Source of the DNA: Sphaerotilus hippei
GTDB taxonomy: Bacteria > Pseudomonadota > Gammaproteobacteria > Burkholderiales > Burkholderiaceae_C
Length of the DNA stretch: 64,000 bases
NCBI RefSeq assembly: GCF_003201595.1
Contig: NZ_QJJS01000001.1
Coordinates: forward strand, 186,001 to 250,000
Reading direction: 5' to 3'
Part shown: positions 1 through 64,000 of the stretch, in pieces
How the letters are laid out: the number at the start of each line of letters is the position of its first letter
How positions within the stretch are numbered: position 1 is the first letter of the stretch
Position numbers and translations under genes: made by a program
The notes under the pieces: generated by a model
Databases searched by the model: none
The model's input: only the letters and a program-made list of their open reading frames with translations
Told to the model about the DNA's origin: nothing

Positions 1-854
1 AGCACGGTGCAGGCGCAGGTGCCGCACACGCCCTGCTCGCACGAGACCTGCACCTTGATGCCCACGCGCTCCAGCGCGCTGCGCAGCGTCTCGTCGGCCG
101 CGGCGACCACGGTCCTGCCGCTGCGCCGGGCCACGATCTCGACGGGCTGGTCGCCTGCGGCCGGGGTCACGATGGGTGCGCTGAAGTACTCGCGGTGGCG
201 CTGCGCGGCGGGCAGGCCGGCGGCCTCGGCCTCGGCCAGCACCCAGTCCATGAAGCCCGACGGGCCGCAGACGTAGAGGTGGCTGCCCGCCGGTGCGGCG
301 CGCAGCAGGGCCTGGGGGGCCAGGCGGGTGTCGGCGGCCTCGTCGTCGGCATGCACCGTCACGCGGGCCGCCCACGGGGCCTGCACCAGCTCGTCCAGGA
401 AGGCGGCCTGCGCGCGGCTGCGCACGCAGTAGTGCAGCTCGAAGGACGCGCCCGTGGCGTGCAGGCGCGCGGCCATCGCCAGCATCGGCGTGATGCCGAT
501 GCCGCCGCCCGCCAGCACGCTGTGCGGGGCCGACTCGTCGAGCGGGAAGTGGTTGCGTGGCGCGCTGATGGCCAGGCGCGTGCCCTCGCTCAGCAGGTGC
601 TGGTGCACCGCGACCGAGCCGCCGCGCGAGGCCGGGTCCTTGAGCACGCCCAGGCGGTAGTGGTGGGTGTCGGCCGGGTCGCTGCAGAGCGAGTAGGGGC
701 GCACCAGGCCGCCGGGCAGGTGCAGATCCACGTGGGCGCCGGCGCTGAAGGCGGGCAGTGGGCGGCCGCTGGCGTCTTCCAGGTGGAAGATGGCCACGCT
801 CTGGCCTTGCAGGGTGGGCTGGCGCACCACCACGTCGAGGAGTTCTGTGCTCAT
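1..854 (-). CDS. iacF: Rieske oxygenase reductase component, probable IacF (3' end cut by window edge)
   Basis: This is the electron-transfer partner of the Rieske oxygenase encoded upstream; it passes electrons from NAD(P)H through flavin and a 2Fe-2S cluster. The order is that of the VanB/phthalate dioxygenase reductase family: an FMN-binding barrel (residues about 1-100, with RPYSLCSD), a NAD-binding domain (GGGIGITPML near residue 115 and YVCGPSGFM near 205) and a C-terminal plant-type ferredoxin beginning CEQGVCGTC. The gene runs off the left edge inside the ferredoxin domain, so the last cluster cysteine is not visible. The start is the ATG at 854. It lies 30 bp after the SDR gene, in the same direction, as the last visible gene of the iac operon. 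Family call is firm; the IacF name rests on gene order. Confidence 0.85.
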   Translation of the reverse strand, partial: MSTELLDVVVRQPTLQGQSVAIFHLEDASGRPLPAFSAGAHVDLHLPGGLVRPYSLCSDPADTHHYRLGVLKDPASRGGSVAVHQHLLSEGTRLAISAPRNHFPLDESAPHSVLAGGGIGITPMLAMAARLHATGASFELHYCVRSRAQAAFLDELVQAPWAARVTVHADDEAADTRLAPQALLRAAPAGSHLYVCGPSGFMDWVLAEAEAAGLPAAQRHREYFSAPIVTPAAGDQPVEIVARRSGRTVVAAADETLRSALERVGIKVQVSCEQGVCGTCACTV

Positions 855-884
855 GGGGAAAGGTCCGGGTGGGGTGGGCGCGCC

Positions 885-1652
885 TCAGCGCATGAACAGG
901 CCGCCGTTGAGGTCCCAGGCGGCGCCGGTGACCGAGGCGGCGTCGTCGCCGGCCAGCAGCACCACGGTGCGGGCGATGAAGCGGGCGTCGCCCAGGCGCT
1001 GCACCGGGATGGTTTGCACGATCTGAGCCAGCTTGTCGGCCGGCACCATCGCGTGCACCGAAGGCAGGTCCAGCGGACCCGGAGCGACCGCGTTGACGGT
1101 GACCCCCTGGCCGGCGAGCGCGCGGGCGAAGATCTTGGTCAGCGCCAGGATGCCGGCCTTGCTGGCAGCGTAGTGCGCGCCCGAGGCCGTGCCGCCGTTC
1201 TGCCCGGCCAGCGAGGCCACGTTGACGATGCGCCCGAAGCCCGCCGCCGCCATGGCCGCACCGATGACCTGGCAGCCCAGGAAGCAGCCGCGCAGGTTGA
1301 CGTCGGTGACGCGGCTGAACTCCTCGGCGCTGATCTGCATCACCGGCGTGGTCAGCGTCAGCGCGGCGTTGTTGACCAGCACGGCGGGCGTGCCCCAGCC
1401 TGCGGACAAGGCCGCCAGCGCGGCCTCGAAGTCGGCCTTGGCCAGCACGTCGAGCGCGCGGCCGGCGGCGGTGGCGCCGCCGGCGTCCAGCGCATGGGCG
1501 GCGCTGGCGGCGGCGTCGCCGTCACGGTCGGTCAGCAGCACGCGCCAGCCGGCGGCGTGCAGCTCGGTGGCGATCGCCAGGCCCAGGCCGGCGGCGGCGC
1601 CGGTGACCAGGGCCACGGGTTTGGCCGATGCAGTGGAGGCAGCAGTCGTCAT
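885..1652 (-). CDS. iacE: Short-chain dehydrogenase/reductase, probable IacE
   Basis: A 255-residue classical SDR. The NAD(P)-binding motif TGAAAGLGLA is at residues 18-27, NNAA near residue 93, the catalytic serine in NVASLAGQ and the Tyr-Lys pair in YAASK near residue 155. In characterised iac pathways IacE works directly after the monooxygenase IacA on the oxidised indole-acetate intermediate. It sits 13 bp downstream of the Rieske beta subunit gene and 30 bp upstream of the reductase gene, which is exactly the iacD-iacE-iacF order. Sequence alone would only say SDR; the specific role comes from context. Confidence 0.85.
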   Translation of the reverse strand: MTTAASTASAKPVALVTGAAAGLGLAIATELHAAGWRVLLTDRDGDAAASAAHALDAGGATAAGRALDVLAKADFEAALAALSAGWGTPAVLVNNAALTLTTPVMQISAEEFSRVTDVNLRGCFLGCQVIGAAMAAAGFGRIVNVASLAGQNGGTASGAHYAASKAGILALTKIFARALAGQGVTVNAVAPGPLDLPSVHAMVPADKLAQIVQTIPVQRLGDARFIARTVVLLAGDDAASVTGAAWDLNGGLFMR

Positions 1653-1665
1653 CGCCGGGTTCCGA

Positions 1666-2151
1666 TCAGAGGATGAAGCCGATGCCCAGCAGGGTGTCGG
1701 TGGAGTTGATCAGGCGCAGCACCTTGCGCTGGATGCGCCAGGCACCGTCGCCGGGGCCGTTCTTCACCAGCGTCCAGGTGACGTCGGCGGTGTACTGGTG
1801 CAGGTTCTCCTTGCGGAACTCGCGCAGGTCCTGCGCGCCGCGCAGCGTCACGGTGTCACCGTCCTCGGCGATGACACGCAGCCGCGAGACGCTGCGCACC
1901 GTGCGCGCCATCGGCTGGGTCGAGACCGATTCGCCGCTGGTCAGGCGCGCGACGCGGGCCGAGCGCATGCCGGCGTTGTCGTGGGCGTAGTTCAGGGTGT
2001 TGTCGAAGTCGGTGGTGTCCGGGTCGATCGGCACGATGTAGTGGCCGGTGGGCGACCACAGGTCCAGCCAGGCGGCGTATTCGCCGTGGTCGAGCATGTC
2101 GGCCTCGGCCCAGACGAAGGCCGTGACGCTGTTGAGCAGTGGGAGGTTCAT
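1666..2151 (-). CDS. iacD: Aromatic-ring-hydroxylating dioxygenase beta subunit, probable IacD
   Basis: A 161-residue protein of the small-subunit family of Rieske non-haem iron oxygenases, with the SnoaL/NTF2-like fold. It has no metal centre and stabilises the alpha subunit. Family features include the early EADMLDHGEYAAWLDLW segment and a C-terminal strand with WRIQRKVLRLIN. The start ATG at 2151 follows the alpha-subunit gene by 34 bp. In the iac pathway the IacC-IacD oxygenase, with reductase IacF, carries out the late ring attack that leads to catechol. Length and position fit IacD. Confidence 0.88.
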   Translation of the reverse strand: MNLPLLNSVTAFVWAEADMLDHGEYAAWLDLWSPTGHYIVPIDPDTTDFDNTLNYAHDNAGMRSARVARLTSGESVSTQPMARTVRSVSRLRVIAEDGDTVTLRGAQDLREFRKENLHQYTADVTWTLVKNGPGDGAWRIQRKVLRLINSTDTLLGIGFIL

Positions 2152-2185
2152 GGCAGCAGGTGTTGAGTGAGTTGGATGGCGGCGC

Positions 2186-3460
2186 TCAGGCGGTCATCAA
2201 TTTTTTCCACTGGCGGTAGGCGGCGCGCATGCCGGTCTCGGCGCTGACGTCGCTCGCCTTGCCGTCTTCGGTGATGCGCTCGCCGGGCAGGCCGCGGTTG
2301 ACCATGACCCACAGATCCTTGCCGGCGCTGGCGCCCTTCTGCACGCGCTCCCAGGCTTCCGAGTCGTCCGGCGTGCCGAAGCCCATCGGGCCCTGGAAGT
2401 GCTCGTGCAGGCGCAGCCGGGCCTGGTTGGCCACGGCCGGGCCGCCGTCCATCACGATCGCGGCGTGGTGGATCTCGGTCTCGTTGACCGACACCGGCTG
2501 CAGCACGCGGAAGAAGGCCATCGAGCAGGCGATGTTGGGGAACAGGTTCAGGTTGAAGCCGGTGCCGCCCACGGCGCGCACCAGGCGGCGCACGGTGGTG
2601 TCGTCATGGCCTTCGTCGCGCAGCGCCTGGGCCAGCTCGGCGAAGCGCTCGGGGATGGGCGCGTCGAGGTTGGCCTCCAGGTCGACCAGCGACGGGATCA
2701 TCACCATCACGCTGTGGCCGTTGCCCAGATCTTCCACGTAGCCCGGGCCCTTGACGAAGTCGAAGACCTGCTTGGTCTCTTCGTCGATCGAGCTCAGGAA
2801 GCTCTTGTGCACCAGGGGGAAGTGGTAGGCGTCGGTGGTGTTCTCGAGCTGGATCTTCCAGTTGCCGGGGAAACGAAAGCGGTGTTCGCCCGCCACCTTG
2901 ACCGGGTAGCCGCCGGCCTGCTTCATGAACAGGTCGATCCACTTCCTGGCCGGGCCGAGCCAGTCGACCAGCGGCTCCAGGTCGTCGCGGAAGGTGGCGA
3001 AGACCATGCCGTTGTAGGTCTCCACGCGCAGGCTCACCAGCGGGAACTCGCCCTTGTCCAGGCAGTCGCCGTAGCTCTCGGGGTGGGGCACGCCGCGCAG
3101 CTGGCCGTCCAGCGCATAGGCCCAGCCGTGATAGGGGCAGACGAAGCTGGCCGTCTTGCCCTTCTTGTGCTCGCAGACGGTGGCGGCGCGGTGGCGGCAG
3201 CGGTTGAGCAGCACGTGGATCTGGTTCTTCCGGTCGCGGCTGACGATGACCGGCTCCATACCCACCCAGTGTGTCTTGAAGCTGCCGGCCTCGGGCAGTT
3301 CGCTTTCGTGCGCCACCCAGACCCAGCAGTTGCGGAAGATCCTGTCCATCTCCTGGTCGAAGAGGGCCGGGTCGGTGTAGAGCGAGGTGTGCACACGGTC
3401 GTCGCGGACCAGGTCGCCCACCGGGCGCTGGAAGGTGATGGGGGAGACGGGGGCGTTCAT
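2186..3460 (-). CDS. iacC: Rieske oxygenase alpha subunit, probable IacC
   Basis: The catalytic subunit of a ring-hydroxylating oxygenase, 424 residues from the chosen start. The Rieske 2Fe-2S site is complete (NRCRHRAA then CPYHGW, a CxH...CxxH pattern near residues 83-105). The mononuclear iron site is visible as DAYHFPLVH near residue 210. I chose the ATG at 3460 because the family begins close to this point; the reading frame is open to 3514, giving 18 extra proline-rich residues. The gene lies between the SnoaL-like gene and the beta subunit, the IacI-IacC-IacD order. The substrate is inferred from context to be an oxidised derivative of indole-3-acetate, giving catechol. Confidence 0.9.
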   Translation of the reverse strand: MNAPVSPITFQRPVGDLVRDDRVHTSLYTDPALFDQEMDRIFRNCWVWVAHESELPEAGSFKTHWVGMEPVIVSRDRKNQIHVLLNRCRHRAATVCEHKKGKTASFVCPYHGWAYALDGQLRGVPHPESYGDCLDKGEFPLVSLRVETYNGMVFATFRDDLEPLVDWLGPARKWIDLFMKQAGGYPVKVAGEHRFRFPGNWKIQLENTTDAYHFPLVHKSFLSSIDEETKQVFDFVKGPGYVEDLGNGHSVMVMIPSLVDLEANLDAPIPERFAELAQALRDEGHDDTTVRRLVRAVGGTGFNLNLFPNIACSMAFFRVLQPVSVNETEIHHAAIVMDGGPAVANQARLRLHEHFQGPMGFGTPDDSEAWERVQKGASAGKDLWVMVNRGLPGERITEDGKASDVSAETGMRAAYRQWKKLMTA

Positions 3461-3515
3461 GGCGGAGGAGGTTCCTGGGCAGAAGGGTGGAGGCAAGAGG
3501 CGGCGGTCGGGCACG

Positions 3516-4091
3516 TCAGCCGTGCGGCGCGGCCTGCGGCGGGATCGCGGTGGCCGCGGGCACCGGCAGGGCGGTGTCGCTCTGCCAGTGGTCGACCGGG
3601 CGGCTGAAGAGGTTCTCGGTCTCGAAGCGGGCGATGCGCCACTGGCCGTCCAGGTCGTGCACCATGCGCAGCCGCAGCTGGGCGGCGTTGAGGTGCGAGC
3701 GGCCGTCGGCGAAGGTGGAGGTCTGCAGCATCACCCAGTGCGCATCGGCGCTGTAGGGGCTGTCCACGTGGATGAGTTCCGAGCAGAGGAAATGCACGTT
3801 CAGCGCAAAATGCGCCGGCGTGCCCATGTAGCGCGCCAGCATCGTGCCGATGGCGGCACGCCCCTCGTGGCGCCCGAAGCTGCTGCCGTAGCGGCTGCCC
3901 CGGCCGCTCCAGACCGCGTCCTCGGTGAACAGCGACAGCAGTTCATCCAGCGGGGTGCGGGCATCCAGCCGGTCGCACAGCGCCATGTAGCGGTTCACGC
4001 AGGCGCGGATGGCCTGTTCGGCCTCCAGCGTCTGCAGGCGCGCCTCGAGCTGCTGCAGCCGGGTCTCGGCATCCGTCGTGGGGTGGGCCAT
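3516..4091 (-). CDS. iacI: SnoaL/NTF2-like protein, probable IacI
   Basis: A 191-residue protein with a SnoaL-like (NTF2 fold) domain. An N-terminal helical segment with a coiled-coil look (ETRLQQLEARLQTLEAEQ, residues 10-27) leads into AIRACVNRYMALCDRLD, typical of SnoaL_4 proteins. The later strands (FALNVHFLC, AHWVMLQTSTF, WRIARFETENLF) complete the cone-shaped fold. Such proteins often act as isomerases or cyclases or are oxygenase-beta-like. Its place between the IacB-like and Rieske alpha genes (10 bp from one, 55 bp from the other) is that of iacI in known loci. The exact reaction is not shown by the sequence. Confidence 0.78.
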   Translation of the reverse strand: MAHPTTDAETRLQQLEARLQTLEAEQAIRACVNRYMALCDRLDARTPLDELLSLFTEDAVWSGRGSRYGSSFGRHEGRAAIGTMLARYMGTPAHFALNVHFLCSELIHVDSPYSADAHWVMLQTSTFADGRSHLNAAQLRLRMVHDLDGQWRIARFETENLFSRPVDHWQSDTALPVPAATAIPPQAAPHG

Positions 4092-4101
4092 GGTGCCGGC
4101 C

Positions 4102-4482
4102 TCAGGCGGTGGCGGCCGCGCTCGGGGGCACCACCAGCGCCCGGCCGACCCGGGCCTCGACCTTGGCGTATTTCCAGAGCTTGTGCGCCCCGTCGCCGAC
4201 CGGCAGCGTGCGGAACAGGTTGCAGGCCGCGTGCACCGTGGCCAGGTCCGGCACGTCGGCCAGCACGTAGCAGGTCCAGGGCCACTGGGTGGACGGGCCG
4301 ACCATGGACTGGTCGTCGTCCATGTTGCCCAGCACCGTCACGCCCGGCAGCTCCGCGATGCCGTTCATCATGCGGCCGAAGGCCTGCCAGACGGCCTTGG
4401 CCTCGTCGGCCGTGGCATCGAAGAAGTTCTGGTTGATGCCGATGCAGAACAGCGTGCGCAGGGCAGGGGTCGGAGAGCTCAT
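4102..4482 (-). CDS. iacB: Small conserved protein, probable IacB
   Basis: A 126-residue protein without an obvious catalytic motif. The alternation of strands and helices (RTLFCIGINQNFF at the start, then WPWTCYVLADV and LWKYAKVEARVGRALVV) suggests a ferredoxin-like alpha/beta dimer fold, but that is a guess from pattern. It lies between the monooxygenase gene (iacA-like) and the SnoaL-like gene (iacI-like), which is the position of iacB in characterised indole-acetate loci. A plausible Shine-Dalgarno (AAAGGAC) precedes the ATG at 4482. The name rests mainly on gene order. Confidence 0.7.
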   Translation of the reverse strand: MSSPTPALRTLFCIGINQNFFDATADEAKAVWQAFGRMMNGIAELPGVTVLGNMDDDQSMVGPSTQWPWTCYVLADVPDLATVHAACNLFRTLPVGDGAHKLWKYAKVEARVGRALVVPPSAAATA

Positions 4483-4509
4483 GGCGGATGTCCTTTCAGG
4501 GATGGGGAT

Positions 4510-5688
4510 TCACAGATAACCCGGCAGCGCGGGCTGGCCGAACAGCATCGCGCCGGCGTTCTGGTAGGTGATGTCGCCGAGGAAGGCGTGCTGCGTCAGC
4601 ACCAGGCTGTCGCGCACCTGGCGGGCGATCGGGCTGCGGTCGTAGACGCCGGTCATGCCGGTCTGCATCTGTACCGCGCGGGTCACCTCGGCGCCGACGC
4701 GGGCCGCGTGCGTGGCCGACAGGCGCAGCGTGCTGGTCTGCTCGGGGCTGACGTCGTCGCCACGCAGCAGGCTGTCCCAGGCGTCGTCGATGGCCTCGTA
4801 GAAGAAGGCGCGGGCCGCGCGCAGCTGGGCTTCGGCACGGGCCAGCTCGATCTGCACCTGCGGCCGGTCGGCCAAGCGGGGCGCGCCGGTGACGGAGATG
4901 CGGCCACTGGCCAGGCCGCGCAGCTCCTCGATCGCGCCGCGGGCGATGCCCAGGCCCACGACGGCCAGCACCTGCGCGGCGAAGGACAGCGTCGGGTAGC
5001 GGAACATCGGCTCGTCGAGCAGCGAGCGGCTGCCGCGCACGAAGGTCCAGTCCTCCGGCACGACCACTCGGTCGACCACCAGGTCGTGGCTGCCGGTGCC
5101 GGTCAGCCCCATGACTTCCCAGGTCGGCTCGATCGTCACCTGCGCACGCGGCATCACCGCCATGCGCGGCAGTCCGCTGTGTTCGCCGTCGGTCGGGCTG
5201 ATGCCCACGCCGATCAGGTTCGCGCCCATGCAGCCGCTGGCGAAGGCCCAGCGGCCGCTGACCTCGAAGCCGCCCGCCACCCGCGGGGCCCGCTGCGGCG
5301 GGAAGATGCCGCCGGCGAACACCACGTCGGGCGAGTCGGCGTAGATCTGTCGCAGCGTGGCCGGCGGCAGCGCGGCCAGGTAGGTCACGGCCATGCCGAA
5401 GCTGGCGACCCAGCCGGTCGAGCCATCGGCCTGCGCGATGGTCTCCACCAGCTCGCAGAACTCGCGCGCGCTGCGCTGCTCGCCACCCAGGCGGCGCGGC
5501 ACCAGGGCGCGGTAGACGCCCAGCTGCTTGAGCCGCTCGATGATGTCCGGCGAGATGAAGCGCTGGCGCTCGAACTCGGCGCTGCGGCGTCGCACGTCGG
5601 CGAGCAGCGACTCCAGGGCGGACGCCGCGGGAGCAGCGCTGGAAACGGCGGGGGCGGGATCAGCGCGCGTGGGGCTGAGTGTCGGCAT
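4510..5688 (-). CDS. iacA: Flavin-dependent monooxygenase of acyl-CoA dehydrogenase fold, probable IacA
   Basis: The first enzyme proposed for indole-3-acetate breakdown: a flavin-dependent oxygenase that hydroxylates the indole ring and needs a separate flavin reductase (IacG in known loci, which would lie beyond the left window edge). The 392-residue protein has the acyl-CoA dehydrogenase/HpaH-like plan: an N-terminal helical domain (ISPDIIERLKQLGVYRALVP), a middle beta domain (VSGRWAFASGC near residue 155) and a C-terminal helical bundle with RQVRDSLVLTQHAFLGD. I chose the ATG at 5688, which has GGAG six bases upstream, over the longer TTG start at 5718. It overlaps the end of the amidase gene by 29 bp, which implies translational coupling. 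Confidence 0.85.
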   Translation of the reverse strand: MPTLSPTRADPAPAVSSAAPAASALESLLADVRRRSAEFERQRFISPDIIERLKQLGVYRALVPRRLGGEQRSAREFCELVETIAQADGSTGWVASFGMAVTYLAALPPATLRQIYADSPDVVFAGGIFPPQRAPRVAGGFEVSGRWAFASGCMGANLIGVGISPTDGEHSGLPRMAVMPRAQVTIEPTWEVMGLTGTGSHDLVVDRVVVPEDWTFVRGSRSLLDEPMFRYPTLSFAAQVLAVVGLGIARGAIEELRGLASGRISVTGAPRLADRPQVQIELARAEAQLRAARAFFYEAIDDAWDSLLRGDDVSPEQTSTLRLSATHAARVGAEVTRAVQMQTGMTGVYDRSPIARQVRDSLVLTQHAFLGDITYQNAGAMLFGQPALPGYL

Positions 5689-6823
5689 GCGAGGCTCCGG
5701 TGACGGCAGTGAGTTCAAGTTGGTGGCTCAGAAGCTGAGCCACGGCGCAGAGGTATTCATCGGCGCCCCGTCGCGCGACCAGCTGCAGGCCGACGGGCAG
5801 GCCGTCGGCCGTGTTCAGCGGCAGGCTGATGGCGGGGTGGCCCGACAGGTTGAAGGGCCGCACCAGCGCGGTCATGCCGACCGCGGCGGCGGTGTCGGCG
5901 GCATCGGCCAGCCGCGGCGCGGGTTCGGACAGCGTGGGCAGGGCCAGCACGTCGCAGTGCGCCAGCGCCTGGTCGACCTCGGCGGCGAAGCGTCGGCGCA
6001 CATGCTCGGCGGCAGCCAGCTCGGTGGCGTCAGTGTGGCGGGCCCGCTGCAGCCGGGCGGCCACGTCCGCGCCGACCCGGCCGGTGTCGAGCAGCGCGCC
6101 GCAGGCGGCCCAGGTCTCGGCGTTGATGACCGACAGGCCGGCCTGGTAGGCGGCCTGGAAACCCTTGAGCGACACGGCCTGCAGCGTGTGGCCGCTGCGC
6201 TGCAGCAGGTCGTCGACCGCCTGCTGCGCGGCGGCCCCCGCCAGGCCGCGTGGCACGCCCAGGCGCAGCGGCCCGTCCAGCGCCGGCAGCGGGCCGAAAT
6301 CGGGAGTGATGGCCTGCATGGCCTGGATCAGCCAGGCCATGTCCGTGGCCAGCGGGCCCACGCAGTCCAGCGTGGAGCGTGCGGGCAGCACCCCGTCGCG
6401 GCTGACCCGGCCGAAGCTGGGCTTGAGGCCGAAGATGCCGCAGCAGGCCGCCGGCACGCGCACCGAGCCGCCGGTGTCGGTGCCCAGCGCGACCGGCACC
6501 AGGCCGGCGGCCACCGCGGCGGCCGAGCCGCTCGACGAGCCACCGGGCACGCGGTCCGGCCAGGCCGGATTGAGCGGCGTGCCGCAGCCGTGGTTGATGC
6601 CGGTCGTGCCGAAGGCCAGCTCGTGCAGCACGGTCTTGCCGGTGATGCGCCAGCCGGCGTCCAGCAGGCGCTGCACCACCTCGGCATGCCGTGCTTCGGG
6701 GGCCGCATCCTGCAGCGCCAGGCTGCCGGCCCGGGTGGGGGTGCCCGCGATGGCGATGGTGTCCTTGACCATCACCTCGGGGCCGGCCGACCCGAGGGAC
6801 AGCGGCAAGACGACTGGATTCAT
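5660..6823 (-). CDS. iacH: Amidase-signature hydrolase, probable IacH
   Basis: A 387-residue amidase-signature enzyme. The Ser-cisSer-Lys triad can be placed at the lysine of VKDTIAI (about residue 19), the serine of GGSSSGSAAA (about 95) and the nucleophile in GTDTGGSVR (about 119), so the protein appears catalytically competent. The frame is open to 7012, but the ATG at 6823 gives the normal family N-terminus. It is the first gene of the operon, as iacH is in the P. putida order. Its role in indole-acetate breakdown is not settled by the sequence; opening or hydrolysis of an amide intermediate, or of auxin-amino-acid conjugates, are both reasonable. Confidence 0.85.
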   Translation of the reverse strand: MNPVVLPLSLGSAGPEVMVKDTIAIAGTPTRAGSLALQDAAPEARHAEVVQRLLDAGWRITGKTVLHELAFGTTGINHGCGTPLNPAWPDRVPGGSSSGSAAAVAAGLVPVALGTDTGGSVRVPAACCGIFGLKPSFGRVSRDGVLPARSTLDCVGPLATDMAWLIQAMQAITPDFGPLPALDGPLRLGVPRGLAGAAAQQAVDDLLQRSGHTLQAVSLKGFQAAYQAGLSVINAETWAACGALLDTGRVGADVAARLQRARHTDATELAAAEHVRRRFAAEVDQALAHCDVLALPTLSEPAPRLADAADTAAAVGMTALVRPFNLSGHPAISLPLNTADGLPVGLQLVARRGADEYLCAVAQLLSHQLELTAVTGASHADTQPHAR

Positions 6824-7296
6824 GGGGTGGACCGAACGGTGTTGAGGTGGCGCAAAGGTAGGATTTATTACGTGAAAAGTCAAATAAAAACTCGACCTTT
6901 GAGCCTGAGCAAAACCGGTGCGGAAAATCCGTGTTCGCGCCTGCTGCTGGGGCGTTGCGCCCTGAATTGGTGGATCGTCCATCAAGGTCATGGACCTGAT
7001 ATCACCTTGCAATCAAAGGCAATGAACGAACCGGTGTGATGTCGTGCGAGGGCGGTCGCTGGACGCTGATCCGTGAATGCACAACGGCTCGTCACGCTGA
7101 TGCGTGGGATGCCTGCGCAGGCAACTGCTTGAAATGTCCCGCAATGAAAAGATGGAATTTGGCATGGAATCTGCTGATCTGCATCAACACGTCGACGCCG
7201 GTCTTCGATCACCGCAGGCGTCGCGGTCCGTTGCGGATGAACCTCGCCCGCCTTCTTTTCCACCTCAGGTGCCATGTGCGCCCAGGAGCTCCCGAC
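6824..7296. promoter_or_regulatory. Divergent control region between the iac operon and the ABC importer
   Basis: A 473-bp gap with no convincing gene. It is clearly more A/T-rich near 6861-6900 than its surroundings. It must contain the promoters of both the minus-strand iac operon and the plus-strand importer. Two overlapping inverted repeats lie near the middle: AGGTC-ATG-GACCT at 6985-6997 and CAAGGT...ACCTTG at 6983-7009. A perfect 12-bp palindrome, GCCTGCGCAGGC, is at 7111-7122. The first pair has the size and symmetry of a MarR-family operator, and a MarR gene lies at the end of the importer operon. The operator assignment is inference. Confidence 0.5.
6855..6883 (-). promoter_or_regulatory. 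Candidate sigma-70 promoter of the iac operon
   Basis: Read on the minus strand there is TTGACT at 6883-6878 (five of six to the -35 consensus), a 17-base spacer and TACCTT at 6860-6855 as a weak -10. Transcription would begin about 25 bases before the iacH ATG at 6823. The -10 is poor, which would suit a promoter that depends on an activator or is tightly controlled. This is pattern matching only. Confidence 0.4.
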
Positions 7297-8460
7297 ATGT
7301 CGATGACCTGCCTCGTTCGCCCCCTTCTGCGTTCTCTTCTGCTCGGTGGCCTGGTGGCCTGCGCAGCGGGGGCCCAGGCCCAGATCAAGATCGGTGTCGT
7401 GTCCTCGTCGACCGGGCCGATCGCGCTGGTGGGCATCCCGCAGAAGAACACCGTGCCGCTGCTGCCCACGCGGGCGGGCGGGCAGACGATCGAGTACATC
7501 TCGCTCGATGACGCGAGCGATCCGACCGCCTCGGTCTCGGCGATCAAGAAGCTGATCAACGAGGAGAAGGTCGATGCGCTGATCGGTCCGAGCGGCTCGC
7601 CCAACGCGATGGGCGTGATCCAGTTCGTCGCCGAGGCGGGCGTGCCGATGTTCGCGCCGGTGGGCACGGCCGCGGTGGTGCTGCCCATGACGGAGCAGAA
7701 GAAGTGGGTCTTCAAGACGACGCAGAACGACGACCTGATCGCCGCCGCCCTGGTGCAGCACATGGGCCGCACCGGCGTGAAGACGCTGGGCTTCATCGGC
7801 ACGGCCGACCCCTACGGCGACAACTGGCACAAGGTGCTCGAAGGCCTGGCGGGCAAGGCCGGCATCCGGATGGTGTCGGCCGAGCGCTTCCAGCGCCAGG
7901 ACACCTCGCTGACCGCGCAGTCGCTCAAGACGCTGGCGGCCCGCCCGGATGCGGTGCTGATCGCCGCCCCGGGCAGCTCGTCGGTGCTGCCCCAGACCAC
8001 GCTGCATGACCAGGGCTACAAGGGCAAGGTCTACCAGACCCACGGGGCGGCGCTGCCCGACTTCCTGAAGCTCGGTGGCAAGAAGGTGGAAGGCACCATC
8101 CTGGCCGCCAGCGCGATGCTGGTGCTCGACCAGGTGCCTGACAGCCACCCGACCCGCAAGATCGCCGCGTCCTACGTCGCCGCCTACGAGAAGCTGCACG
8201 GCAGCAAGCCGGCCACCTTCGGTGCCAACGTCTTCGATGCCGGCCTGCTGCTGCAGGCGGCCATCCCGGTGGCGCTGAAGTCCGGCAAGCCGGGCACGCC
8301 CGCCTTCCGCTCCGCGCTGCGGGACGCGGTCGAGCAGATCCGCGAGCTGCCGGCCACGCAGGGTGTCTACAACCTGAGTGCGGCCGACCACAGCGGCTTC
8401 GACGAGCGCGGCCGCGAGCTGATCACCGTCAAGAACGGTCAGTGGACCCTGCTGAAGTGA
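7297..8460 (+). CDS. ABC transporter periplasmic binding protein, branched-chain amino acid (LivJ/K) type
   Basis: A 387-residue substrate-binding protein of the type I periplasmic fold. A signal peptide (SLLLGGLVACAAGAQAQ) ends near residue 28, followed by IKIGVVSSSTGP, the usual start of the mature Liv-type domain. The frame is open to 7036, but the ATG at 7297 has GGAG six bases upstream and starts the signal peptide. It is the first gene of a five-component importer, followed after 10 bp by the permease gene. Liv-type importers often carry aromatic acids. Beside the iac operon, indole-3-acetate or a relative is the natural candidate ligand, but that is inferred from context. Confidence 0.88.
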   Translation: MSMTCLVRPLLRSLLLGGLVACAAGAQAQIKIGVVSSSTGPIALVGIPQKNTVPLLPTRAGGQTIEYISLDDASDPTASVSAIKKLINEEKVDALIGPSGSPNAMGVIQFVAEAGVPMFAPVGTAAVVLPMTEQKKWVFKTTQNDDLIAAALVQHMGRTGVKTLGFIGTADPYGDNWHKVLEGLAGKAGIRMVSAERFQRQDTSLTAQSLKTLAARPDAVLIAAPGSSSVLPQTTLHDQGYKGKVYQTHGAALPDFLKLGGKKVEGTILAASAMLVLDQVPDSHPTRKIAASYVAAYEKLHGSKPATFGANVFDAGLLLQAAIPVALKSGKPGTPAFRSALRDAVEQIRELPATQGVYNLSAADHSGFDERGRELITVKNGQWTLLK

Positions 8461-8470
8461 GCCCTCGACC

Positions 8471-9511
8471 ATGAACACGCAGATCGCACTCCTGCTGGGG
8501 CAGGATGGCGTGACCAGCGGGGCGATCTATGCCCTGCTGGCCCTGGCCATCGTCCTGGTGTTCACCGTCACCCGGGTGATGCTGGTGCCGCAGGGCGAGT
8601 TCGTCACGTTCGGCGCGATGACCATGGCGGCGCTGCAGGCCGGCCAGCCGGCGTCGCTGACCTGGCTGCTGCTGGGCCTGGCGCTGCTGCGGTCCCTGCA
8701 GCAGGGCTGGGCGCTGCGCACCGCCGGCGGGCGGGCGCTGCGGCAGGCCTGGCCGATCCTGGTGATGCCGCTCTATGCCTTGCTGCTGCTGGCCATCGGC
8801 CGCAGCGACATGGCCACGCACTGGCCGATGGCCGCCCAGGTGCTCTACACGCTGGCCCTGGTCGTGCCGCTGGGCCCGCTGCTCTATGACCTGTGTTTCC
8901 GCCCGGTGGCGTCGGCCCATGCGCTGGTGCTGCTGATCGTCTCGATCGCGGTGCACGTGGTGCTGGTCGGCCTGGCGCTGCTGATGTTCGGCGCCGAAGG
9001 CGCGCGCACGCAGCCCTTCTCCGAGGACGGCCTGCCGCTGGGGCCGGTGCAGATCGGGGCCCAGACGCTGTGGGTGGTGGCCGCCGCGCTGCTGATGATC
9101 CTGGCGCTGTACGTGTTCTTCGAGCGCACGCTGCAGGGCAAGGCCTTGCGCGCCACGGCGGTCAGCCGCCTGGGGGCGCAGCTGATGGGCATCTCGCCGG
9201 CGGCGGCCGGGCGGGCCAGCTTCGGCCTCGCCGCGCTGATCGGCGGCCTGTCGGGCGTGCTGATCGCGCCGATCACGACGCTGTACTACGACTCGGGCTT
9301 CATCATCAGCCTCAAGGGTTTCGTCGGTGCGGTCGTCGGCGGCCTGGTGAGCTATCCGCTCGGCGCGCTGGGTGCGCTGGCGGTCGGGCTGGTGGAGGCC
9401 TATTCCACGTTCTGGGCCAGTGCCTACAAGGAGGTGATCGTGTTCACGCTCATCCTGCCGTTCCTGTTGTGGCGCTCGCTGAGCGCCCGCCATTCCGAGG
9501 AGGACGCATGA
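8471..9511 (+). CDS. ABC transporter permease, LivH type
   Basis: A 346-residue membrane protein with about eight to nine hydrophobic segments. It opens with the LivH signature region (SGAIYALLALAIVLVFTVTR) and has the conserved cytoplasmic loop KALRATAVSRLGAQLMGI followed by GLAALIGGLSGVL. It forms half of the channel of the Liv-type importer. It starts 10 bp after the binding-protein gene and its end overlaps the start of the next gene by 4 bp (ATGA), so the operon is translationally coupled. A somewhat longer central insertion than in E. coli LivH is present around residues 75-130. Confidence 0.88.
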   Translation: MNTQIALLLGQDGVTSGAIYALLALAIVLVFTVTRVMLVPQGEFVTFGAMTMAALQAGQPASLTWLLLGLALLRSLQQGWALRTAGGRALRQAWPILVMPLYALLLLAIGRSDMATHWPMAAQVLYTLALVVPLGPLLYDLCFRPVASAHALVLLIVSIAVHVVLVGLALLMFGAEGARTQPFSEDGLPLGPVQIGAQTLWVVAAALLMILALYVFFERTLQGKALRATAVSRLGAQLMGISPAAAGRASFGLAALIGGLSGVLIAPITTLYYDSGFIISLKGFVGAVVGGLVSYPLGALGALAVGLVEAYSTFWASAYKEVIVFTLILPFLLWRSLSARHSEEDA

Positions 9512-11388
9512 GCGCGACCCCGCTGTCCCGTCATGCCGCCGCGGGGTCCGCCGCTGCGGACACGCCGTCGTCGGCCTGGCGACGCCGGGCCTGGTGGCTG
9601 CTGCCGCTGGCCTTCCTGCTGGCCGGGCCGTGGCTGCCGGTCTTCCAGCTGACCCTGCTCAACAACATCGGCCTGGCCGCGCTGGTCGCGCTGGGGCTGG
9701 TGCTGCTGACCGGCGTGGCCGGCATGACCAGCTTCGGCCAGGCGGCGTTCGTCGGCCTGGGCGCCTACAGCTGCGCCTGGCTCAGCGTCGGGGTCGGCCT
9801 GCCGGCCTGGCTGCAGCCGCTGGCGGGCTCGCACCTGGCGGCGCTGCTGCTGGGCCTGGTGCTGACGCTGGCCGTGGCGGCGGTGCTCGGGGCGGTGACG
9901 CTGCGCCTGTCGGGCCACTACCTGCCGCTGGGCACGATCTGCTGGGGCCTGGCGCTGTTCTACCTGTTCGGCACGCTCGAGTCGCTGGGGGGCCACACCG
10001 GCCTGTCGGGGCTGCCCGCGCTGAGCCTGGGGGGCCTGGTGCTCGACGGACCGCAGAAGATGTTCGTGCTGATCTGGGTGGTGCTGCTGCTGGCCGTGGC
10101 GCTGGTGCACAACCTGCTCGACTCGCGCAGCGGCCGGGCCATCCGCGCCCTCAACGGCGGGCAGGCGATGGCCGACTCGATGGGGGTGCCGGTGCTGCGG
10201 GCCAAGCTGTCGGCCTTCCTGATCTCGGCGGCGCTGGCCTGCGTGTCGGGCTGGCTGTACGCGTGCAACCAGCGCTTCGTCAGCCCGGCGCCGTTCAGCC
10301 TGGGGGCGGGCATCGACTACCTGTTCATGGTGCTGATCGGCGGGGCCGGCCACCTCTGGGGCGCGGTGGCCGGTGCGGTGGTCGTGACGCTGTCGCGCGA
10401 CCTGCTGCAGGACACGCTGCCTCGCCTGCTGGGCGAGGGCGGCAACTACGAGGCCATCGTGTTCGGCCTGCTCATCGTCGTGCTGATGCACCGGGCTCCG
10501 GGGGGGCTGTGGAGCTGGGTGCACCGGCTCTGGATGGCGCGGGTGCAGGGCCCGGCCACGGGCCGCGGACCGGCGGCCGCGACCGGCCCGGCCCCCGAGC
10601 CGCTGCCGCGGCGCACGCTGCCCGAGCGTGGCCAGGTGGTGCTGGAGACCCGCGGCCTGACGCGTCGCTTCGGTGGCCTGGTGGCCAACCGCGACCTCGA
10701 CCTGAGCCTGAAGGCCGGCGAGATCCTGGCGGTGATCGGCCCGAACGGCGCCGGCAAGAGCACGCTGTTCAACCAGCTGTCCTGCGTCGACCAGCCCAGC
10801 GCGGGCGAGGTGCGGTTCGCCGGTCGCAGCGTGCTGGGCTGGACGCCCCGGCGCATCGCCGCGGCCGGGCTGTCGCGCACCTTCCAGCACGTGCGCCTGC
10901 TGCCGACGATGAGCGCGCTGGACAACGTGGCGATCGGTGCCCACCTGCGCGGGCGCCGCGGGCTGCTGGCCAGCGCCTTGCGCCTGGACCGTGGCGAGGA
11001 GGCCCGCCTGCTGGCCGAGGCCCGGCACCAGCTCGAGCGCGTGGGCCTGGGCGCGCTGGCCCACGTGCCCGCCGGCAGCCTGGCGCTGGGGCAGCAGCGG
11101 CTGCTGGAGATCGCCCGCGCGCTGTGTGCCGATCCGGCGGTGCTGCTGCTCGACGAGCCCGCCGCCGGCCTGCGCCACCAGGAGAAGCAGGCGCTGGCCA
11201 CGCTGCTCAGGCGCCTGCGGGACGAGGGCATCGCGGTGCTGCTGGTGGAACATGACATGGACTTCGTGATGAATCTGGTCGATCGGGTGGTGGTGATGGT
11301 GTTCGGCGCCAAGATCGCCGAGGGCCTGCCTGCACAGGTGCAGCAGGATCCGAAGGTGCTCGAGGCCTATCTGGGAGCGACGACATGA
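9508..11388 (+). CDS. Fused ABC permease-ATPase (LivM-LivG type)
   Basis: One 626-residue polypeptide joins two subunits that are separate in the classic Liv system. Residues about 1-345 are a LivM-like permease (eight or so hydrophobic segments, loop SGRAIRALNGGQAMADSMGV). A Pro/Gly/Ala-rich linker covers about 345-375. Residues about 375-626 are a LivG-like ATPase with Walker A GPNGAGKST, a signature LALGQQR in place of LSGGQ, and Walker B LLLDEPAAG. The frame is continuous with no stop at the junction. It begins by ATGA overlap with the LivH gene and ends by ATGA overlap with the LivF gene. Confidence 0.9.
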   Translation: MSATPLSRHAAAGSAAADTPSSAWRRRAWWLLPLAFLLAGPWLPVFQLTLLNNIGLAALVALGLVLLTGVAGMTSFGQAAFVGLGAYSCAWLSVGVGLPAWLQPLAGSHLAALLLGLVLTLAVAAVLGAVTLRLSGHYLPLGTICWGLALFYLFGTLESLGGHTGLSGLPALSLGGLVLDGPQKMFVLIWVVLLLAVALVHNLLDSRSGRAIRALNGGQAMADSMGVPVLRAKLSAFLISAALACVSGWLYACNQRFVSPAPFSLGAGIDYLFMVLIGGAGHLWGAVAGAVVVTLSRDLLQDTLPRLLGEGGNYEAIVFGLLIVVLMHRAPGGLWSWVHRLWMARVQGPATGRGPAAATGPAPEPLPRRTLPERGQVVLETRGLTRRFGGLVANRDLDLSLKAGEILAVIGPNGAGKSTLFNQLSCVDQPSAGEVRFAGRSVLGWTPRRIAAAGLSRTFQHVRLLPTMSALDNVAIGAHLRGRRGLLASALRLDRGEEARLLAEARHQLERVGLGALAHVPAGSLALGQQRLLEIARALCADPAVLLLDEPAAGLRHQEKQALATLLRRLRDEGIAVLLVEHDMDFVMNLVDRVVVMVFGAKIAEGLPAQVQQDPKVLEAYLGATT

Positions 11389-12155
11389 ACGAGCCGGTGC
11401 ACACACCGCTGCTGGAGGTGCAGGACCTGTCGGTCGCCTACGGCAAGATCGAGGCGCTGACGGGGGTCTCGCTGACCCTGGGCGCGGGCGAGATCGTCAC
11501 CGTCATCGGTCCCAACGGCGCGGGCAAGAGCACGCTGCTGGGTGCGCTGATGGGCGTGCTGCCGGCGACCCGGGGCCGGATCCGCCTCGAGGGCCGCGAG
11601 ATGGACCCGGCGGCCGCCGACGTGGGTGACCGGGTGTCCCGCGGCGTCGGCCTGGTGCCCGAGACCCGGGCGCTGTTCGCCAGCATGAACGTCGAGGACA
11701 ACCTGCGCCTGGGCGCCTTCCGCTTCCGCCAGGAGCCGGCGTCGCGGCACGCCCGCTCGCTCGACGAGGTCTACGAGCTGTTCCCGCGGCTCAAGGAGCG
11801 CCGCGGGCAGATGGCCGCGGCGCTGTCGGGCGGCGAGCGCCAGATGCTGGCGCTGGGCCGGGCGCTGATGGGCCGTCCCCGCCTGCTGATGCTCGACGAG
11901 CCCAGCCTGGGGCTGGCGCCGCTGATCGTGCGCGACATCTTCCGCATCATCGTGCAGCTGCGCCGCCAGGGGGTGTCCATCCTGCTGGTCGAGCAGAACG
12001 CGCGTGCGGCCCTCGAGGTGGCCGACCGGGCCTACGTGCTCGAGCTCGGTCGCGTGGTGATGCAGGGGCCGGCCGCGCAGCTGGCCGGGGACCCGCGCAT
12101 CGTCGAGGCCTACCTCGGCCTGCAGGGGCGCCACCAGGCGCTGCTGTCGAGCTGA
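11385..12155 (+). CDS. ABC transporter ATPase, LivF type
   Basis: The second ATPase of the importer, 256 residues. Walker A GPNGAGKST is near residue 43, the signature LSGGERQML near 147 and Walker B LLMLDEPSLGLAP near 166; all catalytic elements are intact. The start overlaps the stop of the fused permease-ATPase gene. With the binding protein, LivH and the LivM-LivG fusion it completes a full importer in four genes. A perfect palindrome, GGCGGCCGGCCGCC at 12156-12169, follows the stop codon directly but lacks a T-tract, so it is not a standard terminator. Confidence 0.92.
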   Translation: MNEPVHTPLLEVQDLSVAYGKIEALTGVSLTLGAGEIVTVIGPNGAGKSTLLGALMGVLPATRGRIRLEGREMDPAAADVGDRVSRGVGLVPETRALFASMNVEDNLRLGAFRFRQEPASRHARSLDEVYELFPRLKERRGQMAAALSGGERQMLALGRALMGRPRLLMLDEPSLGLAPLIVRDIFRIIVQLRRQGVSILLVEQNARAALEVADRAYVLELGRVVMQGPAAQLAGDPRIVEAYLGLQGRHQALLSS

Positions 12156-12296
12156 GGCGGCCGGCCGCCACGATCGAGGCCCGCGGTAAGATGATTTCCC
12201 CACCCCTGCGCCCCTGGCGCCGTGCCCTTTCCGCAGGCCCCGTGGCCCCGGCCCCGTCCGGAGCCCCGGCGGTCCCGGTCCTTCGCCTGTCCCGTC

Positions 12297-12770
12297 ATGG
12301 TCACCAAGAACCGCCTGAGCCGCTGCAACCCCGCCAGCCCCGAATTCCGCAAGGAGGAGTTCCCGTTCTACTGGCTGGCCCGCGTCCACGGCGCCTACAC
12401 CATGGAGATGGAGCAGGCGCTCAAGACGGTGGACATGGACATCCCCACCTGGCGCACGCTGTTCATCCTCAAGGAGAACGGCACCAGCAGCATCTCCGAG
12501 ATCTCGCTGCACGCCATCGCCAAGCTGTCGACGGTCACCAAGATCGTCTACCGCATGAAGGCCGAGGGCCTGGTCGACACCGCGCCGTCGCAGCAGGACG
12601 GCCGGGTCACCGAGGTCACGCTCACCGAGACGGGCCGCCAGGCGATCGAGCGCATCCAGCTGGCGACCAGCCACCTGTTCCTGCGCAGCTTCAACGGCAT
12701 GACCACCGCCCAGATCGACAAGCTCAACGAACTGCTGCAGCTGCTGCTGCGCAACATCGCGGCGCCCTGA
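12297..12770 (+). CDS. iacR: MarR-family regulator, probable IacR
   Basis: A 157-residue winged-helix protein of the MarR family. The DNA-binding part is visible as SISEISLHAIAKLSTVTKIVYRMKAEGLVD (helix-turn-helix and wing) followed by QQDGRVTEVTLTETGR. I chose the ATG at 12297; the frame is open to 12222 but those 25 residues are proline- and arginine-rich and not family-like. No clear Shine-Dalgarno is seen. MarR regulators called IacR repress iac genes and are released by indole-acetate in characterised bacteria. Here the gene follows the importer by 141 bp. Its likely target is the divergent region at 6824-7296. Confidence 0.75.
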   Translation: MVTKNRLSRCNPASPEFRKEEFPFYWLARVHGAYTMEMEQALKTVDMDIPTWRTLFILKENGTSSISEISLHAIAKLSTVTKIVYRMKAEGLVDTAPSQQDGRVTEVTLTETGRQAIERIQLATSHLFLRSFNGMTTAQIDKLNELLQLLLRNIAAP

Positions 12771-12804
12771 ACCTGCGTCCGCCTCTCACCCGAGGAGTTC
12801 CGAC

Positions 12805-13674
12805 GTGGAAAAAGGCGTACCGATCCGGTCGCTGAGCCGCGGCATCGCCGTGCTGCAGCTGATCAACCGCCTGGGGGCGGTGTCCCTGACCGACATCACG
12901 CGCCAGCTGGCGCTGCCCTACCCGACGGCCTGCCGCATCGTGCAGACGCTGGTGCATGAAGGCCTGGTCGAGCAGGAGGTGCTGCACAAGCGCTACCGCG
13001 CCACCCGCCAGGTCGATACCCTGTCGCACGACTGGCGTGACCAGGGCCGCCTGGTGGAGGCGGGGCGCCAGGTGCTGGTCGAGGCGACGCTGCAGCACGG
13101 CTGGCCGCTGACGCTGACCACCCGCCTCGGCCAGTCGATGCGCGTCACCGACTCCAGCTGCGCGCTCGGCGCGCTGGCGCTGCGCCACATCGACCGCGGC
13201 AGCACCTTCCCGATGCTCGACTGCGCTGCCGGCCATGTGCACCTGGCCTTCTGCGACGAGCCCGCGCGCCTGCACCTGACGGGCACGCTGGAGCGCGGGC
13301 CGCGCAGCGAGGCCCTGGAGCGCCTGCGCTCCGGGCAGCTGGTGCGCAGCGTGCGCACCGCCGGCCACGCGCTGCATCACCGTGGTGGCAGCGGCGTGCA
13401 TCCGGTGCGCACCTCGTCGCTGGCGGTGCCGGTGTTCGAGGCCGGACGACTGGTGGCGGAGCTTTCGCTCAGCTTCTTCGCCTCGGCCATGAGCCTGGAG
13501 CAGGCCGAGCAGCGCCATGCCGCCGAGCTGCAGGGCCAGGCCCGCCGCATCGGCCAGGCCCTGATGCAGGAGCCCCGTGCTCTGGTCGATCCGGCCACGG
13601 GCGCCAAGCCGGCCTGGCCGGCGGCGGTCGCTGCTGCCGCACCGGCGCGTCCGCCGGTGCCGACGCTGGTTTAG
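12805..13674 (+). CDS. IclR-family transcriptional regulator
   Basis: A 289-residue IclR protein: an N-terminal helix-turn-helix (VSLTDITRQLALPYPTACRIVQTLVHEGLV, residues 27-56) and a C-terminal ligand-binding domain. It starts with GTG at 12805, preceded by GAGGAG seven bases upstream. Residues about 262-289 form a proline/alanine-rich tail. IclR regulators usually control aromatic or small-carbon catabolism and sense pathway intermediates. It follows the MarR gene by 34 bp, so a second controller of the locus is plausible. Its stop codon overlaps the stop of the convergent porin gene (13671-13674). Confidence 0.88.
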   Translation: MEKGVPIRSLSRGIAVLQLINRLGAVSLTDITRQLALPYPTACRIVQTLVHEGLVEQEVLHKRYRATRQVDTLSHDWRDQGRLVEAGRQVLVEATLQHGWPLTLTTRLGQSMRVTDSSCALGALALRHIDRGSTFPMLDCAAGHVHLAFCDEPARLHLTGTLERGPRSEALERLRSGQLVRSVRTAGHALHHRGGSGVHPVRTSSLAVPVFEAGRLVAELSLSFFASAMSLEQAEQRHAAELQGQARRIGQALMQEPRALVDPATGAKPAWPAAVAAAAPARPPVPTLV

Positions 13675-14777
13675 AACGCCTTGCGCATGCCGACCTGCAC
13701 CATGCGCTTCTCGCCGATGTATTCCTTCAGCGAGTCGGTGGCGAAGGCGACGCCGCCGTAGACCGCCGTCTGGCGCGACAGGTCGTACTTCACCGCCGCG
13801 GCGATGCGGCCCAGGCCGACCTCGCTGCCCGCACCGCTGTAGGTGGTGTGCGTGTAGTTGCCGCCCAGCGTCAGCGCGCCCAGCGGCACCGCCACGCCGG
13901 CGGTCCAGGCCTCGAGCTTGCTGGCCACGAAGGTGGTCGGCCCGGTGATGGTCCAGTTGGTGATCGCGGTCAGGTTGCCGGTGCTGCCGCTCAGGTCGCG
14001 GGCCGATTGCAGACCGCCCATCAGCTTGAAGGCGCCGAAGTTGTAGCTGGCGGTGGCCGTCAGCGTCTTGTTGGTCTTGCGGTCCGTGCTGCGGTCCGTG
14101 TTCCATTCGTAGGCCATCGCGGTGAACAGCGGGCCCTGCGCATAGGCGGCCTTGACCCCCTGGTAGCGGTCGGTGCTGCCTTCACCCAGGCCGACGGCGA
14201 CCTGGCCGGTCAGCCCGCCTAGGCTGGGCGACAGGTACTGCACCATGTTGTCGATGCGCGGCCCGTCGATGAACTGCGGCAGCAGCGGGGAGGTGGTGTT
14301 GGTCAGTCCGGCGCCGCCGGGGAACATGACGGTGCTGCCCGTGAACGGGTTGTTGGGCACCAGCACCTCGTCGTGCATCGCGTACTGGCGACCGAGGCGC
14401 ACCTCGCCCAGTCCGGCCTGCGCCAGCCCCAGGTAGGCCTGGCGACCGAAGGCGCGGCTGCCCTGCTTGAGCGTGCCGTCGTCGACGCCCAGACCCTGTT
14501 CCAGCACGATCGCGGCCCGCATGCCGTGGCCCAGGTCCTCGTTGACCTTCACGCCCCAGCGCGAGCCGTTGAGGCCGTAGGTGTGGCCGTCGTTCATGCG
14601 GGTCACCGACGCGCCGCCGTTCTTCTTCTCGCCGGCGGTGGCGCGGTTGATGTTGGCGTCCAGCACGCCGTAGAGGGTCACGTTCGTGCCCACCTGCGTC
14701 TGTGCCTGGCTGGCGACGGCGGCGGTGGACAGTGCCACGGCCATGCCGATCGTGAAGGTCTTGCGGGTCTTGCTCAT
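13671..14777 (-). CDS. Gram-negative porin (Burkholderia trimeric type)
   Basis: A 368-residue outer-membrane porin. The signal peptide ends after AVASQA (about residue 25), the mature protein starts with QTQVGTNVTLYGVLDANI, the standard opening of this family, and the last residue is phenylalanine (RKAF), as needed for outer-membrane assembly. Many alternating beta strands are visible between. Family members form general or anion-selective channels. It is convergent with the IclR gene, with the two stop codons overlapping. A link to auxin uptake is only suggested by position. Confidence 0.9.
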   Translation of the reverse strand: MSKTRKTFTIGMAVALSTAAVASQAQTQVGTNVTLYGVLDANINRATAGEKKNGGASVTRMNDGHTYGLNGSRWGVKVNEDLGHGMRAAIVLEQGLGVDDGTLKQGSRAFGRQAYLGLAQAGLGEVRLGRQYAMHDEVLVPNNPFTGSTVMFPGGAGLTNTTSPLLPQFIDGPRIDNMVQYLSPSLGGLTGQVAVGLGEGSTDRYQGVKAAYAQGPLFTAMAYEWNTDRSTDRKTNKTLTATASYNFGAFKLMGGLQSARDLSGSTGNLTAITNWTITGPTTFVASKLEAWTAGVAVPLGALTLGGNYTHTTYSGAGSEVGLGRIAAAVKYDLSRQTAVYGGVAFATDSLKEYIGEKRMVQVGMRKAF

Positions 14778-14939
14778 GTCGGACTGCGCTCCTGCTTCCC
14801 ATGTGGATGAACGGGTTCATGCTAGGAGCGTGGTCTCGAGCGCGTGCGAGGGCGTGCGCTTCTTCCGTGCAGCGGAATCAGGCGGGGCTGGAGGGCCTCG
14901 TTTCTCCGCCTGGCGGTAGCGGGCCGCGCGGCGGCCGCC

Positions 14940-16658
14940 TCAGAAGGTCTCCCAGTCGTCGGTGCCGGTCCGTGCCGGGGCCGCGAGGGACGTGGATTCC
15001 TGCTGCGGCGCGGCCGCGCCCGGGCGGTCGGCGCGGGCGCTGAACGGCGCACGCACCACGTTCTTCGCCCGGTCGGGGCCGCGGCGGTCGGCGCCGTTCC
15101 AGGTGTCCGGTCCGGCACGGGAGGCCGCCTGGGCCGCCGTGTCCATCCGGAACACCGCCATCGCCTCCACCAGCTGCTGGGTCTGGGCCTTCAGGCTCTC
15201 GGCGGCGGCGGCACTCTGCTCGGCCAGCGCCGCGTTCTGCTGCGTGGCCTGGTCCATCTCCGTGACGGCCCCGGCGACCTGCGAGACGCCTGCGCTCTGC
15301 TGCTCGCTGGCCCCGCTGATCTCGCTCATGATCGCGGTGACGCGCTGCACCGCGGCGACGATCTCCTGCATGGTCGAGCCGGCCTGGTCGACCAGGTCGG
15401 AGCCCTGTTCCACCTGCTCGACGCTGGCGGTGATCAGGCTCTTGATCTCCTTGGCCGCATCGGCGCTGCGCTGCGCCAGGCTGCGCACCTCGGAGGCCAC
15501 GACCGCGAAGCCGCGGCCCTGCTCGCCCGCGCGCGCGGCCTCGACCGCCGCGTTCAGCGCCAGGATGTTGGTCTGGAAGGCGATGCCGTCGATCACCGTG
15601 ATGATGTCGACGATCTTCCTGGACGAGCTGTTGATGTCCTGCATGGTGTGCACGACCTGGCCGACGACCTCGCCACCCCGCGTGGCGATGGTCGAGGCGC
15701 CGCGGGCGAGCTGGTCGGCCTCGCGGGAGCTCTCGGCGTTGTGGCGCACGGTCTGGCCGAGCTGCGTCATGGTGGAGGCGGTCTTCTCCAGCGCGCTGGC
15801 CTGCTGCTCGGTGCGTGCGCTCAGGTCGGCGTTGCCGGAGGCGATCTCGCCGGCGCCCTCGGACAGGCACAGGCTGATCTGGCGCACCCGCTGCACGGTC
15901 TCGCGCAGCGAGCGCTGCATGCGGGCGGTGGCGGCCATCACGCTGCCTTCGGGGATGCCGGCGGTGCGGATCTCGATGGACAGGTCGCCGTCGGCCACGG
16001 CGTTGGCGATCGCGGCCACTTCGGCCGGGTCGCCCCCGATCTGCCGGCGCAGGCTGCTCAGCGCGTACCAGCCCAGGCCCAGGCCCAGGCCGATCGCCAG
16101 CACCAGCTCGCCGATGGTCCAGAACCAGGCGCTGCGGGCGCTGCTCGCGGCCACGGCCATGGCGGCGAGCTCTGCCTCGTGGCTGCGCGCGACCAGTTCG
16201 GCGATCTTGCCGGTCAGTGCCGCCCCGGCGCCCTCGAGGCGGTGGTAGGACGGCAGCTCGGTCTGGCCTTCGCTCGACAGGTGCTGGCCGGCCAGCGCGG
16301 CCCACTGGTCGACCTGGCGGGCGGCGTCCACCGCCAGCGCCTGGGTATCGCCCTGCGCGGCGGCCTGGATCGCCGCGGCGGTGCTCCGCAGCTGCGTGAT
16401 GCTGTCGAGCACCGCCTTGCGGTGCTCGGCCATCGTGGCCGCGTCGACGAAGGCGGTGGCGGCCTTGAACTGCTCATCGGCCCGCACGAACAGCGCGCCC
16501 AGGGTCTGGGACTGGTTCGAGACCGCGCTGCTCGTGGCGATGGCTTCGGCCGCGCCGCTCAGGCGCGAGACCTGCCACAGCGACTGGGCGCCCTGCAGCC
16601 CGAGCAGCAGCAGCAGCGCACCGATGCACAGGTAGAGGCTTTGCTTGACGATGTTCAT
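14940..16658 (-). CDS. Methyl-accepting chemotaxis protein
   Basis: A 572-residue chemoreceptor. TM1 is at about 8-25 and TM2 at about 185-205 ([20 protein letters not shown]), enclosing a helical periplasmic domain of the four-helix-bundle type. A HAMP-like segment follows, then the signalling domain with the hairpin tip [20 protein letters not shown] and [18 protein letters not shown]. The protein ends DDWETF, matching the xWETF pentapeptide that tethers the CheR methyltransferase. The ligand is unknown. The gene stands alone between the porin and the peroxidase, both also on the minus strand. Confidence 0.93.
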
Positions 16659-16683
16659 GGGGGCGTCCTCCGGTGGCGCGGGC

Positions 16684-17700
16684 TCAGTGGGCCGGCAGGT
16701 TGGGCATGGCCAGCGTGGTCTGCGGGCTCGACAGGCTGCGCAGGAAGGTGATCAGGTCCTGCACTTCCTGCGGCTGCAGCGGCGTGGGCTGGATCAGCGT
16801 CGAGCGGGAGGGGCGGGGCACGCCGCCACCGACGTAGTGCGCCAGCACCGCCTCGAGGCTGGCCACGCTGCCGTTGTGCATGTAGGGCGCACGGGCGGCG
16901 ATCTCGCGCAGGCTCGGGGTCTTGAAGCCGTGCTGGTCCGCCTCGGCCTGCGTGACGCCCCGGCGGCCGATGTCCTCGGTGGGCAGGCCGATGTCGTGGA
17001 ACTTGTCGTCGGTGAAGTTCCAGCCCGTGTGGCAGGCCGCGCAGGCGGCCTTGCCGGTGAACAGGGCGAAGCCGCGCCGTGCGCTCTCGGACAGCGCCTT
17101 GTCGTCCCCGCGCACCCAGCGGTCGAACGGCGTGTCGCCGGTGACCACGGTGCGTTCGTAGGTGGCGATGGCCTTGAGGATGTTGAGCTCGGTCAGCCCG
17201 TCGGCGGGGAAGGCGCGCTGGAACGCGCTGCGGTAGCCCTCGACCTCCTTGAGCCGGGTGGCGGCGGTCGCCAGCGGCAGGTCCATCTCGACGGCGGCCT
17301 CGATCGGCCCGCGGGCCTGGGCCTCGAGCGTCGGCGCCCGGCCGTCCCAGAACAGGTTCCGGCTCCAGGCCTGGTTGAGCACCGTCGGCGCGTGCCGGCC
17401 CAGCGGCTTGCCCCCGGCGCCGATGGCCTTGTCGAACGGCACCTCCCAGCCGAACGACGGGCTGTGGCAGCTGGCGCAGCTCAGGTTCTTGTCGCGCGAC
17501 AGCCGCGTGTCGAAGAACAGCATCTTGCCCAGCGCGGCCTTCTCCGGCGTGTAGGGGTTGTCCTTGGGAAAGGGGATCGAGGCCGGGCGGGCGTAGGCCG
17601 CCTTCTGCGCGTCGCTCGGGGCCTGGGCCTGGGCGCCCAGGGTGGCCTGGAGCAGCAGCAGGGTCAGGCTGCCCAGTCGGATCAGACGGGAAGGGATCAT
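16684..17700 (-). CDS. Di-haem cytochrome c peroxidase (CCP/MauG family)
   Basis: A 338-residue periplasmic protein. The signal peptide ([16 protein letters not shown]) spans about residues 10-26. Two c-type haem motifs are present: CASCH at 75-79 and CAACH at 220-224. The conserved [12 protein letters not shown] and [13 protein letters not shown] segments are typical of bacterial di-haem peroxidases, which reduce hydrogen peroxide with electrons from the respiratory chain. The frame is open to 17775, but the ATG at 17700 begins the signal peptide. Downstream the chemoreceptor follows after 25 bp, possibly co-transcribed. Confidence 0.9.
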
Positions 17701-17934
17701 GGTCGAGGGCTTCCTTTGCGCATCCACGGGGGACAGGGCGGGCGTGGAACGACCAGGAACCTTCTCGGCGTTCACCCCCTCGCTGATCGCGTCAGCTTGT
17801 CCATGAACCTTAAGGGGTCAATCCGGTGGACGGGATCGGAAGAAGAGGGGGGGATCACGGCCAATTGTGCGGCTGACCTGCGGACCGCGCGCCGGGTGCG
17901 TGCAGGTGCACCAGCCTCGTGCACCCGACCGGCT

Positions 17935-18722
<788 letters not shown>

Positions 18723-18726
<4 letters not shown>

Positions 18727-19835
18727 CGGACCTGGCTGCGGGCGAGCTGCTGCTCGACCCACAGGCTGTAGCGCGACATGGCCGCGCAGATCACGAAGTA
18801 GATCAGGGTGATGAAGACATAACCCTCGATCAGGAAGGGGCGCCAGACCGGGTCGCCGTTGAGCGCCAGGCCGAGCGAGCCGGTCAGCTCGTAGAGGCTG
18901 ACGATGGTGATCAGCGAGCTGTCCTTGAAGATCGAGATGAAGCTGTTGAGCAGGCCGGGCACGACGGTGGCCAGCGCCTGCGGCAGCACGACCAGGCGCT
19001 GCGTGGCCCACCAGCCCAGGCCGACGCTGGCGGCGGCTTCGGCCTGGCCGCGCGGGATGGCCTGCAGTCCGGCGCGCACCGTCTCGGCCAGGTAGGCCGC
19101 GGCGAACAGCGAGATGCCGGCCAGCACCCGCAGCAGCACGTCCGGGCTCGTGCCCGCGGGCAGGAAGAGCGGGAACAGGAAACTCGCCATGAACAGCACC
19201 GAGATCAGCGGCACGCCCCGCACCAGCTCCACGTAGAGCCCGCACAGCGTGCGGATGGCGGGCATGCGCGAGCGCCGCCCCAGCGCCACCAGCACGGCCA
19301 GCGGAAAGGCCAGCGCGATCGACAGCGTCGAGAGCATCAGCGTCAGCGGCAGGCCGCCCCAGCGGTCGGTGGGCACCGGGGCGAGCCCGGCCAGCCCGCC
19401 GCCCATCAGCACGAAGAAGCCGGCCAGCCCGAGCCCCCAGGCGAGCACCAGCCCGCGGTGCCAGCAGCGCCGCACGCCGCTGGCGACCAGCAGCACGAAC
19501 AGCCCGGCCGTGGCGAGCGCCGGGCGCCACTGCTCCTCGAGCGGGTAGCGGCCGAAGACGATCAGGCGGTGTTTTTCGGTGATCACGCCCCAGCAGGCGC
19601 CGCTGCCGCGAGCGGCCTGGCAGGCGTCGAGGTCGGCGCGCCAGACGGCGTGCAGCAGCGCCTGATCGAACAGCGGCGGCAGCGCCCAGGCCGCCGCGGC
19701 CAGCAGCGTCAGGGTGGCCAGCGTGCTGGCCCAGCCGTCGAACAGGTGGCGGCGCGCCCAGGCCCGCACGCGGGCGGCGGGGCCGCCGGGGTGGCGCGGT
19801 GCCGGGCGGGCGGGGATCAACGGGGTGTCGCTCAT
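18723..19835 (-). CDS. aapM: Polar amino-acid ABC permease (AapM type)
   Basis: A 370-residue permease of the HisM/GlnP superfamily. A long N-terminal part with extra hydrophobic segments (about 32-150) is the feature that separates AapM from short permeases. The conserved EAA loop reads [18 protein letters not shown] near residue 262, and the C-terminal segment [22 protein letters not shown]-like is typical. It lies 4 bp from the AapQ-like gene and is fused by ATGA to the ATPase gene. It forms the channel with the partner permease. Confidence 0.9.
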
Positions 19836-19839
19836 GGGC

Positions 19840-20919
19840 TCAGCGCTCCCGGATCGCGGCGCGCCGGTCGAAGGCGGCCATCAGCGCGGCCGTCAGCAGC
19901 GAGGTGCCCAGGTAGACCGCCATCAGGATGACGATGCACTCCATCGCCCGGCCGGTCTGGTTGAGCGTGGTGTTGGCAATCGACACGAGGTCGGGATAGC
20001 CCACGGCCACCGCGAGCGACGAGTTCTTGGTCAGGTTCAGGTACTGGTTGGTCAGCGGCGGCACGATCACGCGCAGCGCCTGCGGGCCGGTGACCCGGCG
20101 CAGCGTCTGGCGCCGGCTCAGGCCGATGCTCTGCGCGGCCTCGATCTGGCCGCGTGCCACCGAGCGGATGCCCCCGCGCACCACCTCGGCCACGTAGGCC
20201 GCGGTGTAGCAGACCAGCCCGAGCAGCACGGCCAGGAATTCGGGTGACAGCGCCGCGCCGCCGCTGAAGGACAGGCCGTCGAGCACCGGCACGCTCCAGT
20301 GCCAGCCAGCGGCGGCGCCGTCCACCGCGGCCCCGCCGTGCGCTGGCCACGGCAGCGACAGCCCCGCCTGGCTCAGGAAGACCGTGTCGCGCCAGTTCAT
20401 CGCCTCGGTGACGCCCGGCAGCTGGCTCACCAGCAGCAGGTACCAGACCAGCAGCTGCACCAGCAGCGGCACGTTGCGGAACAGCTCCACATAGGTCCGG
20501 CACAGCCCGCGCACCAGCAGGTTGCGCGACAGCCGGCCCAGGCCCACCAGCGTGCCCAGCAGCGTCGCCCCGACGATGCCGGCCAGCGCCACCCGCAGCG
20601 TGTTGAGCAGCCCGACCAGGAAGGCGCGCCAGTACGGGTCGCCCGACTCGTAGGGCACCGGCTGCTCGCCGATGTCGAAGCCGGCGGTCTGCATCAGGAA
20701 GTCCCAGCCGCTCTGGATGCCGCGCGCGGCCATGTTGGTGGCGGTGTTGTGCGCCAGCCAGCCGAGCCCGCCGGCCAGCGCCAGCACGGCCAGCACCTGC
20801 CAGGCCAGCGCGCGGGTGGCCGGGTGGCGCCACGACCGGCGTGGCCGCGGGCGCGCCGGCCTGGGGCGTGCCGCGCGCAGCGGCGGGTCTTCGGCGGGGA
20901 CGGGAACAGGATCACTCAT
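19840..20919 (-). CDS. aapQ: Polar amino-acid ABC permease (AapQ type)
   Basis: A 359-residue permease from the start chosen at 20919; the frame is open for ten more residues to 20949. AapQ traits are visible: the early NTATNMAARGIQSGWDFL segment near residue 60, the phrase PYESGDPYWRAFLVGLLNTLRVA, a periplasmic loop with NWRDTVFLSQAGLSLPWP, and the EAA loop SVARGQIEAAQSIGLSRRQT. It follows the binding-protein gene by 68 bp. Together with AapM it forms a heterodimeric channel in the inner membrane. Confidence 0.9.
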   Translation of the reverse strand: MSDPVPVPAEDPPLRAARPRPARPRPRRSWRHPATRALAWQVLAVLALAGGLGWLAHNTATNMAARGIQSGWDFLMQTAGFDIGEQPVPYESGDPYWRAFLVGLLNTLRVALAGIVGATLLGTLVGLGRLSRNLLVRGLCRTYVELFRNVPLLVQLLVWYLLLVSQLPGVTEAMNWRDTVFLSQAGLSLPWPAHGGAAVDGAAAGWHWSVPVLDGLSFSGGAALSPEFLAVLLGLVCYTAAYVAEVVRGGIRSVARGQIEAAQSIGLSRRQTLRRVTGPQALRVIVPPLTNQYLNLTKNSSLAVAVGYPDLVSIANTTLNQTGRAMECIVILMAVYLGTSLLTAALMAAFDRRAAIRER

Positions 20920-20987
20920 CGAGGGCAGGCGAAGCAACGCCCGGGCCACGCGGGCGCCGGGCGGGACGGTTCAGGGCCGGTGCGGGT

Positions 20988-22007
20988 TCAGCGGATCGGC
21001 AGCGCGTACATCAGGCCGCCGTCGGTCCAGAGCCGGTTCTTGCCGCGCGGCAGGCCCACGGGGGTCTTCTCGCCGACGTTGCGCTCGTAGATCTCGCCGT
21101 AGTGGCCCACCGCCTTGATGGCGCGCGCCAGCCAGTCGCGGTCCAGGCCCAGCAGCTTGCCGGTGTCGTCGCCCTTGCCCAGCAGGCGCATCACGACCGG
21201 GTCGGTGCTCTCGGCCTTGAGCTTGTCGACGCTGGCCTGGGTGATGCCGTTCTCCTCGGCCTCGAGCAGGCCGTAGACCACCCACTTGACGATCGCCTCC
21301 CACTCGTCGTCACCGCGGCGCACCAGCGGGCCCAGCGGCTCCTTGGAGATGATCTCGGGCAGGATCATGTGCTCCTTCGGGTCCTTGGCCTCCTTGGCGC
21401 GCACGGCGGCCAGGCCCGACGCGTCGGTGGTGTAGGCCTGGCAGCGGCCGGCGAAGTAGGCGGCGTTGGCGGCGTCGAACTTGTCGAACACCACCGGCTT
21501 GAGGTTGAGCTTGTGGGCGCGCGAGAAGTCGGTCAGGTTCTTCTCGGTGGTGGTGCCCGACTGCACGCAGACGGTGGCGCCCTTGAGCTGCTTCGCGCTC
21601 TTGAGCTTGAGCTTGGTCGGCACCATGAAACCCTGGCCGTCGTAGTAGACGACCGCGGTGCCTGACAGCCCCATCGACGCGTCGCGGGTCAGCGTCACCG
21701 TGGTGTTGCGCGACAGCACGTCGACCTCGCCCGACTGCAGCGCGGTGAAGCGCTGCTGCGAGGCCAGCGGCACCCACTTCACCTTCTCGGCGTCGCCCAG
21801 CAGCGCCGCGGCGATCGCCTTGCCGACGTCGACGTCCAGCCCGGTCCACTTGCCGGCGCTGTCCGCGGCGGAGAAGCCGGCCACGCCGGTGCTCACGCCG
21901 ATGACGATCTGGTCACGCTGCCGGATGGTGTCGACGGTCTTGCCGGCGAAGGCCGGGGCGGTCAGCGCCAGCAGCGTGGCGGCGAGGGTCAGTCGGAAAG
22001 AGGTCAT
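20988..22007 (-). CDS. aapJ: Polar amino-acid ABC binding protein (AapJ type)
   Basis: A 339-residue periplasmic binding protein, first gene of a four-gene importer. The signal peptide (LTLAATLLALTAPAFA) ends near residue 21 and is followed by GKTVDTIRQRDQIVIGVSTGVAGFS, close to the opening of AapJ/BztA proteins. Further family marks are QSGEVDVLSRNTT and CVQSGTTTEKNL. The frame is open to 22190, but the ATG at 22007 starts the signal peptide. Known members bind glutamate, aspartate and related L-amino acids in the periplasm. Confidence 0.92.
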   Translation of the reverse strand: MTSFRLTLAATLLALTAPAFAGKTVDTIRQRDQIVIGVSTGVAGFSAADSAGKWTGLDVDVGKAIAAALLGDAEKVKWVPLASQQRFTALQSGEVDVLSRNTTVTLTRDASMGLSGTAVVYYDGQGFMVPTKLKLKSAKQLKGATVCVQSGTTTEKNLTDFSRAHKLNLKPVVFDKFDAANAAYFAGRCQAYTTDASGLAAVRAKEAKDPKEHMILPEIISKEPLGPLVRRGDDEWEAIVKWVVYGLLEAEENGITQASVDKLKAESTDPVVMRLLGKGDDTGKLLGLDRDWLARAIKAVGHYGEIYERNVGEKTPVGLPRGKNRLWTDGGLMYALPIR

Positions 22008-22137
22008 GCTTCGGGCTCCCGGAAGGTGGATCGATCCGCCGGGGCAAACCCCGGTCACCCGCCCACGATAACGGCTGGCGTCCCGATATCCAAATGACGG
22101 AAACGGATGAGCCCGGCCCGGCGCGCGCGCCAGGCGC

Positions 22138-23199
22138 TCAGCCGGGCGTGGCCGGCGGCTCGGGCCGGTGTTCCTCGCGGCCGTCGACATGGCGGGCGAA
22201 CCGGCCCGCGCCGGCGCCGTGCACCGGGGCGCCGTCGGGCCAGGGCCAGCCGCCGAAGCCGGTGCGCTGGTAGTCGTCGAAGGCCTGCTGGATCTCGGCG
22301 CGGCTGTTCATGACGAAGGGGCCGTACTGCGCCACCGGCTCGCCGATCGGGCGCCCCTGCAGCAGCAGCAGGTCGGCGGGCCGGTCGCCGTTGACCAGCT
22401 CGACCGCGGCGTCGCCCCGCAGCTGCAGGGCCACGCGCTGCGTGATGTGGCGACCGGCCACGCCGATGGCGCCGGGCGTGACGGTGTAGAGCATGCGCTG
22501 GGTGGTGGCAGCGGCGGCGGCCGGCAGGGTCCAGCGGGCGTGCGGGGCCATGCGGATGGTGGCGATGACCAGGTCGGCATCGGGCTCGGCGGCCCAGGAG
22601 TCGGGTGGCGGTGCGGGCGGTCGGGCCTCGCCCGCGCCGAGCCGGCCGGCGGCGTGGCGCACGGTCGTGGCGCGGCCTTCGGCGTCGTGGTGAGTCACGT
22701 CCGGGATCTGGTCGGACCACAGCATGGTGAAGTGCGGCTCGGCCATCTTGCGGCGGGCCGGCAGGTTCAGCCAGATCTGGAACAGCTCCAGCGGGTTGTC
22801 CCGGTCGGTGCGCAGCAGCGGGAACATCTCGGCGTGCACGATGCCGCGGCCGGCGGTCAGCCACTGCACGTCGCCGGCGCCGAAGCGGGCCGCCGCGCCC
22901 AGCGAGTCGGCGTGGTCGATCAGGCCCTGGCGCACCACGGTGACGGTCTCGAAGCCCCGGTGCGGGTGGGCCGGAAAGCCCGGGATGCGCTCGCCGTGGT
23001 ACAGGTTCCAGCCGTCGAGGCCGGCGAAGTCCTGCCCGATCGAGCGGCCGGCCAGCGAGGCGTCGGGGCCGAGCCGGCCGTCCCCGCGCGGGTAGGCGTC
23101 GTGGTGGTGCACGCAGAACAGGAACGGGTCGATGCAGGGCCACGGCGTGGGCGACGGGCCCAGTGCGGTGGCCTGCAGCAGGAGGGTGGTGTCCGTCAT
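22138..23199 (-). CDS. Pirin-family protein
   Basis: A 353-residue bicupin of the pirin family. The metal-site region HPHRGFETVTVV (near residue 57) and the later LTAGRGIVHAEMF segment supply the usual His/His/His/Glu ligands. Pirins are iron-binding proteins, some with quercetinase-like activity, others regulatory. At about 350 residues it is longer than E. coli YhhW and closer to eukaryotic-size pirins. It starts 13 bp after the aldo/keto reductase stop, on the same strand, so the two are probably co-transcribed. The function cannot be set more exactly. Confidence 0.85.
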   Translation of the reverse strand: MTDTTLLLQATALGPSPTPWPCIDPFLFCVHHHDAYPRGDGRLGPDASLAGRSIGQDFAGLDGWNLYHGERIPGFPAHPHRGFETVTVVRQGLIDHADSLGAAARFGAGDVQWLTAGRGIVHAEMFPLLRTDRDNPLELFQIWLNLPARRKMAEPHFTMLWSDQIPDVTHHDAEGRATTVRHAAGRLGAGEARPPAPPPDSWAAEPDADLVIATIRMAPHARWTLPAAAAATTQRMLYTVTPGAIGVAGRHITQRVALQLRGDAAVELVNGDRPADLLLLQGRPIGEPVAQYGPFVMNSRAEIQQAFDDYQRTGFGGWPWPDGAPVHGAGAGRFARHVDGREEHRPEPPATPG

Positions 23200-23212
23200 G
23201 ATCGGCTCCCGT

Positions 23213-24262
23213 TCAGTCGGCCCAGTCGGTGCTGGGCGCGCGCCACAGGTCGATGCCGCCTTCCTGCGCATGCAGGTCGATCTCGGCCAGCTCCTCGGCG
23301 CTGAAGGCGAGGTGGCTCAGCGCGCCGACGTTCTCGCGGATCTGCGCGGCGCTGCTGGCGCCGATCAGCGTGGTCGTCACGCGGGCGTCACGCAGCACCC
23401 AGGCCAGCGCCATCTGCGCCAGGCTCTGGCCCCGGCGCCGGGCGATGCCGTCGAGCGCCCGGACCTTGCCCAGGTTGGCCTCGCTCAGGTGCGCGGGCAG
23501 CAGCGAGCCGCCGCCCGGGCGGTTGACGCGGGCATCGGCCGGGATGCCGGCGAGGTACTTGTCGCTCAGCAGGCCCTGGGCGAGCGCGGTGAAGGTGATG
23601 CAGCCCGCGCCGACCTCGGCCAGCGTGTCGAGCAGGCCGCCTTCGATGTGGCGGTTGAGCAGGTTGTAGCTGGGCTGGTGGATCAGCAGCGGCACCCCTT
23701 CGGCCTTCAGCAGCCGGGCCATCTCGGCGGTCTTGCCGTGCGAGTAGGACGAGATGCCGATGTGCAGCGCCTTGCCCTGGCGCACGGCCTGGGCCAGCGC
23801 GCGGGCGGTTTCCTCGAGCGGCGTGTCGCGGTCGTAGCGGTGCGAGTAGAAGATGTCGACGTAGTCGAGGCCCAGGCGCTTCAGGCTCTGGTCGAGGCTG
23901 GCCAGCACGTGCTTGCGCGAGCCGCCGCCCTGGCCGTAGGGGCCGGGCCACATGTCCCAGCCGGCCTTGCTGGAGATGACCAGCTCGTCGCGGTAGGGCT
24001 TCAGGTCCTCGCGCAGCAGGCGGCCGAAGTTGAGCTCGGCGCTGCCGTAGGGCGGGCCGTAGTTGTTGGCCAGGTCGAAGTGGGTGATGCCCAGGTCGAA
24101 GGCGGTGGTGACCATCTCGCGCTGGCGCGCGATCGGCGTGGTGTCGCCGAAGTTGTGCCACAGGCCGAGCGACAGCGCCGGCAGTTTCAGGCCGCTGGCG
24201 CCGCAGCGGCGGTAGGGCATGGTGGCGTAGCGGTCGGCGGCGGGGGTGTAGGACGTCTGCAT
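23213..24262 (-). CDS. Aldo/keto reductase, YghZ (GpR) type
   Basis: A 349-residue NADPH-dependent aldo/keto reductase. The catalytic set is visible as Asp in THFDLANNYG, Tyr of that motif, Lys in ISSKAGWDMWPGPYG and His in YSHRYDRDTP. The YNLLNR and SALAQGLL-like (here TALAQGLLSDKYL) segments are typical of the E. coli YghZ group, which reduces L-glyceraldehyde 3-phosphate and other small aldehydes. The ATG at 24262 gives the normal start; the frame is open further upstream without family similarity. The pirin gene follows directly. Confidence 0.9.
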   Translation of the reverse strand: MQTSYTPAADRYATMPYRRCGASGLKLPALSLGLWHNFGDTTPIARQREMVTTAFDLGITHFDLANNYGPPYGSAELNFGRLLREDLKPYRDELVISSKAGWDMWPGPYGQGGGSRKHVLASLDQSLKRLGLDYVDIFYSHRYDRDTPLEETARALAQAVRQGKALHIGISSYSHGKTAEMARLLKAEGVPLLIHQPSYNLLNRHIEGGLLDTLAEVGAGCITFTALAQGLLSDKYLAGIPADARVNRPGGGSLLPAHLSEANLGKVRALDGIARRRGQSLAQMALAWVLRDARVTTTLIGASSAAQIRENVGALSHLAFSAEELAEIDLHAQEGGIDLWRAPSTDWAD

Positions 24263-24449
24263 GGGTGGGGACCTGTTGGGCCGGTGGCCGGACATGGCGA
24301 GCGTCGCATGATCGGCGCCCGGGCGCACCCCCTGCCGGCCTGGGGACATCCCGGTCCCCCGCACATGCAGCCCCTGGCTCATCCACCGGCAGGGTTCCGG
24401 CATGCGCATGTCGCCGTGGTGATGCCGGTCATCGACACCGACCGCGGCT

Positions 24450-25967
24450 TCAATCCGTCGGCCCGCCCGGCGACGGCGGGCCGACGCGCCAGCAGCCGCG
24501 CCCGGCCGACTTGGCCGCATACATCGCCGCGTCGGCCTGCCGCATCAGGTCGGTGGCGCGCAGCCCGTGCTCGGGGAAGCAGGCGATGCCGATGGTGGCG
24601 CCGACCTGCATCGTGTGCGGCTCGACCACCACCGGCCGCGACAGGCTGGTGATCAGCCGCTCGGCGAGCGTGCCCAGCGCCTGCGGGTCCTGCACGTGCT
24701 CGAGCAGCACGACGAACTCGTCGCCGCCCAGCCGCGCGGCCGTGTCGGACTCGAGCAGCTGCTGCCGCAGCCGGTGGGCGATCTCCTGGAGCAGGCGGTC
24801 GCCGAGCTCGTGGCCGAGCGTGTCGTTGATCTGCTTGAAACGATCCAGGTCGATGAACATCAGCCCCAGGTGCTCGCCCAGGCGGGCGGCGCCGTCGATG
24901 GCGTGCTCCAGCCGGTCGAGCAGCAGCGCGCGGTTGGGCAGGCCGGTGAGCGGATCGTGGAAGGCCAGGTGGCGGATGTGGTCGTCCTGGCGGCGCAGCG
25001 CGGTGACGTCGTTGAAGATGCCCACGTAACGCGCCGGCTGGCCGGGCGTGACCGGCACGGCACTGATGTTCAGCCATTCGCAGAAGACCTCGCCGTCCTT
25101 GCGGCGGTTCCACAGCTCGCCGGTCCAGCGGCCGGCCTGGAGCAGCAGGTTCCACTGCTCGCGGTAGAAGTTCGGCTCGTTGCGGTCCGAGCGCAGCAGG
25201 CTCAGCTTGCGGCCGATCGCCTCGGCCGCCGTGTAGCCGGTGAGCGTCGTGAAGGCCGGATTGACCGACAGGATGCACGAGCGCTCGTCGGTGACGACGA
25301 TGCCGTCCATCGCGTTGTCGAACACGCTGGCCGCCAGCTGCAGCTGGGCCGAGGTGCGCTGGCGCTCGGCCAGCTCCTGCTGCAGCTGGCGGTTGGCCGC
25401 CTCCAGCTCGGCCGTGCGGGCGCGCACCTGGGTCTCCAGCGTGCTGGCGTGCTGCATGGCCTGCCGGGTGGCCTGCCACTTGGCGGTCAGCGTGTCGGCC
25501 ATCTGGCTGACCTCGATGGCGTCGAAGGGCTTCTTCAGGATCAGCAGCCGGTCGCGCGCGTCCAGCCGCTCCAGCACCTCGTGCCAGGCGTAGTCGGAGT
25601 AGGCGGTGCAGATGACCACCTGCAGCCGCGCATCGACCTGCCAGAGCCGCTCGATGGTCTGCACGCCGTCCCAGCCCGGGGGCATGCGCATGTCCACGAA
25701 GGCCACGGCGTAAGGCCGCCCGGCCTGCAGGGCGGCCTGGACGCAGGCCAGCGCTTCCTGGCCCTGGTAGGCGGAGTCGAGCTCGAAACCCGCCGCGCCT
25801 GCGGGCGCGACGACCGGCTCGCCGAACAGCGCCTGCTCGAAGGCGTCGAAGTCGGCGGTCGGGGCCGGCCCGCCCAGGATCTTGCGGAAGTCGGCGTGGA
25901 TCGCCGGCATGTCATCGACCAGCAGGATGCGGCGGTGGGCCGGCTCCGAGTGCGCCGGTGCCGTCAT
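24450..25967 (-). CDS. Response regulator with PAS and GGDEF output (diguanylate cyclase)
   Basis: A 505-residue signalling protein. Residues 12-165 are a receiver domain with VDD (17-19), phospho-acceptor D92 in FVDMRMP, T121 and K146 in KKPF. An insertion of about 35 residues separates the first acidic pair from D92, unusual for a receiver. A coiled coil covers about 170-208, a PAS domain with a PAC segment about 211-325, and a GGDEF domain about 335-490 with intact GGDEF at 414-418. No RxxD inhibitory site precedes it. It should make cyclic di-GMP. The start overlaps the stop of the ethylene-receptor-like kinase by ATGA, so that kinase is its likely partner. Confidence 0.9.
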   Translation of the reverse strand: MTAPAHSEPAHRRILLVDDMPAIHADFRKILGGPAPTADFDAFEQALFGEPVVAPAGAAGFELDSAYQGQEALACVQAALQAGRPYAVAFVDMRMPPGWDGVQTIERLWQVDARLQVVICTAYSDYAWHEVLERLDARDRLLILKKPFDAIEVSQMADTLTAKWQATRQAMQHASTLETQVRARTAELEAANRQLQQELAERQRTSAQLQLAASVFDNAMDGIVVTDERSCILSVNPAFTTLTGYTAAEAIGRKLSLLRSDRNEPNFYREQWNLLLQAGRWTGELWNRRKDGEVFCEWLNISAVPVTPGQPARYVGIFNDVTALRRQDDHIRHLAFHDPLTGLPNRALLLDRLEHAIDGAARLGEHLGLMFIDLDRFKQINDTLGHELGDRLLQEIAHRLRQQLLESDTAARLGGDEFVVLLEHVQDPQALGTLAERLITSLSRPVVVEPHTMQVGATIGIACFPEHGLRATDLMRQADAAMYAAKSAGRGCWRVGPPSPGGPTD

Positions 25968-27391
25968 GACGGGGTGTCGGCCGAGGGCCGGGCCGGCACT
26001 TCCAGCGTGAAGGTGGCGCCCAGGCCGGGGCCGTCGCTGCGGGCGACCAGGCTGCCGTCCATCTCGCGCGCGGCCACCACGCAGCTGTGCAGGCCGAAGC
26101 CATGGCCGTTGGCGCGGGTGGTGAAGCCGTGGGCGAAGATGCGCGTGAGGTGCTCGGGCGAGATGCCATCCCCTTCGTCGGCCACGCGGATGCACAGCCG
26201 CTGGTCGGCGGTGATGTGCGCGGCCAGGGTCAGGCAGTGACCCCGGCTGTTCTCGGTGTCCATCGCCTGCTTGGCGTTGCTGATCAGGTTGATCAGGATC
26301 TGCAGCACCTTGTGCTTGTCGATCAGCAGCTCGGGCATGGGCTCGATCTGCCGCACCACCGTGATCTGGTGGCGTGACAGCGCCCCGGCGTTCATGCGCA
26401 GCGCGTCGTCGATCAGCTGCTCGACGCGGGTGGCCACCAGGCTGCTGGAGCCGCCGGCATAGGCCTGCTGCGTGGCCACGATGTCCTTGATGTGCTCGAT
26501 GCTCCGGCCCATCTGGCCCAGCTCGTCGCCCATCGCCCGCTGCTCGTCGACCAGCACCACCGACAGGCGGGCCAGGTAGCCCGGCAGCCGGCGCCCCTGC
26601 TCGGTGTCGGTCAGGAAGGGCGCCAGATCCCCCTCGTGCTCCTGCAGCAGGCCGACGGCCCGGCCCAGCCCCGGCAGCTTGGACTGGCGCAGCTGCTGCG
26701 TGATCACGCCGGCCGACACGTTGACGCTGTTGAGCACGTTGCCGACGTTGTGCAGCACGTTGGTGGCGATCTCGGCCATGCCCGCCTGGCGGGCGCTGTC
26801 GATCAGCTCGGCCTGGGCCTGGCGCAGCTCGGCGGTGCGCTGGCGCACCCGCTCCTCCAGCTCGCCGTGCAGGGCGCTGAGGTGGTCGTTGGCCACCTGC
26901 AGCTCGGCGGTGCGCTGCTGCACGCGCGCTTCCAGCTCGCCGTTGAGGCGGCGCACCTCGGCCTCGGCCTTGCTGCGCTCCTCGACCTGCTGGCGCAGGT
27001 CGTCGTTGACCGCCTGCCACTGGGCCGGGCCGGGCAGGGCGATCGCCTTCGGGATCAGCGGCACCAGCACCAGGGCCGTGCCCACCGACGCCAGCGCGGT
27101 GATGACCTTCACCACCGCGCTGGCCAGGTAGTCGGGGAACCACAGCGTCCACAGCGACATCACGTGCGTGGCCCCGCAGGCCATGATGAACAGGCCGAAC
27201 AGCACGAAGACCCAGCTGAACTGGAGGTCCTTGCGTTCGCGCACCAGCTTGAGCAGGTGGAAGGGAATGGTGGAGTAGGCCGCCGCGGTGATCGCGTCGG
27301 CACCGATGTGGGCCACCATCAGCCCGGGCTGCCAGGACAGGCAGAAACCGTGCGGAATCAGGTTGGCGGTGATGGCGGACCAGGTCGACAT
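25964..27391 (-). CDS. Ethylene-receptor-like (ETR1-type) sensor histidine kinase
   Basis: A 475-residue membrane histidine kinase. The N-terminal three-helix region (about 25-115) aligns without gaps, at a constant offset of seven, with the ethylene-binding domain of Arabidopsis ETR1. The copper/ligand residues D25, Y32, P36, I62, C65 and H69 correspond to D32, Y39, P43, I69, C72 and H76 here (CGATH motif). A coiled coil follows (about 130-200), then a kinase core with phospho-acceptor H214 in NVLHNVGNVLNSV, N-box LINLISNAKQAMD and G-boxes DEGDGIS and GHGFGLH. There is no GAF domain, unlike plant receptors. It is coupled to the REC-PAS-GGDEF gene, so ethylene or a small gas may control cyclic di-GMP. 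Confidence 0.88.
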   Translation of the reverse strand: MSTWSAITANLIPHGFCLSWQPGLMVAHIGADAITAAAYSTIPFHLLKLVRERKDLQFSWVFVLFGLFIMACGATHVMSLWTLWFPDYLASAVVKVITALASVGTALVLVPLIPKAIALPGPAQWQAVNDDLRQQVEERSKAEAEVRRLNGELEARVQQRTAELQVANDHLSALHGELEERVRQRTAELRQAQAELIDSARQAGMAEIATNVLHNVGNVLNSVNVSAGVITQQLRQSKLPGLGRAVGLLQEHEGDLAPFLTDTEQGRRLPGYLARLSVVLVDEQRAMGDELGQMGRSIEHIKDIVATQQAYAGGSSSLVATRVEQLIDDALRMNAGALSRHQITVVRQIEPMPELLIDKHKVLQILINLISNAKQAMDTENSRGHCLTLAAHITADQRLCIRVADEGDGISPEHLTRIFAHGFTTRANGHGFGLHSCVVAAREMDGSLVARSDGPGLGATFTLEVPARPSADTPS

Positions 27392-27584
27392 GGCTTGCTC
27401 GGCGCTCTCGGCTTTCGTGGGCTGCCCTGCAGATTAGTGGCGCGCCCCCGGATCCGATGTCCGGAAATGAGGCCGCCGGGCGTGCATCTCCGGTCTTCTT
27501 CACGTACGATGCCCGCCGGAGTCCGTCATCGGGCTCCGACGTCGCTCGGACGGTTCCGGGCGCTCACGTGAAAGTCACTGCCAC

Positions 27585-28793
27585 ATGTCCTCCAGCTCCT
27601 CGGGCAAGCGCCGCTTCGCCCGCATCGACCGCCTGCCCCCCTACGTCTTCAACATCACGGCCGAGCTCAAGCTCGCCGCGCGCCGCCGTGGCGAGGACAT
27701 CATCGACCTCAGCATGGGCAACCCCGACGGCGCCACGCCCGCGCACATCGTCGCCAAGCTCACCGAGGTCGCGCAAAGGCCCGACACCCACGGCTACTCG
27801 GCCAGCAAGGGCATCCCGCGCCTGCGCCGGGCCATCAGCCACTGGTACCAGGACCGTTACGAGGTCGACATCGACCCCGACAGCGAAGCCATCGTCACGA
27901 TCGGCTCCAAGGAAGGCCTGGCCCACCTGATGCTGGCCACGCTGGACCGGGGCGACACCGTGCTGGTGCCCGATCCGAGCTACCCGATCCACATCTACGG
28001 CGCGGTGATCGCCGGGGCCGACATCCGCAGCGTGCCGCTGGTGCCGGGCGTGGACTTCTTCGCCGAGCTCGAGAAGACCATCCGCGGCAGCTACCCCAAG
28101 CCCAAGATGATGATCCTGGGCTTTCCGAGCAACCCGACCGCGCAGTGCGTCGAGCTCGACTTCTTCGAGCGCGTGATCGCGCTGGCGAAGAAGCACGACA
28201 TCTTCGTCGTGCACGACCTGGCCTACGCCGACATCGTCTTCGACGGCTGGAAGGCGCCCAGCATCATGCAGGTCAAGGGGGCCAAGGACATCGCGGTCGA
28301 GTTCTTCACGCTCAGCAAGAGCTACAACATGGCCGGCTGGCGCATCGGCTTCATGGTCGGCAACCCCGATCTGGTCGCGGCGCTGGCTCGCATCAAGAGC
28401 TACCACGACTACGGCACCTTCACGCCGCTGCAGGTGGCGGCCATCGCCGCGCTGGAAGGCGACCAGCAGTGCGTGAAGGACATCGCCGCGACCTACCAGA
28501 AGCGCCGCGACGTGCTCCACAAGGGCCTGACCGAAGCCGGCTGGCCGGTGGAGAAGCCCAAGGCGTCGATGTACATCTGGGCGAAGATCCCCGAGCACTA
28601 CGCCCACCTGGGCTCGCTGGAGTTCGCCAAGCAGCTGATGGAGCGGGCCAAGGTCTGCGTGTCACCGGGCATCGGCTTCGGCGACCACGGCGACGACCAC
28701 GTGCGCTTCGCCCTGATCGAGAACGAGGGCCGCATCCGCCAGGCGGTGCGTGGCATCAAGGCGATGCTCAAGGCTGACGGGCTGACGGGCTGA
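27585..28793 (+). CDS. alaC: Alanine aminotransferase, AlaC type
   Basis: A 402-residue class I/II aminotransferase dependent on pyridoxal phosphate. The Schiff-base lysine is K245 in [14 protein letters not shown]211 and Y214 in [11 protein letters not shown] are cofactor contacts; N183 sits in FPSNPTA. The whole chain resembles E. coli AlaC, which makes alanine from pyruvate and glutamate. It diverges from the ethylene-receptor-like kinase gene across a 193-bp gap. The last seven codons and the stop lie inside an eight-base tandem repeat (see 28773-28844), so the C-terminal KADGLTG is repeat-encoded. Confidence 0.92.
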
Positions 28794-28844
28794 CGGGCTG
28801 ACGGGCTGACGGGCTGACGGGCTGACGGGCTGACGGGCTGACGG
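28773..28844. repeat. Nine-copy octanucleotide tandem repeat GCTGACGG
   Basis: Nine perfect head-to-tail copies of GCTGACGG. The first three copies encode the end of alaC, including its TGA stop at 28791-28793; the other six lie in the gap before the GGDEF-EAL gene. Because an eight-base unit steps through all three frames every 24 bases, the stop is met in the third unit whatever the total number of copies above three. Copy-number change should therefore leave AlaC intact. No other array of this unit is seen in the window. Confidence 0.97.
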
Positions 28845-28971
28845 GCCGGCCACGCGCCCGGCGCCGTCGTGCAAAGGTACCGGCTGACGCCGCCTGAATG
28901 AAGGGGCGTAACAGTCGGTACGGGCCCCCGTCCCGAGATCCTGAAGTGCAAAATACCAACCGGTTCCGGTC

Positions 28972-31434
28972 GTGTCGTTTGGATTGGGCATCACCACCTC
29001 GTGCGGGCCTGCCCGTGAATGGATCTCTGCCTTGTCTTCTTGCTGTCGCCGGTGGTTTGTGCTCCAGATCGAGCGTCTGCGCGCCTGCTGGACCATCCCG
29101 GGCGCGGACGCCGCGCTGGCGGGGCGCCTGCTGAGCCGGCAGGTCCAGAGCACCCCGGTCAGCCGATGGATCACCGAGGTGACGCTGGTCCTCGCGGCGG
29201 TGCTGCTCGCCGTGCTGGCCTGGCTCGACGGCTCGGGGCGGCCCTGGGCCCCGCTCTGGCTGACGGGGGTCGTGCTGACCTGCGTCGGCAAGGTCCGGCT
29301 GCGCTGGCTGGCGGCCTCGGGCCGTGGCCGTTCGCCCCGGCGCTCGATGAGGGCCTTGTCCGCTCACACCTTCTGCGTGGGGGCCGTGTTCTCCAGCTAC
29401 CCGGCCTGGCTGTTCGTGCAGACGAACGACGGCCTGCGCATGGTCATCGCGGCGGTGGTGGCCGGGGCCATCTGCTCGGGGGCGCTGAATGCGGCCCGCA
29501 TGCCGGTGTCGGGCCTGGCCTGGGTCGGCACGCTGACGGGGGTCTCCGGCCTGGCGCTGGCGGCCTCCGGTCGGGTGGTCGATGTCTGCCTGCTGGCGGC
29601 GCTGCTGGCTTATGCGGTCCTGCTGGTCTCGGACATGCTGCTGCTGTCCCGCCAGTTCGTCTCCCGCTGCCAGGCCGAGTTCGAGGCCGAGCGCCAGACG
29701 CAGATGGTCAGCCTGCTGCTCAGCGACGTCGAGGGCTCGTCGCGTGACTGGTTCTGGGAGTGCGACACCGCGGGTCGGCTGACCCATGCCTCCGCGCTGC
29801 TGCCCCAGCTGCTCGGCGTGCCGTCCGATCAGGTGCCGGGCCGTTCGCTGGTGACGCTGCTGCGGGGCGAGGCCCAGCCGCTCGAGATCGAGCGCCGCAC
29901 GGCGCTGCAGCTGCTCGGGGAGCGCCTGGCCGGCCAGCGCCCTTTCCGCGAGCTGGTCGTGCCCCTGCAGGTGGCGGGGGAGCCGCAGTGGTGGGCGCTG
30001 AGCGGCAAGCCGCTGCTCGATGTCAGCGGGCGGCTCGTCGGCTGGCGGGGCGTGGGGGTCGACGTCTCGGCCGCCCGCCGTCACGAGCGTGACCTGCGGC
30101 GCCTGGCCGGCACCGACCCGCTGACCGGCCTGACCAACCGCCACGGCTTCAACCAGTTCCTCGACGGCTGTTTTGCCCCGCCCGATCCGGATGCCGGCGT
30201 GGGCCTGCTGACGCTGGACCTCGACGCCTTCAAGTCGGTCAACGATGCCCACGGCCACGGGGTGGGGGACCGGCTGCTGCACGCGGTCGCACAGCGCCTG
30301 CGGCCGCTGTGCGGCGCCGGTGAATGCCTGGCCCGGCTGGGGGGCGACGAGTACGCGCTGGTGGTGCCCGGCGAGGGTTCGTCCGCCCGGCTGATGGCGC
30401 GTGGCGAGGCGCTGCTGCAGGCCCTGCGCCTGCCGTTCAGCCTGGGCGACCTGCGCATCGAGGTGCGTGGCAGCATCGGGCTGGCCCGCACGTCGCTGCA
30501 TGCCAGCGACGCACAGGGCCTGCAGCAGGCGGCGGACATGGCGCTCTACGCCGCCAAGGACCAGGGGCGCGACACGATCCGCCTGTACGACCACGAGATC
30601 GGCCAGCGGGCCTACAGCCGCGCGCGGCTGATCCGTGACCTGGCCGAGGCCCGGGAGTCCGGCCAGCTGAGGCTGGACTACCAGCCGGTGTTCGACGCCC
30701 GGACCGGCGAGGTCCAGTGTGCCGAGGCGCTGCTGCGCTGGCATCACCCGCAGCGTGGCCTGATGGCGCCGCTGTCCTTCATCTCGCTGGCCGAGGAGAC
30801 CGGCCTGATCGTGCCCATCGGGGCCTGGGTGCTGCGGCAGGCCTGCAGCGACGCGATGGGCTGGCCGCAGCCGCTGAAGGTCGCGGTCAACCTGTCGGCC
30901 GTGCAGCTGCACAGCCGCGGGCTGGTCGACGAGGTCCGCCGCGTGCTGGCCGACACCGGCCTGCCCCCGCACCGCCTGGAGCTCGAGCTGACCGAATCGG
31001 CGCTGGTGCACGACGGTGAAGCGGTGGCCGACACCCTCGTCGCCCTGCACCGGCTGGGCGTGAGCCTGGCGCTGGACGACTTCGGCACCGGCTTCTCCTC
31101 GCTGTCCTACCTGCAGCGCTTCCGCTTCGACCGCCTCAAGATCGACCGTTCGTTCGTGCAGCCGCTGGCGGGCACGCCGAGCGCCGCGTCGATCGCGCTG
31201 GTGCGGGCCATCGTCGGCCTGGCCGATGCGCTGGGCATGCGCTGCACCGCCGAGGGCATCGAGCACGCCGAGCAGACCCGGTTGCTGCAGGGGCTGGGCT
31301 GCGGCGCGCTGCAGGGTTTCCTGCTGGCGCGGCCGATGCCGGCGTCGCAGGTGGGGGACTGCCGCGCAGGCGAGATGCCGCCGGGTGCCGACGAGCGGCA
31401 GACGGCCCCGCCCCGGCCGGTGGTGATGGCCTGA
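28972..31434 (+). CDS. Membrane GGDEF-EAL cyclic di-GMP enzyme
   Basis: An 820-residue protein with about six N-terminal membrane helices (residues about 65-225), a PAS-like region (about 245-365), a GGDEF domain (about 370-535) and an EAL domain (about 550-800). The EAL domain keeps EALLRW, NLSAVQL, ELTES, LDDFGTG, KIDRSF and AEGIEH, so it should cleave cyclic di-GMP. The cyclase motif reads GGDEY rather than GGDEF, so synthesis is uncertain. The true start is unclear: GTG at 28972 gives the longest form, and a GTG at 29059 before LQIERLRA is as likely; neither has a good ribosome site. Confidence 0.87.
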   Translation: MSFGLGITTSCGPAREWISALSSCCRRWFVLQIERLRACWTIPGADAALAGRLLSRQVQSTPVSRWITEVTLVLAAVLLAVLAWLDGSGRPWAPLWLTGVVLTCVGKVRLRWLAASGRGRSPRRSMRALSAHTFCVGAVFSSYPAWLFVQTNDGLRMVIAAVVAGAICSGALNAARMPVSGLAWVGTLTGVSGLALAASGRVVDVCLLAALLAYAVLLVSDMLLLSRQFVSRCQAEFEAERQTQMVSLLLSDVEGSSRDWFWECDTAGRLTHASALLPQLLGVPSDQVPGRSLVTLLRGEAQPLEIERRTALQLLGERLAGQRPFRELVVPLQVAGEPQWWALSGKPLLDVSGRLVGWRGVGVDVSAARRHERDLRRLAGTDPLTGLTNRHGFNQFLDGCFAPPDPDAGVGLLTLDLDAFKSVNDAHGHGVGDRLLHAVAQRLRPLCGAGECLARLGGDEYALVVPGEGSSARLMARGEALLQALRLPFSLGDLRIEVRGSIGLARTSLHASDAQGLQQAADMALYAAKDQGRDTIRLYDHEIGQRAYSRARLIRDLAEARESGQLRLDYQPVFDARTGEVQCAEALLRWHHPQRGLMAPLSFISLAEETGLIVPIGAWVLRQACSDAMGWPQPLKVAVNLSAVQLHSRGLVDEVRRVLADTGLPPHRLELELTESALVHDGEAVADTLVALHRLGVSLALDDFGTGFSSLSYLQRFRFDRLKIDRSFVQPLAGTPSAASIALVRAIVGLADALGMRCTAEGIEHAEQTRLLQGLGCGALQGFLLARPMPASQVGDCRAGEMPPGADERQTAPPRPVVMA

Positions 31435-31461
31435 GCGGGACGTCGACCGCGGCGCGGGCGC

Positions 31462-33462
31462 TCAGGGGCCGGCGGGCAGCAGGTCGCGGGTGTCCACCCA
31501 CCAGACCTCGCCGGTGCGCTGCTGCGCCTCGGCCATCAGGTGCTGCGTGCCCCCGGGGCCGTCGCCGCCGGCGCCGTTCCACAGGCAGATGAAACGCAGC
31601 TTGTCGGGGCCGTGGGCCAGGGCGGTGTTGAGCAGCCAGCGGTTGCCGCGCTCGAAGGGGTCGGTGCCCCGTGGTGGCGGGCCGAGGTCGGCCGGCATCA
31701 TGCGCAGCGGGGTGCCGAGCCGCGGCTTGAGCGCCGCCCAGCGCTGGCGCCAGCGGGCGCCGTCGATGCTGGGCAGGATCGAGCGCTGCACGAACTCCGG
31801 CTCCTCCAGCGGCAGCATCACCTGGCAGCGCACGCCGCGGGCGACGCAGGCCTCGAGGAAGAGCAGGTCGCCCCCCGCGGCGGCCTGGCACAGCGCGAGG
31901 TCGGCCGGACCGGCGTCGTGGTGGGCCAGCGCGGCGTTCAGCCGGTCGGCGGCGGCGCCCTCCATCGCGGGCGGAAAACGCGGTTTCTCGCGGCCGGGCT
32001 GGTCCATCATGTGGCCGGAGAACAGCAGCACCTGGCGTGGCACGAAGGGCGGCTCGCTGCGCCGGATCTCGCGCTCGACGATGTCGAGCGCCAGGGTGGT
32101 CTCCGCCGGACGGAAGCCGAGGTCACGCAGCAGCAGCAGCGTCTGGCGCGAGGAGTCCAGCGCGAACCAGTCCTTGTCGGCGGCGGCGATGGCCGCTCTC
32201 CAGTCGCGGCCGACCGTGGCCGCATCGGCGCACAGCAGGCTCAGCTCGGCCCGCGAGGCACGGGCCCAGTAGTCCCTGGGCGAGCGCTCCAGCGTGCTGT
32301 CGATGGCCCAGCGCACGCCGCCCCGCAGCGCCTCGGTGTCCTCGGGGCGCACCGGGCCGCCCAGGTGCGCACGCATCACGGTCAGCGTCAGCGCGTTGAT
32401 GCCGGAGTAGCAATGGCCCGGATCGGCCGCGAACGCGGTGCGGTAGGGCACGATGGCCTCCTCCAGCAGCGCATCCTCGCCGGTGGCCGCGGCCAGCAGC
32501 GCGGCGGGCTCGACCACGGTGCCGGCCCCGCCGCGGGGCCGCCAGCGCTCGACCCAGCTGTCCTTCTCGACCCGCCCGGCCAGCGCCCAGTTCTCCGCGT
32601 CACTGGCCGCGTCGCCGATCAGCGCATGGACCCAGCCGCGGGCCTCGTCGAACCGGTGCAGCCGCCCCAGGCAGATGGCCTTCTTCTGCCGGCTGGGGAT
32701 GTCGCCGGGGTCGATGGCCAGCGCGGCCTCGAACTGCTCGAGCGCCAGCGCCGGCTGCTGCAGCTTCAGCAGGCTGGTGCCGGCGGTGATGCGGGCCTCC
32801 AGCGCCAGCGCCCGGGTCGGGGTCTCGTCGGCCAGCGTCAGGATGTCGCCCGGCTGGTTGCAGCGCCGTGCCAGCTCCAGGCGCTGGGCCCACTCCTTGT
32901 AGGCGTCGCTGAACTCGTTCGTGCCGCTGAGCAGCAGCTTCTTCCACTGCGGCTGCTGCAGATGGGGCAGCAGCGAGTAGACCGGGCTGACGAGCCGGCG
33001 GGTCGAGCTTTCCAGCGTCTCGCGGGCCATGGCGGTGAGCTGCTCGATGCAGGCGCCCCGGCGGGCCGGGTCGGGCACGCCATCGGGGGTCAGCGCATAA
33101 CGCAGCTTGCGATCGGTGTAGACGTCGAAGGCCTGGGCCGACGTGCTGCCGTTGACGGTGCCGTACACCAGCACGACCCCGCGCATGCGCAGCGCGTGGC
33201 GCACGCCCAGCTCGTACCAGACGTTCGGGTTGGCGATCGTCAGGTCGGCCACCACCAGATCGGCGATCAGCAGCTCCTGGAACATGTCGGTGCGGATGTC
33301 GCCGGCCCGCAGTTCCTCGTCGGCCCGGAAGACCTCGAAGCCGGCGCGGGCCAGCGCCGGCGCCAGCAGCTCCTTGTGCACCCGGTCGAAGTTGATCAGG
33401 CCCTGGCCATCCGGTCCGGGCTTGAGGCCGAAAGGCATCGCGATGAAGGCGTGGGGCTTCAT
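31462..33462 (-). CDS. TIR-like N-terminal domain plus TPR protein (DUF4071-like)
   Basis: A 666-residue soluble protein. Residues about 1-105 form a TIR/nucleoside-deoxyribosyltransferase-like fold: HAFIAMPFG at the start, LADLVVADLTIANPN and the conserved VWYELGVRHAL with candidate catalytic E84. Residues about 110-430 contain TPR-like helices (ALALEQFEAALAIDPGD) resembling the bacterial form of the MAP3K TRAFs-binding domain. The C-terminal part (about 440-660) is alpha/beta (QVLLFSGHMMDQPG, LCQAAAGGDLLFLEACVARG, ending LLPAGP) and may be a second Rossmann-like module. It is 83 bp downstream of the TIR-membrane gene on the same strand. Function unknown; a role in stress or phage response is only a guess. 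Confidence 0.75.
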   Translation of the reverse strand: MKPHAFIAMPFGLKPGPDGQGLINFDRVHKELLAPALARAGFEVFRADEELRAGDIRTDMFQELLIADLVVADLTIANPNVWYELGVRHALRMRGVVLVYGTVNGSTSAQAFDVYTDRKLRYALTPDGVPDPARRGACIEQLTAMARETLESSTRRLVSPVYSLLPHLQQPQWKKLLLSGTNEFSDAYKEWAQRLELARRCNQPGDILTLADETPTRALALEARITAGTSLLKLQQPALALEQFEAALAIDPGDIPSRQKKAICLGRLHRFDEARGWVHALIGDAASDAENWALAGRVEKDSWVERWRPRGGAGTVVEPAALLAAATGEDALLEEAIVPYRTAFAADPGHCYSGINALTLTVMRAHLGGPVRPEDTEALRGGVRWAIDSTLERSPRDYWARASRAELSLLCADAATVGRDWRAAIAAADKDWFALDSSRQTLLLLRDLGFRPAETTLALDIVEREIRRSEPPFVPRQVLLFSGHMMDQPGREKPRFPPAMEGAAADRLNAALAHHDAGPADLALCQAAAGGDLLFLEACVARGVRCQVMLPLEEPEFVQRSILPSIDGARWRQRWAALKPRLGTPLRMMPADLGPPPRGTDPFERGNRWLLNTALAHGPDKLRFICLWNGAGGDGPGGTQHLMAEAQQRTGEVWWVDTRDLLPAGP

Positions 33463-33545
33463 GGTCGGGTCCGCGGGGTCGTGCTGCGTGGTTCGTCCCG
33501 TCTGCGCAGGCAGCGGCGGGCGTCGGTCGAGGGCCGCGGCCGGCT

Positions 33546-35324
33546 TCAGGGGTCGTTGCCACAGCCGGCCACCGTGCGTCCGCCGGGGGCGCAGAGGGCG
33601 GCATCGAACCAGATCTCGTAGGTGTCGTTGTCCGGGCGGGCGTTGCGCAGCAGGGCCAGGCCGGCCGGCAGGCCGGCCACCTCGCCGAGGACACGCTGGT
33701 TCCAGCGCGCCAGGTCCGGATCGCTCGCGCCCTGGCTGCGCACCTCGGGGCGGGCGGGTGCACGGGCGGCGCCGGTGTTCTCGATCGCCGGGGTCCGGTA
33801 GCCGGCCCGGGCCAGGCGGCTCAGCAGCGCTTCGGCCACCGGTCGCTGGCGCTCGTGGGCGATCTGCACATAGGCCACCGGCCGCTCCCGCTGGCTGCGC
33901 TGCAGCGCACGCTCCAGGGCCTGCGACACCTCGCGCACCGCCGGGTCGTCCACCGGGGCCATGCCCTGCAGCAGCTGGCGCAGCGCGGGCTCCTGGCCGC
34001 GCAGGGTCGACGGGCTGGCGCGTCGCAGCAGGGCCGCCGCGGTGACCAGGCCTTCGCGCGTGGCGGCGTCGACCGGGGTCTGCTGCAGGGCCGACCGGGC
34101 CCGGGCGATCGCCGTGGGCAGGGCCTCCGCGGCCAGCGTGGCATCCAGCGTCAGCGCCGCACCGGCGGCCAGGCGGGCCTCGCGGTCGCGGCTGAAGAGG
34201 GCTTCGGCCCGCTGGCGGGCCTGTTCGGCGGCCGCGGCCGGGGCGGCGATGCGGGGCAGCTGCACGGCTGCAGCGGCGGCGGCGGTGATGCGCGGCGCGT
34301 CCGGCGGGGCCGATGCCGGCGTCCAGCCCGGTCGGGCGGCCGCCACCGGGGGCGGGGCGGCCGGTGGCTCGCTGGCCGGGAGGTCGGCCGGTGCGGTGCT
34401 GCGGGACAGCGCCGGGGCGGCATCCTGCAGCCGCAGCGCGCCCAGCTGCTGGCTGGCGACCAGGCGCTGGCTGGTGTCGAGCCGGGTCGGTTCGGCCCGG
34501 GCCAGCTCGAGCGCGGCGGCGAAGTGCTGCAGCGCGTCGCTGCGCAGGGCCTCGAGCACCTCGCCGGCCGGGGGGGGCGAGCCGCGCAGCATCAGCTGCA
34601 CGTAGAGGTGGGCGAGGAAATAGTGGCCACGGGCCAGCGCCGGGTCGAGCGCCAGCGCGTCGGTGTAGGCCGACTGCGCGCCCTCGAGCTGCGGCGGCTG
34701 GGCGAAGTGCAGCTGCAGGGCCCGTTCGAGCCGCTCGCGGGCTTCCCGCCGTCCCTGTTCGTGCTGGCTGCGCTGCCAGCCCAGCCAGCCGGCGCTGCCG
34801 GCCAGACCGGCCACGCCGGCCGCGCCCAGGGTCGTCAGCAGACGGCGCCGGCGCCGGCGGGTGAGCGAGGCCTCGGGTCCGGCTCCACCGGGGCCGTGCG
34901 AGGTGTCGGCGCCGCTGCCGGGGCGCCGGGCCACTTCCAGCCGCTGCCGGATCTGCTCGATCAGGCGGGCGCAGGCCTCGTCGTCCGCATCCCCGTCCCA
35001 GTCCAGCAGGTCGAGCGTGTGCAGCGTGCCGAAGCCCAGCGGCAGCTGCACGTCCTCGATGCGCACCGGCAGCAGCTTGCCCTGTTCCCGCGCGCGGGTC
35101 GACTCGTCACGCACGAAGCCCGACAGCACCGAGGCGGTCGACCACAGCACCAGCACCACCGGGGCGATGCGCAGCTGGTACTCGATCTTGGTGGCGAAGT
35201 CCTCGCCGCCGGCGAGTTCGCGGTCCCACCACACGGACAGTCCGTGGGACTCCAGGGCATCGGCCAGCGCGTGCGCGGTGTCGCGGTCCTCGCGGGCGTA
35301 GCTGATGAAGATCTCGGTGTTCAT
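33546..35324 (-). CDS. Membrane-anchored TIR-domain protein with helical C-terminal region
   Basis: A 592-residue protein. Residues 1-130 are a TIR domain: EIFISYAREDRD at the start, SVWWDRELAGGEDF as the BB-loop region, and VLSGFVRDE with E74 at the place of the NAD-cleaving glutamate. A run of arginines (156-161) precedes one membrane helix (161-183), so the TIR part should be cytoplasmic and the rest outside. The C-terminal region has TPR-like helices (about 190-290), an Ala/Pro-rich stretch (about 300-360) and an end domain resembling LytR_C/SPOR-type folds (about 485-592). GGGGAG precedes the ATG. It lies between the metallophosphoesterase and TIR-like/TPR genes. Confidence 0.78.
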   Translation of the reverse strand: MNTEIFISYAREDRDTAHALADALESHGLSVWWDRELAGGEDFATKIEYQLRIAPVVLVLWSTASVLSGFVRDESTRAREQGKLLPVRIEDVQLPLGFGTLHTLDLLDWDGDADDEACARLIEQIRQRLEVARRPGSGADTSHGPGGAGPEASLTRRRRRRLLTTLGAAGVAGLAGSAGWLGWQRSQHEQGRREARERLERALQLHFAQPPQLEGAQSAYTDALALDPALARGHYFLAHLYVQLMLRGSPPPAGEVLEALRSDALQHFAAALELARAEPTRLDTSQRLVASQQLGALRLQDAAPALSRSTAPADLPASEPPAAPPPVAAARPGWTPASAPPDAPRITAAAAAAVQLPRIAAPAAAAEQARQRAEALFSRDREARLAAGAALTLDATLAAEALPTAIARARSALQQTPVDAATREGLVTAAALLRRASPSTLRGQEPALRQLLQGMAPVDDPAVREVSQALERALQRSQRERPVAYVQIAHERQRPVAEALLSRLARAGYRTPAIENTGAARAPARPEVRSQGASDPDLARWNQRVLGEVAGLPAGLALLRNARPDNDTYEIWFDAALCAPGGRTVAGCGNDP

Positions 35325-35407
35325 CGCCAGGCTCCCCGGCGACGGCAGGACGGCCGGTCAGCCCCCTTTCGCGCCAGCGTCCAGCATAGTCCCCTGAACC
35401 GGAAATT

Positions 35408-36394
35408 TCATCTGCCTCGAATGCAGGGGGCGCCCGGCACCTCGATCACCTGGGTCGCCTCGAACCGGGCCTGCTCGCCCTTGCCGGCATAACCGAGCGG
35501 ATTGGCCACGACCCGGCAGCGGCCGGTCGAGCCGTCGGGCCGCGGGCCCTCGGCGACGTAGTCGACCGGGCAGTGCAGGTGGCCGTGCAGCCACAGGTCG
35601 GCCAGCGGCAGCAGCTCGTCGAGCGCATTGCAGAAGCCGGCGGTGCCGGGCACCAGGCCGTAGCGGGGATCGGCGCTGCGCAGGCTGGGCGCGAAGTGGG
35701 TGACGACCACCGTCGGTCCGTCCGGATGGGGCGTCGCCAGCGCGGTGCGCAGCCAGGCCTGCGCGCGCAGCCCCAGCTCGCGCAGGTCCTCGGCCAGCAT
35801 CGGCCGGCCGTCGGCCTGCAGCGTGGTGTTCTTGCCGAGGTAGAAGTTGGCGGCGCGGAAGGCCTTGTCCCGCTCGCGCAGCTGGCGCGTCAGCTCGCTG
35901 GTCGGATCGACCGCGGCCGTCTGCGCCGCGCGCAGCTCGCGGCGCACCGTCTTGCGGCTGGGCTGCCCGGACAGCGTGCCGCCCACCAGCCCCTGGGCCT
36001 TGAGCTGCAGGGCCGCCGCGGAGGCCAGGGCATCGAAGTCGGTCCACAGCGTGCTGCCGATGAAGCGCACGCCGTCGATCCGCACCACCTGCTCGTCGAG
36101 CCAGACGATGCCCAGGCGCTCGCAGGCCGAGCGCAGCCGCAGCCGGGTCACGCCGTGCTCGAGCGCGTCGTATTCGTGGTTGCCGGGCACGTAGAGCACC
36201 CGCTTCCAGCCCGCCCCCGGGCGCAGCGGCGAAAAGCGCCCGAGCCCGAAGTCCGCCTCGTTCATCAGCGCCGAGCCCGGCTGGTAGGAGCCGATGTCCC
36301 CGGCCAGCACCAGCAGGTCGACCCCCGGCGCGGGGCGGGCGACGAACCCGGGGCTGGATTCGAGGTGCAGGTCGGAGAGCAGTTGCAGGCGCAT
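35408..36394 (-). CDS. Calcineurin-like metallophosphoesterase
   Basis: A 328-residue enzyme with all five metal-site blocks: SDLHLE near residue 7, AGDIGS near 31, PGNHEY near 70, THFAPS near 230 and HGHLH near 265. It should be an active two-metal phosphoesterase with phosphodiesters or phosphomonoesters as substrates; the exact one is not visible. The start is the ATG at 36394; a GTG six bases earlier is possible. It is the first of three same-strand genes with 83-bp gaps and may act in one pathway with the two TIR-type proteins, for instance on a nucleotide product. That link is inference. Confidence 0.85.
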   Translation of the reverse strand: MRLQLLSDLHLESSPGFVARPAPGVDLLVLAGDIGSYQPGSALMNEADFGLGRFSPLRPGAGWKRVLYVPGNHEYDALEHGVTRLRLRSACERLGIVWLDEQVVRIDGVRFIGSTLWTDFDALASAAALQLKAQGLVGGTLSGQPSRKTVRRELRAAQTAAVDPTSELTRQLRERDKAFRAANFYLGKNTTLQADGRPMLAEDLRELGLRAQAWLRTALATPHPDGPTVVVTHFAPSLRSADPRYGLVPGTAGFCNALDELLPLADLWLHGHLHCPVDYVAEGPRPDGSTGRCRVVANPLGYAGKGEQARFEATQVIEVPGAPCIRGR

Positions 36395-36481
36395 GGTCAC
36401 GGCAGTCTAGTGGTCTGCGGCGCGGTGATAAGCTGAAACGGTCCGCTTGCCGAACCCACCCGATCCGATACGGAGCCCAAG

Positions 36482-37609
36482 ATGCCCGCCCTGCTGCCCG
36501 ACGTCGATCCCGACGGCCTGCTCGAATATTCGGTGGTCTACACCGACCGTGCGCTCAACCACATGTCGGCCCGCTTCCAGGGCGTGCTGAAGGACATCTC
36601 CAGCGTGCTGAAGGAGGTCTACGGCGCCCGCTCGGCCATCGTCGTGCCGGGCAGCGGCACCTTCGGCATGGAGGCGGTGGCGCGCCAGTTCGCCACCGAC
36701 CGCCGCGTGCTGGTGATCCGCAACGGCTGGTTCAGCTACCGCTGGACGCAGATCTTCGACATGGGCCGCATCCCGGCCGCATCGACGGTGCTGAAGGCGC
36801 GCCGCATCGCCGACGAGCCGCAATCGCCGTTCGCTCCGGCGCCGCTCGACGAGGTGCTGGCCACCATCGCCGCGCAGCGCCCCGAGGTGGTGTTCGCGCC
36901 GCACGTCGAGACCGCCTCCGGCATGCTGCTGCCCGACGCCTACCTCCAGGCCGTGGCCGACGCGGTGCACGCGGTGGGCGGGCTGTTCGTGCTCGACTGC
37001 ATCGCCTCGGGCACGGTCTGGGTCGACATGGCCGCCACCGGCGTCGACGTGATCGTCAGCGCGCCGCAGAAGGGCTGGAGCGGCCCGCCGTGCTGCGCCC
37101 TGGTGATGCTCGGCGAGCGCGCCCGCGCCGCCATCGACGCCACCACCAGCACCAGCTTCGCCTGCGACCTGAAGAAGTGGCTGCAGATCATGGAAACCTA
37201 TGAAAGCGGCGCCGTGGCCTACCACGCCACCATGCCGACCGACGCGCTGGCGCAGCTGCGCGACGTGATGCTCGAGACCCGCGCCTACGGCTTCGCCAGG
37301 GTCAAGGCCGAGCAGATCGAGCTGGGACGCCAGGTGCGTGCGCTGCTGGCGCGCCAGGGTTTGCGCAGCGTGGCGGCGCCCGGTTTCGAGGCACCGGGCG
37401 TGGTGGTCAGCTACACCGACGATCCGCTGATCCACAACGGCCAGAAGTTCCGCGCCGAGGGTCTGCAGATCGCCGCCGGCGTGCCGCTGCAGTGCGACGA
37501 GCCGGCGGACTTCCGCACCTTCCGCATCGGCCTGTTCGGACTCGACAAGCTGCACCACGTCGAGCGCACGGTCGAATGCCTGGATCGGGCGCTGAGCCAG
37601 CTGGCCTGA
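36482..37609 (+). CDS. Class V aminotransferase (alanine-glyoxylate / serine-pyruvate type)
   Basis: A 375-residue pyridoxal-phosphate enzyme. The Schiff-base lysine is K197 in SAPQKGWSG, and D172 of LDCIAS contacts the cofactor ring nitrogen. PGSGTFGMEA near residue 56 is the family's phosphate-binding segment. The call is at the level of alanine-glyoxylate, serine-glyoxylate or 2-aminoethylphosphonate aminotransferases; the substrate is not decided by sequence. GGAG lies seven bases before the ATG. It diverges from the metallophosphoesterase gene across an 87-bp gap. Confidence 0.87.
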   Translation: MPALLPDVDPDGLLEYSVVYTDRALNHMSARFQGVLKDISSVLKEVYGARSAIVVPGSGTFGMEAVARQFATDRRVLVIRNGWFSYRWTQIFDMGRIPAASTVLKARRIADEPQSPFAPAPLDEVLATIAAQRPEVVFAPHVETASGMLLPDAYLQAVADAVHAVGGLFVLDCIASGTVWVDMAATGVDVIVSAPQKGWSGPPCCALVMLGERARAAIDATTSTSFACDLKKWLQIMETYESGAVAYHATMPTDALAQLRDVMLETRAYGFARVKAEQIELGRQVRALLARQGLRSVAAPGFEAPGVVVSYTDDPLIHNGQKFRAEGLQIAAGVPLQCDEPADFRTFRIGLFGLDKLHHVERTVECLDRALSQLA

Positions 37610-37703
37610 GCGCGGCGCGGCCCCCGGGCCGTGACCTCCTGGCGGCCCCCTAGGGGACAACCTGCATGCCCATGGCGCCGGCCTGCCGCTCCAATCGGCA
37701 ACC

Positions 37704-39383
37704 ATGTCCTCCTGCACCGTGCGCCACTTTCACCAGAGCCTGCTCTGGCCCCTCCAGCTCATGCCGGGCGAGGGGGCCCGGCGCCTGGAGCCGCCCTGGC
37801 AGGTGCTGCTCCAGGCCGGCGGGCCGTGGCGCGAGGTGCACGACGAGTTCACCGGCGACCACCGCGATTTCCACGAGCGCCACTACAACGAGTTCGTCAC
37901 CTTCCTGCCCTTCGTGCAGCGTTTCCTCTATGGCGACGGCACGGCGCGCGGCGCGCGGGGGCGCACCGGCGGCAGCTCGTCGATGCGGGTGCTGCGCCGC
38001 GACGACGTGCGGGCGGTGCGCCTGCAGCTGGCCGAGGGGGAGCCGGCCTTCGAGCTGCAGGTCGAGCAGGTCGACCTCTACTTCTTCCATGACGTCGACG
38101 TCATCCTGCTCCAGGTCGCGGTCCAGGGCCACGACCTGCCGCTGGCCCGCGTGCAGGAGCTGCTCTACCGCTTCGGCCGGGGGTATCCGCCGGGCTGGGA
38201 CGGGCAGGGGCGCGGCCTGCACTGCCCCGCGGCGGTGGCCTGGCTGGACGCGGCCGGCCAGGCGCTGGCGGCATCGGACGCCGGTGACCGCGAGGCTTTC
38301 CTCGGTTTTGTCGGCCGCCACCGCGCGCCGCGCCTGGCGGCCCACTGGCGCTGGCTGCTGCAGCCGCTGATTCCCGATCACGAGGAAGAGGCCGGCGCGC
38401 TGCGCTTCCGGCAGATCGAATACCACCGCATGCCGGTCATGGCCTATCTGGCGCTGGACGAACCCGCCGCGCTGCAGCGCGCCGACTTCGTCCGGCTGGG
38501 CCTCGTGTCGGGCCAGGGGGACGGGGCCGAGGCGGCCGTGTCCACGGCCGATGACGACGACGCCTGGACGGGCGCGGGCGAGCTGCCGTTTGCCGAGCAG
38601 CACCTGGCCGACTTCGAGCAGCGCCACTGCTACGACCGCTTCTGGTGCCGCCGGGGCGCGGCACCGCAGACGCGCTACCTGTGCTGCGGCCATGCGCTGG
38701 TGGTGGTCGGCCGGGCCGATGCGGCCTTCTTCACCGATGCCGAGCGTGGGGTGCTGGCGCAGTTCCGTCACCAGCATTTCCTGCTCTTCCTGATCGCGCA
38801 CTTCCAGAAGGCGGCGCTGCTGATGTTCTCCGACCGCCTGGTCGTGGCGCTGGACGCGCTCAGCATCGCCGACGCCGACTCGGTCAAGCGCTTCAAGCGG
38901 GCGGTGCGGGCGAACTTCGAGAACTTCCTGCGCTTCACCCACCGCTACTGGTTCCACGACATCTCCGAGCAGGTGCAGACGCGGGCGCTGCACCGCCTGT
39001 GCGTCGAGCACCTCGGCCTGGAGACGCTCTACCGCGAGGTGCGCGAGCGGGTCGGCGAGATGAACACCTACCTCGACACCGACAGCCTGCGCCGCCAGGC
39101 CAACACCGTCGTGCGGCTGACGGTGGTGACCATCGCCGGGCTGATCGGCACGCTGTCCACCGGCTTCCTCGGCATGAACCTGCTGGCCGAGGCCGAGGCG
39201 CCCTGGAGCCGGCGTGCCGCCATCTTCGGCTTCACGCTGCTGGCGGCCTTGCTGGTGACGGGCTACACCATCGTCAAGTCCAAGCGCCTGTCGGACTTTC
39301 TGGACGTGCTGTCCGACGAGCGCCTGAGCCTGGCGGAGAAGTTCGGCGCCTGGCGCTCGGTGTGGCGCCACGAGGGCGGCTGA
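37704..39383 (+). CDS. CorA-like membrane protein with large N-terminal domain
   Basis: A 559-residue protein whose last 90 residues carry the CorA hallmark: a long helix, TM1 ending in FLGMN (GMN at 490-492), a short acidic loop (LLAEAEAPW) and TM2 (FGFTLLAALLVTGYTIV), then a cytoplasmic tail. CorA channels move Mg2+ or other divalent ions. The N-terminal part, about 450 residues, is longer than the normal CorA funnel and I do not recognise its beta-rich opening (ARRLEPPWQVLLQAG...) or the Cys-containing CYDRFWCRR and YLCCGHAL segments. Cation transport is therefore a family-based guess. It follows the aminotransferase gene by 94 bp. Confidence 0.75.
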   Translation: MSSCTVRHFHQSLLWPLQLMPGEGARRLEPPWQVLLQAGGPWREVHDEFTGDHRDFHERHYNEFVTFLPFVQRFLYGDGTARGARGRTGGSSSMRVLRRDDVRAVRLQLAEGEPAFELQVEQVDLYFFHDVDVILLQVAVQGHDLPLARVQELLYRFGRGYPPGWDGQGRGLHCPAAVAWLDAAGQALAASDAGDREAFLGFVGRHRAPRLAAHWRWLLQPLIPDHEEEAGALRFRQIEYHRMPVMAYLALDEPAALQRADFVRLGLVSGQGDGAEAAVSTADDDDAWTGAGELPFAEQHLADFEQRHCYDRFWCRRGAAPQTRYLCCGHALVVVGRADAAFFTDAERGVLAQFRHQHFLLFLIAHFQKAALLMFSDRLVVALDALSIADADSVKRFKRAVRANFENFLRFTHRYWFHDISEQVQTRALHRLCVEHLGLETLYREVRERVGEMNTYLDTDSLRRQANTVVRLTVVTIAGLIGTLSTGFLGMNLLAEAEAPWSRRAAIFGFTLLAALLVTGYTIVKSKRLSDFLDVLSDERLSLAEKFGAWRSVWRHEGG

Positions 39384-39395
39384 GCCGCCGCGGCG

Positions 39396-40399
<1,004 letters not shown>

Positions 40400-40403
<4 letters not shown>

Positions 40404-41254
40404 GCCGCGCCCTCGCGGCCGACGTGCGCGCACGGGTTTGGGCCGAGCCGGCGGGCCCCCGCGGCGGCCAGCACGGCCGCGGCCATGCCCAGCGGCCAGA
40501 CCAGCGCGGGCGGCGCCCGGTCCAGGCCGAGCGCCATCACCGTCGTGTAGGCGACCATGCCGTGCAGGCCGCGTGCGAAGCCGGCCAGCAGGCGCACGGT
40601 GGCCAGCGCCCCATGGCGCGGCAGCGTGAAGCAGGGCAGCACGCTGCCGGCGATCGGCAGGGCCAGCAGCGCACCGCTGAAGGTGTCGGGCAGGCCCATC
40701 GGCGCGCCGGCCAGCACGGTGGCCGCCAGGGCGACCGCGGCGACGATGCGCAGCCCCAGCTCGCCGTTCGGGATGGCCACCGCCCCGGTGCTGGTGTCCA
40801 CCCGGCCCGACCGGTGCAGCGCCTGCTGCAGGCGGTCGGCCTGCCGCTGCAGCCCCCACGTCGCCAGCGACGGCAGGCCCAGTGCCAGCAGCACGGCCGC
40901 CCCGACGGGCGGGCGCCAGGTCAGCAGCCCGGTGGCCAGCATGGCGAAGGCGAGGGTGGCTCCGGTCATGCAGCGTGGCCAGGACCCGCCCCGCTGCGCC
41001 AGGGCGGCAAACACCACGCTGTGCAGCAGCATCGCCGGCAGGCAGACCAGCGTGGCCGCGGCCATGGCCTGCGCCTGGGCCGCCCGGCCGTCGAGCAGCA
41101 GCAGCCCGAGCACCGGGCCGACCACCATGGGCAGGCCCGACAGCAGCCCGGCCATCGCATGGCCGCTGCGGCGGGCGGCCAGGCTGGCCAGCAGCAGCGC
41201 CGTGGCCACCAGCAGCAGCTTGAGGGCCAGGCCGGCGAGGGCGGCGCCGGTCAT
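40400..41254 (-). CDS. Polytopic inner-membrane protein of unknown function
   Basis: A 284-residue protein made mostly of about eight to nine hydrophobic helices. It opens [24 protein letters not shown] and contains the small-residue-rich [21 protein letters not shown], which is reminiscent of transporter re-entrant or helix-breaking segments. I do not recognise the family. The second half has a related pattern ([17 protein letters not shown]), suggesting an internal repeat. It lies 30 bp downstream of the hydantoinase fusion and is ATGA-coupled to the LLM oxidoreductase gene, so a transport role for that enzyme's substrate or product is possible. Confidence 0.7.
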
Positions 41255-41284
41255 CGCTGGCCGCGCCCGGCGTGCGCCGCCACC

Positions 41285-44200
41285 TCAGCGGTCCTGCGGC
41301 GCGCCGCAGCCACCGCCGCCCGGGGTCTCGATCACGAAGACATCCCCGGCCTGCATCTGCACCTCGCCGAGGTGGCCCAGCACCTCGACCGTGCCGTCGC
41401 TGCGCTCGACGAGGTTGCGCCCGACCTGGCCCGGCCGGCCTCCGGCCAGGCCGAAGGCGCCGCTCAGCCGCCCGTTGCTGAGGATGGAGGCCGTCATCGG
41501 CTCGAGGAAACGCAGGCGGCGCGTGCCGCCGTGGCCCCCGCGCCAGCGGCCGGCCCCACCCGAGCCGGGCCGGATCTCGTAGCCCTCGAGCCGCACCGGG
41601 TAACGCCACTCCAGCACCTCCGGGTCGGTCAGCCGCGAATTGGTCATGTGGGTCTGCACGACGCTGGTGCCGTCGAAGCCGGGGCCGGCGCCCGAGCCGC
41701 CGGAGATGGTCTCGTAGTACTGGTGGCGCTCGTTGCCGAAGGTGAAGTTGTTCACCGTGCACTGGCTGGCCGCCATCACGCCCAGCGCACCCAGCAGCGC
41801 GTTGGTCACGCAGGTGGAGGTCTCGACATTGCCCGCGACCACCGCCGCCGGCGGCTCGGGCGCCAGCATGCAGCCGGTGGGGATGATGACCTGGAGCGGC
41901 TTCAGGCAGCCGGCGTTGAGCGGGATGTCGTCGTCCACCAGCGTGCGGAAGACGTAGAGCACCGCGGCCATCGTCACCGCCTTGGGGGCGTTGAAGTTGT
42001 TGGGCTGCAGCGCGCTGGTGCCGGTGAAGTCGATGGTCGCGCTGCGGGCGCTCGTGTCCACCCGCACGCTGACCTGGATGCGCGCGCCGTTGTCCAGCGG
42101 CAGCGTGAAGTCGCCGTCGTGCAGCGCCGTGATGACGCGGCGCACCGACTCCTCGGCGTTGTCCTGCACATGGCGCATGTAGGCGGTCACGGTGTCGCGG
42201 CCGAACTGCGCCACCATCGCCTGCAGCTCCTGCACGCCCTTGCCGTTGGCGGCCACCTGGGCCCGCAGGTCGGCCAGGTTCTGCGCCGGGTTGCGTGACG
42301 GATGGCGCCCGCCCTGCAGCAGCGCCATGATCGCGGCCTCGCGCAGCACCGGGCCGTCGGGGCCGGCCTCGATCAGCTTCACGTTGTCCAGCAGCACGCC
42401 CTCCTCGTCGATGTGGCGCGAGAACGGCGGCATCGAGCCGGGCGTGATGCCGCCGATGTCGGCGTGGTGGCCACGCGAGGCGACGTGGAAGGCCGGCCGC
42501 GGCTCGCCGTCGAGGAAGACCGGCGTGATCACGGTGACGTCGGGCAGGTGGGTGCCGCCGTGATAAGGGTCGTTGAGCACGAACACCTCGCCGGGCCGCA
42601 TGTCCGGGTTGCGCTCGATGACGGTGCGGATCGACTCGCTCATCGAGCCCAGGTGCACCGGCATGTGCGGCGCGTTGGCGATCAGCTGGCCGGCCGGGTC
42701 GAACAGCGCGCAGCTGAAGTCCAGCCGCTCCTTGATGTTCACCGAGTGGGCGGTGTTCTGCAGCCGCAGGCCCATCTGCTCGGCGATGTTCATGAACAGG
42801 TTGTTGAACACCTCCAGCATCACCGGGTCGGCGGCCGTGCCGATGGCGTGGCGGGTCACGCGGGGGCGCACGCGCTGCAGCTCCAGCGCGCCCGAGGCGC
42901 TCAGGCGGGCGCACCAGCCGGGCTCGACCACGGTGGTGGCGTTGCGCTCGGCGATGACCGCCGGGCCGTGCACCACGGCCCCGGGCTGCAGGGCCTCGCG
43001 CCGGAACAGGCCGGCCTCGCGCCAGCCCGCCGGCTGCTCGTCGGCGTCGCAGTGCATCCGCACCCGGGTCAGCGGCGTCGCGGCATGCTCGATCGCCGGC
43101 GCCGCCGCCGCGCCCGGGTCGACCGACGCTCCCGCGGCGATCGCCTCCACCGACACGGCCTCGATCACCAGCGGCTTGCCCGGCATCAGGAAGGCGAAGC
43201 GCTGGCGGTAGGCCGACTCGAAACCGCCCTGCAGCGCCTCGATCAGCGTGTCGGTATCGGTGCCGCCGCGCGGCGGCAGCGGCACCGGCAGCGCGGTGTC
43301 GGTGCCCTGGTAGCGCAGGTGCAGCTGCTGGCGGTGCAGCACGTCGCCGGGCGCCACGCCCTGCTGCACCAGCTCCGCCGCGGCGGCGTCGGCCAGCGTG
43401 TCGGCCCGTTGCCGGGCCTGCTGCAGGCCGGCCTGGTCCAGCGTCTGCTCGACCGAGGCCTCGCGCAGGGCGATGCGGTCGGCCAGGCCCATGCCGTAGG
43501 CCGACAGCACCCCCGCCAGCGGATGGATGAACACGCGGCTCATGCCCAGGGCATCGGCCACGCCGCAGGCGTGCTGGCCGCCCGCGCCCCCGAAGCACTG
43601 CAGCGTGTAGCCGGTGACGTCGTAGCCTCGGGCCACCGAGATGCGCTTGATGGCATTGGCCATGCTGGTCACCGCGATCTGCAATGCCCCGGCGGCGACC
43701 TGCTCGGCGGTGGTGTCCCGGCCGCTCGCCAGGATCATGTCATGAGCCATTCTGGTGAAGCCCTGCACGACCGCGTCCCGGTCCAGCGGCTCGTCGGCCT
43801 TCGGACCGAAGACGGCCGGGAAGTGCGCCGGCTGCAGGCGCCCGAGCATCACGTTGGCATCGGTCACCGCGAGCGGGCCGCCGCGGCGGTAGCTGGCCGG
43901 CCCCGGATGGGCGCCGGCCGATTCGGGGCCGACCCGCAGGCGAGCGCCGTCGAAGCGGATGATCGAGCCGCCACCGGCGGCCACGGTGTGGATGCTCATC
44001 ATCGGCGCGCGCACCCGCACCCCCGCCACCTGGGTGTCGAAGGCCCGCTCGAACTCGTCCTCGTCCTGCAGGCCGGCCGCGAAGTGGCTCACGTCGGTGG
44101 ACGTGCCGCCCATGTCGAAGCCGATCACCTGGCGGTGGCCGGCGGCCCGGGCGGTGCGCACCATGCCGACGATGCCGCCGGCCGGGCCCGACAGGATCGC

Positions 44201-45004
44201 GTCCTTGCCGGCGAAGCGCCGCGCCTCGGTCAGCCCGCCCGAGCTCTGCATGAAGTACAGCGGCACGCCGGGCATCTGTGCGGCCACCTGGTCGACGTAG
44301 CGCCGCAGGATGGGGCTGAGGTAGGCGTCGACCACCGTGGTGTCGCCGCGCGCGACCAGCTTCATCATCGGGCTCACCTCGTGCGACACCGACACCTGGG
44401 TGTAGCCGATGGCGCGTGCCAGCGCGGCGGCGGCCTGTTCGTGCCCGGTGTGGCGCCAGCCGTGCATGAACACGATGGCGCAGGCCCGCAGGCCGTCGTC
44501 GTGGGCCGCCTGCAGCGCCAGGCGCAGCGCCGCCGCGTCGAGCGGGCGCACCACCTGGCCATCCGCGCCGATGCGCTCGTCGGCCTCGATCACGCGCTCG
44601 TGCAGCAGTTCGGGCAGCACGATGTGGCGGTCGAACAGGCGCGGCCGGTTCTGGTAGGCGATGCGCAGCGCATCGCGGAAGCCCCGGGTCGTCACCAGCA
44701 GCGTGCGCTCGCCCTTGCGCTCGAGCAGGGCGTTGGTCGCCACCGTCGTGCCCATCTTCACGCACTCGACCTGCGCCGTCGTGATCGGCTCGCCCGGCTG
44801 CAGCCCCAGCAGCCGCCGGATGCCCTCGACCGCCGCGTCACGGTAGTGCTCGGGGTTCTCGCTGAGCAGCTTGGCGGTCTCGAGCGTGCCGTCGGGGCGG
44901 CGCGCGACGATGTCGGTGAAGGTGCCGCCCCGGTCGACCCAGAACTGCCAGCGGGCAGGGGCGGTGCGGTCGGGCTCGGGCAGGTCGTCGCAGGCTCGGG
45001 TCAT
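41285..45004 (-). CDS. Fused hydantoinase A/B, 5-oxoprolinase-like enzyme
   Basis: A 1239-residue protein joining HyuA and HyuB, as in ATP-dependent 5-oxoprolinases. The HyuA half (about 1-700) has DRGGTFTD near residue 23, [28 protein letters not shown] near 295 and [10 protein letters not shown], the nucleotide-binding and family motifs. The HyuB half (about 725-1239) has [40 protein letters not shown] and [10 protein letters not shown]. Such enzymes open 5-oxoproline, hydantoin or similar lactams with ATP. The ATG at 45004 gives the normal start. It lies 37 bp after a winged-helix regulator gene, with a TRAP importer divergent beyond. Confidence 0.9.
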
Positions 45005-45041
45005 GGTGGGGTGCTCGTGGACGGGTTGCGGGGCAGGGGAG

Positions 45042-45692
45042 TCAGAGGGAGCTGGCGGCGCGGGCGGCCTGGTCGTAGAGCGCGGCCATCGAGCGCAGCA
45101 GGCGGGCCAGCTCACCGATGTCGCGGTTGAGCTCGGTGTCGAGCGCATCGATCAGGCAGCTCTCGCGCACCTCGCGGTAGCGCAGCGCCAGCGCCTCGCC
45201 CTCGGCCGTCGGGCTGTAGTAGACCTCCTTGCCGACCTTGTCGGTCTGCACCAGGCCGGCGGTGACCAGCTTGCGCAGCGCATAGGTCACCACGTGGGTG
45301 TCCTCGAAGTTCAGCACGAAGCAGATGTCGGCGAGCTTCTTGTTGCGTGCGCGGTGGTTGACGTGGTGCAGCAGCAGCACCTCGGTCGACGTCAGGTCGC
45401 TGCGGCCGGCGGCGGCCATGCAGCGCACCACCCAGCGCGAGAAGGCGTTCCATGACACCGTCATGCCGAATTCGAGCTCCGACAGCTCGACGCTTCGGGG
45501 CGAGACCAGGTGCGACGACGAGACGAAGTGGCTGCCGTCGGCTGGTGCATCGTGCACATCGGCAGCGCGTGCCGTGCGTCGCACGCTGGTGCGCTCCGCG
45601 GGGCCCGAGCGTGCGGTCCGGCTGGTCGACGGAAGAACGGGCTCATGGGGTGAGCCTGAGTTGACGAGGGGGCGTGCGGTTTTGATGGGCAT
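45042..45692 (-). CDS. MarR-like winged-helix transcriptional regulator
   Basis: A 216-residue protein. About 75 N-terminal residues are low-complexity and charged; the DNA-binding domain follows, with [24 protein letters not shown] and [23 protein letters not shown] forming a winged helix close to the MarR group. The ATG at 45692 is preceded by GAGAAG. It sits upstream of the hydantoinase fusion on the same strand and diverges from the TRAP transporter, so it probably controls both in response to the imported substrate. The frame continues upstream to 45917 but overlaps the TRAP gene, so that extension is rejected. Confidence 0.8.
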
Positions 45693-45862
45693 GATCTTCT
45701 CTTCGAGGAGATGACGTTTTATCGACAATTTATTGAAATGGTCTCTCCACATCAAGCAACCCCGGGGCCAGCCCGGGCTCTGGCCGGCGTGGCCGCTGCG
45801 CAGGTCTGGCACGGCCGCTGCTTGGAAGGCAGCATCCAACCCGACCTTGTGAAGGAAGCCTG
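45693..45862. promoter_or_regulatory. Divergent control region between the regulator and TRAP operons
   Basis: A 170-bp gap with a short A/T-rich core at about 45713-45740, unusual in this sequence. It contains CAAT-TT-ATTG, a small inverted repeat at 45726-45735. Both flanking operons need promoters here, and the winged-helix protein encoded next to it is the likely binder. The assignment rests on position and base composition. Confidence 0.4.
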
Positions 45863-46849
45863 ATGAAGACGATGCGTCGTTCCTGGATCCTCGCGCCGCT
45901 GGCGCTGGTGGCTGCACTGGGCGTCGCCCCGGCGCAGGCCCAGACCCGCTGGGACCTGCCCAGCGCCTACCCGCCGGCCAGCTTCCACGTCGAGAACATG
46001 ACCCAGTTCGCCAGCGACGTCGACAAGGCGAGCGCCGGCAAGCTGAAGATCACCATCCACAGCAACGCTTCCCTGTTCAAGGCACCGGAGATCAAGCGTG
46101 CCGTGCAGGGTGGCCAGGCGCAGCTCGGCGAGATCCTGATGGTCAGCTTCGCCAACGAATGGCCGGTGTACGGCGTGGACGGCCTGCCCTTCCTGGCCGA
46201 CAGCTACGACGAGGCCGCCCGCCTCTACAAGGCCCAGAAGCCCGAACTCGAGAAGAAGCTGGCCTCGCAGGGCATGATGCTGCTCTACAGCGTGCCGTGG
46301 CCGCCGCAGGGCATCTTCTCGCGCAAGCCGGTGGCCGCGACCGCCGACCTCAAGGGCACCAAGTGGCGTGCCTACAGCCCGGCGACCTCGCGCATCGGCG
46401 AGCTCGTGGGCGCCCAGCCCGTGACCGTGCAGCAGGCCGAGCTGAACCAGGCGCTGGCCACCGGGGTGGTCGACACCTTCATGACCTCCGGTGCGACCGG
46501 CTACGACGCCAAGGTCTTCGAGCAGGTCAAGCACTACACCGACACACAGGCCTGGCTGCCCAAGAACGCGCTGCTGATGAACCGGGCCGCCTACGACGCG
46601 CTCGACAAGCCGACCCAGGCCGCGCTGCTCAAGGCGGCGGCAGACGCCGAGGCACGTGGCTGGAAGCTCAGCGCGCAGAAGAACCTCGAGTACATCGAAC
46701 TGCTGAAGAAGAACGGCATGCAGGTGACGGCCCCGACGCCGCAGCTCAAGGCCGAGATGAAGAAGATCGGCGACACGATGCTGACCGAGTGGCTCGGCAA
46801 GGCCGGCCCGGAGGGCAAGAGCGTGGTCGACCATTTCACCAAGCCCTGA
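45863..46849 (+). CDS. TRAP transporter solute-binding protein (DctP family)
   Basis: A 328-residue periplasmic binding protein. The signal peptide (LVAALGVAPAQAQ) ends near residue 27, followed by TRWDLPSAYPPASFHVENMTQFASDV. The conserved arginine of DctP proteins that pairs with a carboxylate ligand appears in the KWRAYSPATSRIG region (near residue 165). AAGGAAG precedes the ATG. It is the first of three TRAP genes and diverges from the regulator/hydantoinase operon. A carboxylate such as 5-oxoproline, or a hydantoin acid, would fit both the binding-protein family and the neighbouring enzyme. Confidence 0.9.
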   Translation: MKTMRRSWILAPLALVAALGVAPAQAQTRWDLPSAYPPASFHVENMTQFASDVDKASAGKLKITIHSNASLFKAPEIKRAVQGGQAQLGEILMVSFANEWPVYGVDGLPFLADSYDEAARLYKAQKPELEKKLASQGMMLLYSVPWPPQGIFSRKPVAATADLKGTKWRAYSPATSRIGELVGAQPVTVQQAELNQALATGVVDTFMTSGATGYDAKVFEQVKHYTDTQAWLPKNALLMNRAAYDALDKPTQAALLKAAADAEARGWKLSAQKNLEYIELLKKNGMQVTAPTPQLKAEMKKIGDTMLTEWLGKAGPEGKSVVDHFTKP

Positions 46850-46867
46850 TCCCCTGAAAGGCGCACG

Positions 46868-47428
46868 ATGAGTTCCGCAACGGGCATCGCCCTTCCTGCC
46901 GCGCCTGCGCGGGGTCTCGGCCGTCGTGCGCTCGACGGCCTCTATGAAGCGTCCATGGCGCTGGCGGCGCTGGCCATGATCGGGCTGCTGCTCATGGTGC
47001 TGCTGTCGGTGCTCGGCCGGCAGGTCGGCTGGAACGTGCCGGGGATCGATGCCCACGCGGGCTACCTGATGGCCGCCTGCGGTTTCCTGGCGCTGGCCGG
47101 CACGCTCAAGCGTGGCGAGCACATCCGCGTGACGCTGCTGCTCGGGACGCTGTCGGGCACGCCGCGCCGCGCCTTCGAGATCGGCTCGCTCGGTCTGGCC
47201 GCGCTGCTGGCGGCGCTGAGCGCCTTCTACGCCGGCCGCCTGGTCTGGCAGTCCTGGCTGTTCAACGACATCTCCACCGGCAACGACGCGACCCCGCTGT
47301 GGATCCCGCAGCTGGCGATGGTCGTCGGCACGGTGGTGCTGGCGATCGCCTTCATCGACGAGTTCATCCTCGAGTGCCGCGGGCTGCGGGCCGTGCCGCA
47401 GTCGGGCGAAGCCAGCCACAACGAATGA
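46868..47428 (+). CDS. TRAP transporter small permease (DctQ family)
   Basis: A 186-residue protein with four membrane helices: about 33-53 (LAALAMIGLLLMVLLSVLGRQ), 65-85, 105-125 and 150-170. GIDAHAGYLMAACGFLALAGTLKRGEHIRV is the family-specific stretch. DctQ binds the large permease in the inner membrane. It follows the binding-protein gene by 18 bp and precedes the large permease gene by 10 bp. Confidence 0.9.
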   Translation: MSSATGIALPAAPARGLGRRALDGLYEASMALAALAMIGLLLMVLLSVLGRQVGWNVPGIDAHAGYLMAACGFLALAGTLKRGEHIRVTLLLGTLSGTPRRAFEIGSLGLAALLAALSAFYAGRLVWQSWLFNDISTGNDATPLWIPQLAMVVGTVVLAIAFIDEFILECRGLRAVPQSGEASHNE

Positions 47429-47438
47429 AGGAGTCGAG

Positions 47439-48740
47439 ATGAACGATCTGGCAATCACCTCGCTGCTGGTGCTCACGCTGTTCCTGATCCTGGGCAGCGG
47501 CGTGTGGATCGGGCTGGCCCTGTCGGGCGTGGCCTGGATGGGCATGCAGCTCTTCTCGGCCCGCCCGGCCGGCGACGCGATGGCCGTGACCATCTGGGGC
47601 GCCTCGTCGAGCTGGACGCTGACGGCGCTGCCGCTGTTCATCTGGATGGGCGAGATCCTGTTCCGCACCCGGCTGAGCTCGGACATGTTCCGCGGCCTGG
47701 CACCGTGGATGCAATCGCTGCCCGGGCGACTGCTGCACATCAACGTGGTCGGCTGCGCCATCTTCGCGGCGGTGTCCGGCTCGAGCGCGGCCACCTGCGC
47801 GACGATCGGTCGCATGTCGCTGCCGGAGCTGCGCCGCCGCGGCTATCCCGAGGCCATCGCCGTGGGCTCGCTGGCCGGTGCCGGCACGCTGGGCCTGCTG
47901 ATTCCGCCGTCGATCATCATGATCGTCTATGGCGTGGCGGCCGACGTCTCGATCGCGCAGCTGTTCATCGCCGGCATCATCCCCGGCCTCCTGCTGGCGG
48001 GGCTGTTCTCGGGCTACCTGATGCTGTGGGCGCTGCGTCATCCGGACGAGGTGCCTGCCGCCGACGTGCGCATGACCTTCCGCCAGAAGGTGGCCGAGTC
48101 GCGTCATCTGCTGCCGGTCATCGTGCTGATCGCCTCGGTGCTCGGCTCCATCTACAGCGGCATCGCCACCGCCACCGAAGCGGCCGCCGTCGGCGTGCTC
48201 GCCTCGCTGGTGCTGTCGGGGCTGCAGGGCTCGCTCGATCGGGACAGCTTCGTGGCCGCGCTGCTCGGTGGCGTGCGCACCTACTGCATGATCGCGCTGA
48301 TCCTCGCCGGCGCGGCCTTCCTCACGCTGTCGATGGGCTACATCGGCCTGCCGCGCCACCTGGCCGAGTGGATCGGCTCGCTCGGCCTGCCGCAGTGGCA
48401 GCTCATCGTCGCGCTGATGGGCTTCTTCATCGTGCTGGGCTGTTTCCTCGACGGCATCTCGATGGTGGTGCTGACGATGGGCGTGCTGCTGCCGACGATC
48501 CAGAAGGCCGGCATCGATCCGCTGTGGTTCGGCATCTTCGTGGTGCTGGTGGTCGAGATGGCGCAGATCACGCCGCCGGTGGGCTTCAACCTGTTCGTGC
48601 TGCAGGGCATGACCGGGCGCGAGGTCGGCTGGATCGCCCGCGTGACGCTGCCGTTCTTCTTCGTGATGGTGCTGGCCGTGGCCCTGATCTGGCTGGTGCC
48701 CGAACTGGTCACCTGGCTGCCCATGCGCATGCGCGGCTGA
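47439..48740 (+). CDS. TRAP transporter large permease (DctM family)
   Basis: A 433-residue transport subunit with about twelve hydrophobic segments. Family marks are the SGSSAATCATIGRMSLPELRR-type segment near residue 120, GTLGLLIPPSIIMIVYGVAADVSI near 150 and the C-terminal ITPPVGFNLFVLQGMTG. It uses the sodium or proton gradient to drive import with DctQ and DctP. GGAG lies just before the ATG. A strong hairpin terminator follows the stop. Confidence 0.93.
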   Translation: MNDLAITSLLVLTLFLILGSGVWIGLALSGVAWMGMQLFSARPAGDAMAVTIWGASSSWTLTALPLFIWMGEILFRTRLSSDMFRGLAPWMQSLPGRLLHINVVGCAIFAAVSGSSAATCATIGRMSLPELRRRGYPEAIAVGSLAGAGTLGLLIPPSIIMIVYGVAADVSIAQLFIAGIIPGLLLAGLFSGYLMLWALRHPDEVPAADVRMTFRQKVAESRHLLPVIVLIASVLGSIYSGIATATEAAAVGVLASLVLSGLQGSLDRDSFVAALLGGVRTYCMIALILAGAAFLTLSMGYIGLPRHLAEWIGSLGLPQWQLIVALMGFFIVLGCFLDGISMVVLTMGVLLPTIQKAGIDPLWFGIFVVLVVEMAQITPPVGFNLFVLQGMTGREVGWIARVTLPFFFVMVLAVALIWLVPELVTWLPMRMRG

Positions 48741-48746
48741 GGCGGA

Positions 48747-48776
48747 CGAAAAAAAGCCCGGCAGGGGCCGGGCTTT
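48747..48776. terminator. Bidirectional intrinsic terminator
   Basis: A 10-bp perfect stem, AAAGCCCGGC at 48753-48762 and GCCGGGCTTT at 48767-48776, with a four-base AGGG loop and an A-run on its left side. It lies between the convergent ends of the TRAP operon (stop at 48740) and the phasin gene (stop at 48822). The T-tract is on the minus-strand side, so it should work best for the phasin transcript, with weaker action on the plus strand. Confidence 0.85.
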
Positions 48777-48821
48777 CGAGGCACGGCGGGCGCCGTGCCG
48801 AGCGGACGGGCCGCTCGGGAC

Positions 48822-49403
48822 TCAGCTGGCGCGCTTGGTGGCGGCGGCAGCGGTCTTCTTGACGGCGTCCGCAGCGGCCTTGGCCGAGGTCTCGGCGTTG
48901 GCGGCCAGGGTCTTGAAGTTGGCTTCGGCGGTGGTGGCGGCCTGCTTGGCGGCCTTCTGCACGCTCTCGAAGGCCGTGCTGGCGTTGGCCATGGCGGTCT
49001 TCATCATGGCGGTGGCGCTTTCGCTGCCGGCCGGGGCGTTCTTGACGGCGTCGTCCATCAGGGTCTTGAACTGGGCCTGCACGTTCTGGATCTGCGTCTC
49101 GGCCAGCTTGGTGACTTCAGCTTGCGTCGAGGCGGCGATGTCGGCGACCTGGCGGCCATAGGCCAGCGCCTTTTCCTGTGCCGGCTGGATCAGGCTGGCC
49201 TGCAGGTCCAGCAGGCCCTTGGCGTCCTTCACGCCCATGGCGGCCTTGGCCTTCTCGGCGGTGTCTTCCAGCGTCGAGCGGGCGGCCTGCAGGTTCAGTT
49301 CGACCAGGGCTTCGAAGCCCTTGAAGGTCTGCTGGGTCAGCGCGACCAGGGATTCGAGCTGGGCCTTGTTGGCGGCGGCGAGTTGTTCAGGGGTCAGGGA
49401 CAT
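48822..49403 (-). CDS. phaP: Phasin (polyhydroxyalkanoate granule protein)
   Basis: A 193-residue phasin family protein. It starts MSLTPEQLAAANKAQLESL and has the amphipathic FKGFEALVELNLQAARSTLEDT pattern of betaproteobacterial PhaP, followed by long Ala/Lys-rich helices and a basic tail (KKTAAAATKRAS). Phasins coat polyhydroxybutyrate granules in the cytoplasm. The ATG at 49403 has GGAG upstream. A clear promoter with two matching palindromes lies upstream (49453-49524), pointing to PhaR-type repression. A terminator follows the gene. Confidence 0.93.
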   Translation of the reverse strand: MSLTPEQLAAANKAQLESLVALTQQTFKGFEALVELNLQAARSTLEDTAEKAKAAMGVKDAKGLLDLQASLIQPAQEKALAYGRQVADIAASTQAEVTKLAETQIQNVQAQFKTLMDDAVKNAPAGSESATAMMKTAMANASTAFESVQKAAKQAATTAEANFKTLAANAETSAKAAADAVKKTAAAATKRAS

Positions 49404-49452
49404 GTGGAGCTCCGGTTGGATGGTGTTGACAGCGTGATTCGGGCGGTGCTTT

Positions 49453-49467
49453 TGTTGCACTGCAGCA
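49453..49467. promoter_or_regulatory. Proximal operator-like palindrome of phaP
   Basis: TGTTGCA-C-TGCAGCA, an imperfect palindrome that shares 14 of 15 bases with the distal site at 49510-49524. It covers the predicted transcription start, where a bound repressor would block initiation. The TGC/GCA character fits sites reported for the phasin repressor PhaR, but PhaR is not encoded in this window. Confidence 0.6.
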
Positions 49468-49474
49468 TGACTTC

Positions 49475-49502
49475 AGTATAGGGGCGTACCAGCGCTTTGC
49501 AA
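49475..49502 (-). promoter_or_regulatory. Promoter of the phasin gene
   Basis: On the minus strand TTGCAA (49502-49497) is followed by a 16-base spacer and TATACT (49480-49475), five of six to the -10 consensus. Transcription should start near 49468, giving a leader of about 65 bases before the ATG at 49403. The start point falls at the edge of the proximal palindrome. Confidence 0.65.
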
Positions 49503-49509
49503 GGGTGCA

Positions 49510-49524
49510 TGCTGCACTGCAGCA
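49510..49524. promoter_or_regulatory. Distal operator-like palindrome of phaP
   Basis: TGCTGCA-C-TGCAGCA, a perfect palindrome around one central base, 57 bp from its twin and just upstream of the predicted -35 element. Two sites flanking one promoter is the layout described for PhaR control of phaP in Ralstonia. The 3' end of the helicase gene (49529) begins only a few bases beyond. Confidence 0.6.
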
Positions 49525-49528
49525 AAGT

Positions 49529-51247
49529 CTAGGGGCGACACTCTATTTCGCGGCCCTGCGCCGCGGCCTCGAGCGCCGCCGCGACGCGTTCGATCCAGGG
49601 GGAGTGGCCGTGCGCGGAAAGCACCAGCGTGTCCGTGCAGCGGGTCAGCGCCATGCCCAGCACCCGCAGGGTGTCGTCGGGGGTGTCGTCCTGCTGCGCC
49701 AGCGCCTGCAGGCCGGCGACCAGGACCAGGCCGGCTTCCAGGCCGCGTGCGGCGGCCATCGTCATCAGCTTCAGGCTGGGCGCGTTCCAGTCGAACTGGC
49801 GCCAGCCGGGCGAGGCCATCGACTGCACCGCCACGCCCCGCTGCTGCAGCGCGTGTTCGATCGGGCGCATCAGGTAAGGCGCGCGGCACAGCACCAGCAT
49901 GTCCTGCACGGGCCGGCCGGCCTCGCGGGCGGCCAGCACCCGTGCGGCGATCAGCTCGGCCTCGTGGGTGCCGTGGCGGGCGAGCATCAGCTCGGGCACG
50001 GGCACGGGCACGGGCACGCCAGTGACGATCGGCCGGGGGGCGCCGGTCAGCTGCCGCAGCAGCGCCTGCACCCCGGCGGGGCTGCGCAGCGGGCGCTCGA
50101 GCGTGAGCGCCTCGGCCTGGCTGCGCAGGTCGCTGTCGTCGAGCAGCCCGCGGCGACGCCGGCGCAGCGTCGCCGGCAGGGTCTGCGCCTCGTCGCAGAA
50201 CAGCAGCAGGTGCGGGCGCGACGGCTCGGTCAGCCGCGCGACGGTGCGCAGCCAGGCGGGCTCGAAGTCCTGGGCCTCGTCGATCAGCACGGCCGCGTGG
50301 CGGCCCGAAGGCATGCGGCCCGATTCGAGCGCCCGCTCGACCGTGCGGGCCAGCGCGGCGAAATACTCGTCGCCATGGGCGGTGGCGGGCACGTCGAGCC
50401 GGTGCTGGCGCACCATGTCCTGGCACCAGTCGTGGAAGGTGCGCACCACGAGACCGGCTGCCGCCGGTGTCGTGCCCAGCAGCAGGCTCAGGCGGTCGGC
50501 CAGGAAACGGTTCAGGCACAGCACGAGCACCGGCGACCCGGCCGTGGCGGCGAGCTGCCGTGCACGGGCCAGCAGCAGGCGGGTCTTGCCCGAGCCGGCC
50601 GGCCCGTGCACGAGCCGCACGCCGTCGTCGAGCCGGTGCAGGATCGCCTCCAGCGCCCCGTCCAGCGTGCGCGGCGAGGCGGGCGGGCCGTCCAGTCGAT
50701 GCGTCGGGAACAGGTGGCCCCGCAGGCGGTCCAGGCCGTCGGCGTCGAGCGTGTGCGGATAGTGCACGGTGTAGAGGCCGTGCAGCCGGCGCTCGAAGGT
50801 GCGGGGCTCGAGTTCCGGTGCCAGGTCGTCGGCGTGCAGCAGGCGGTGCGGTGCGCAGCCGGGGAGCGGGGGCGTGGTGTCGTGGCCCCGAGGGCGCGGG
50901 CCGGGCATCACCAGGCCCCAGCCGCAGGGCGAGCGCAGCCGGCCGGCGAAGTGGCCGTCGGCGTGCACCAGCCGCGCATCGCCGGCCATCTGGCCGACCA
51001 GGGTCTGCAGCTGTTCGCGCACGATCGGTGGCCGGTCGGCCCCGGGCGCCATCACCTGCAGCAGCAGCACGCCCCAGCGCGGGCTGAGCACGACCAGGTC
51101 GACCGGCTGCGCCGCCTCGCCCACGGGCAGGTGGTGCCAGATCAGGTGCTGGTCATCGAGGCAGCGTCGAAGCTGGTGAAGGACGGGGCGCTCCTCGGCA
51201 CGGCAGCGTGCCTCGAGGCGCTCGAATCCTTGCGGAAACTGGGCCAT
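49529..51247 (-). CDS. UvrD/Rep-like helicase with NERD-like N-terminal domain
   Basis: A 572-residue superfamily I helicase-like protein. Residues about 12-130 resemble the NERD nuclease-related domain (PVDLVVLSPRWGVLLLQV), but the usual acidic E-x-K end of that motif is not seen, so nuclease activity is doubtful. Walker A GPAGSGKTR is near residue 218 and Walker B VLIDEAQD near 320; later parts match the UvrD C-terminal region (LMTMAAARGLEAGLV). A repeat of four GGGCAC units (49993-50016) encodes a Val-Pro run. The ATG at 51247 was chosen over one 12 codons earlier. Its role in DNA repair or defence is unknown. Confidence 0.8.
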   Translation of the reverse strand: MAQFPQGFERLEARCRAEERPVLHQLRRCLDDQHLIWHHLPVGEAAQPVDLVVLSPRWGVLLLQVMAPGADRPPIVREQLQTLVGQMAGDARLVHADGHFAGRLRSPCGWGLVMPGPRPRGHDTTPPLPGCAPHRLLHADDLAPELEPRTFERRLHGLYTVHYPHTLDADGLDRLRGHLFPTHRLDGPPASPRTLDGALEAILHRLDDGVRLVHGPAGSGKTRLLLARARQLAATAGSPVLVLCLNRFLADRLSLLLGTTPAAAGLVVRTFHDWCQDMVRQHRLDVPATAHGDEYFAALARTVERALESGRMPSGRHAAVLIDEAQDFEPAWLRTVARLTEPSRPHLLLFCDEAQTLPATLRRRRRGLLDDSDLRSQAEALTLERPLRSPAGVQALLRQLTGAPRPIVTGVPVPVPVPELMLARHGTHEAELIAARVLAAREAGRPVQDMLVLCRAPYLMRPIEHALQQRGVAVQSMASPGWRQFDWNAPSLKLMTMAAARGLEAGLVLVAGLQALAQQDDTPDDTLRVLGMALTRCTDTLVLSAHGHSPWIERVAAALEAAAQGREIECRP

Positions 51248-51347
51248 GGCTGATCGTTTTCCCCGTGCCGGACGGGCCGGCACGGTCCCGCAGGGCGGGA
51301 CAAAAATGAAAAAACGTTCACCTTACCACCGGAACCACCCGGCCCGG

Positions 51348-51692
51348 TCAGCGGGTGTCGGCGGGCCGCAGCGGCGCACGCGCCTGGGCGATGGCCTGCA
51401 GCGCCGCATGTTCGCTGCGCAGCGAGTCCTCGAGCGGCGAGCGGCACAGCCCGGCATGGGCGTAGTGCAGGTTCTCGTAGAGCTCGGCCGTGGCCGGGTG
51501 GGTGTCGAGCACCACCTGCAGCACGGGGCCGGGTTCGGCGGTTTCCAGGGCCTTGCCCAGGCGCTGCATCAGCAGCCGGTACTGGTCGATGCCGGCGCCG
51601 GTCGGGTCACGATCCAGGCGCTCGAACAACTGGGCGAGCGAGATCAGGTTCTGCATCCTGGCACTGGGGCGCAGGGTCTTGGCGGTCGACAT
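51348..51692 (-). CDS. Small conserved protein of unknown function
   Basis: A 114-residue, mostly helical soluble protein without a recognised motif. The N-terminal half (ARMQNLISLAQLFERLDRDPTGAGIDQYRLLMQRLGKALE) is predicted helical, with aromatic and acidic residues later (TAELYENLHYAHAGLC). GGAG lies about eight bases before the ATG at 51692 and codon use matches neighbouring genes, so it is likely real. It lies between the helicase gene and the divergent trhO gene. Confidence 0.65.
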   Translation of the reverse strand: MSTAKTLRPSARMQNLISLAQLFERLDRDPTGAGIDQYRLLMQRLGKALETAEPGPVLQVVLDTHPATAELYENLHYAHAGLCRSPLEDSLRSEHAALQAIAQARAPLRPADTR

Positions 51693-51791
51693 GGATGAAT
51701 GCTCCTTGATACAGCCTTGTGCATCTGTCACACGATCGGATGTCGGGGTGGGGCTCCCGACTTCAAGAGCGCGGGCGGCGAGAATCGGGGC

Positions 51792-52622
51792 ATGACCGAC
51801 ACCCTGCTGCACAGCTCGTTCTACCGATTTGTCCCGTTGACCGATCCCTCTGCCGTGGTGAGCACGCTGCGCGAGCGCAGCGCGGGGGTGCTGGGCAGCA
51901 TCATCGTCGCGGCGGAGGGCCTCAGCGGGGTCGTTGCCGGGACACCGGCGGCGGTCGAGGCCTTCGAGCAGATGCTGCTCCATGATCCTGTTTTCGGCGG
52001 GGCGCTGGCCGGCTTGAGCTTCAAGCGCAGTCGCTGCGTGACCCCGCCGTTCGCCCGGCTGGCGGTGCACCTCAAGCCGGAGCTGGTCGCCTACGGCCAG
52101 CCGGGGGTCAGCGGTGCGCCCGACGCGGCCACCCACCTGAGTCCGGCGCAGTGGCGCGAGCTGCTGGCCCGTGACGACGTGGTGCTGATCGACAACCGCA
52201 ACAGCTTCGAGTTCCGGCTGGGGCATTTCCGCGGCGCGGTCGACCCCGGGGTCGACAACTTCCGCGACTTCGCCGCCTGGCTGCACGAGCAGATGCCGGA
52301 CTGGCAGGCGCAGGGCCGCACGGTGGCGATGTACTGCACCGGTGGCATCCGCTGCGAGAAGATCGGCCCCTGGCTGCGCGAGCGTGGCCTGCCGCTGCTG
52401 CAGCTCGACGGCGGCATCCTCAACTACCTGCAGAGCCTGCCCGATGCCGAGCGGGAGTGGCAGGGCGAGTGTTTCGTGTTCGACAACCGCATCGCGCTGG
52501 ATGCCCGCCTGCAGGAGACGGCGACCACCGCCGAGCAGGTCTACGACCCGGCGCGGCCCGACGAGGCCTGGCGCCTGGAGCGCGCCCGCCGGCTCGACGA
52601 CAGCGTGGCCGCGCGCGACTGA
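51792..52622 (+). CDS. trhO: Rhodanese-like tRNA uridine hydroxylase TrhO
   Basis: A 276-residue protein of the TrhO (YceA) family. The N-terminal domain (HSSFYRFVPLTDP ... IIVAAEGLSGVVAG) is an acylphosphatase-like fold and the middle is a rhodanese domain with DNRNSFEFRLGHFRGA and active-site cysteine in MYCTGGIRCEK near residue 181. TrhO proteins hydroxylate U34 of certain tRNAs with oxygen. The ATG at 51792 gives the family start; the frame is open to 51699. The pseudouridine synthase gene follows within 8 bp, so two tRNA/rRNA uridine modifiers are paired. Confidence 0.9.
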   Translation: MTDTLLHSSFYRFVPLTDPSAVVSTLRERSAGVLGSIIVAAEGLSGVVAGTPAAVEAFEQMLLHDPVFGGALAGLSFKRSRCVTPPFARLAVHLKPELVAYGQPGVSGAPDAATHLSPAQWRELLARDDVVLIDNRNSFEFRLGHFRGAVDPGVDNFRDFAAWLHEQMPDWQAQGRTVAMYCTGGIRCEKIGPWLRERGLPLLQLDGGILNYLQSLPDAEREWQGECFVFDNRIALDARLQETATTAEQVYDPARPDEAWRLERARRLDDSVAARD

Positions 52623-52629
52623 GCCGCCG

Positions 52630-53562
52630 ATGGCCCGCCCGCGTCCTGCCTGGAGTCCGCCGATGCGCGACGGTGTCGGCGCCAGCCGGGTGTCGGTGCC
52701 CGCGGGCAGCTGGCCCGACCTGGCCAGCTTCCTGGCCGAGCGGCTCGACGCGGTCAGCCTCGATGGCTGGCGCCAGCGCCTGGCGCGCGGCGACGTGCTC
52801 GATGCCGACGGCCGGCCCCTGCCGGCCGATGCGCCGTGCCGGGCACACCAGACGCTCTGGTACTGGCGCCAGCTCGACGCGCCCGAGCCGCTCATCCCCT
52901 TCGAGCACGAACTGCTGCACCACGATGCCCGCCTGCTGGCCGTCGACAAGCCGCATTTCCTGCCGATGACCCCCAAGGGCCGCCATCTGCAGCAGACCCT
53001 GCTGGTGCGGCTCAAGCGCCAGCTCGGCCTGGAGACGCTGGTGCCCATCCACCGCCTCGACCGCGAGACCGCGGGCGTGGTGCTGTTCTCGGTCGACCCG
53101 GCCACCCGCCCGGCCTACCAGGCGCTGTTCCGCGAGCGCCAGGTGGTCAAGGTCTACGAGGCGATCGCGCCCTGGCGGGCCGACCTGCCGCTGCCGCTCG
53201 AGCGCAGCAGCCGCCTCGAGCAGCGCACCGACGCCTTCATGCAGATGCAGGAGCTGCCCGGCGAGCCCAACGCCCACACCCGCATCGAGCTGATCGAGCG
53301 CCTGGGCGGCGAGCCCGACCGGGCCCGGTACCGCCTGTGGCCGCACACCGGCCGCAAGCACCAGCTGCGGGCCCAGCTCAGTGCGCTGGGCCTGCCCATC
53401 GAGGGCGACCGCATCTACCCGCAGCTGCAGCCCGAGCCATCACCGTCGGCCGAGCCCGACTGGTCCGGACCGCTGCAGCTGCTGGCGCGTGCCATCGAGT
53501 TCACCGACCCGGTCAGCGGCGAGCGGCGGCGGTTCGAGAGCCGGCGCACGCTGTCCCCCTGA
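52630..53562 (+). CDS. RluA-family pseudouridine synthase
   Basis: A 310-residue pseudouridine synthase. The catalytic aspartate is in HRLDRETAGV (near residue 143), LLAVDKPHFLPM is the conserved substrate-loop segment, and RLWPHTGRKHQLRAQLSALG is the C-terminal RluA motif. It turns uridine to pseudouridine in rRNA or tRNA; the target base is not decided. The ATG at 52630 lies 8 bp after the trhO stop, suggesting co-transcription. An ATG at residue 12 is also possible. Confidence 0.9.
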   Translation: MARPRPAWSPPMRDGVGASRVSVPAGSWPDLASFLAERLDAVSLDGWRQRLARGDVLDADGRPLPADAPCRAHQTLWYWRQLDAPEPLIPFEHELLHHDARLLAVDKPHFLPMTPKGRHLQQTLLVRLKRQLGLETLVPIHRLDRETAGVVLFSVDPATRPAYQALFRERQVVKVYEAIAPWRADLPLPLERSSRLEQRTDAFMQMQELPGEPNAHTRIELIERLGGEPDRARYRLWPHTGRKHQLRAQLSALGLPIEGDRIYPQLQPEPSPSAEPDWSGPLQLLARAIEFTDPVSGERRRFESRRTLSP

Positions 53563-53580
53563 GCCGGGGCGGGTGCCAGA

Positions 53581-55398
53581 ATGGGCTCGACCATGCGCCC
53601 CGATCCTGCTGCCCGAGCCGACTTCATCGTGCCCCCGCCCGCCGCGGCCTGGCGGCGCTGGCTGCCGGGCCTGGCGCGGCTGGTGGCCTGCCGGCTCGAC
53701 GGCCTGCGCCATGACCTGGTGGCCGGCGTGGTCCTGACCGCCGTGCTGGTGCCGGTCGGCCTGGGTTATGCCCAGGCGTGCGGGCTGCCGGTGATCCACG
53801 GCCTGTATGCGTCGATCGCGGCGCTGGTCGCCTATGCCGCGTTCGGCCCGAGCCGCTACCTGATCCAGGGGCCGGACTCGTCGCTGACGGCGCTGATCGT
53901 CGCCAGCACCGTGCCGCTGGTGGCCGCCTCGGGGGTCCCGGCCGCGCCCCTGGCCGCGCTGCTGGCGCTGCTGGCCGGGGCGCTGTGCGCGCTGGCGGGG
54001 CGGCTGCGCCTGGGCCTGGTCACCGACCTGCTGTCGCGGCCGATCCGCCAGGGGTATCTGCACGGCATCGTGCTGACCGTGCTGGCGGGCCAGCTGCCGC
54101 GCCTGCTCGGGGTGCCGACCGACGGCAGCAGCCTGCTGTCCGCGCTGGCGCACCTGGCGAGCCAGCTGCTGCAGGGCCGGGTGCACGGGCCGACCCTCAC
54201 GCTCGGCCTGGGCACGCTGGCGGTGATCCTGCTGCTGCGCCGCCGGTGGCCGGCGCTGCCGGGGGTGCTGATTGCCCTGGTCGCCGCCACGCTGCTGATC
54301 GAAGGCCTGGGCGGGCCGGGCGCGTCCGGCGTGGCCGTGGTCGGGGCGCTGCCGCAGGGGCTGCCGTCGCTGGCCTGGCCGCCGCTGACACCCGCCCTGC
54401 TGTCGCAGCTGCTGCCGGGGGCGGTGGCGATCGCGCTGGTGGCGTCGGCCGACACCAGCGTGCTGTCGCGCACCTATGCCGCGCGCACCGGCGATGCGGT
54501 CGACAGCAACCAGGAGCTGATCGCGCTCGGGGCGGCCAACCTCGCGGCCGGGCTGTTCCAGGGCTTTCCGGTCAGCGCCAGCGCCTCGCGCACGCCGGTG
54601 GCCGAGGCGGCCGGCGCCCGCTCGCCGCTGACCGGGCTGGTCGGTGCGGCCTGCATCGCCGGGCTGCTGCTGTGGGCGCCCGGGCTGATCGCGGCGCTGC
54701 CGCAGGCGGCGCTGGCCGCGGTGGTCATCGCCGCCTGCCTGTCGCTGGTCGACCTGCCCGGCTGGCAGCGGCTGCACCGGCAGCGCCGCAGCGAATGGGT
54801 GCAGGCGCTGGTGGCGCTGGGCGGGGTCGCGCTGTTCGGCGTGGTCAGCGGCATCTTCATGGCCGTCGGGCTGGCGCTGATGATGTTCGTCTGGCGCGCC
54901 TGGCGGCCGCACGACGCGGTGCTGGGCCGGGTCGACGGCCTGAAGGGCTACCACGACATCACCCGCCACCCCGAGGCCCGCCGCATCGACGGGCTGGTGC
55001 TGTTCCGCTGGGATGCGCCGCTGTTCTTCGCCAACGCGGAGGTGTTCCGCGAGCGGGTGCTGCAGGTGCTCGACCAGGCCCCGACCCCGCCCGCGTGGCT
55101 GGTGGTGCTGGCCGAGCCGGTCACCGACATCGACACCACCGCCGCCGAGATGCTGCTCGCGCTCGACGCGCGGCTGAAGGCCGCGGGCGTGCACCTGTGC
55201 TTCGCGGAGATGAAGGGCCCCGTCAAGGACCGGCTGCGCCACTACGGCCTGTACGGCCACTTCGAGCGGCAGGGCTTCTTCCCGACGGTGGGGCAGGCGG
55301 TCTCCAGCTACCTGAAGGCCACCGGCGTGCCGTGGCACGACTGGGACGAACACCCCGCCGGGCCGCCGCGCGGGGGCGCCGAACCCTGCCGCGACTGA
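53581..55398 (+). CDS. SulP-family anion transporter with STAS domain
   Basis: A 605-residue membrane protein. The sulfate-permease signature region (VPVGLGYAQACGLPVIHGLYASIAA-like, near residue 60) leads into about eleven to twelve hydrophobic segments, with NQELIALGAANLAAGLFQGFPVSASASRTPV near 310 typical of SulP. The C-terminal STAS domain covers about 460-585 (LVLFRWDAPLFFANAEVF). SulP proteins carry sulfate, bicarbonate or other anions. Either ATG at 53581 or 53593 may start it. It lies 18 bp after the pseudouridine synthase gene. Confidence 0.92.
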   Translation: MGSTMRPDPAARADFIVPPPAAAWRRWLPGLARLVACRLDGLRHDLVAGVVLTAVLVPVGLGYAQACGLPVIHGLYASIAALVAYAAFGPSRYLIQGPDSSLTALIVASTVPLVAASGVPAAPLAALLALLAGALCALAGRLRLGLVTDLLSRPIRQGYLHGIVLTVLAGQLPRLLGVPTDGSSLLSALAHLASQLLQGRVHGPTLTLGLGTLAVILLLRRRWPALPGVLIALVAATLLIEGLGGPGASGVAVVGALPQGLPSLAWPPLTPALLSQLLPGAVAIALVASADTSVLSRTYAARTGDAVDSNQELIALGAANLAAGLFQGFPVSASASRTPVAEAAGARSPLTGLVGAACIAGLLLWAPGLIAALPQAALAAVVIAACLSLVDLPGWQRLHRQRRSEWVQALVALGGVALFGVVSGIFMAVGLALMMFVWRAWRPHDAVLGRVDGLKGYHDITRHPEARRIDGLVLFRWDAPLFFANAEVFRERVLQVLDQAPTPPAWLVVLAEPVTDIDTTAAEMLLALDARLKAAGVHLCFAEMKGPVKDRLRHYGLYGHFERQGFFPTVGQAVSSYLKATGVPWHDWDEHPAGPPRGGAEPCRD

Positions 55399-55413
55399 GC
55401 CGGTGCCGCGCCG

Positions 55414-56250
55414 TCAGCCCAGCCCGCAGCCGGCAGGCAGCGCCCAGGTGCTGGCCGGCTTCGACTGGCGCACCGCCAGCGGCAGCGTGCCCAGCCCGAC
55501 CCGGTCCGCCCCCACCTGCTGCTCCAGCGCCTCGATGCTGACGAGGTAGCTGTCCAGCGTGTTGAGCATCGGCCGGTTCGGGATGAACCAGGCGATCGCC
55601 CGGGTCGCCCCGCTCGTGTCGGTGGTGACGATCACCTTCCAGAACCAGTCCGGCGTGCGGATGCCGTGGCTGCTGACGAAATGGTCGTTGCTGATGTCGT
55701 CGTAGACCACGCCGCCGACCACCTGCACCGGCGCGAGGTCACGGTGGCACTCGGCCACGTTCTCCGCGTCCAGCCAGATGCCCTGGTTGAAGGTGGAGAC
55801 CTGAGGCACGATGTTGCTCATGTGGTTGGCCCGCGCGATCAGCGCCGCGCTGGCGTCCATGTGGTTGGACGTCACCAGGTGGCCGCGGTCCCAGCCCGGC
55901 ATCACGCTGGCGTAGCTCGAGGTGCTGGTCTGCTGCGCGCAGCCGGCGGGCAGGTCCGGGTCGAGCGTGAAGGCCGACGGCCGGGCGGCACTGCCGGTGT
56001 CCACGTCCAGCGTGTACTCGTAGCGCATCGCCGTGTGCGCGCTGCAGTCGTACTGCAGCGTGAAGCCGCCATGGTCCAGCGTGATCAGCGTGCTGCTGCT
56101 GGCGCCGGTTCCCGTTCCGGTGCTCGTGCCCGTGGTGCCCGTGGTGCCGGTGGGGGTCTCTGCGGTGCCGGTGTCCGATGAGCCGCCTCCGCAGGAGGTC
56201 AGCAGGATCAGCAGCGTGGCGCAGCAGGCGGCCGGTACGGAACGTTTCAA
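55414..56250 (-). CDS. Secreted DNA/RNA non-specific endonuclease (lipoprotein)
   Basis: A 278-residue exported nuclease of the NUC1/Serratia type. A lipoprotein signal ends at LTSC (cysteine near residue 20), followed by a Thr/Gly-rich linker (about 28-52) that probably spaces it from the membrane. The catalytic motif WDRGHLVTSN (near residue 121) and the downstream NIVPQVSTFNQGIW supply the His and the metal-binding Asn. It should degrade nucleic acids at the cell envelope, for scavenging or defence against extracellular DNA. The start is TTG, preceded by GGGGAG. The gene converges with the SulP gene 15 bp away. Confidence 0.88.
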   Translation of the reverse strand: MKRSVPAACCATLLILLTSCGGGSSDTGTAETPTGTTGTTGTSTGTGTGASSSTLITLDHGGFTLQYDCSAHTAMRYEYTLDVDTGSAARPSAFTLDPDLPAGCAQQTSTSSYASVMPGWDRGHLVTSNHMDASAALIARANHMSNIVPQVSTFNQGIWLDAENVAECHRDLAPVQVVGGVVYDDISNDHFVSSHGIRTPDWFWKVIVTTDTSGATRAIAWFIPNRPMLNTLDSYLVSIEALEQQVGADRVGLGTLPLAVRQSKPASTWALPAGCGLG

Positions 56251-56382
56251 GACGATGTCTCCCCGATGGATGAGCGTGAATGCGGACGCGATTCAAGCAC
56301 GCCCGACCGGGGCGGGGGCGGCACCACCGGCCGGGCCGCCGTGACGGGGATCACGGCGGGGACCGGCGGGCCGCGCGGGGCC

Positions 56383-57465
<1,083 letters not shown>

Positions 57466-57498
57466 GGTGGCGTGGCAAGTGCGGCTCGGGCGTGCAGA

Positions 57499-58431
57499 TT
57501 AACGCGGTGGCGCGGCCGTCTCGCAGCGCGTCAGCGCCGCGCCTTCGCTGAGCACGTAGTCGCGGAACAGCGCGGTCACGCCGGCGGGCAGGGTGTCGCG
57601 GCGGTGCAGCACGCACCAGTCGATCGACTTGGGCATGTCCACCACGTCCAGCACCGTCAGCGCGCCGGTGCGCAGCTCGAGCTGGAAGGCGTGGGCCGAC
57701 AGGAAGCTGATGCCCATGCCGGCCATCACCGCCTGCTTGACCGTCTCGTTGCCGTCGAGCTCGATGCTCACGTGCACCTGCAGCGCATGCGACTGCAGCA
57801 GGTGCTCGAGGAACTGGCGGGTGGCCGAGCCGGCTTCGCGAAAGATGAAGGGCTCGTCGCGCAGCGCCTCCCACGGGATCGCGCGCTGGCCGGCCAGCGG
57901 GTGGTCGGGCGGCGCGACGATGCAGTGTGGATGGCGGGCGAAGGACACCGCCTCGACCTCGGCGTCCGAGGGCGGATAACCGGCGATGGCCAGGTCGAGC
58001 TTGTGTTCGCCCAGCAGCGCCAGGACCTGCTCGCGGCGGTGCACGCTGAGCTTGAGCCGCACCTGCGGGTGGCGGCGCCGGAAGGCGGTCATCAGCAGCG
58101 GGGCGAAGTAGTGCGCGGTCGACACCACGCCCAGGTGCAGCTGGCCGCGGGTGCTGCCGTGCAGCGTGGACAGCGCGTCCTCGGCCGTGCGCACCTGCGC
58201 CAGGATGGCCCGCGCGTGGCGCAGCAGCTCCCGCCCGGCGTCGGTGAGCGCCAGCGAGCGGCCCTGGCGCTCGAACAGGCTCAGCCCCAGCTCCTGCTCG
58301 AGCTGCTGCATCTGCATCGACACGGCCGGGCGGCTCAGGTCGAGCTGCTCGGCGGTGCGGGTGTAGCTGCAGCAGGAGGCGGCTACCTCGAAGATCTGCA
58401 GCTGTCGGAGCGTGCCGGTGGTTCTGAACAT
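57499..58431 (-). CDS. LysR-family regulator (CbbR/CysB-like)
   Basis: A 310-residue LysR regulator. The N-terminal winged helix is clear (LRQLQIFEVAASCCSYTRTA then LDLSRPAVSMQMQQLEQELG, LFERQGR), and the effector domain follows at about 92-300. The GTLRQLQIFE opening and RPAVSMQMQQLE are most like the CbbR group, which senses central carbon metabolites, but no rubisco genes are present here. The ATG at 58431 begins it. It diverges from the rhamnose operon and is upstream of the DAHP synthase gene; its target is not known. Confidence 0.88.
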   Translation of the reverse strand: MFRTTGTLRQLQIFEVAASCCSYTRTAEQLDLSRPAVSMQMQQLEQELGLSLFERQGRSLALTDAGRELLRHARAILAQVRTAEDALSTLHGSTRGQLHLGVVSTAHYFAPLLMTAFRRRHPQVRLKLSVHRREQVLALLGEHKLDLAIAGYPPSDAEVEAVSFARHPHCIVAPPDHPLAGQRAIPWEALRDEPFIFREAGSATRQFLEHLLQSHALQVHVSIELDGNETVKQAVMAGMGISFLSAHAFQLELRTGALTVLDVVDMPKSIDWCVLHRRDTLPAGVTALFRDYVLSEGAALTRCETAAPPR

Positions 58432-58795
58432 GGGGTGATGGATGGGGATCGGACGGTGTCGGGAGGCTGACGGGCCGGGCGCCGGCTGTCATCCGGGCAG
58501 TCCCCGCCGGCCGGCCGGCGCCGGGGCCACGACCGTCGCCGCGCGGGCCCGTGCGACCTCGGGACTTTCCTGGGGGTGCTCACCGTCGGGTCGTGCCACG
58601 GGCTGACGTGCGGCGGGTCGCCGCCGGCCGGGCCCCGGGCGCGGCCGTCCGGCGGGCGCTCATGTGCAGCAATGGTAAGAGAAGCTGACGCAAGGTGTCA
58701 GAAAACGTCAATCGATCTGCCGGGGACGCTTGCCTACAGTGCGTCCCAAGCCCGGAGCCTGCTCTTCCTCCCCGAACCCCTTGCCGTCGAGTGCC
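58432..58795. promoter_or_regulatory. Divergent region between the LysR gene and the rhamnose operon
   Basis: A 364-bp gap with no supported gene. It contains an inverted repeat CTGAC-N7-GTCAG at 58685-58701 close to the rhamnose operon start, plus a second GTCA at 58707. This could be the operator of a rhamnose regulator (DeoR- or AraC-type) that would lie outside the window. No promoter elements are good enough to call. The rest is GC-rich and shows no structure I can support. Confidence 0.35.
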
Positions 58796-60901
58796 ATGAC
58801 CCAGCCCACCACCGCCCCGTTTCCCGTCTGGAACGCCGCCCACGCGGCCACGCTGGACGATGCCCATCAGCTGCTCTACCGCTCGAACCTGCTCGGTTCG
58901 GACCTGCGCATCACCAACTACGGCGGGGGCAACACCTCGGCCAAGATCCGCCAGACCGATCCGCTGACGGGCGAGCCGGTCGAGGTGCTGTGGGTCAAGG
59001 GCTCGGGCGGTGACGTCGGCTCGATGAAGCTCGATGGTTTCTCCACCCTCTACATGGACAAGCTGCGCGCGCTGAAGGGCCTGTACCGCGGCCTGGCCCA
59101 CGAGGACGAGATGGTCGGCTACCTGCCGCACTGCACCTTCAACCTCAACGCCCGCGCCGCCTCGATCGACACGCCGCTGCACTCCTCGCTGCCGTATGCG
59201 CATGTGGACCACATGCACCCGGACGCGGTGATCGCGATCGCGGCGATGGCCAACTCCGAGGCGCTGACGCGCCAGATCTTCGAGGGCACGGTCGGCTGGC
59301 TGCCCTGGATGCGCCCGGGCTACGAGCTGGGCCGGCGCCTGGCCGAGTACGACGCGGCCCACCCCGGCCTGCGTGGCATCGTGCTGGGCGGCCACGGCCT
59401 GTTCAGCTGGGGCGACACGTCCAGGAGCTGCTACGAGAACACGGTCGACCTGATCGAGCGCGCCCAGACCTGGCTGCACCAGGAGCGCCATGCCCGCCAG
59501 CTGCCGGTCTTCGGTGGCGTGGCCACGGCCTCGCTGACCGATGCCGAGCGTGACGCCACGCTGGCCCGCGTGCTGCCGGTGCTGCGCGGCCTGTCGGCCG
59601 AAGGAGCCCCCAAGCTGCTGCACCTCAACACCTCGGCCGAGGTGATGGCCTTCGTCAACTCGAAGGACCTGGAGCCGCTGGCCGCGCTGGGCACCAGCTG
59701 CCCCGACCACTTCCTGCGCACCAAGATCCGCCCGCTGATCGTGCCCGAATCGGTCTACACGCTGCAGGGCGCCGAGCTGAAGGCGCGCCTGAGCGAGCTG
59801 CTGGCCGGCTACCGCGCCGACTACGCCGCCTACTACGAGCGCTGTAAGCGAGCGAACAGCCCGGCGCTGCGCGACCCCAACCCGGTCGTGATCCTGCTGC
59901 CGCGCATCGGCATGGTCACCATCGCCAAGGACAAGGCCACCGCCCGCATCGCCGGCGAGTTCTACGTCAACGCGATCAACGTGATGCGCGAGGCCAATGC
60001 GGTGGACCGCTACGTCGGCCTGCCCGAGCAGGAAGCCTTCGACATCGAGTACTGGCTGCTCGAGGAAGCCAAGCTGCAGCGCATGCCCAAGCCCAGGCCC
60101 ATGGTCGGCAAGGTGGCGCTGGTCACCGGCGGCGCCGGCGGCATCGGCCAGGCGATCGCCCGGCGCATCCTGGCCGACGGCGGCTGCGTCGTGCTGGCCG
60201 ACATCGACCAGGAAGCGCTCGACAGCGTCGGCGCCGATCTGGCCAAGGCCCATGGCCGCGACCACGTGCGCGGCGTGCGCTGCGACGTGACGGACGAGGC
60301 CAGCGTGATCGCCGCCTTCGACCGCGCGGCCATCGAGTTCGGCGGCGTGGACATCCTGGTCAGCAACGCCGGCATCGCCTCGGCCGCGCCGATCGAGGAG
60401 ACCTCGCTGGCGCTGTGGAACCGCAACCAGAGCATCCTGGCCACCGGCTACTTCCTGGTCGGCCGCGAGGCCTTCAAGCAGATGAAGGCCCAGGGCACCG
60501 GCGGCGCCATCGTCATGATCGCCAGCAAGAACGGCATGGTCGCCAGCAACCAGGCCACCGCCTACTGCGCCGCCAAGGCCGCCGAGATCCAGCTCAGCCG
60601 CAGCTTCGCGCTCGAAGGCGCGCCGCTGGGCATCCGCTCCAACGTGGTCAACCCCGACGCGGTGATCCGCGGCTCCAAGATCTGGACCGGCAAGTGGAGC
60701 GAGGAGCGCGCCGCCGCCAACAAGGTCGGCGAGGGCGACCTGGAGGCCTTCTACCGCGACCGCAGCATGCTCAAGCGCAGCGTGCTGCCCGAGGACATCG
60801 CCGAGGCGACCTACTTCTTCGCCGCCGAGCACCTGAGCGCCAAGAGCACGGGCAACATCCTCAACGTCGACGCCGGCAACCTCGCCGCCTTCACGCGGTG
60901 A
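58796..60901 (+). CDS. rhaD: Bifunctional rhamnulose-1-phosphate aldolase / dehydrogenase
   Basis: A 701-residue fusion. Residues about 1-420 are a class II (zinc) aldolase of the RhaD/AraD fold, with NYGGGNTSAK near residue 40, PYAHVDHMHPDAV near 139 and GGHGLFSWGD near 205 carrying the metal ligands. Residues about 435-701 are an SDR dehydrogenase (TGGAGGIGQA near 447, NAGIA, YCAAK). It splits rhamnulose 1-phosphate to dihydroxyacetone phosphate and lactaldehyde and oxidises the latter. The ATG at 58796 gives the family start. It leads an operon with the isomerase and ABC importer. The rhamnulokinase is not in view. Confidence 0.92.
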   Translation: MTQPTTAPFPVWNAAHAATLDDAHQLLYRSNLLGSDLRITNYGGGNTSAKIRQTDPLTGEPVEVLWVKGSGGDVGSMKLDGFSTLYMDKLRALKGLYRGLAHEDEMVGYLPHCTFNLNARAASIDTPLHSSLPYAHVDHMHPDAVIAIAAMANSEALTRQIFEGTVGWLPWMRPGYELGRRLAEYDAAHPGLRGIVLGGHGLFSWGDTSRSCYENTVDLIERAQTWLHQERHARQLPVFGGVATASLTDAERDATLARVLPVLRGLSAEGAPKLLHLNTSAEVMAFVNSKDLEPLAALGTSCPDHFLRTKIRPLIVPESVYTLQGAELKARLSELLAGYRADYAAYYERCKRANSPALRDPNPVVILLPRIGMVTIAKDKATARIAGEFYVNAINVMREANAVDRYVGLPEQEAFDIEYWLLEEAKLQRMPKPRPMVGKVALVTGGAGGIGQAIARRILADGGCVVLADIDQEALDSVGADLAKAHGRDHVRGVRCDVTDEASVIAAFDRAAIEFGGVDILVSNAGIASAAPIEETSLALWNRNQSILATGYFLVGREAFKQMKAQGTGGAIVMIASKNGMVASNQATAYCAAKAAEIQLSRSFALEGAPLGIRSNVVNPDAVIRGSKIWTGKWSEERAAANKVGEGDLEAFYRDRSMLKRSVLPEDIAEATYFFAAEHLSAKSTGNILNVDAGNLAAFTR

Positions 60902-60930
60902 ACGGGCCCACGCCCGACCAAGGACTTCTC

Positions 60931-62223
60931 ATGAGCACCAACCTCATCGACGCGGGCGCCATCGCCGCGCACAACGACACCCTGCTGAGCCAGGTCGGCA
61001 GCGACTACGCCCACCTGGGCGAGCAGCTCGGCCGCCGCGGCATCGACATCGAGCGCGTGCGGGCCCGGGTCGCGGCCTTCGGCGTGGCCATCCCCAGCTG
61101 GGGCGTGGGCACCGGCGGCACCCGCTTCGCCCGGTTCCCGGGCCAGGGCGAGCCCCGCCACGTGTTCGACAAGCTGCAGGACTGCGCCGTCATCCAGCAG
61201 CTCGCCCGCGCCACGCCCACCGTCTCGCTGCACATTCCCTGGGACCGCTGCACCGACTGGAGCGAGCTGCGCCAGACCGCCAGCAGCCACGGCCTGGCCT
61301 TCGACGCGATCAACTCCAACACCTTCTCCGACCAGAAGGACCAGGCGCACAGCTACAAGTTCGGCAGCCTCAGCCACACCGACGCGGCCACCCGGGCGCA
61401 GGCGGTGGCCCACAACATCGACTGCATCGAGATCGGCCGCGCGCTGGGCAGCAAGGCGCTGACGGTGTGGGTCGGCGACGGCAGCAACTTCCCCGGCCAG
61501 CAGCACTTCCGCCGCGCCTTCGACCGCTACCTCGACAGCGCGCAGCAGATCTACGCCGCGCTGCCCGGCGACTGGCGCATGATGCTGGAGCACAAGATCT
61601 GCGAACCGGCCTTCTACAGCACGGTGATCCAGGACTGGGGCTCGAGCTTCCTGGCGGCCCAGACCCTGGGACCGAAGGCGCAGTGCCTGGTCGACCTGGG
61701 CCACCACGCGCCCAACGTCAACATCGAGCTGATCGTCGCGCGCCTGATCGCCGCGGGCAAGCTGGCGGGTTTCCACTTCAACGACAGCAAGTACGGCGAC
61801 GACGACCTCGACGCCGGCAGCGTCTCGCCCTATCGCCTGTTCCTGGTGTTCAACGAGCTGGTGGCGGCCGCCCACGAGGGCGTGGCCTTCGATCCGGCCT
61901 ACATGCTCGACCAGAGCCACAACGTGACCGACCCGATCGAGAGCCTGATGACCAGCGCGGTGCAGGTGCAGCGCAGCTTCGCCCAGGCCCTGCTGGTGGA
62001 CCGCGCCGCGCTCGATGCGGCCCAGGACGCCAACGACGCGATGACCGCCACCCACCTGCTCAAGGCGGCCTTCCAGACCGATGTCACGCCGCTGCTGCAG
62101 CGGGTGCGCCTGGAGGCAGGCGGAGCGATCGATCCGGTCGCCGCCTACCGCGCCAGCGGCTACCGCCAGCGGGTGGCCGTGCAGCGCCCCGCCGTGGCCG
62201 GCGGCAGCGGCGGCATCGTCTGA
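60931..62223 (+). CDS. rhaI: L-rhamnose isomerase (Pseudomonas/Rhizobium type)
   Basis: A 430-residue sugar isomerase of the xylose-isomerase-like TIM-barrel fold. SLHIPWDRC, FDAINSNTFSDQ, MLEHKICEPAFY, CLVDLGHHAPNVN and FHFNDSKYGDDDLD carry the Glu/Asp/His metal ligands expected in this group. It interconverts L-rhamnose and L-rhamnulose in the cytoplasm. AAGGAC precedes the ATG at 60931, 29 bp after the aldolase-dehydrogenase stop. It is the non-E. coli type, as in other proteobacteria with RhaD fusions. Confidence 0.92.
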   Translation: MSTNLIDAGAIAAHNDTLLSQVGSDYAHLGEQLGRRGIDIERVRARVAAFGVAIPSWGVGTGGTRFARFPGQGEPRHVFDKLQDCAVIQQLARATPTVSLHIPWDRCTDWSELRQTASSHGLAFDAINSNTFSDQKDQAHSYKFGSLSHTDAATRAQAVAHNIDCIEIGRALGSKALTVWVGDGSNFPGQQHFRRAFDRYLDSAQQIYAALPGDWRMMLEHKICEPAFYSTVIQDWGSSFLAAQTLGPKAQCLVDLGHHAPNVNIELIVARLIAAGKLAGFHFNDSKYGDDDLDAGSVSPYRLFLVFNELVAAAHEGVAFDPAYMLDQSHNVTDPIESLMTSAVQVQRSFAQALLVDRAALDAAQDANDAMTATHLLKAAFQTDVTPLLQRVRLEAGGAIDPVAAYRASGYRQRVAVQRPAVAGGSGGIV

Positions 62224-62347
62224 ACCTCGCCACCCTGGCGATCCCGCATCCTGCGTGCCGGCCCGCCCGGGCCGGCACCGGAGCCCGAGCCCGCGTGGCC
62301 TGACGCCGCGCGAGGCCCACCCTGCAACGAGAAGAGGAGACAACACC

Positions 62348-63340
62348 ATGAACAAGCGCCTGTCCATCCTGACCGCCGCCGTGCTCAGCCTGGCGGCTGC
62401 CCAGCCGGTCCTGGCCGCCGACAAGATCGCCCTGGTCGTCAAGAGCCTGGGCATCGGCTTCTTCGACGCCGCCCACCAGGGCGCGCAGGAGGCGGCCAAG
62501 GAGCTCAAGGACGTCGAGATCATCTACACCGGCCCGGCCAAGGCCACCGCCGAGGGCCAGATCGAGATCATCAACTCGCTGATCGCGCAGAACGTCAAGG
62601 CCATCGTGATCTCGGCCAACGATCCGGATGCGCTGGTGCCGGTGACCAAGAAGGCGATGGCCCGCGGCATCAAGATCATCTCCTTCGACTCGGGCATCCG
62701 CAAGGATGGCCGCCTGATGCACCTGGCGCCGTCGTCGAACGTGCTGATCGGCGAGAAGCTGGTGAAGATGGCCGAGCAGGCCGGTGGCCGCAACGCCGAG
62801 ATCGCCGTGCTGTCGGCGACCGCCCAGGCGACCAACCAGAACACCTGGATCGGCGAGATGAAGAAGGTGCTGGCGCAGCCGGCCTACTCGGGCATGAAGC
62901 TGGTCAGCGTGGTCTATGGTGACGACCAGACCGACAAGAGCTACCGCGAGGCCCAGGGTCTGTTCAAGAGCCACCCCAACCTGAAGGTGGTGGTCGCACC
63001 GACCACCGTGGGCGTGGCGGCCGCGGGCAAGGCGGTGCAGGACGAGAAGAAGATCGGCCAGGTCTTCGTGACCGGCCTGGGCCTGCCCTCGGAGATGGCC
63101 GGCCACGTCAAGAGCGGCGCGGTCAAGTCCTTCGCGATCTGGAACCCGATCGACCTGGGCTACTCGTCCATCCAGGCCGCCTACGCCTTCGTCAAGGGCA
63201 CGGCCAAGGGCACGCCGGGCGAGAAGATCTCGCTGGGCCGGGTCGGCACGGTGACGCTGGACAAGGACGGTGAAGCGGCGATGGCCGAGCCGTTCACCTA
63301 CGACGCCAGCAACGTCGAGAAGTTCGCCAAGTTCTTCTGA
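62348..63340 (+). CDS. rhaS: Rhamnose ABC transporter binding protein (RhaS)
   Basis: A 330-residue periplasmic binding protein of the sugar (RbsB-like) family. The signal peptide (ILTAAVLSLAAAQPVLAA) ends near residue 23 and the mature part starts DKIALVVKSLGIGFFDAAHQGAQEA. Segments such as VISANDPDALVPV and SFDSGI are typical of rhamnose-specific RhaS. GAGAAGAGGAGA just upstream gives a strong ribosome site. It lies between the isomerase gene and the ATPase gene and is separated from the latter by a GC-rich hairpin. Confidence 0.92.
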   Translation: MNKRLSILTAAVLSLAAAQPVLAADKIALVVKSLGIGFFDAAHQGAQEAAKELKDVEIIYTGPAKATAEGQIEIINSLIAQNVKAIVISANDPDALVPVTKKAMARGIKIISFDSGIRKDGRLMHLAPSSNVLIGEKLVKMAEQAGGRNAEIAVLSATAQATNQNTWIGEMKKVLAQPAYSGMKLVSVVYGDDQTDKSYREAQGLFKSHPNLKVVVAPTTVGVAAAGKAVQDEKKIGQVFVTGLGLPSEMAGHVKSGAVKSFAIWNPIDLGYSSIQAAYAFVKGTAKGTPGEKISLGRVGTVTLDKDGEAAMAEPFTYDASNVEKFAKFF

Positions 63341-63356
63341 TCGGCTGTCGATCCTG

Positions 63357-63399
63357 CCGGACCCGGCGGGCGCCCGACGGCGCCGCGGCCGGGGTCCGG
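63357..63399 (+). other. GC-rich intergenic hairpin between rhaS and the ATPase gene
   Basis: Arms CCGGACCC (63357-63364) and GGGTCCGG (63392-63399) form an eight-base perfect stem around a GC-rich loop that can also pair. There is no T-tract. Such hairpins after binding-protein genes often stabilise the upstream RNA so that the binding protein is made in excess of the membrane parts. That role is inferred. Confidence 0.45.
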
Positions 63400-63425
63400 T
63401 CTCCTGTTTCCTGGGTGCTACCGAG

Positions 63426-64000
63426 ATGAACATGAACGACGCGGGCCTGCCGTCCACCCCGCCGGTGCTGCAGCTGCGTGGCCTGCACAAGCGCTTCGGC
63501 GCCACGCATGCGCTGCGCGGGGTCGACCTCGACCTGGTGCCGGGCCAGGTGCTGGCCCTGATCGGCGAGAACGGCGCGGGCAAGTCCACGCTGGTCAAGA
63601 CGCTGACCGGCATCCACCAGCCCGACGAGGGCGAGATCCTGGTCGACGGCCGGCCGCTGCGGCTGGACCGGGTCGATGCGGCGCGCGAGGCGGGCATCGT
63701 CGCCGTGCATCAGGAGACCGTGATGTTCGAGGCGCTGAGCGCGGCCGAGAACATCTTCGTCGGCCGCCAGCCCCTGCGCAGCGGCCTGCCGGGCCGGCTG
63801 GGCATGATCGACTGGCCGCGGATGAACCAGGAGGCGCAGCGCGTGCTCGACCAGGTCGGCGCCGGCTTTTCGGCGACCACCCCGGTGCGCCAGCTCAGCT
63901 TGGCGCAGCGCCACCTGATCGAGATCGCGCGCGCGCTGTCGCAGCAGGCCCGGGTGGTGATCCTCGACGAGCCCACCGCGGCCTTGTCCCAGCAGGAGAT
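63426..64000 (+). CDS. rhaT: Rhamnose ABC transporter ATPase, 5' part (RhaT)
   Basis: The first 191 codons of a sugar ABC ATPase of the double-domain (RbsA-like) family; the gene runs off the right edge. The first domain has Walker A GENGAGKST near residue 48, HQETVMFEAL as Q-loop region, signature RQLSLAQRH near 159 (SLAQ rather than SGGQ, common in sugar ATPases) and Walker B VVILDEPTAAL near 177. Two in-frame ATGs (63426, 63432) could start it. It energises uptake of rhamnose bound by RhaS. Confidence 0.9.
   Translation, partial: MNMNDAGLPSTPPVLQLRGLHKRFGATHALRGVDLDLVPGQVLALIGENGAGKSTLVKTLTGIHQPDEGEILVDGRPLRLDRVDAAREAGIVAVHQETVMFEALSAAENIFVGRQPLRSGLPGRLGMIDWPRMNQEAQRVLDQVGAGFSATTPVRQLSLAQRHLIEIARALSQQARVVILDEPTAALSQQE

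What the first reader, a model, noticed from the sequence alone, without database searches (positions are those of the whole stretch)
31462..36394. Metallophosphoesterase - TIR-membrane - TIR-like/TPR cassette
Three same-strand genes with equal 83-bp gaps encode an intact phosphoesterase, a membrane TIR protein with the catalytic-type glutamate (E74) and a second protein with a TIR-like start (E84 in VWYELGVRHAL) plus TPR helices. Established: bacterial TIR domains cleave NAD and make nucleotide signals, and phosphoesterases degrade such signals. Inference: a signalling or defence system with built-in signal removal. I do not recognise it as a described one.
Basis: partly seen in the sequence, partly recalled or inferred. 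Interest (0 to 1): 0.65.

Follow-up and report, generated by a model that had tools for sequence, protein, structure and literature searches.

The report
TIR gene with modular immune regulator
Two neighbouring bacterial genes look like one version of a widespread but untested immune-type system built on breaking or sensing NAD-like molecules, and its regulator resembles the sensing half of the animal stress kinase ASK1; the third gene that was pointed out looks like an ordinary neighbour.

Summary
The three minus-strand genes and both 83-bp gaps are real, but the trio is not a unit. The phosphoesterase is common: matches in 173 of 200 family genomes, none in 80 loci around relatives of the third gene. 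What remains is a pair. P1 (31462-33462) has an N-glycosidase domain of the DNPH1/MilB/deoxyribosyltransferase fold (VIA Z 13.6), a TPR-S array best matched, in a near tie, by ASK1 (Z 18.2), and a SLOG-like domain (YpsA, Z 15.2). Its glutamate E84 is kept in 18 of 18 independently found relatives' alignments. P2 (33546-35324) is a TIR protein; its glutamate is kept in 22 of 22 TIRs aligned. P1 relatives sit beside interchangeable effector-type genes (patatin, TIR, caspase, CHAT-hydrolase, SLATT): one within 300 bp in 48 of 80 loci. A small TIR gene directly upstream recurs in 3 of 80. Best reading: a two-gene conflict, probably antiphage, module; P1 the constant switch, P2 an exchangeable TIR effector. 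The class was outlined computationally before. Activity, trigger and phenotype are not shown.

The parts
31462..33462 (-). P1, 666 aa: N-glycosidase-fold (DRHyd/NDT-DNPH1 type) domain, TPR-S array, C-terminal SLOG-like domain; presumed constant switch of the module
   Evidence: Pfam TPR-S; AlphaFold2 model pLDDT 89.9; structure matches; 80 relatives kept of 322 found
32896..33462 (-). P1 residues 1-189: N-glycosidase-fold domain with F6, D48, D73, E84 invariant in the 58-row alignment
   Evidence: residues 1-180 folded alone, pLDDT 79.9; DNPH1 8rps_B Z 13.6, rmsd 2.7, 126 aligned; invariant columns; E84 in 18 of 18 alignments from a scan that did not require it
32050..32904 (-). P1 residues 187-471: TPR-S array
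   Evidence: PF20308 2e-17; ASK1 central regulatory region 5ulm_A Z 18.2, rmsd 3.4, 256 aligned, tied with Rap 4gyo_A Z 17.3
31465..32052 (-). P1 residues 471-666: SLOG-like domain (YpsA type), relatives of which also occur without the rest of P1
   Evidence: 2nx2 YpsA Z 15.2, rmsd 3.6, 161 aligned; weak YAcAr SLOG match in 7 of 39 members scanned, not in P1; domain-only matches
33546..35324 (-). P2, 592 aa: TIR domain (residues 5-122, E74), possible weak transmembrane segment near 163-185 (by eye), Ala-rich middle, conserved C-terminal domain 470-592; presumed effector
   Evidence: TIR_2 1.3e-24; glutamate invariant in 22 of 22 TIRs; C-terminal domain in 5 of 200 genomes

Best explanation
P2 and P1 form a two-gene conflict module, probably antiphage. 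P1 is the constant part: a sensor and switch that joins a nucleotide N-glycosidase domain to two nucleotide-sensor-type modules (TPR-S, SLOG). P2 is one of several exchangeable effectors, a TIR NADase that P1 switches on. When an invader or stress is sensed, P1 changes state: its N-glycosidase domain makes, or its SLOG/TPR-S part binds, a nucleotide or ADP-ribose-type ligand. It then activates the TIR domain of P2, which consumes NAD+ and arrests the cell. Shown here: domains, conserved glutamates, fold relationships and repeated genomic linkage. Inferred: enzyme activities, ligand, order of events, phage as trigger, outcome. The phosphoesterase is not part of it.
For: (1) P1 relatives with the same three-part layout occur in records titled Betaproteobacteria, Pseudomonas and Methylobacter (Gammaproteobacteria), Nitrospira, Cyanobacteria, Chlorobi, Planctomycetota and an archaeal MAG. 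(2) An effector-type gene lies within 300 bp of P1 in 48 of 80 loci: patatin 18, TIR 15, caspase 9, CHAT-hydrolase 8, SLATT 4, C11 peptidase 1. ORF hits thin out with distance: by kb from P1, patatin 18, 4, 2, 1; TIR 19, 10, 2, 2; CHAT-hydrolase 18, 3, 1, 0; caspase 11, 3, 0, 0, then 2 and 5 at 5-7 kb, behind the long CHAT-hydrolase gene. A small control, four phosphoesterase loci plus the window, holds none of these families except P2. (3) Three of 80 loci (L102, L108, L118) have a small TIR gene with a transmembrane segment directly upstream of P1 on the same strand. (4) A P2 relative in genome G162 lies 4 bp downstream of a CHAT-hydrolase-TPR-S protein of the family found in 23 of 80 P1 loci, so P1 and P2 appear to share partners. 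(5) The TIR glutamate is invariant in 22 of 22 TIRs. P1 E84 is invariant in 58 of 58 rows, but the scan that found most of them used a peptide pattern holding E84; in the 4 rows fetched by the other pattern and in 18 of 18 alignments, found without such a pattern, E84 is also kept. (6) P1 has no match in the other two genomes of the genus in the sample, a patchy pattern expected of such modules.
Against: No activity or phenotype is known. Only 3 of 80 loci show the exact P2-P1 order. 32 of 80 loci have none of the effector families tested within 300 bp (some loci end close to P1). The profiles were built from neighbours in the same 80 loci, which are the best 80 of 322. The flanking genes in the window look metabolic; of ten scanned only the CorA-like one met a PADLOC model at 1e-5, so no defence island is seen. 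P2's membrane anchoring is weak. TIR and patatin occur together within 300 bp in 5 of 15 TIR loci, so TIR is not simply a substitute for patatin and could act upstream.
Confidence: 0.45

Rival explanations
1. Thoeris-like order: P2's TIR is the signal maker (a cyclic or linear ADP-ribose product), P1's SLOG/TPR-S part binds it, and P1's own N-glycosidase domain (or a patatin partner where present) is the effector.
For: P1 has a SLOG-like domain (Z 15.2 to YpsA). SLOG-bearing ThsA is activated by cADPR isomers, ThsB being the maker of signalling nucleotides (PMC11204291, abstract), and the YpsA-like SLOG clade is said to include cADPR sensors (PMC9503650, passages). TIR and patatin flank P1 together within 300 bp in 5 of 15 TIR loci. 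P1 has F6 where, by range offsets, DNPH1 and NDT have a tyrosine (inferred), compatible with a ribonucleotide substrate.
Against: Several P1 loci have a patatin partner and no TIR match in the DNA held (e.g. L080, L117, L128, L131), so a TIR signal is not generally needed. No SIR2 or macro match in P1.
Confidence: 0.3
2. One reading: the phosphoesterase removes the TIR-made signal.
For: Same strand, 83-bp spacing, metal-binding motifs present by eye.
Against: Family matches in 173 of 200 genomes; 0 of 80 P1 loci hold it; 0 of 23 other phosphoesterase loci show TIR or P1; in a congeneric genome it sits beside a 91% identical aminotransferase instead.
Confidence: 0.04
3. A non-immune stress switch: P1 senses redox, starvation or cell damage, as ASK1 does, and P2 transmits it; phages are not the trigger.
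For: Fold match to ASK1 over both the N-terminal and TPR parts (8qgy_B, model 7-471, Z 15.9, rmsd 10.4). No defence island seen.
Against: Partner families are of types common in conflict systems; patchy distribution.
Confidence: 0.12
4. P1 and P2 are unrelated neighbours.
For: Only 3 of 80 loci have the same order; P2's C-terminal domain was found in none of the 80 P1 loci.
Against: TIR genes lie within 300 bp of P1 in 15 of 80 loci, with a fall-off with distance; apparent partner sharing through the CHAT-hydrolase family.
Confidence: 0.09

Closest known systems
TPR-S conflict systems (Burroughs and Aravind 2020, recalled; paper not held)
   Same: TPR-S domain (PF20308) above its cut-off; relatives linked to TIR, CHAT, caspase and hydrolase partners; metazoan ASK signalosome components said to derive from bacterial conflict systems (PMC8195603, passage)
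   Different: Whether the N-glycosidase-TPR-S-SLOG layout or the TIR pairing was drawn there could not be checked
Thoeris (ThsA/ThsB)
   Same: A TIR protein beside a protein with a SLOG-like domain
   Different: No SIR2 or macro match; ThcB4 far below its cut-off and ThsB models only weak
ASK1 (MAP3K5) sensor half
   Same: N-terminal Rossmann-type domain plus TPR array in the same order; top structural match of the TPR part, tied with Rap proteins
   Different: No PH or kinase domain found; a SLOG-like domain instead
DNPH1 / MilB / nucleoside 2-deoxyribosyltransferase (DRHyd) fold
   Same: Fold (Z 13.6) and the YELG stretch carrying the glutamate (sequence alignment to DNPH1 not significant, E 1.7)
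   Different: Fused to sensor-type domains; phenylalanine F6 at the inferred place of the tyrosine that in NDTs and DNPH1 goes with 2'-deoxy substrates (PMC11204291, section 11)
CBASS-type and Aga TIR effectors
   Same: TIR part: P2's best PADLOC matches are SAVED_TIR 8.2e-11 and Aga_TIR 2.1e-10
   Different: Matches cover the TIR part only; no CD-NTase or Argonaute match among the proteins scanned
DUF4062 'Swarozyc' TIR-like NADases (preprint PMC13174449; start of abstract in search listing, and passages)
   Same: TIR/NDT-like NADase family reported in antiphage defence; a DUF4062-TPR gene overlaps the start of a P1 relative in L109
   Different: P1 itself has no DUF4062 match at 0.1

Membership tests
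TPR-S conflict systems | TPR-S domain PF20308 | tested here: met
   64.1 bits against cut-off 27.6
TPR-S conflict systems | Linkage to exchangeable effector or signal-enzyme genes | tested here: met
   48 of 80 loci of relatives within 300 bp; that this defines the family is recalled
TPR-S conflict systems | Recognition of an NAD+-derived signal | not testable with these tools
   binding assay needed
Thoeris | TIR protein with catalytic glutamate | tested here: met
   TIR_2 1.3e-24, glutamate invariant in 22 TIRs
Thoeris | ThsA with SIR2-SLOG or TM-macro | tested here: not met
   no SIR2 or macro match in P1; the N-terminal domain folds as an N-glycosidase
Thoeris | Curated Thoeris model score | tested here: not met
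   ThcB4 24.1 bits against cut-off 220; PADLOC ThsB models E 1.4e-3 to 1.8e-2
SLOG superfamily (YpsA-like) | SLOG fold | tested here: met
   2nx2 Z 15.2, 161 aligned, rmsd 3.6; Pfam gives no hit for P1's domain and only weak YAcAr hits in 7 of 39 members scanned, best 0.0049
DRHyd / NDT-DNPH1 superfamily | Fold | tested here: met
   Z 13.6, Foldseek E 4.1e-4; response regulators and TIR domains follow closely
DRHyd / NDT-DNPH1 superfamily | Pfam Nuc_deoxyrib_tr match | tested here: inconclusive
   not in P1; 5 of 39 members at E up to 1, best 0.0059; TIR_2 in 22 of 39, best 0.0034
DRHyd / NDT-DNPH1 superfamily | Glycosidase activity | not testable with these tools
   enzyme assay needed
ASK/MAP3K TRAFs-binding family | PF13281 over cut-off | tested here: not met
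   P1 22.7 bits against 24.1; relative in L158 43 bits, over the cut-off; relative in L105 17 bits, under it
ASK/MAP3K TRAFs-binding family | Kinase domain | tested here: not met
   none matched in P1 at 0.1
CBASS | CD-NTase gene nearby | tested here: not met
   no such PADLOC match in the three proteins or ten flanking proteins; the rest of the window was not scanned

The most novel reading that the evidence does not exclude
P1 is a prokaryotic counterpart of the sensor half of ASK1, working as a general nucleotide-gated switch that carries its own signal enzyme and sensor in one chain and can be plugged into TIR, patatin, caspase/CHAT or SLATT effectors. The window holds its TIR-effector form, an uncharacterised NAD-based immune system.
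Probability: 0.35. Interest if true: 0.75.

Novelty: new variant of a known kind. Interest (0 to 1): 0.5.

Why it matters
If right, one conserved protein seen in 80 fetched loci (of 322 found) across several phyla is an untested immune switch with interchangeable effectors, and it gives a simple bacterial system in which the ASK1-type sensor architecture can be studied without its kinase. It also corrects a plausible but wrong reading: the neighbouring phosphoesterase is not a built-in off-switch.

Tried and rejected
Rejected: the phosphoesterase as a member; a simple insertion of P1-P2 between conserved neighbours (gene order differs in the congeneric genomes, so no empty site could be shown); Thoeris membership; a recent foreign island by composition (GC 0.735-0.760 at 30-36 kb against 0.681-0.754 elsewhere); a plasmid or phage gene (65 plasmid records match but none over 80% of P1, the 15 rows shown covering 49-63%; 19 phage records match, the 10 rows shown covering 18-20%; P2 matches 2 plasmid records over 16%).

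Led nowhere: promoter and terminator scan; sequence-profile searches of the PDB for the two Rossmann domains, nothing significant; single-sequence PDB search of P1, whose top row, a glyoxalase at 0.0048, I take as chance. Foldseek alone listed only what I take to be TPR proteins for whole P1 in the 50 rows shown; the ASK1 and YpsA matches come from the VIA re-alignment.

Dropped or biased: of 80 loci, 12 were not typed for the 58-row alignment and 11 of the 68 typed had one stop codon (place not checked) and were left out; 39 of 58 rows were used for A3 and A4; the tool kept 80 of 322 relatives. The scan patterns contain E84 and F6: 29 of 57 relatives match both patterns, 24 only the E84 one, 4 only the F6 one. 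Independent of the pattern concerned, F6 is F in 24 of 24 and E84 is E in 4 of 4; in alignments, E84 is E in 18 of 18 spanning it and F6 is F in 14 of 15 spanning it, setting aside one short second alignment in L058 (E 0.096) that shows H at F6. profiles were built from neighbours of the same loci. I saw no account of this exact pair in the rows listed by eight library searches, but most lists were capped and the most relevant paper is not held.
Full report
WHAT IS THERE. Three minus-strand ORFs, 31462-33462 (P1, 666 aa), 33546-35324 (P2, 592 aa) and 35408-36400 (phosphoesterase, 330 aa, or 328 aa from the ATG at 36394), are separated by 83 and 83 bp. Pfam finds TPR-S (2e-17) in P1, TIR_2 (1.3e-24) in P2 and Metallophos (1.7e-6) in the third. 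In PADLOC, P1 has only a weak TIR effector match (8.5e-4) and P2 matches several TIR models over its TIR part, best SAVED_TIR 8.2e-11.

THE PHOSPHOESTERASE LOOKS LIKE AN ORDINARY NEIGHBOUR. Its family matched in 173 of 200 genomes drawn from the same family. P1 matched in 29 of 200 at E up to 1e-3, six of them over nearly the full length, this genome included, and P2's C-terminal domain in 5 of 200. Of the three genomes of the genus in the sample, all match the phosphoesterase and one matches P1. No phosphoesterase relative appears in 80 P1 loci (flanks up to 8 kb, some shorter), and neither TIR nor P1 in 23 other phosphoesterase loci (19 of these hold only about 1.5 kb on each side of the match). 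In one congeneric genome it lies next to a 91% identical relative of the aminotransferase at 27585.

WHAT P1 IS. An AlphaFold2 model from 58 aligned sequences has mean pLDDT 89.9. In the VIA re-alignment of Foldseek's matches the TPR part (187-471) is topped by the ASK1 central regulatory region (5ulm_A, Z 18.2, rmsd 3.4, 256 aligned). The cryo-EM ASK1 chain 8qgy_B aligns from residue 7 to 471 (Z 15.9, 396 aligned, rmsd 10.4, so domain orientations differ or the fit is loose). Residues 475-665 match YpsA (2nx2, Z 15.2, rmsd 3.6, 161 aligned), a SLOG protein (so named in PMC7272460, passages). Sequence favours ASK1: Pfam's MAP3K TRAFs-binding model matches P1 just below its cut-off (22.7 against 24.1 bits), one P1 relative well above it (43 bits, L158) and another below it (17 bits, L105), and several plasmid relatives are annotated 'TRAFs-binding domain-containing protein'. 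The N-terminal domain folded alone (residues 1-180, pLDDT 79.9) matches human DNPH1, MilB and nucleoside deoxyribosyltransferases (Foldseek E 4.1e-4; VIA Z 13.6, rmsd 2.7, 126 aligned), with plant TIR domains close behind (Z 12.1). This agrees with the published TIR-DrHyd-SLOG grouping (PMC9503650, passages).

CONSERVED RESIDUES OF P1. E84 is invariant in 58 of 58 rows, but 53 of the 57 relatives match the scan pattern that contains E84, so this is partly circular. Free of that, E84 is kept in the 4 relatives that match only the other pattern and in 18 of 18 alignments from the earlier genome search, down to 30% identity. F6 is kept in the 24 of 24 relatives that do not match the pattern containing it, and in 14 of 15 alignments, one short alignment at E 0.096 set aside. 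By the range offsets, F6 falls where DNPH1 has Y24 and the Chroococcidiopsis enzyme Y7. A tyrosine there goes with 2'-deoxy substrates, and NADase TIRs usually have phenylalanine or alanine (PMC11204291, section 11). So a ribonucleotide or NAD-type substrate is plausible; this step is inference.

WHAT P2 IS. A TIR protein with E74 at the catalytic place. The glutamate column is invariant in an alignment of 22 TIRs: P2, two relatives, and 19 TIR stretches found within 900 bp of P1 relatives. The membrane segment is doubtful in P2 itself (best window 1.23 after residue 130) and in its G162 relative (1.18), but clear in the paralogue at G000:C18 (1.95) and in the three small TIRs directly upstream of P1 elsewhere (1.73-2.22).

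GENE NEIGHBOURHOODS. A pattern scan of one genome for each of 84,980 species gave 322 relatives; the best 80 were kept, and all 80 show the three parts of P1. Neighbours include patatin, TIR, TIR-STAND-WD40, caspase, CHAT-hydrolase-TPR-S, SLATT/DUF4231, C11 peptidase and DUF4062-TPR proteins. Within 300 bp: patatin 18, TIR 15, caspase 9, CHAT-hydrolase 8, SLATT 4, C11 1, phosphoesterase 0; 48 of 80 loci have at least one and 32 none. Hits thin out with distance while the flank available falls only from 150 one-kb pieces to 115, except that caspases reappear at 5-7 kb, behind the long CHAT-hydrolase gene. The control set is small (four loci and the window) and holds only P2. In 3 of 80 loci (two Burkholderiales MAGs and a Rubrivivax MAG) a small TIR gene with a transmembrane segment lies directly upstream of P1 on the same strand, gaps 64, 2 and -3 bp. 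In genome G162 a P2 relative (TIR and C-terminal domain) lies 4 bp downstream of a CHAT-hydrolase-TPR-S protein whose family is found in 23 of 80 P1 loci. P1's SLOG-like domain also occurs alone; in G133 it stands in a cluster with a caspase, a protein with weak Cap17-like and NDT matches, a TIR protein and an AAA+ ATPase with a sub-threshold MoxR match, and a P2 C-terminal relative about 6 kb further on. Not all solitary SLOG-like copies have such company: near others I saw ordinary metabolic or regulatory genes (L064, L065).

MECHANISM. P1 is the constant partner and the others vary, so I read P1 as the switch and P2 as a TIR effector (0.45). The Thoeris-like order, TIR signal to SLOG-bearing P1, is the main rival (0.3). 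In 5 of 15 TIR loci a patatin also lies within 300 bp of P1, which either reading can absorb. What is shown is anatomy, conservation and linkage; activity, ligand, direction and trigger are inferred.

NOVELTY. The class was outlined in print: a TPR scaffold predicted to recognise NAD+-derived signals (Burroughs and Aravind 2020, recalled, not held) and bacterial conflict-system origin of ASK signalosome components (PMC8195603, passage). I saw no account of this pair or of the three-part P1 in the rows listed by eight library searches, which does not exclude one. I file it as a new variant of a known kind.

Noticed in passing
28772-28846: A perfect 8-bp tandem repeat (9.4 copies) at the 3' end of the aminotransferase gene 27585-28793, running past its stop codon; a possible slippage site.
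   Followed up: no
37704-39383: CorA-like protein matching PADLOC's CorA models almost full length (1.2e-54) though below Pfam's cut-off; present in 20 of 100 family genomes (own included), relatives 55-80% identical, so perhaps a standalone gene rather than a CRISPR accessory.
   Followed up: partly
51575-51670: ARAGORN's 96-base tRNA-Arg was not found by Rfam at gathering score and lies opposite a predicted ORF; probably a false call.
   Followed up: partly
L071:8882-14269: Same genome, contig C24: a 1795-aa hydrolase-CHAT-TPR-S protein of the family found beside P1 relatives elsewhere; no P1 match in the 19 kb held.
   Followed up: partly
L159:8933-10627: Same genome, contig C18: a paralogue of P2 with the same TIR and C-terminal domain and a clear transmembrane segment; no P1 match in the 19 kb held.
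   Followed up: partly
L109:5905-8004: A DUF4062-TPR gene overlaps the start of a P1 relative; DUF4062 was recently reported in a preprint as a TIR-like antiphage NADase.
   Followed up: no
L060:7012-15869: G133 cluster with caspase, a weakly Cap17/NDT-like protein, an isolated SLOG-like protein, TIR, an AAA+ ATPase and a P2 C-terminal relative.
   Followed up: partly
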